From IMG/VR virus record IMGVR_UViG_3300034010_000796, positions 1-21,354 of that record: DNA of 21,354 nucleotides; one strand, written 5' to 3'. This stretch comes from a virus. Made by a program: the position numbers and the translations under genes. Shown in pieces: positions 1-21,354 of this stretch (position 1 is the first letter of the stretch; every line of letters starts with the position of its first letter). The notes beneath the pieces are model-generated. The model ran no database searches, was not told where the DNA came from, and worked only from the letters and a program-made list of their open reading frames with translations.

Positions 1-19
1 CCGGTCCTTGGCTTTTTTC

Positions 20-1249
20 ATGGCGCATCGAATCCGCCACTGCGCGCGCGGCCTCGCCCTTCGGTGGCTGCTGCCCTCGTTAGCCCTCGTGTTCGCCGGC
101 TGCGATCGCGCCACGGCGCCACAGCTGGCCAACCCTTCCAGGCCCTCGACCGCCCCGGTCACCGCAGCACCCGCCGCGGAGCCGGCGCGACCGCTCGGTG
201 CCGAAGCCCTCGATACCGCTCGGCTGCGCGAAACAGCGGCACGCGGCAGTGATGCCGACAAGCTGCAACTGGCCGCGCATCTGGACCGGTTGATCGGCGA
301 GCACCTCGGCAACCTCGATGAACCGGACCCCTGGTCGCGCATTGAAGTCACGCAGCGCGAGGTTGCCGAACTGCGCGCTGCCGCCGCGCGCAACGGATCG
401 GCGGACGCCAAGGCACATCTGGCCCTCGCCTACCTGACCGGACGCGGCGTTACTGCGGACACCGAGCAGGCACGTCGCCTGGCTGATACAGCGGCTGCCG
501 CCGGTGCGCCGCGCGCCTGGGTCGTGCAGGGCCAGTTGCTGGCCGGCCAAGGTCAGGCGGCCGAGGCCTGCGCGCTGTTCCGCAAGGCCGCCAGCCGTGA
601 CGATGCGGCCGGCCTGTTCTACACCGGCGCCTGCGCTGCCTATGGCTGGGACGGCCAACCGCCCAGCTTTGCCAAGGGGCGCCCGTTGCTCGAACGGGCA
701 GTCGCTGCGGGCGACCCGCACGCGCCAGCGGTGCTCGCCGAGCGGTTAAGGCATGCACCCGACGCAGTGCGCGATGCAGAGCAGGCCCTCGAACTGTTGC
801 GCCTGGGCGCGCGCCGGGGCTCGGTTCAGGCGATGACGGAGCTGGCGCGCACGCTGTGGTTCGACGCCGGAGCGCAGCGCGATCCGGTGACTGCGCGTCG
901 CTGGCTGGAGCGGGCGGCGCGCGCAGGGCATGCCGCGGCGCGCTGGCACTATGCCCTGGCACTGGAACAGGGTGCCGGCGGCCCCGCCAACCCCGTTGAA
1001 GCCCTGCTGTGGTACGAGTTGGCGCTGGACGGCGCAGCGGGCGAGCACGTTGAGTTTGCGCAGGCCGGACGCGACCGGCTGGCCGCCCGGCTGGCCGATG
1101 AGCAGAAGGCGGCGGTGCGCACTGCCTTGCGCGACTTCACGCCGAAGTCGTCCGTGGCTGCACTGGCCCACTGGGCGCAGCCGCCGGATCGACTTTCGCC
1201 ACAGAGGCAGAATGGAAAAGGACCCGGGACATCGGTCCCGAGCCCTTGA
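20..1249 (+). CDS. Sel1-like repeat lipoprotein, chromosomal
   Basis: Predicted 409-aa exported lipoprotein made of Sel1-type (SLR/TPR-like) helical repeats, a fold usually used for protein-protein contacts in the envelope. The N-terminus has basic residues, a hydrophobic stretch (LRWLLPSLALVFAGC) and a lipobox-like FAGC with Cys28. It is followed by a Pro/Ala-rich linker (about 30-60). Repeats from about residue 115 to 350 show the Sel1 pattern of small residues and motifs such as 'AYLTGRGV', 'ARRWLERAARAGHAAARWHYALALEQG' in shortened form, and 'EALLWYELAL'. I chose ATG at 20 because the longer frame begins with TTG at 8 and gives a poorer signal peptide; the upstream region is outside the window. 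It converges on the tRNA-Arg gene and ends 3 bases before it. The exact role is unknown. Confidence 0.85.
   Translation: MAHRIRHCARGLALRWLLPSLALVFAGCDRATAPQLANPSRPSTAPVTAAPAAEPARPLGAEALDTARLRETAARGSDADKLQLAAHLDRLIGEHLGNLDEPDPWSRIEVTQREVAELRAAAARNGSADAKAHLALAYLTGRGVTADTEQARRLADTAAAAGAPRAWVVQGQLLAGQGQAAEACALFRKAASRDDAAGLFYTGACAAYGWDGQPPSFAKGRPLLERAVAAGDPHAPAVLAERLRHAPDAVRDAEQALELLRLGARRGSVQAMTELARTLWFDAGAQRDPVTARRWLERAARAGHAAARWHYALALEQGAGGPANPVEALLWYELALDGAAGEHVEFAQAGRDRLAARLADEQKAAVRTALRDFTPKSSVAALAHWAQPPDRLSPQRQNGKGPGTSVPSP
1211..1242 (-). terminator. Probable intrinsic terminator of tRNA-Arg
   Basis: On the minus strand, about 10 bases after the tRNA-Arg CCA end, a stem of 6 perfect pairs (CGGGAC / GTCCCG) with loop CGAT, extendable by a G-T and a C-G pair, is followed by a T-rich stretch (TCCTTTTCC). 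It lies inside the 3' end of the convergent lipoprotein gene. Confidence 0.6.
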
Positions 1250-1251
1250 TT

Positions 1252-1328
1252 TGGCGCGCCCGGCAGGATTCGAACCCACGACCCCTTGGTTCGTAGCCAA
1301 GTACTCTATCCAACTGAGCTACGGGCGC
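1252..1328 (-). tRNA. tRNA-Arg(ACG)
   Basis: On the minus strand this is a 77-nt tRNA with a 7-bp acceptor stem (GCGCCCG/CGGGCGC), D arm with AGCTCAGTTGG, anticodon stem CTTGG/CCAAG enclosing loop CTACGAA (anticodon ACG), T loop TTCGAAT and an encoded CCA. It closely resembles E. coli tRNA-Arg(ACG) in layout and length. Confidence 0.97.
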
Positions 1329-1336
1329 AAGAGCAA

Positions 1337-1365
1337 GGAGTTTACCGGAAAACGGTACGAACTCC
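1337..1365 (-). other. Two-part hairpin between membrane gene and tRNA-Arg
   Basis: The arms GGAGTT / AACTCC enclose a second stem TACCG / CGGTA with a 5-nt loop and a 2-nt bulge. It lies between the stop codon of the membrane protein gene and the 5' end of tRNA-Arg, both on the minus strand. It could be a terminator of the upstream gene or a leader structure; there is no long T tract, so the role is uncertain. Confidence 0.3.
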
Positions 1366-1380
1366 GCGGCGGGGCAGCCA

Positions 1381-1851
1381 TCAGCGCCAATGCAGCAGCC
1401 AGGCCCGGCGATCCACCGATAACGACAGCAAGGCCACCAGAATCGACAGCCCCAGCGAGCCGAAGGGGATCGCGCTGCCGTCCACGCTGGTCAAGGTGTG
1501 CCCGATGGCGGCACCGAATGCGGCTCCGGCCAACGTGCAGGCGAAGCTGCGCAGTCCGCCAGCGATGGGATGCTGCGGTTCGGGCGCAGCGGCACCAAAG
1601 GCTGTCAGGCCCAAGGCCACCAGGACCGACACCAAGCACAGCGCCAACAGGAATTCCGGCGAGCGCGCCGACAGCAGCGCGCCACCGAAGGATTGCAGCG
1701 CCGCCACGGTGATGAAGAAGCCGATCAGCAGGCAGCCAAACACGAAAAGCCGCAGCATGCGCACATTGGGACTTCGGTCGTAGACGACCAGATCACGGTA
1801 GCGCAAGCGCTGCCAACCGGGCAGCTGTTGGCAACTGGCGCGAAGGGGCAC
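1381..1851 (-). CDS. Small multi-spanning membrane protein, unknown function
   Basis: About 156 aa. I do not recognise a family. Four hydrophobic segments are visible after a short charged N-terminus: MLRLFVFGCLLIGFFITVAAL, EFLLALCLVSVLVALGLTAF, SFACTLAGAAFGAAIGHTL and GSLGLSILVALLSLSV, so an inner-membrane protein is likely. The frame stays open upstream to 2001, but that part crosses the hairpin at 1863-1881 and the 15-bp att repeat at 1892, so the native start must be to the left of these. Candidates are GTG 1851, GTG 1764 and ATG 1758; none has a strong ribosome binding site. Before insertion of the element this gene would have lain directly downstream of tRNA-Ser on the same strand. Confidence 0.6.
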   Translation of the reverse strand: MPLRASCQQLPGWQRLRYRDLVVYDRSPNVRMLRLFVFGCLLIGFFITVAALQSFGGALLSARSPEFLLALCLVSVLVALGLTAFGAAAPEPQHPIAGGLRSFACTLAGAAFGAAIGHTLTSVDGSAIPFGSLGLSILVALLSLSVDRRAWLLHWR

Positions 1852-1862
1852 CAACCACGATG

Positions 1863-1881
1863 AGCCCGCCCGTGGCGGGCT
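1863..1881 (-). terminator. Strong GC hairpin, likely original tRNA-Ser terminator
   Basis: A perfect 8-bp stem (AGCCCGCC / GGCGGGCT) with a 3-nt loop. It lies 10 bases left of the displaced att copy. If the element is removed in silence, it falls just after the CCA end of tRNA-Ser on the same strand, where a terminator is expected. The T tract is poor (TTT on the plus side, none on the minus side), so termination strength is uncertain. Confidence 0.45.
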
Positions 1882-1891
1882 TTGCTGGGGC

Positions 1892-1906
1892 CTGGCGGAG
1901 ACGGAG
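1892..1906. repeat. attachment repeat, element-distal copy of tRNA-Ser 3' end
   Basis: CTGGCGGAGACGGAG, identical over 15 bases to 21213-21227, the last 14 bases of tRNA-Ser plus one flanking base. The sequences diverge on both sides. The copy lies exactly between host-like DNA (membrane gene, hairpin) and the first element gene, as expected for the displaced end of a tRNA-integrated element. Confidence 0.85.
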
Positions 1907-1981
1907 ACCGTCAAGGTCCGCGCCAGTGCTGCGTCTGCGCCCAGGTCAATGCGGGAGCCACCACTGCGTCCGCCGCAGCGG

Positions 1982-2200
1982 CTAGCAGTCAGTGCCGCCA
2001 AGCGTCGGCCCGCTCAAGTTCGCTGGATCCTTGGGCAAGGGTGCGGGGTCGGCGCTTGGTGCTGCTGGGGCTGAGGCGGGCAACGAAAGTTGAAACGCGA
2101 TCTGCGCCTCTTGCAGGATCAAGCCGCCTTCCGGCGTCCGGATCAACGCGGACCCGTCCGGATAGTGTGTCCCGTCAGCCGGGAAGAGATCCTTGTCCAT
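1982..2200 (-). CDS. Small hypothetical protein at the left end of the element
   Basis: 72 aa; family not recognised. The N-terminal half is polar and looks folded (motif DGTHYPDGSALIRTPEGG), the C-terminal half is Ala/Pro-rich and probably disordered. ATG at 2200 is four codons after an in-frame TAG; no clear ribosome binding site is seen. It begins with the same MDK as the next upstream gene. It is the last gene before the att repeat. The 213 bases between it and the 159-aa gene (2201-2413) hold no ORF I would accept and only weak hairpins. It could be a phage late-gene remnant. Confidence 0.5.
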   Translation of the reverse strand: MDKDLFPADGTHYPDGSALIRTPEGGLILQEAQIAFQLSLPASAPAAPSADPAPLPKDPANLSGPTLGGTDC

Positions 2201-2413
2201 CGTCGAAGCCTACATCGTCACACTGGCTCGCCGGGGCAGGAGCGCCATCGTCGTACAGCAGCCCCTCGGAACTCTGACGCGGTTCTTCACAGGACTCGTC
2301 CGACTTCTGTTCTGGCCTCGGTCCGGATCAATGCTTCGCCGGCTAGCCTGACGCCGAAGGGCCAGACAATGGGCACGACTCGAAAGAGTTTCCTATGTCG
2401 GCAACGCGACGGA

Positions 2414-2893
2414 TCAAGCAATGAGCTGATCCGCCCGCCGCTTCACATCGCCCAGCGGCAGCCGGTAGTCCTTCACGGCCTGCTCGGCCTGCTTGTCGCA
2501 CATCCCGCTGCCAGTGGCTCGCGCGGCCCGCACCAGCCCGGCCGCCAATTCGATCTGCTCGGGGCCGGACAGGCGCGACGATTCCTCCATCTTGCGCTTG
2601 AATCCCCGCAGGGCCTGATCGAAGGCCGCCAGACGGTCCGCCTGCTTCGCGGCCTGCCCCGGCTGGAAGGCGTACCGTCGGGACTCGATGGCACACCAGA
2701 TCGCATGCACGGCCAGCAGCTGGCTCTCGGCATCATCGAGCGCGGCCTGCGCAGTGGCAACCGACTGCCGCTCTGCAGCGCACGGCTCGCCTGCATGCAG
2801 CCGCACCCCCAGGGCCACCCGGGCGGCCACCAGGTCCCGCCGGCACTCCCCCACCTGCTGCGTCAGTTGCCGCTCGAGGTACTGCTTGTCCAT
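2414..2893 (-). CDS. Hypothetical helical protein downstream of the giant gene
   Basis: 159 aa, Ala/Arg/Glu-rich and almost wholly helical by composition; a heptad-like N-terminal half (QQVGECRRDLVAARVALGV) suggests coiled coil. Family not recognised. ATG at 2893 has a good ribosome binding site (AAGGAG, 6 bases upstream) and lies 31 bases inside the 3' end of the giant gene, so the two are probably cotranscribed and translationally linked. The position suggests a phage late or virion-associated function. Confidence 0.72.
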   Translation of the reverse strand: MDKQYLERQLTQQVGECRRDLVAARVALGVRLHAGEPCAAERQSVATAQAALDDAESQLLAVHAIWCAIESRRYAFQPGQAAKQADRLAAFDQALRGFKRKMEESSRLSGPEQIELAAGLVRAARATGSGMCDKQAEQAVKDYRLPLGDVKRRADQLIA

Positions 2894-5800
2894 TCCTGCT
2901 CCTTGTCCCGGCGCTTGGCCGGCTTGAAGGTTTCGTTGAACGACTTATTGAACGACCGCATCAGCGCCGTGCGCTGCGCGTCGATACGCTCGCGCTCCAG
3001 CCGCTTCCAGTCGTCGGGCTTGTCGGCTTCGATCACGGCAATCTCGGCGCGCCGCAGTTGCGACAGGAACCGGCTCACCAGGCCCAGCGTCTCGCCCAGT
3101 TCCATCACGGCGCGGTCCTCGGGGTCGCTCAGGTCCACCGGCAGGCCGGCCTTCATGGCGGCCAGGTTCTGCTTGTACCGCTCCTCGATCGCCCGACGGT
3201 TCTCGTAGAACCGCGCCTGATCCGTCCGGTTGTCGTTCTGGCCGTACAGGGCCTTGAAGATCGGCACGTTCGACGGGTTCACCGGCGCCGTGCTGTCGCC
3301 CAGTTGCCCCACCGTGTTCACCACGTCGGCGAGGAAGGTACCCAATCCACCCGTGGCCCCACGCACCAGGGTCTCGATCGTCCCCGGCGCCACGTCGATC
3401 GCACCAGGGCGCGCCCGGTCGCCGCCTGAGGCCGAATTCAGCCACTGCGCAATGCGCTGCTGCGCCGTGCCGGCATCACTCAGAAACAGGCGCTCACTGT
3501 CGGGCCGCGCATCCCAGGCGCTGCGCTGGGGCACGGAAGGCCGGCCCCAAGAGTTCCGCTCGGTGGCCAGCTGAATCGGCAGGTCGGCAATCGTCGGCGC
3601 GCCCGCCATGGCCAGTTGCACCGGGTCGGTGGGGTCGAAGCTGCCGCCCATCGGGTTGAAGCTGCCCGCCACCGCCGACGTGAGGTTGATGGCGGCCTTT
3701 GCGGGCGTGATGCCGCGCCGGGGGTCGCGCAGGTTGCGCAGGGTGTCGGCCAGTGCGTTGCCGAGAACCGCGAAGACGTTGAAGCCGTAGGGCAGCGGCA
3801 CCTTCAGGTACTTGGACTGCCCGGCCTTGTCGCTGACCCCCGGCACGTCCCAGGACGGCGGCAGCATGATGACAAGGTTGCGCTCCTTCACGAAGTCCGG
3901 CACCTTGTCCCAGTTCGATTCGCCGGCCTCGTCGTCGCCACCCCACTCGGCATTGCCGAGCGCGAGCGCCATGGACAGACCCACCAGACCGGCCATCGCC
4001 ACCTGCACGCGAGGGTTCTTGAGCGCGACCAGCGTGCGGTGCGAGCCCTGCACAGCGGCGTTGAAGAACAGGTACAGGCTATTCATCGCCAGGCCCCACT
4101 CGCCCCGGCGGTTGAAGTTCACGGTGAGGTTCTTGGCGATCGAGGCCGCTTCCGCCGCGCTCTTACCCATCTCGCGCGCCGTCCGAAAGGCGGCTACCCG
4201 CGCCGCGTTCTCGCTGGCGCCGCCCATCATTTCGACAGCGCGCAGCGTGGCTGCCGCAAGCTTGGCCGCCGGCGCGCCGCGGACCTTCAGGTACACCGCA
4301 TCGGCCACGCGAGCCGCACCCCTGCCGCGCGCTTCGAGCTGGCCGCCGGCATCCAGGATCTCGGCGCGCAGCTCGTTGAACACGTCCGAGGCGTCGCGCA
4401 TGAAGAAGCCACCGGTGATGCCGCCCGTGGCCTTGAACTCCTCGAACCAGCGATCCCACTCGCGCCGCTCGGGGTTCGCCTTGCCGCGCTCGTTGCGCCA
4501 GGCGGCCGCCATCGCGCCGGCGTAGTGCCGCGCGTAGGCAGCGGTCGCGCCCCAGCCAAGCGCGTCCAAGGTGCTGATCGCGCCCGTCTGCGCATCGCGG
4601 ATGCTGTTGACCACGACGAAGGCCGGATTCCAGCGCGTCAGCGTGTTGCGCAGCCAGTTGGAGTACCAGCCCACCGAATCGGCAATCAGCCGCTGCAGGT
4701 CGCCGGTCTCGTCGACGTAAGCACGTCGCAAAGCGCGCAACAGCAGCGGATCCCGGATGCGGATGTAAACCGACTCCCCGCCCACCTTCAGGCCGATGGT
4801 GTCGTCGCCCTTGTCCACGTCGGCCAGGCGCACGGCTTGGGCAAGGTCGAAGAAACGCAGCTGCGGATCATCGGCACGGTCGCGGCGCAGGGGCTGCACC
4901 TCCCACAGCGACGGGTCGGGATTGGTCGTCACCAGGTCGAGGAAGACCTTGGCCACGGCGTTGCGCTCGGCGCGCACGATGGCGCGCTCGTGATCGAGGA
5001 TCACGTTCTCGAGGATGGTCGCGGCCCGGCTGGTGCGGCCTTCCAGGTGCTTCACGTCATCGCCGCGCACGTCAATGCCGCCGGCCGGCCTGATGACCGG
5101 CTGACCCGATGCGTCGATCTCGATCTTCTCGAAGCCCCGCAGCGGCACGTAGCTGCTGAACATCCGCTCCAGCCGCTCGTAGTGCGCGGCCGAGATCAGG
5201 CCGGCATCCAGCAGTTTGCGGCGGGTGGCGCGCGTGATCGCCATGAGGTCGGCGTGCGCGTCCTCCAGCGCCTCGAACTTGCCGGCGCGCAGGAAGTCGT
5301 CCAGCACGTCGCGCGCCTCGGCGTCGCTCATGCCGGAGCCGTTGCCGCGCAGCTCGGGGTTCAGTCTGCCGACGTAGGCGTTGCGCTCGGGGGCGTGCTT
5401 GGCGTAGGCGAACAGCGCCAGGTCCTCGGGCGTGAGATCACGCCGCGCCAGCTTCTCGATCAGCGGCCGCATCAGATCGTTGGCGAACCGCTCGATCTGG
5501 TGCTGGATGCGGCCGTGCATCCTTTCTTCTGCGCGGTACGCGTCCTGCGCCACGCCCACGGTGCCGCCCTGTTCGCTGATGGCCTCCTGCACCGCCCGCA
5601 CACGCAGCATGGCGTCCTGCAGATAGCGGCGGGTCGCCTCGAAACGCGACTCGTCGGGCACGTCCCAGCGGTTCAGCGGGTTGGGGGTGTAGGGATCGCC
5701 CGTCTCTTCCGCGCGCCAGGCGCCCGGTGCTACGATCCCTTCGAGGCTCGCTCCCAGCGCATCACGACTAAACGTAGGGGTGCGCTGAGTAGTCCCGCTC

Positions 5801-8800
5801 CGAGTACGAACCTCGGCGGCGACATCGGGCCTCCCCTCTTCCCATCCGGTCAGCAGCCAGGTCTCGCGCTGACCATGCCGCTCCAGCCGCAGCACCGCCC
5901 GCGTCGGGCCGTCGGCCAGGCGCACCGTGCGCGTGGACGCGGTGTAGCTCTCCACGCGTCCGGTGGCCACGGCACGCAGCACGGCGGCCACCACGTCGGC
6001 GCCGCGGCGCTCGCCGATCTTGCGCAAGCCATGACGGTCGTCGCCCCACAACAGGGTCACGTCGGCGCCGCCGCCCAGGCTCTCCAGGTCCGGGCGCACG
6101 CCCGGCGCCACCGCCTCGTCGGCGCCGGCGGCGATCTGCCGCGCGGCGTCCAGCAGCCGGCTCAGGCGTTCGTCGACATCCTCGGCGGCCACCATGCGGG
6201 CGGTGTTCTCGGTGAGGTCGTAGCCCAGTGCACGGGCCTCGGTACGTACACCCATTGAGCCCGTGGCGCTGCCGCCGTCACGCCATCCGGCGTCGCGCAG
6301 GTAGCCGTTGCGGATCAGGCTCTCGATCTCCGCATGGCCGGCACTGCGCAGGTTGGCGATGCTGTCGGTCCACGCGTACACCGAGACCGAGCCGGTGCCG
6401 CGGGCGAAGCGACGCAGCCAGCCGCGCAACTTGACCGGCTTCGTCCACAGTGACAGCGGGATCTCGGCCAGGGCGCGCACGCCACCGCGCGCCGACGTGC
6501 CGATGATCGACACCCAGCCTTCACGCTGCAGCGAGCGGCCCACCGACGCCAGGCTCGAAGGACTCTCGATCACCTTGCCCAGCAGATCGCTCGGCAGGGC
6601 AGGCGCCAGCAGCGTGTCGTCGCGGAAGAACTTGGTCTCGACGCGCGTGTCGGGCGGGATGACGCCATGGGGATCGCTGCGCGGGGTCATCACCCCATAG
6701 CGGTTGCTGTCGATGACCACGTGCCCGCGCAGGCCCTTGATGCGGCTGGCGAGCTCCATGGTCATCATCTGGTCGGGTCGCGAGGGGGTCGGGTCTCCGG
6801 ACGGGTGGTTGTGCAGCAGCCACAAGCCATCCGCGCCCACCTTCAGCATGGTGTCCTTGATCTGCTGGACGCCCTCTTCATTCGACACGCCCACCGGGAA
6901 GGTGCTGACATAACCGGGCAGGCGCGAGCTGATGGCCGTCGCGTGCACGATCTGGTCGCCCTTGACGTAGAAGGCGCGCAGCGTCTCGTAGCGCGAATCC
7001 CGGTAAACCTGCGCCAGGGTGGCGAGGTCGTCGGCCGAGCGCGCCTCGCGGCCGACCAGGGCCAGCACGCCGGCCTGCTCGAATTCGTCGGCAATTGCCT
7101 TGGCGATCAGCCGCGGGCGGTCGGCTCGTCCTGATCCGAAGGGGCGGAAGGTCCGTGCGGTGCGTAGTGGTCCCGCCGCTCCAGGATCAGCAGCGGGTTG
7201 GTCGGCAGCGCGGTTACTGTCCGCCTGCCGTCGCTCCAGGTCTCCAACTCGGCGGGCAGTCCGCGATCGGTCGTCGGCTGGCGCCGCAACACCACCGGGG
7301 GAGTACCCATCGCTCGGCTCCTCGGCACGGCCTAGGTCCGGTCGAGCTTCTTGCGGCGCGCCAGTTCGGCGACCACCTTGGCCCGTTTCTCGCTCGGCAT
7401 CGCGGAAAGCTTGCGGGCGGCGGCCTGCCTCTGCGCCGGGGTCGGCGTCGGCTTCGAGGTCGGAGATTTCGGCATCGTCAAATCCTAGCGCGCGCAGGTG
7501 TTCGGCCGACAGCGGGTCGCCCGGGTCCAGGAAGGCCCGCACGTCGTTGTCGGTCAGCTGATCGGCCAGGGCATCGGCCTCGGCCATGATCGCCTCGCGC
7601 TCGGCCAGTGCTTCGGCATCGAGCGTGTCGGCAGCAAGAACATCGGCCTCTGTGTCCGCTTGCCCGGCGTCCCGCATCGACAGCGCGCGATCGCGCAGCC
7701 GCTCGAACTCCGCGTCCTCATTGCCGAAGGCTGTCGGCGGTCGGTACTGCGGATCGTTGCGGCGCTGGATCGCCTCGGCGATCAGATCGATGGCGGCGCG
7801 CACGCCACCGGGATCGTCCTCGCTGTTGATCTGGGCTTCGCTGAGGAAGCGGCCCACCAGCACCTCGTCGGCGATCTGATCGATCCCGCGGCCCTCGCGA
7901 CGGAACACCTCCACAAGCCCGAGGCGCATCGACATTTGCGGCGAGTAACGCTCGCCGGTCAGTTCGCGGAAGTAGCGCGTGCTGATGCCGCCAGCGCGGG
8001 CGATGGCGCGAAGAACCGGGTTCTTCACGTTGGCACCGGGCTGGCGGATCCGCGAGCGCACTTCACGCGGCGGGGGTGGCCGGACCGCCCAGCCGCGGCG
8101 GCCGTCGATATCGGCGCGCACCGGCCGATGCCCGCGGCCGAGACGATCGGCGGCAAGCTGGGCCCGTGCGCGCGACGCAAACGGCTCGCCGCCCCGGGCG
8201 AGGATCAGGTCGGACGAGGGTGGTTCGGGCTGCGCTTGTGGCGCAGGAGAGGCCGCCGGCGGCGGCGCCACGGCGGGCGTCGTGCCGGACAGGTTGGAGG
8301 CCCCCGCCGCTGCGCGGGCCTCGGTTTCGCGTGCCGGGCGATACGCGAGCGCCCGCGTGGGCCCGTCGCTGGTCACCCACTGCCGGAAGTCGGGCCACGC
8401 CATGGCCGTAACCGCGCCGCGACGCAGCGGACCCCTGCCGTCGCTGTGGTGCGCATCGTAGGCAGCCTCGGCCTCGCGCTGCGTGCTGTAGCCGATGAGC
8501 ACCTTCGGCTCGTCGAATCGGCCGGTGCGATCGTCGATCTGGTCAACCACATACACGGCGCCGCTGTAGTCGGGGCGGGTGCCCGGCTTGATGTAGGCGT
8601 CGACGTTCTCGCCGGTGTTGTCGCGGGCGCCTTTGATGTCGCCGTAGTGGGCCGCCATCGTGACGCGCCAGCGCGGCGGATGGTTGCGCTTGTCCTCGCG
8701 CACCGAGCCCTCGGGGTTCTCGATGCTGAGGTCCAGTCCGCCGATGCGGGCGTGACCCTTGGCGTGGTTTCCTGCAAGCGCCTGCGCTGCGGTGGGCGGC

Positions 8801-10701
8801 GCCAGGTCGTTGCGGGGCGAACTTGCCGCCTCGTGCGCGGCAACGTCGACGGGCGTCGAACCCTCTGAGGGCTGGCCGGGCGCTGCGCGTGGAGCGGCTG
8901 CAAGCGCGTCGGCGGTAGCCCGCGGCCGCAGCGCGTAGCCCCGAAGGTCGCCCTGATCGTAGGGCACCACCTCAACGTCCTCTCGCAGTGCGCGGGCAGC
9001 CTGCAAGGCGCGGCCTCGGTCGGACCACGGGCCGCCGTTCTGCTTGAGCACCGTTCCATCGGTCAGCCGCGTCACCGGAAACGCACCGGGCGTCGCCTGG
9101 GTCGGCATGGCGCTAACCGTCGAAGGCGCCTCCAGCGGCACGCGCGCCAGCAGGTCCGCATCGCTGGCGGCCGGAATGACAGGGCGGGCCTGCGCCTTCG
9201 CCGACTGCCGGCGCTGCAGCTCGGCCTGCGCGGCCAGTCGCACGGCCTCGCTGCCCGCCGACCGCGCGCGCTGCTCAAGCCATGCGTCGTCGCGGCTCTC
9301 CAGTCGCATGAGGGCCACTGACTTGTCCATGGCGCGCGCGCGGCGCGCGAGCTCGGCAGCGGCCACAACGGCATCGGCGCCAACATTGCGCCGCGCCAGC
9401 GCGCCAGCAGCCGCGTCGAGAACCGCCTCGGGCGTGTCGGCCTGTTGTAGCGCCTGATCCTCTCGCTGGCGCATGACGCGCTCGGCGGTCACTGCCTCCT
9501 GCACCCGCCGAGGCAGGGAGACGCCGGCCACGCCGCCGGCCAGGGCGCCAATGCTCGCCTCGACCGCTGCCTGCGCGAAGGCTTGGCCCGGTTCAAACGC
9601 GTTGCGGGCCGTCTGCTCGCCGACCGACTGCCCGATCGACTCGATGAACTCCTGCCCGCCCTCCCGACCGATCGTGGCGGGAAGCGACGAGCGCGCACCG
9701 CGCGCCAGCGCGCCCTCGGCGCCGCCGCCCGTCAGGCGGCCACCCAGCGCAGTGAAGACGCCCGCCGTGGCAGCCGCGCCGTAGTCGCCGGTCTCGGCGT
9801 AGGTCTGGCCGGCGTTCATGGCGACGTTCGCCGCGTTGGCGCCTGCAGTGGCAGCACCGCCGCGGATGGCGTGCAACTCGGCCGCCGGCAGCGCACGCAC
9901 GGCGCGCGGCAGCGTGGCCAAGCGCGCCGCTAACACTCCACCGCCCACGACCGGCACCATCGTGCCGAGCGCCGGCAGAGCCAGGTCCACCGCGAATCCC
10001 GGGTTGGCCAGCAGGAACTGCGCGGCACCGCCGGCGTCGCCGGCCTCGATCATCTGCGCCAGTTGCGTCGCGCGGCCGCGGTAGACGTTGGACTGGTCGG
10101 CGGCGATGTCGCGATCGACCGCACGCAGGAACCGGCCCGCATCGGCACCCACGCCGCCCCCAGTGAGCAGTTGCGCCACGTCGGTCACCAAAGCAGCCGT
10201 CTGCGGGATGGCACGGGCAGCCGATCCGCCGGTGTCCAGCAGGCCGCGGGCAACGCTCTCGGCGTTGGCGGCAACACCCGGCAAGCCGGCCACATTGGCG
10301 GCCTGTCTCACGCGTGCCGCCGCGGTGTCGATTGCACTGCTGCCGGTGATCTCGCCGGACGGCATGGTGCGCCGGATCTCGGCGGCCTCGCCGTCCAGCG
10401 CAAGCCGCTCGCCGCTGGCCTGCCTGAAGCCGACTTCCTGCACGCGGCGCTGCCGGCGCTGGTCGTCGGTCAGCCCGTCGAACATCACCCCGGCGCCGGC
10501 GGGGCGCGGCGTGGCGGGAGCGCGGGGCGCATCACGCCCGCTGCCGGTGTACGTGAACGCGGGGCGGGAAGCGGCCGCATCGGCGCGCGCCGCCGACTGC
10601 GACTCGAACCGCGTCATCTCGGCGCGATCCCGCGAGCCGTCCTCCGGCTCGATCAGGTCGCCGAACAGGTCGGCCGGCAGCAGGTCGTCGAACAGGGCCA
10701 T
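2863..10701 (-). CDS. Giant phage polyvalent protein (InPase-like, RadC/JAB, BECR-type nuclease, LPD38-like regions)
   Basis: 2612 aa, unbroken. Proteins of this class are thought to be packed in the virion and delivered with phage or plasmid DNA to act early in the new host. Visible regions: Gly/Ala-rich hydrophobic segments at about 235-265 and 370-397; a short domain ending GYALRPR (about 546-590); an InPase-like domain (about 645-775; GLDLSIENPEGSV, ENVDAYIKPG, DGRGPLRRGAV); a second copy of the short domain (about 832-873, ends GWAVRPP); a helical region with AGGISTRYFRELTGE (about 892-1005); a disordered Asp/Arg/Gly linker; a RadC-type JAB domain (about 1210-1345) with metal motif HNHPSGDPTPSRPD (H1297, H1299, D1310); a BECR-like nuclease region (about 1535-1630; HGLRKIGERRG at H1557, WLLTGWE at 1615); a helical region with YAKHAPERNAYVG; and an LPD38-like C-terminus from NPAFVVVNSIRD (N2025) with a hydrophobic segment near 2231-2252. 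ATG at 10701 overlaps the upstream TGA (TGATG); a GTG one codon earlier is less likely. Confidence 0.93.
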   Translation of the reverse strand: MALFDDLLPADLFGDLIEPEDGSRDRAEMTRFESQSAARADAAASRPAFTYTGSGRDAPRAPATPRPAGAGVMFDGLTDDQRRQRRVQEVGFRQASGERLALDGEAAEIRRTMPSGEITGSSAIDTAAARVRQAANVAGLPGVAANAESVARGLLDTGGSAARAIPQTAALVTDVAQLLTGGGVGADAGRFLRAVDRDIAADQSNVYRGRATQLAQMIEAGDAGGAAQFLLANPGFAVDLALPALGTMVPVVGGGVLAARLATLPRAVRALPAAELHAIRGGAATAGANAANVAMNAGQTYAETGDYGAAATAGVFTALGGRLTGGGAEGALARGARSSLPATIGREGGQEFIESIGQSVGEQTARNAFEPGQAFAQAAVEASIGALAGGVAGVSLPRRVQEAVTAERVMRQREDQALQQADTPEAVLDAAAGALARRNVGADAVVAAAELARRARAMDKSVALMRLESRDDAWLEQRARSAGSEAVRLAAQAELQRRQSAKAQARPVIPAASDADLLARVPLEAPSTVSAMPTQATPGAFPVTRLTDGTVLKQNGGPWSDRGRALQAARALREDVEVVPYDQGDLRGYALRPRATADALAAAPRAAPGQPSEGSTPVDVAAHEAASSPRNDLAPPTAAQALAGNHAKGHARIGGLDLSIENPEGSVREDKRNHPPRWRVTMAAHYGDIKGARDNTGENVDAYIKPGTRPDYSGAVYVVDQIDDRTGRFDEPKVLIGYSTQREAEAAYDAHHSDGRGPLRRGAVTAMAWPDFRQWVTSDGPTRALAYRPARETEARAAAGASNLSGTTPAVAPPPAASPAPQAQPEPPSSDLILARGGEPFASRARAQLAADRLGRGHRPVRADIDGRRGWAVRPPPPREVRSRIRQPGANVKNPVLRAIARAGGISTRYFRELTGERYSPQMSMRLGLVEVFRREGRGIDQIADEVLVGRFLSEAQINSEDDPGGVRAAIDLIAEAIQRRNDPQYRPPTAFGNEDAEFERLRDRALSMRDAGQADTEADVLAADTLDAEALAEREAIMAEADALADQLTDNDVRAFLDPGDPLSAEHLRALGFDDAEISDLEADADPGAEAGRRPQAFRDAERETGQGGRRTGAPQEARPDLGRAEEPSDGYSPGGVAAPADDRSRTARRVGDLERRQADSNRAADQPAADPGAAGPLRTARTFRPFGSGRADRPRLIAKAIADEFEQAGVLALVGREARSADDLATLAQVYRDSRYETLRAFYVKGDQIVHATAISSRLPGYVSTFPVGVSNEEGVQQIKDTMLKVGADGLWLLHNHPSGDPTPSRPDQMMTMELASRIKGLRGHVVIDSNRYGVMTPRSDPHGVIPPDTRVETKFFRDDTLLAPALPSDLLGKVIESPSSLASVGRSLQREGWVSIIGTSARGGVRALAEIPLSLWTKPVKLRGWLRRFARGTGSVSVYAWTDSIANLRSAGHAEIESLIRNGYLRDAGWRDGGSATGSMGVRTEARALGYDLTENTARMVAAEDVDERLSRLLDAARQIAAGADEAVAPGVRPDLESLGGGADVTLLWGDDRHGLRKIGERRGADVVAAVLRAVATGRVESYTASTRTVRLADGPTRAVLRLERHGQRETWLLTGWEEGRPDVAAEVRTRSGTTQRTPTFSRDALGASLEGIVAPGAWRAEETGDPYTPNPLNRWDVPDESRFEATRRYLQDAMLRVRAVQEAISEQGGTVGVAQDAYRAEERMHGRIQHQIERFANDLMRPLIEKLARRDLTPEDLALFAYAKHAPERNAYVGRLNPELRGNGSGMSDAEARDVLDDFLRAGKFEALEDAHADLMAITRATRRKLLDAGLISAAHYERLERMFSSYVPLRGFEKIEIDASGQPVIRPAGGIDVRGDDVKHLEGRTSRAATILENVILDHERAIVRAERNAVAKVFLDLVTTNPDPSLWEVQPLRRDRADDPQLRFFDLAQAVRLADVDKGDDTIGLKVGGESVYIRIRDPLLLRALRRAYVDETGDLQRLIADSVGWYSNWLRNTLTRWNPAFVVVNSIRDAQTGAISTLDALGWGATAAYARHYAGAMAAAWRNERGKANPERREWDRWFEEFKATGGITGGFFMRDASDVFNELRAEILDAGGQLEARGRGAARVADAVYLKVRGAPAAKLAAATLRAVEMMGGASENAARVAAFRTAREMGKSAAEAASIAKNLTVNFNRRGEWGLAMNSLYLFFNAAVQGSHRTLVALKNPRVQVAMAGLVGLSMALALGNAEWGGDDEAGESNWDKVPDFVKERNLVIMLPPSWDVPGVSDKAGQSKYLKVPLPYGFNVFAVLGNALADTLRNLRDPRRGITPAKAAINLTSAVAGSFNPMGGSFDPTDPVQLAMAGAPTIADLPIQLATERNSWGRPSVPQRSAWDARPDSERLFLSDAGTAQQRIAQWLNSASGGDRARPGAIDVAPGTIETLVRGATGGLGTFLADVVNTVGQLGDSTAPVNPSNVPIFKALYGQNDNRTDQARFYENRRAIEERYKQNLAAMKAGLPVDLSDPEDRAVMELGETLGLVSRFLSQLRRAEIAVIEADKPDDWKRLERERIDAQRTALMRSFNKSFNETFKPAKRRDKEQEWTSSTSSGN

Positions 10702-11207
10702 CACGCGGCGATCGAGGCGGCCTGCTGCTGCAGCGCTTGCAGCTTGGCTTCGATGTCGGCGCGCGCCTGCTCGGCTGCCGCCAGCGTCTGCCGGGCCTGG
10801 TCTTCCAGTTGGCCCGCGCGGAACTGCGCGCGATCGAGGATCTCGCTGGCGCTGCGCTCGGCACGCTGCAGAACCTCGGCCTCCGTGGCTGCGGCTCGCG
10901 CGGCGGCCTCAGCGGTGAGGCGCGCGGCATCGGCGGCCGCCTGCTCACACGCCGCTTGCGCCTGGGCCTGCTCCTCGCGCGCGGACTGCAAAGCGGCATG
11001 GGCCAGGGCAACATCGACGTGCAGTTTCTCGCGCTGCGCGGCCAGCTGCTCAAGCTCTCGACGCACCTCGTCGCGCGTGTTGGTCATGCTGGCGGCGTCC
11101 TTGCACCACAGGGCTGCGGCATCAAGCCCGCGCAGCAGCTTGGCCAGGCGCTGCAGTGACTCGGCCGCGTTCACCAGATCGGCCGTCGAGATTTCGGCGT
11201 GTTCCAC
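10701..11207 (-). CDS. Coiled-coil protein upstream of the giant gene
   Basis: 168 aa, extremely Ala/Glu/Gln-rich. From about residue 45 to the end it is a continuous predicted coiled coil (for example EVRRELEQLAAQREKLHVDV). The N-terminal 40 residues look like a small separate helical segment. GTG at 11207 is preceded by AGGAGGA at 5 bases, an excellent ribosome binding site that overlaps the TAG of the upstream gene. Its TGA overlaps the ATG of the giant gene by one base. Family not recognised; it may be a scaffold, chaperone or ejection partner of the giant protein. Confidence 0.8.
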   Translation of the reverse strand: MEHAEISTADLVNAAESLQRLAKLLRGLDAAALWCKDAASMTNTRDEVRRELEQLAAQREKLHVDVALAHAALQSAREEQAQAQAACEQAAADAARLTAEAAARAAATEAEVLQRAERSASEILDRAQFRAGQLEDQARQTLAAAEQARADIEAKLQALQQQAASIAA

Positions 11208-11215
11208 GTTTCCTC

Positions 11216-11584
11216 CTATCGATTGCGTCGTGAGCGCCGCGCCAGGATGGACACGGCGACGGATGACCCGGCACCACCGGACAGCAGGGGTCGGGTCCAG
11301 ACGGGTAGTTCGGCGATCACCTTGCCGTCCGGCCCACTGAACGACAGGTCGGCCCCGCTGGGGTTATCGAGCGCGAACCACACCACAGGCGCGGCCGGCT
11401 GGTTACTGCCCTGCACGGCGACCGTTGCACCGCCGAAGGTGCCCGACACCTGCACCGCGCGGTCCGCGTAGTCCACATGCTCCGGCCCAATGGGCGCGCC
11501 GTCGTTGTCCACGTTCGTGAGCGTCCACGAGAACAGCACCGCGTCGTTGCCGATCTGGCGGATGGTCGGGTTGACGGTGGGCAT
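11216..11584 (-). CDS. Small beta-rich protein, possible virion decoration protein
   Basis: 122 aa, rich in beta-type residues (VLFSWTLTNVDNDGAPIG, VQVSGTFGGATVAVQGSN), with a basic tail RRSRRNR. The SGTFGGATVAVQGSN pattern is common in small phage proteins of the Ig-like or decoration kind, but I cannot name a family. ATG at 11584 overlaps the upstream stop (TGATG). It ends 8 bases before the next gene's start. Confidence 0.72.
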   Translation of the reverse strand: MPTVNPTIRQIGNDAVLFSWTLTNVDNDGAPIGPEHVDYADRAVQVSGTFGGATVAVQGSNQPAAPVVWFALDNPSGADLSFSGPDGKVIAELPVWTRPLLSGGAGSSVAVSILARRSRRNR

Positions 11585-11808
11585 CAAGTCCTCCGGCGCA
11601 TCAAGTCGTCAAAGGCGAGCTGCATGGCCGCGTCTTCCGCTCCGACTGGCTGACGCTTCACCGGGATGACAGGGGAGGCCAACCGGGCCCGCACAGCGCC
11701 GGCCGAGCCGCTGCGGATCAGCACCTGCGCCATCTCGCGGATGGGATCGGCAGGTGTGTGGCCCGCCACCGAGGCAAAGCCCGCCTCCAGCTCGCGGTCC
11801 TCGTTCAC
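11584..11808 (-). CDS. Small hypothetical protein in the late module
   Basis: 74 aa; family not recognised. Polar, helical by composition, with no signal peptide or membrane segment. GTG at 11808 overlaps the stop of the upstream 371-aa gene (GTGA) and its own TGA overlaps the next ATG, which strongly supports it as a real gene within a translationally coupled chain. Confidence 0.68.
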   Translation of the reverse strand: MNEDRELEAGFASVAGHTPADPIREMAQVLIRSGSAGAVRARLASPVIPVKRQPVGAEDAAMQLAFDDLMRRRT

Positions 11809-12920
11809 AGCGCCCCCGGGTCGATGCCAAAGCCACGCAGGCGCTGGATCACGGCATCGCGGCTCGCGCCGCGGGCAATGGCTTGCCGCGCCTGCTGGAG
11901 GGCCTGATCCCGCGTGACGCCAGCCGGCAGCGCGGGGCGTGGCGCAGGGCCGCCGCGAACACTGCGAAAGCCCTCCTCCATGCCATCGACCTCAACAATG
12001 GCATCGCGCCGGCGCTGGGCATCGGCCAGGGCCTTGCGCGCCTGCTGGACGGCAGGACGCGATTGCAGCCACTCGTCGCGGCGGTCGGCGTCCCAGCCGA
12101 TGGCGCTCGGGTTGTCACGCAGCGCGCGGGAAGCGGCGTTGAGCTCGGCCTCAAGCTGCTGCTGCGCATTCCGCACGGTTCCGTCCGCCGCACGCAGTTG
12201 CGCGGACTGGCGCTCACCGGCAGCGGTGCGGTTGGTCTGCGCGTTGTCGCGGGCGATCTTGGACTTGCCGCCCGCAGTGGTGCCGGTGGGCTGCTCGAAG
12301 GGGTCGTAAACCTCGCCGCCCTCGACCTTGCGCATGTCCTTGCCGCCGGCTGCCGCAATGCGCTTGGCGCGTTGCTCGGGCGTCAGCGATGGGTCGCGCG
12401 TGGCGCGCACGGCCTCAAATCCCTGCGCGAAGTCGTCCAGGTCCTTGGCGTCCATCGACCCCGACAGCACCGCCGCGCGCGCGGCAGCCGAGTGCGGTCG
12501 CCCGCGCATCGTCGCCTGCGTCTCGCCTCGCATGCCGCCGGCCTGCTCGAGTTGCTGGCGGTCGGCCGGATCCAGGTACTCCATGCCCGTCGTGTCGGCG
12601 GTGGACTTGATTTCGGTCTGTGGGCCAGTACGGTTGAACTCCCGCCCCGCCTGAAACTCCGGCACGGTCAGGTCCGCGCGGGCTGCCAGTTGCTCGTCAT
12701 CGAGCGAGGCGCGGGCGCCGCCGGCACCACCACCAGCACGCGCAGCGCGAGACTCAATGCCCATTTCCTGAAGCGACGCTCGCAGCTCGGCGCTGTCGCG
12801 CTCGCGCTGATCGCGCAGCGCCTCGGCGGCCTGACGCAGGCGCCCCTGCTGTTGCAACTGCGACCAGGCGAGAACATCGTCGCCGATGCTTTGGATTGCC
12901 CTTCCGAGGTTTCGGCCCAT
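11805..12920 (-). CDS. Late-module hypothetical protein, possible phage virion or ejection protein
   Basis: 371 aa. The N-terminal third is helical (MGRNLGRAIQSIGDDVLAWS; Gln/Glu/Arg-rich), the centre is polar and Ala/Arg-rich, and the last 35 residues (DQALQQARQAIARGASRDAV, then RLRGFGIDPG) follow a pattern often found at the C-terminus of phage virion-associated proteins in podovirus-like late clusters. ATG at 12920 has an AGGAG site overlapping the TAG of the preceding gene. No enzyme motif is seen. The function is inferred only from position and composition. Confidence 0.8.
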   Translation of the reverse strand: MGRNLGRAIQSIGDDVLAWSQLQQQGRLRQAAEALRDQRERDSAELRASLQEMGIESRAARAGGGAGGARASLDDEQLAARADLTVPEFQAGREFNRTGPQTEIKSTADTTGMEYLDPADRQQLEQAGGMRGETQATMRGRPHSAAARAAVLSGSMDAKDLDDFAQGFEAVRATRDPSLTPEQRAKRIAAAGGKDMRKVEGGEVYDPFEQPTGTTAGGKSKIARDNAQTNRTAAGERQSAQLRAADGTVRNAQQQLEAELNAASRALRDNPSAIGWDADRRDEWLQSRPAVQQARKALADAQRRRDAIVEVDGMEEGFRSVRGGPAPRPALPAGVTRDQALQQARQAIARGASRDAVIQRLRGFGIDPGAL

Positions 12921-12928
12921 TTCAACTC

Positions 12929-13603
12929 CTAGTGCAGTTCTTCAGCGCGGCGGGTGAGCCGGCGCAGTTCATTGGCGGCGGCGCGGCGCGCCTGACCAAG
13001 CTCGGCCGTAGACAAGCTCGGCAGAACAGCGCCGGCCACGCCGTCCATCCAGTGCGCCACCTCCACCGCGGAGGCGTACAGCGCGGTCATCGGCAGGGCG
13101 ACGCGTTGAGCGTCGGCGGCAGCCGCGACGATCCGCGCAGCGAACTCGCCGACGCGGCGGCCGGCGTCTTCACCTGCCAAGACGGCCAGCAGCCGGTCAT
13201 CCGCAAGCGCCTCAAGACCGCGCACGGCGTCAAGAGCGACCTGCTCGAGCAGGAGCGCATGAGTCGGCTGCCTGTCGAGCAGGTAGGCGCGCACCACGTC
13301 GCGCTCGGCGTGCCGCATGCACTGCGCAAGCTCGTGGTCGGGCAATTCGGGGTGCTCTTCATCCCTGCAGAGCCACACCCAGGCGGCGACCAACATCACC
13401 GCGCCTGCGGACAGTTCGCGGACGGAGCTCTCGCCGCCGACGCGACGCACTGCGGCGGCGGCCCGCTCACCGAACACTCGCGCGCGGTCTTGCCGTCGGT
13501 ACCAGTCGCACAACTCATCCGGTGTCGGCCCCGCGCCGAGTGCAGCCAGCGCGATCCGAGCAGAGCGACCGGGCAAAGCCGCAATCCGATCAAGAGGTGT
13601 CAT
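12929..13603 (-). CDS. Hypothetical helical protein between putative small terminase and late genes
   Basis: 224 aa, family not recognised. Strongly Ala/Arg/Glu/Leu-rich and helical, with one Trp-containing hydrophobic stretch (VMLVAAWVWLC). ATG at 13603 overlaps the upstream TGA (ATGA), so I reject the longer frame that starts at 13771 inside the upstream gene. In tailed phages a large terminase or portal gene would be expected here; this protein has no Walker motifs and is too short for either. Confidence 0.75.
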   Translation of the reverse strand: MTPLDRIAALPGRSARIALAALGAGPTPDELCDWYRRQDRARVFGERAAAAVRRVGGESSVRELSAGAVMLVAAWVWLCRDEEHPELPDHELAQCMRHAERDVVRAYLLDRQPTHALLLEQVALDAVRGLEALADDRLLAVLAGEDAGRRVGEFAARIVAAAADAQRVALPMTALYASAVEVAHWMDGVAGAVLPSLSTAELGQARRAAANELRRLTRRAEELH

Positions 13604-14100
13604 GCCTCGGCCTCGTCGTCGGGCTGGGCGTCGTCCGGCAACGGCGCACCGTTCATCACGTGCGCGTACACGTCCTCGGGCCGCAAGCGCTTCAGATCCA
13701 CGCTGGCCGTGGCGATCGGCGGCGCCCCGGGCAGGCCACCCACGCGCACGTCGGACTCCGGCTTGCCCCATGCCCGATCGAGCACAGCATTGGCGGCGCT
13801 CACTCGCGCGGCGGCTGGCGCCCCCTTGTCGGTCATCACTGACTTCAGCGTCTCGACCGCGGTCTCGGTCAGCGCGCGGCAGGCTTCACGCACGTGCTCG
13901 GGAATCGCCGGCCGGCCGCCGGGATTGCCGCTCTGTCCCTTCTGGAAGGGGCGACCGCGGGGCTTCGTCTCTGTTCCGGCGCTGCTGTCAGCGGGTGGCG
14001 ACCGGCGCGCAGCGTGAGCCTGGGGCACAGGCTTCGCGTTAGCGCGAGGCTTAGCTTTGCGCTGCACGCGCGGCTTCTTCGGCGGGGTTTGCTTGTTCAC
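13600..14100 (-). CDS. DUF5681-type protein, putative small terminase subunit
   Basis: 166 aa. The N-terminal 45 residues are Lys/Arg/Pro-rich and probably disordered, followed by the diagnostic motif RGRPFQKGQSGNPGGRP, then a helical segment (EHVREACRALTETAVETLK) and an acidic tail (DDAQPDDEAEA). DUF5681 proteins are found in phages and prophages, often next to large terminases, and are commonly thought to be small-terminase-like DNA-binding proteins. GTG at 14100 has a GAGGT site 6 bases upstream. The gene is 64 bases after the primase-helicase and is coupled by a 4-base overlap to the next gene. No large terminase follows. Confidence 0.78.
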   Translation of the reverse strand: MNKQTPPKKPRVQRKAKPRANAKPVPQAHAARRSPPADSSAGTETKPRGRPFQKGQSGNPGGRPAIPEHVREACRALTETAVETLKSVMTDKGAPAAARVSAANAVLDRAWGKPESDVRVGGLPGAPPIATASVDLKRLRPEDVYAHVMNGAPLPDDAQPDDEAEA

Positions 14101-14164
14101 GCGTCGACCTCAGAGTTGTGACGTGTCGTTGCGCTCTGCTCGGGCGCCGATTGCTTTGGCATGG

Positions 14165-15892
14165 CTACTCGCCGTCCGACATAGCCCGGTACCGCCGGGG
14201 ATCGCTTTGCTCGCCGTAGCGGCCGCTGAGGCGGTCCCAATTCAGGCGCGCCATGCCAAGCCGCCCGACGTACTTGTGGCGGACCTTCTGCACATGAACC
14301 TCGACCTCGCTGGTGGCGACCCCGGCCTTGCGCTCGCGCCAGATCGATATGCAGCAGTCGACCTTGTTGTTCCAGTTGGCACTGCCCGAGATTTCGTAGG
14401 GGCCGACAACCGGGTACTGCCCGCTGCTCTCATCGCGCCTGAGCTTCTGCGGATGCGCCACGATCCAAACGTGCACCGCATGAGACCTGGCAAAGCGCCG
14501 GATACGCGAGAGTGAAGCGCCGATGTACTCGGTCTCGGTCATCGAGACGGGCCGCGCATGCTCGATCTCGTTCCACGGATCCAGGATCAGGCCGCGCACG
14601 CCGCGCCGTAGGACCAGCTGGCCCGCAATGGCCAGCAACGCATCCAGCGTCGGCTGCTCAGGCTCCAGCCAGGTGAAATGCTGATCGAGCCACGTTACAG
14701 CCTGATCGAGCTCGCTGGCGCTGATGCGGGCGCTCGGCCCGCGATTGAATGGCCGGCCGACGTACTTCTCCGCCAGCTTGGCGATGTGCTCGGCCGCGGA
14801 TCCCTGTTCGGGCGAGTAGACGCCCATGCGCCAGTCGTGGTCGCGGGCGAGGTTCACGGCCAGCGCATCAAGCCACTCGCTCTTGCCGCTGTTGGGTGCG
14901 CCGGTGACCACGGTCACGTCGCCCGGCCGCACGCGGTACAGCGCGTCGATGCTTGGCCATCCCGACGACACGCCTTGCGGGATCCCGTGCTCGTAAAGCC
15001 GCTGCACCTGGTCAACGTAATCACCCGCCCCATGCGCTCCGACGATCGGAAGTTCCCGCGCGTCGTTCAGGCAGGCCAGCAGGACATCGACGCCCAACTG
15101 GACAAGCACGTCGTTGGCATCCTTGCAGCCGTCGGGCCAATCGACCACCCGGCACTTTTCCGGCCCGAGACGGCGGATCAGTTCCTCGCGCAGGCGCTGG
15201 CCCGGCTCATCGCTGTCTACCGCGATGACGTGCTCGGTGACGCGCGACAGTTCCGGCGCATCGAGGAAGTCGAACTTGGATTCGTAGTTTTTCGAGTCGG
15301 GCGCGGGCGCGCCGTCTGGCACGCTGACGCAAGAGGCGATGCTGGCGGCCTCGACCGAGAGCTTGTCCATCTCGCCCTCGACCCACACCAGACGCTCGCC
15401 TACGTCGTCCAGGCCGTACAGCACCCGCTCGCAGCCGCCTTCCATGCGAAACAGCTTGTCGCCGGTCCGGTACTTGACGTTGACCACCTCGCCGCGCCGC
15501 CGATACGGGAACATGATGCAGCCGCGCTCTTCCTCGACCTGCGGGAAGTAGGCGCTGCCGTGACCGATCATGTTTCGACGCAGCACCGACTCGCCGATCC
15601 CGCGCGACGTGAACCAGGCCAGCACCTTCTCCGGCAGCCCGGTCGATTGCGCCACGTAGTCCGGCTTCCGGTGCGCTTTGGTGAACGTTGGCCGCGAGTG
15701 CTCGCCCTGCGCGAGCGAGCCCGCCCAGCCGCAGTGCCAGCAATGCCACAGCCCCTTGTCGATGTTGACGTTCAGGCAGGGATAGCGCGCCTTCCTGCGC
15801 GCCGCCGAGCAGCGCGGGCAGACGGTCTTGAGCTCGCCGCCCGACTTGCCCTTGGTGTCGATGCCGGCGTCCGCGAAAGTGCGCGCTGTCAT
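14165..15892 (-). CDS. Bifunctional primase-helicase (T7 gp4 / Twinkle-like)
   Basis: 575 aa. Expected to prime lagging-strand synthesis and unwind DNA 5' to 3' as a hexamer during element replication. A zinc-binding domain has Cys25, Cys28, Cys51 and Cys54 (CPRC and CWHC). A TOPRIM primase core follows with EGEMDK at E172 and DSDEPG at D226. A DnaB-type RecA domain has Walker A GAPNSGKS at 331-338 and Walker B LILDPWNE, then a helical region with SGSANWNNKVD. The length and domain order match the family. ATG at 15892 overlaps the initiator stop codon (ATGA). It is the last gene of the replication operon; position after an O-like initiator supports a self-contained replication module. Confidence 0.95.
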   Translation of the reverse strand: MTARTFADAGIDTKGKSGGELKTVCPRCSAARRKARYPCLNVNIDKGLWHCWHCGWAGSLAQGEHSRPTFTKAHRKPDYVAQSTGLPEKVLAWFTSRGIGESVLRRNMIGHGSAYFPQVEEERGCIMFPYRRRGEVVNVKYRTGDKLFRMEGGCERVLYGLDDVGERLVWVEGEMDKLSVEAASIASCVSVPDGAPAPDSKNYESKFDFLDAPELSRVTEHVIAVDSDEPGQRLREELIRRLGPEKCRVVDWPDGCKDANDVLVQLGVDVLLACLNDARELPIVGAHGAGDYVDQVQRLYEHGIPQGVSSGWPSIDALYRVRPGDVTVVTGAPNSGKSEWLDALAVNLARDHDWRMGVYSPEQGSAAEHIAKLAEKYVGRPFNRGPSARISASELDQAVTWLDQHFTWLEPEQPTLDALLAIAGQLVLRRGVRGLILDPWNEIEHARPVSMTETEYIGASLSRIRRFARSHAVHVWIVAHPQKLRRDESSGQYPVVGPYEISGSANWNNKVDCCISIWRERKAGVATSEVEVHVQKVRHKYVGRLGMARLNWDRLSGRYGEQSDPRRYRAMSDGE

Positions 15893-16602
15893 CCGACGAA
15901 CTCCCTGGTCTTGGGTTTCATGGCCGCGGCGATGTAGCTGCGGGGATCGGCCTTCGGATTCATCGCCAGGTAGCCGATCGTCTCGGCGAGCTTCTTCTCG
16001 TCCTGCTTGGCATGGCGACCCAGGAAGGCCCTTGCGCTGGCCTCGGTCAAGCCGCGGCGCTTCAGAAGATCAACGCCGACCCGCCAGATGAGCTCCCTGG
16101 GGTAGTCGGCGCCAAGCGGTTGGTATCCGGCCGACGCTTCGGCGTCCGGCGCAGCCGGGATCGTCATTGGTTCAATGACGGTTAAGGACGGATCGGGTGT
16201 CCTGTAGGACAGGGGTGTGCGTCCTGTAGGACACCCCTGTGCGTCCTCAAGGACACCCGTGTCCTCAAGGACAGGGGTGTCCTCAAGGACAGGGGTGTCC
16301 TCAAGGACAGGGGTGCTGATGATCTGCATGTTGAGTCGCCAACGGCGCGTTGACCCCAGCCCTGGGCGACCTCCGGTGGCGGACCCATCGGGTACCAGGA
16401 CGCCGTCGAACTCGAGGTCTCGCATCAGCTTCTGCACTTGGCGCGGCCGGCACCGCATCCGCTTGGCCAGGGTGTCGACACTGGGGAAGATCCTGCCGCC
16501 AGCGTCATCGGCGAACTCGGCGAGGATGACAAGCAGCAGCAGGTGACTGCCTCCCCTGGGGTAGTCGCAGCGGAGGACCGCGGAAACGCATTGGATGCTC
16601 AC
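15889..16602 (-). CDS. Lambda-O-like replication initiator containing origin iterons
   Basis: 237 aa. Expected to bind the origin and help load the downstream helicase. Residues about 15-90 look like a winged helix (LLLLVILAEFADDAGGRIFP, SVDTLAKRMRCRPRQVQKLM), as in phage replication initiators. The middle is a low-complexity repeat of TPVLED (about 97-120) encoded by the iteron array at 16198-16309. The C-terminal 70 residues form a separate helical domain (GLTEASARAFLGRHAKQDEK). GTG at 16602 overlaps the upstream TGA (GTGA), so the much longer frame reaching 17055 is rejected. The origin within the initiator gene mirrors lambda O. Confidence 0.87.
   Translation of the reverse strand: MSIQCVSAVLRCDYPRGGSHLLLLVILAEFADDAGGRIFPSVDTLAKRMRCRPRQVQKLMRDLEFDGVLVPDGSATGGRPGLGSTRRWRLNMQIISTPVLEDTPVLEDTPVLEDTGVLEDAQGCPTGRTPLSYRTPDPSLTVIEPMTIPAAPDAEASAGYQPLGADYPRELIWRVGVDLLKRRGLTEASARAFLGRHAKQDEKKLAETIGYLAMNPKADPRSYIAAAMKPKTREFVG
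16162..16180. repeat. Perfect 8-bp hairpin beside the iteron array
   Basis: CGTCATTG, loop GTT, CAATGACG. It is within the initiator coding sequence, 17 bases from the first iteron, in one of the most AT-rich short stretches of this gene. Possible second element of the origin. Confidence 0.6.
16198..16309. repeat. Six palindromic iterons, putative replication origin
   Basis: Six copies of TGTCCT-NN-AGGACA start at 16198, 16220, 16242, 16260, 16278 and 16296 (spacing 22, 22, 18, 18, 18). Copies 1-2 have centre GT, copies 3-6 centre CA; copies 2 and 3 have C for the first T. Linkers are runs of G or C (GGGGTGTG, CCCCTGTG, CCCG, GGGG, GGGG). In the initiator protein the four CA copies are read as VLED, copy 2 as CPTG and copy 1 as SYRT, that is in three different frames, so the DNA motif rather than the peptide is conserved. 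Binding by the encoded initiator is inferred from the lambda O example. Confidence 0.82.
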
Positions 16603-16793
16603 GCCGCCACCGCCTTGCGCTGCCGGCGCTCGTGCGCGCGGAAGCACTTCTCCACATCGGCCGCAATTTCTCGAAGCTGCTCGCGTTCGAGGATCAGGAG
16701 TTGCTCGCAGCCCATCTCGTCGCGCTGGGCGATGACAACAAAGCCGTCCGAGCGCACCAGCGTCTCGGCTTCGACGCGCCAGAGCCGCGGCAT
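16599..16793 (-). CDS. Small hypothetical protein in the replication operon
   Basis: 64 aa from ATG 16793; family not recognised. Contains ETLVRSDGFVVIAQRDEMG followed by a helical, charged C-terminus (EREQLREIAADVEKCFRAHE). A TTG at 16817 would overlap the upstream stop (TTGA) and has a GGGGG-rich site 7 bases upstream, so a 72-aa form is equally possible. Its TGA overlaps the GTG of the initiator gene. No membrane or enzyme signature. Confidence 0.65.
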   Translation of the reverse strand: MPRLWRVEAETLVRSDGFVVIAQRDEMGCEQLLILEREQLREIAADVEKCFRAHERRQRKAVAA

Positions 16794-16813
16794 GGCGGCG
16801 TCGGTTGTGGCGC

Positions 16814-17086
16814 TCAAGCGGCACCCCCGGCATGCGCCCGGCGCAGATCGTCCAGCGCGGGCAGAAGCCAATCCTGCGCTCGCGCTGCCAAGTCGAGGGC
16901 GACCTCGATGTCGTTGGCGTCACAGCGATCCGCAGCGCGGCCCGCCAAGAGCGCCGCCTCCCGGAGGACTGCCGCCGTGGTGGCCGGCAGACGTTGCAAT
17001 TCGGGCCGCTCGTTGCGGCCGTGACCAAGCCTGCGATCAAGGGTTGCGCAGCCACGGCAGGCGCAGGGGGTGGCGGCCGGCGTCAT
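16814..17086 (-). CDS. Small hypothetical protein in the replication operon
   Basis: 90 aa, family not recognised. The N-terminus has CACRGC, a close cysteine pair cluster that might bind metal, followed by a helical Ala/Leu/Asp-rich part (DANDIEVALDLAARAQDWLL). ATG at 17086 overlaps the stop of the AlpA-like gene by 4 bases. Placement between regulator and initiator suggests an accessory of replication or control, without direct evidence. Confidence 0.66.
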   Translation of the reverse strand: MTPAATPCACRGCATLDRRLGHGRNERPELQRLPATTAAVLREAALLAGRAADRCDANDIEVALDLAARAQDWLLPALDDLRRAHAGGAA

Positions 17087-17379
17087 TCGGCCGCCACCGC
17101 CTGCCGCTTCGCACGGCCTTCGACCGGCTTGCCGTCACGGTAGCGCCGGCTGCGCAGCTGCGCGGGCTCAGCCCGAGGCGCCACCGCTGGCCGGCTGATC
17201 AGCCACTCGGCGAGCTCGCTGGCCACCCAGCGAAAGAGGCCCGGCGCGATCTCGCGCGCCGGAGGAAAGGACGGGTCACGGCGCAGGCGATACCAGCTCG
17301 ACACGCCGACACCGAGGAAGGCGGCACCCTGCTCGTTGTCCAGCCCGAGCGGAATGACGGGCGGTGCCGCGCGCTTCAC
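17083..17379 (-). CDS. AlpA-type HTH regulator / excisionase-like protein
   Basis: 98 aa. Residues about 14-65 match the AlpA/HTH_17 pattern: a helix-turn-helix (NEQGAAFLGVGVSSWYRLRR), then DPSFPPAREIAPGLFRWVASE ending in ELAEWLISRP, typical of the family's 'FP.p......RW...dv..wl'. Such proteins activate integrase or excision in P4-like and PICI-like elements. The C-terminal 30 residues are basic. GTG at 17379 overlaps the stop of the gene before it (GTGA). Which promoter it acts on is unknown; palindromes at 17684-17725 and in the integrase leader are candidates. Confidence 0.75.
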   Translation of the reverse strand: MKRAAPPVIPLGLDNEQGAAFLGVGVSSWYRLRRDPSFPPAREIAPGLFRWVASELAEWLISRPAVAPRAEPAQLRSRRYRDGKPVEGRAKRQAVAAE

Positions 17380-17678
17380 GACGACACCTCGCCGTCGATC
17401 AGCGCCTCGAGCAACGCCCGGGCGCGCTCGCGCGCTTCGAGCACGCCGCGCACCAGCGCACGCATACGGTCCGGGTCCAAGTTGGCGCGGACCGCCTCGG
17501 CCTGGAGTGCGGCCTCGTCAGCGGGCAGGAATTTCCGGCCGGCTTCGTCAACCAGGAATGGGAGTCGCAGGCCCGCCGATTCCCGGCGCCGGTAAGTGTC
17601 CGCGCTGGCGCCCGTAGTCGCGTACACCTGACTGGCGCGGAGCCGGTGCTGCTGATTGCTGCCGTTTGAGTAGTCCAT
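17376..17678 (-). CDS. Small DNA-binding-like protein, first gene of the replication operon
   Basis: 100 aa. Residues about 12-50 (LRASQVYATTGASADTYRRR, then FLVDEAGRKFLPADEAAL) resemble a MerR/excisionase-type helix-turn-helix, followed by a helical tail. Family not firmly recognised. ATG at 17678 is the first gene of a chain of genes linked by 4-base overlaps. No purine-rich ribosome binding site precedes it (only a C run), so translation may be weak or the transcript short. A longer frame to 17999 runs antisense-like through the previous gene and is rejected. Two palindromes directly upstream suggest this operon is regulated here. Confidence 0.7.
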   Translation of the reverse strand: MDYSNGSNQQHRLRASQVYATTGASADTYRRRESAGLRLPFLVDEAGRKFLPADEAALQAEAVRANLDPDRMRALVRGVLEARERARALLEALIDGEVSS

Positions 17679-17683
17679 GGGGG

Positions 17684-17696
17684 GCGAGAGTCTCGC
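17684..17696. promoter_or_regulatory. Putative operator upstream of the replication operon
   Basis: Perfect 13-base palindrome GCGAGAGTCTCGC, 6 bases upstream of the ATG at 17678. Position fits a repressor site or a leader structure. Confidence 0.45.
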
Positions 17697-17705
17697 AACC
17701 CATGT

Positions 17706-17725
17706 GGGCGGGTAAACACCCGCCC
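17706..17725. promoter_or_regulatory. Hairpin between the 272-aa gene and the replication operon
   Basis: Perfect 8-bp stem GGGCGGGT / ACCCGCCC with loop AAAC. It lies between two co-directional genes. No T tract follows on either strand, so it may be an operator or attenuator rather than a simple terminator. Confidence 0.45.
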
Positions 17726-17746
17726 GCCCAAGGCCGATCTGCCCGC

Positions 17747-18565
17747 CTATGTGCTCGCGGCAGCCGGCTTGCGCATGAGATTGATGGCTGCGGGTAGGCT
17801 GCTGTCGTCGCCTAGCTCCTGCGTCGAGGCCATCCGCCGAGAGGCGAACGCAACGATCTCGGCAACGTCCTTCGGCTGCTCGACCGAGCCGATGCGACCC
17901 GTGCCCGTGGCGATGACCCACTTCACGAGAGCCGTCAGGGCGCCGTCGCGACCATTGGCGGTCTTCTTGCGGTGCTGTGTGGGCCGGGAACCGGTCCAAT
18001 GCCAGAGCACTTCGTAACTGTGCAGGCCAACATTGCGGCGCGCATAGTCCGGCTGGCCCCGCGTCTTGGAAAGTCGGCTGCGCTCAGCATCGGCATCCCG
18101 CAGCAGCACCTCAGCTTGTGCCCGCGCTAGGCGCAGCGCCCGTGGCGCCGCATTTTGTGGATCAGGCTCATCGCTAGCAAGGAAACGAGGCGTCCAGTAC
18201 GAGCCCAGTTGCACGCGGTCGTTCGTCGTCAGCGCCTCGATCGCTTGTGCGAACTTATCGATGGCCTCGATGGCGCCGCGCCCAGTCGTCAGCACGGCAT
18301 CAAGCCGTTCGCGCGAGCCTTTCTCTGATTCGACTTTGTAGAGGCCCACTTCGTAGACAAACCGATCGACGATGACACCGCTCGCGTACTCCAGCCACTC
18401 GTCGGTCTTAGGAATGGCCTGCAACAGCGCGTCGCGCTCCACAGCGGTGAGCGGCGTGGGCTCGCGCAATGCGCTGACCGACGAGGGCTCGACGCGCTCC
18501 GAGGAAACCGGCGGCCGACTGCAAAGCTGGCGCCTACGATCGATCACGCCGCCTCCAGTTCCCAT
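17747..18565 (-). CDS. Hypothetical protein between HigBA and the replication operon
   Basis: 272 aa; family not recognised. The first 35 residues are polar and likely disordered; the rest is mixed helical with YASGVIVDRFVYEVGLYKVE, QLGSYWTPRFLA and a basic segment WHWTGSRPTQHRKKTANGRD. No catalytic motif, signal peptide or membrane segment is seen. ATG at 18565 has a strong AAGGTGGGG ribosome site. The 163 bases upstream (18566-18728) hold no gene; a promoter is expected there but I see no convincing -35/-10 pair. The position in the control region suggests a regulatory or accessory (possibly defence) role. Confidence 0.72.
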   Translation of the reverse strand: MGTGGGVIDRRRQLCSRPPVSSERVEPSSVSALREPTPLTAVERDALLQAIPKTDEWLEYASGVIVDRFVYEVGLYKVESEKGSRERLDAVLTTGRGAIEAIDKFAQAIEALTTNDRVQLGSYWTPRFLASDEPDPQNAAPRALRLARAQAEVLLRDADAERSRLSKTRGQPDYARRNVGLHSYEVLWHWTGSRPTQHRKKTANGRDGALTALVKWVIATGTGRIGSVEQPKDVAEIVAFASRRMASTQELGDDSSLPAAINLMRKPAAAST

Positions 18566-18728
18566 GGCACCCCACCTTGAATGAACCTTGATGTTGCGAC
18601 CACGCGAAGGCGCCCTGGCGGCGAAGCCTCATCGACCTTCGCTAAACCTTACCCTCACCGTCGACAGGCCCATCAAGCCCACGACGTTCCGGCTTAGCGA
18701 TCGGCCTTGGTGGGGCGCCGCTGAGCGC

Positions 18729-19037
18729 TCATGCCGCCAGCCGCAATTCGATCGGCTTGATCTTCGCTACCTTCTTCTGCAGCACCGCCGACTGCCGCGC
18801 GCGCCACAGGTCGTGGCTCGCCTGCATGTGCGCCCACGACTCCGCGGACCCGCCCAGCGCCTTGGCCAGCCGTACCGCCATCTCGGCGCTGACGCCAGCC
18901 CGACCATGCAGCAGACGAGACAGCGCCACCCGCGAGACGCCCAGCAACTGCGCGAACTCGGTCACGCTGATGCCGGCATTGATCACGCCGTCCATGAGCA
19001 CTTCGCCGGGATGCGGGGGACTGAACATCTTGGTCAT
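18729..19037 (-). CDS. higA: HigA-family antitoxin (XRE HTH)
   Basis: 102 aa. Opens with the family signature SPPHPGEVLMDGVI, then a helix-turn-helix (ISVTEFAQLLGVSRVALSRL, followed by LHGRAGVSAEMAVRLAKALG). HigA binds and neutralises HigB and represses their operon. It begins 10 bases after the higB stop, with ATG at 19037 and a GAGGA site. The toxin-first order is typical of HigBA. Its stop lies in the palindrome TGAGCGCTCA (18722-18731). Confidence 0.95.
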   Translation of the reverse strand: MTKMFSPPHPGEVLMDGVINAGISVTEFAQLLGVSRVALSRLLHGRAGVSAEMAVRLAKALGGSAESWAHMQASHDLWRARQSAVLQKKVAKIKPIELRLAA

Positions 19038-19047
19038 CTCGTCCTCG

Positions 19048-19326
19048 TCAGTGGTAGTCGCGGTAATCCACGAGCACCGCGTCCCCGCCCTCGAACCGGA
19101 AGGTCAGTCGCCAGTTCTTGTCGACCCACACCGCCCAATGGCCTTTCAGCTCACCCTTGAGCGGGTGCAGACGCCAGCCTGGCAGGTTCATGTCGTCGGG
19201 GCCGGTCGCACTGTCGAGCCGGCCAAGCTGAAGCCGCAGTCGAGCAGCGTGCGCAGCCTGAATTCCGGAGTTGCTGCCCGTCTCGTAGAACTTCTTGATG
19301 CCCTTGTGGATGAAGGAGCGAATCAC
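19048..19326 (-). CDS. higB: HigB-family toxin (RelE superfamily mRNA interferase)
   Basis: 92 aa from GTG 19326 (VIRSFIHKGIKKFYETG). Contains the family pattern HAARLRLQLGRLD, DMNLPGWRLHPLKGELKGHW and ends with WRLTFRFEGGDAVLVDYRDYH. HigB toxins cleave translated mRNA on the ribosome and stop growth. Probably stabilises the element. An upstream ATG at 19371 would pass through the operator and promoter, so I reject it. The GTG lies only 6 bases after the predicted -10 box, so the message may be leaderless. Confidence 0.94.
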   Translation of the reverse strand: MIRSFIHKGIKKFYETGSNSGIQAAHAARLRLQLGRLDSATGPDDMNLPGWRLHPLKGELKGHWAVWVDKNWRLTFRFEGGDAVLVDYRDYH

Positions 19327-19332
19327 GACTGG

Positions 19333-19361
19333 ACTGTATCGCGTGGCGATACACCCGTCAA
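19333..19361 (-). promoter_or_regulatory. higBA promoter
   Basis: On the minus strand, -35 TTGACG (19361-19356) and -10 TACAGT (19338-19333) are separated by exactly 17 bases. The -35 box matches 5 of 6 and the -10 box 4 of 6 of the sigma-70 consensus. Confidence 0.7.
19335..19353. promoter_or_regulatory. higBA operator
   Basis: Perfect inverted repeat TGTATCGC, 3-base centre, GCGATACA, overlapping the -10 box and spacer of the higBA promoter. A site for HigA repression is the natural reading. A second smaller inverted repeat, GTGAT-CA-ATCAC, lies just upstream at 19364-19375. Confidence 0.75.
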
Positions 19362-19367
19362 CTGTGA

Positions 19368-19652
19368 TCAATCACGAGCCGGCAGATACTTGACTGCTTG
19401 ATCGTGTAGCCAGGCGACGTTCGCCCGTCCCGGCTCGGCCATCTGCGCCACAAGCCGGCTTGCATCGGCATACAGGTCGCGCGGGTCGCCTGCCCAAAGC
19501 ACCTGCCCGTCCGACTCGATCGAGACGCGCGTTGCAGTAGAGCGCGGACCATCGAAGTCGTTGCTGATCCGCATGCGGCCTGTCAGCGGGCCGCGGACAA
19601 AGGCGGGCATCGCAGTCGCAGCGTTTGAGTTGATATCGTTTGCAGCAGCCAT
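19368..19652 (-). CDS. Small hypothetical protein between integrase and HigBA
   Basis: 94 aa; family not recognised. Soluble and mixed in composition, with RMRISNDFDGPRSTATRVSI and ESDGQVLWAGDPRDLYADAS suggesting a beta-strand start and helical end. ATG at 19652 has an ideal ribosome binding site (GGAGGT, 4 bases upstream). Its stop codon lies at the edge of the higBA promoter region. Confidence 0.72.
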   Translation of the reverse strand: MAAANDINSNAATAMPAFVRGPLTGRMRISNDFDGPRSTATRVSIESDGQVLWAGDPRDLYADASRLVAQMAEPGRANVAWLHDQAVKYLPARD

Positions 19653-19685
19653 GGTGACCTCCTGTGGTCGTTGTGGTCAGGCCGG

Positions 19686-19705
19686 GCCGGCGTGGCTGCG
19701 CCGGC
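19686..19705 (-). terminator. GC hairpin after the integrase gene
   Basis: Perfect 7-bp stem GCCGGCG / CGCCGGC with a 6-nt loop, 15 bases after the integrase stop. No T tract follows, so it is only a possible terminator. Confidence 0.35.
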
Positions 19706-19719
19706 TTCGGCCGCTTCTT

Positions 19720-21009
19720 TCACTCGGCGGCGCGCTGCGCCGTCTCCTGTTGCTCATCGTTCGCGGCCGTCGGTTCAACACCGAGCACGAAGTCGTGCCA
19801 CGCGAGCAGCAGCTTGCGGCGGTCCTCGGCGAACTGGGCCCTGTTGTAGCTCGCCTTCACGCGGTCGGCCTCTTGGTGCGCTAGGCAAGCCTCGATCACG
19901 TCAGGCCGCGCGGCATTGGTCTCGTAGGCCCAGGTGCTGAAGCTCGCCCGACACAGGCCGTGCACGGTCGTCCGCTTGTCGGCGTCCATCCGGCGCAACA
20001 GCGTCAACATGGCCATGTTGCTGAGCGGCCCGCCATCAGGCGACGAAAAGACGAAGGGCTGGCCGTGGGCCTGCATCGCCGCGGCGATCTCGACAGCGCG
20101 CGGCGGCAGGTACACCAAATGCGGCTCGCCACCCTTCATGCGCGCCCCAGGGATGGTCCATAGGCGGGCTTTCAGGTCGAACTCGGTCCAGGTAGCGCCG
20201 ATCACTTCGCCAGTGCGCGCGGCCGTCAGCACCGCGAACTCCAGCGCGCGCGCCGCGACCGCCTCGCGCTCGCGCAGCCGCTGCATGAAAGCCGGAACCT
20301 CCGGGTACGGCAGGGCCGCAAAGTTTCCCCGCTCACGGTCGCCAGCCTGCTCGCGCAGCTTGCGACGGATGGCGCTGGCCGGGTTGCTGGAGCACTGTGC
20401 ACGGAACAGCGCATCCTCAAACACCGCATCCAGCCGCTGCCGCACACGCAAGGCTGTCTCGGGGATCTTGCCGTGCAGCTTGAGCAGCACGTCGAGAAGT
20501 TCAGCGGCCGTGACCTCGGCGATCGGCTTGTTCCAGATCGCCGGTGGCACGTGATTTTCGAGCGTCGCGATCCAGTTCGCGGCGTGCTTGGACGTCCGGT
20601 TCGGCTCGATCACTCGCTCGTGATACGCGCGCGCAGCGCGCGCCAGGGTCAGCTTCTCTGCCTTGACCGCCGAGCGCTTGGCCTTCTCTGCTGAGGCCGC
20701 GGCCCGCTTGGTGGCCTGCCGCTCGTCGATCGGGTCCTTGCCTTGGGCCAGAAGCTCGCGGGCTTCACCGGCTGCCTTGCGCGCCAGCACAAGGCTCTGG
20801 CCGGTCACTGCCGTGTTGTCGCGGTAGCACGGCCCCAAACCCATCTCGCGGCGGCGGCCCGACGGCGCCGTGTACCGAAAGACCCAGCGCGCCGCGCCGT
20901 CGACCACGCGCAGCACCAGGCAGCCGCCATCACTGTGGTCGCCGTCGGCGGCCGTCATCACGGCGCGCGTGGTGAGCAGGTTGATCCGACTGACGAGCTT
21001 GCGTGGCAT
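19720..21009 (-). CDS. int: Tyrosine recombinase, P4-type integrase
   Basis: 429 aa. Catalyses integration and excision at the tRNA-Ser att site. The N-terminal part is a P4-family arm-binding domain (GGCLVLRVVDGAARWVFRYT and GRRREMGLG), followed by a basic helical linker and a core-binding domain, then the catalytic domain with R265 (AARTGEV), K292 (MKGGEPH), H350 and R354 (VHGLCRASFSTWA), H378 (LAHQE) and the nucleophile Y388 (SYNRAQF). The H-to-R spacing is HxxxR instead of the usual HxxR, yet all residues are present. I chose ATG 21009 over the longer frame to 21144 because it has a GGGGA site and the extra 45 residues would be translated from the repeat-rich leader. The gene lies directly downstream of tRNA-Ser in the same direction. 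Confidence 0.95.
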   Translation of the reverse strand: MPRKLVSRINLLTTRAVMTAADGDHSDGGCLVLRVVDGAARWVFRYTAPSGRRREMGLGPCYRDNTAVTGQSLVLARKAAGEARELLAQGKDPIDERQATKRAAASAEKAKRSAVKAEKLTLARAARAYHERVIEPNRTSKHAANWIATLENHVPPAIWNKPIAEVTAAELLDVLLKLHGKIPETALRVRQRLDAVFEDALFRAQCSSNPASAIRRKLREQAGDRERGNFAALPYPEVPAFMQRLREREAVAARALEFAVLTAARTGEVIGATWTEFDLKARLWTIPGARMKGGEPHLVYLPPRAVEIAAAMQAHGQPFVFSSPDGGPLSNMAMLTLLRRMDADKRTTVHGLCRASFSTWAYETNAARPDVIEACLAHQEADRVKASYNRAQFAEDRRKLLLAWHDFVLGVEPTAANDEQQETAQRAAE

Positions 21010-21025
21010 CGAGTCCCCATCTGGT

Positions 21026-21059
21026 GGACGGGACAGTGGCAAAAGCCACCTTTCCGTCC
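21026..21059. promoter_or_regulatory. Nested inverted repeat in the integrase leader
   Basis: Outer arms GGACGG / CCGTCC and inner arms GTGGC / GCCAC around an AAAA loop, separated by a symmetric 4-base internal loop. It ends about 17 bases upstream of the int start codon. It could be an RNA structure controlling int translation or a binding site. Confidence 0.5.
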
Positions 21060-21080
21060 CCCTGAAGTTGTCGCATGCAC

Positions 21081-21109
21081 ACGGACCGACATGGACCGTG
21101 GATGGACCG
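21081..21109. repeat. Three phased direct repeats, putative integrase arm sites
   Basis: ACGGACCG (21081), ATGGACCG (21091) and ATGGACCG (21102), spaced 10 and 11 bases, that is on one face of the helix. They lie between int and its att site, where arm-type sites or regulator sites are found in related elements. Confidence 0.5.
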
Positions 21110-21127
21110 GGACAAGTGTCGAAGTTT

Positions 21128-21161
21128 GCAGGTAAGCCAGTCAAATCAACGGCTTACCTGC
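21128..21161. promoter_or_regulatory. 11-bp perfect inverted repeat upstream of integrase
   Basis: GCAGGTAAGCC and its exact reverse complement separated by 12 bases. The spacer contains TTGATT and TTGACT on the minus strand, which resemble -35 boxes. It is 52 bases from the tRNA-Ser 3' end. Candidate operator for int control, or a hairpin that terminates tRNA-Ser transcripts in the integrated state. Confidence 0.55.
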
Positions 21162-21212
21162 TGTTATGCCGGTCGCATCCCGGTGTTATCCGAGTGCGTG
21201 GCATGAAGGGTA

Positions 21213-21227
21213 CTGGCGGAGACGGAG
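21213..21227. repeat. attachment repeat at tRNA-Ser 3' end, integrase side
   Basis: CTGGCGGAGACGGAG, 15 bases identical to 1892-1906. It covers the CCA end and acceptor 3' strand of tRNA-Ser plus one base. Confidence 0.85.
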
Positions 21228-21307
21228 GGATTCGAACCCTCGATGCACGTTTTTGCGCGCATGCTCCCTTAGCAGGGGAGTGCCTTCGACCTCTCGGCCA
21301 CGTCTCC
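21214..21307 (-). tRNA. tRNA-Ser(GCT)
   Basis: A 94-nt class II tRNA on the minus strand: acceptor GGAGACG / CGTCTCC, D arm TGGCCGAGAGGTCGAAGGC, anticodon stem CTCCC / GGGAG enclosing CTGCTAA (anticodon GCT), a long variable arm, T loop TTCGAAT and encoded CCA. Intact despite serving as integration site. Its promoter region is mostly beyond the window. Confidence 0.97.
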
Positions 21308-21354
21308 AGGTCGCGAAAACAGTTCAAGAACTCGAACAAAAACTCCCAAGTCGA

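Follow-up and report, generated by a model that had tools for sequence, protein, structure and literature searches.

In phage lambda, dimers of the O protein bind 19-bp imperfect inverted repeats, and unwinding takes place in the AT tract next to them (PMC7466680). The four annotated iterons of gene O lie at gene positions 348, 368, 392 and 415, in frames 0, 2, 2 and 1 respectively, and the GC minimum of the gene falls at 437-473 (19% GC). In gene 18 of P22, the GC minimum at 438 comes just after the last of the repeated TCGGTAA words. The lambdoid Stx phages, which possess six iterons, belong to the same origin group as these two genes. Origins are also found inside initiator genes of other types. 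In the RepA_N plasmid pSK41, the origin boxes are central in rep and encode the linker between the DNA-binding and partner-binding domains of Rep, and comparison of pPR9 with pSK41 indicated that domain and origin were swapped as a cassette (PMC5703833). In phage SPP1, oriL is located inside gene 38, so that direct repeats and an AT-rich unwinding element are contained within the initiator gene (PMC6316719).

The locus described here belongs to a 21,354-nt stretch of viral DNA, analysed at its full length and referred to below as the window. Six dyads with the core GTCCTNNAGGAC are located at 16198-16309, inside a minus-strand initiator gene (Table 1). All six match the 14-base sequence TGTCCTNNAGGACA with at most one mismatch; four match it perfectly, and in the other two a terminal T is replaced by C. 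Since the core is perfect in 6/6 dyads, each site is an inverted repeat. In window order, successive dyads are separated by steps of 22, 22, 18, 18 and 18 bp. Gene-strand positions confirmed the description given in the initial annotation, of six palindromes within an initiator coding sequence, read as VLED four times (frame 0), as CPTG (frame 1) and as SYRT (frame 2). Iterons 1-4, spaced 18 bp apart, stay in one frame, and this part of the array looks like the product of a six-codon tandem duplication. The 22-bp spacing moves the frame by one per step, and the use of three frames therefore follows from the spacing. A search for the dyad over the whole window returned 11 hits, against a mean of 4.28 and a maximum of 10 after shuffling. 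The five hits outside the array had three mismatches each, at chance level, and no perfect copy was found elsewhere in the record.

The linkers between the dyads read CCCC, CCCC, CGGG, CACAGGGG and CACACCCC on the gene strand. C runs and G runs of switching polarity, as previously noted, are thus present. Most iterons have either a G run on the left or a C run on the right, and none has both together. The natural reading, made by eye, is that GGGGTGTCCT represents a half-site extended on one side of each dyad, the switch in polarity indicating which side is extended.

Table 1. Coordinates of the array, its host gene and other features of the window.
Feature	Position	Strand	Gene-strand start (frame)	Sequence, reading or basis
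Iteron 1 (first in gene direction)	16296..16309		294 (0)	TGTCCTCAAGGACA on + strand, read VLED
Iteron 2	16278..16291		312 (0)	TGTCCTCAAGGACA, read VLED
Iteron 3	16260..16273		330 (0)	TGTCCTCAAGGACA, read VLED
Iteron 4	16242..16255		348 (0)	CGTCCTCAAGGACA, read VLED
Iteron 5	16220..16233		370 (1)	CGTCCTGTAGGACA, read CPTG
Iteron 6, adjoining AT tract	16198..16211		392 (2)	TGTCCTGTAGGACA, read SYRT
Putative DNA unwinding element (AT tract)	16160..16195			lowest-GC 36 bp of the gene, directly after last iteron
Replication initiator gene, GTG start, 237 aa	15889..16602	-		HTH_36, PHROG matches, AlphaFold model
Winged-helix DNA-binding domain, residues about 1-90	16333..16602	-		model; HTH_36 residues 19-64
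C-terminal helical domain, residues about 165-237	15889..16110	-		helices 169-227 in model
Primase/helicase (TOPRIM + DnaB-type ATPase)	14165..15892	-		phrog_239 E=1.4e-88; Toprim_4, Toprim_2, AAA_25
Polyvalent protein, 2613 aa	2863-10704	-		inorganic pyrophosphatase-like, RadC-like and LPD38 domains
HigB-type toxin gene, then Xre-type HTH gene	18729-19371	-		

The product of the gene falls among the phage replication initiators that have an HTH_36 winged helix. Pfam detected this domain at E=5e-10 (39.5 bits, curated cut-off 25), and PHROG matches comprised phrog_1032 (replication initiation protein, 8e-9), phrog_391 (O-like, 1.6e-5) and phrog_270. The protein had no match in Pfam to Phage_rep_O (PF04492), a profile matched by lambda O (5.7e-36), P22 gp18 (6.9e-38) and one of the contigs discussed below, L253 (2.8e-25); the RepA_N profile was likewise absent among its Pfam matches. 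An AlphaFold model built from nine sequences was of moderate quality (mean pLDDT 59), and only its outline was used. It consists of a winged helix (helices 18-29, 42-49 and 53-65 with two wing strands), a disordered region at 97-160 (pLDDT <50) and, at 169-227, a helical C-terminal domain. The stretch encoded by the iterons, residues 99-135, falls within the predicted disordered linker between winged helix and C-terminal helices, which is the lambda-type location of such sites, between the DNA-binding and C-terminal domains. A Foldseek search with the model returned only winged helices above E=0.2, with the initiator structures 4pt7 and 5kbj at E about 0.3.

The AT tract begins 3 bp past the last iteron. 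Its GC content is 47%, compared with 65% for the gene, placing it within the lowest 0.6% of 36-mers in the record. An AT-rich tract beside the last iteron is thus found here as in lambda-type origins, though at 47% GC versus 19% in lambda. The start of the primase/helicase gene overlaps the stop of the initiator gene.

The window and lambda therefore have in common inverted-repeat iterons, three frames, a 3′ AT tract and a replication partner gene next to the initiator; in lambda O, P22 gene 18 and the window alike, the iterons occupy the linker between N-terminal DNA-binding and C-terminal domains. The lambda-like arrangement foreseen in the initial annotation was supported. The use of three frames, offered there as a special trait, is not one, since the iterons of lambda use frames 0, 2, 2 and 1; nor does the dyad form set the locus apart, the lambda iteron being itself a 19-bp imperfect inverted repeat (PMC7466680). 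Differences concern the N-terminal domain (HTH_36 in place of the Phage_rep_O of lambda and P22), the iteron sequence, which is unrelated to lambda-type iterons, the weaker AT tract, and the neighbouring gene, which encodes a primase/helicase in the window, the P loader in lambda and a DnaB-type helicase in P22. The locus is a new example of an already known design, with a lambda-like origin layout and a protein outside the Pfam lambda O family. pSK41 Rep also has its origin boxes in the linker-coding part of the initiator gene, but its partner is the host DnaG, as opposed to the element's own primase/helicase, and the RepA_N profile is missing here. SPP1 differs from the window in its separate loader and helicase and in its second origin, oriR, and the likeness noted is one of layout.

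We are highly confident that the array constitutes a lambda-type replication origin of an integrated phage-like element. At such an origin, the six dyad iterons, situated where the gene encodes the linker, would be bound by dimers of the initiator that this gene specifies, and the dimers would come together in a complex. This complex would melt the adjacent AT-rich tract, and the C-terminal domain, which is predicted to contact the primase/helicase encoded by the next gene, would recruit it for the start of replication.

Relatives of the primase/helicase numbered 68 in viral contigs, and the gene preceding them often encoded a different initiator. Repeat-bearing initiators located before the same primase/helicase contained iterons of several kinds: GGGGTTACCGA with TCGGTAACCCC in L253, L255, L257 and L259-L261, GTAGGTGCTGACAGCACC in L265 and L266, GCGGTCAAC in L268 and AACGGGGTGTCAC in L299. 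These repeats occupy several frames with a GC minimum right behind the last one, a position found in most of the repeat-bearing relatives tested. L253, L257, L265, L268 and L299, together with the L299 cassette relatives L323-L328, resemble the window in gene position, in iterons often spaced by ~22 bp and in the AT tract behind them; they differ from it in iteron sequence and winged helix. By eye, GGGGT also starts the half-sites of L253-type and L299-type iterons. Similarity to the initiator identified further repeat types in the same place in Arthrobacter phages and Bordetella phage PHB09; in the Arthrobacter phage genes, GC content is lowest at another point of the gene and not right after the repeats. 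The Arthrobacter phage initiator genes L005-L008 have three to four copies of an 11-bp unit, GAACCGTCCTT, behind their iterons, in three reading frames. Similar words (TCCTTAACCGTCATTGAACC) occur in the AT tracts of the window and L299, and a second conserved DNA element may exist behind the iterons. In L318, a related initiator (within ORF 196-1770) is encoded downstream of the primase/helicase and has in-frame RDVQ repeats with a 12-bp unit, possibly another iteron type.

Synonymous change was compared between pairs of these relatives, at codons whose amino acid is identical in the two genes. In L265/L266, changes affected 34/75 such codons in the winged helix, 4/37 in the iterons, 0/18 in the AT tract and 15/71 in the C-terminus (p=5.5e-5). 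The corresponding counts were 35/81, 2/40, 0/8 and 42/109 for L255/L257 (p=1.3e-7), and 27/82, 0/32, 0/15 and 27/87 for L005/L006 (p=1.8e-7). In L323/L328, we counted 40/82 in the winged helix, 2/34 in the iterons and 1/14 in the AT tract (p=1.5e-7). Very similar pairs, such as L260/L276, carried no information, and comparisons made inside one family are not independent of each other. Amino acids do vary in the iteron stretches of these four families. The comparison shows DNA-level constraint on iterons and AT tract in four related families whose iteron sequences differ from that of the window. In these relatives with other iteron sequences, the check proposed in the initial annotation, whether sites are kept while the peptide changes, gave the predicted outcome.

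Exchange between relatives provided further evidence. Between L265 and L299, identity is 97.6% over 3,289 bp starting within the initiator gene and 94.2% over 917 bp upstream, whereas no alignment was obtained for the unrelated ~455 bp in between, which encompass winged helix, iterons and AT tract. L324-L328 combine the N-terminal cassette of L299 with a different C-terminal domain, and L252, L317 and L318 have the C-terminal domain of the window following unrelated N-termini. Cassette exchange and domain shuffling indicate that iterons move together with the DNA-binding domain, which would be expected of a binding domain and its target sites; the swap in plasmid pPR9 relative to pSK41 is a parallel from the literature (PMC5703833). 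Very probably, judging from this analysis, the six palindromes of the window are binding sites of the protein encoded by the same gene. For the evolution of such origins, L265 and L299 provide a natural swap of complete DNA-binding domain and origin cassettes between almost identical phages. We also entertain, as a speculation that we consider unlikely as it stands, the idea that winged helix, iterons and AT tract make up a single portable unit of recombination between initiators with different C-terminal helicase-recruiting domains, and that the iterons of several cassettes share the outer half-site GGGGT (seen by eye) around a variable core. Should both parts hold true, iteron sequence would become predictable from the winged helix across many phages.

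Binding by the initiator, or by another regulator, could instead serve chiefly in transcriptional control of the replication operon, the dyads being operators and not an origin. Tandem dyads would fit any winged-helix dimer, and autoregulation is compatible with binding inside the gene. The array is nevertheless ~300 bp into the gene and not at its start, the AT tract lies next to it as in lambda, and in phage relatives the array is swapped together with winged helix and AT tract. We regard this explanation as very improbable compared with a replication origin.

Slightly less credible still is that a TPVLED peptide repeat (cf. the Pfam LED repeat) has a function of its own as linker, the palindromes being a by-product of codon choice. 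Four of the six copies do encode the same peptide in one frame, exactly six codons apart, and there is a weak match to the LED repeat profile (PF20854, E=0.00075); this match reaches 19.8 bits, well below the curated cut-off of 59, and the linker is predicted to be disordered. When the same peptide was back-translated with the codon usage of the record, 20,000 synonymous rewrites contained 0-4 dyads each and never more, compared with six observed. This result agrees with the earlier assertion that a peptide repeat alone is insufficient. The probability of a dyad was ~0.16 for each VLED site, 3.2e-5 for CPTG and 3.2e-3 for SYRT (product 6e-11), the latter two requiring the rare codons CCT, ACA, GGA and AGG. 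Since the dyads exceed codon chance, including the two out-of-frame copies, it is the DNA word that is kept and not the peptide. In the related families, likewise, amino acids change and synonymous sites do not.

Searches for the dyad of the window identified one distant HTH_36 initiator, L100, which has two copies of TGTCCTCCAGGACA and a third with one change. These dyads read VLQD, SSRT and CPTG, use three frames and lie ahead of an AT-rich stretch of their own; the winged helix of L100 is only distantly similar to that of the window, and either common descent or convergence would account for the shared dyad. L100 was one of three viral contigs (with L021 and L030) that remained after a scan for pairs of closely placed GTCCTNNAGGAC dyads, in which flanks were restricted because most initial hits were collagen-like Gly-Pro repeats. 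The other two were rejected as initiators: in L021 the dyads fall between two phage genes, as three GTCCTGGAGGAC dyads with a 22-bp period (1339-1396), and L030 encodes a protein with VLQ-type short repeats. The collections searched yielded no close relative sharing the window's iteron sequence. Protein scans of genome and viral contigs with the initiator revealed no relative, none of the examined members of 120 genome-contig stretches contained a related initiator, and a 396-genome sample gave only two weak initiator matches. Looser dyad patterns led to unrelated proteins or nothing, and a blastn search for the array gave no relevant phage hit. A GC-rich viral contig, L341, has many dispersed GTGTCC/GGACAC half-sites at ~780-1000 in a predicted membrane protein gene.

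A spreading palindromic element, or neutral tandem expansion without binding function, would account for the exact 18-bp unit of 3/5 spacings, which is typical of slippage, but is scarcely credible given that the record has no other copy, that iterons 4-6 keep the dyad at 22-bp spacing while linkers and centres differ, and that the dyad recurs at the equivalent position in the distant L100 initiator. The proposal that these are origin iterons inside an O-like initiator gene is supported instead by initiator homology, the AT tract, synonymous constraint in relatives, cassette exchange and the lambda/P22 layout. This locates a concrete candidate origin in an uncharacterised element, where a lambda-like layout is combined with a primase/helicase. 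It also suggests a signature for finding origins: multi-frame repeats in the linker of an initiator gene, suppressed synonymous change, and an AT tract after them.

Elsewhere in the window, a 15-bp direct repeat, CTGGCGGAGACGGAG, is present at 1892-1906 and 21213-21227, and one of its copies overlaps a tRNA-Ser gene (21214-21307) at the 3′ end, beside an integrase gene. The two copies are probably the attachment sites that bound an integrated element, about 19.3 kb long. Among the proteins scanned between 1892 and 21227 (Pfam, PHROGs), none was recognised as capsid, terminase or tail. This may reflect a satellite, a degraded prophage or structural genes that escaped recognition. A stretch of the 2613-aa polyvalent protein matches the DarB-like antirestriction PHROG 10089, and the Xre-type HTH gene that follows the HigB-type toxin gene probably encodes its antitoxin.
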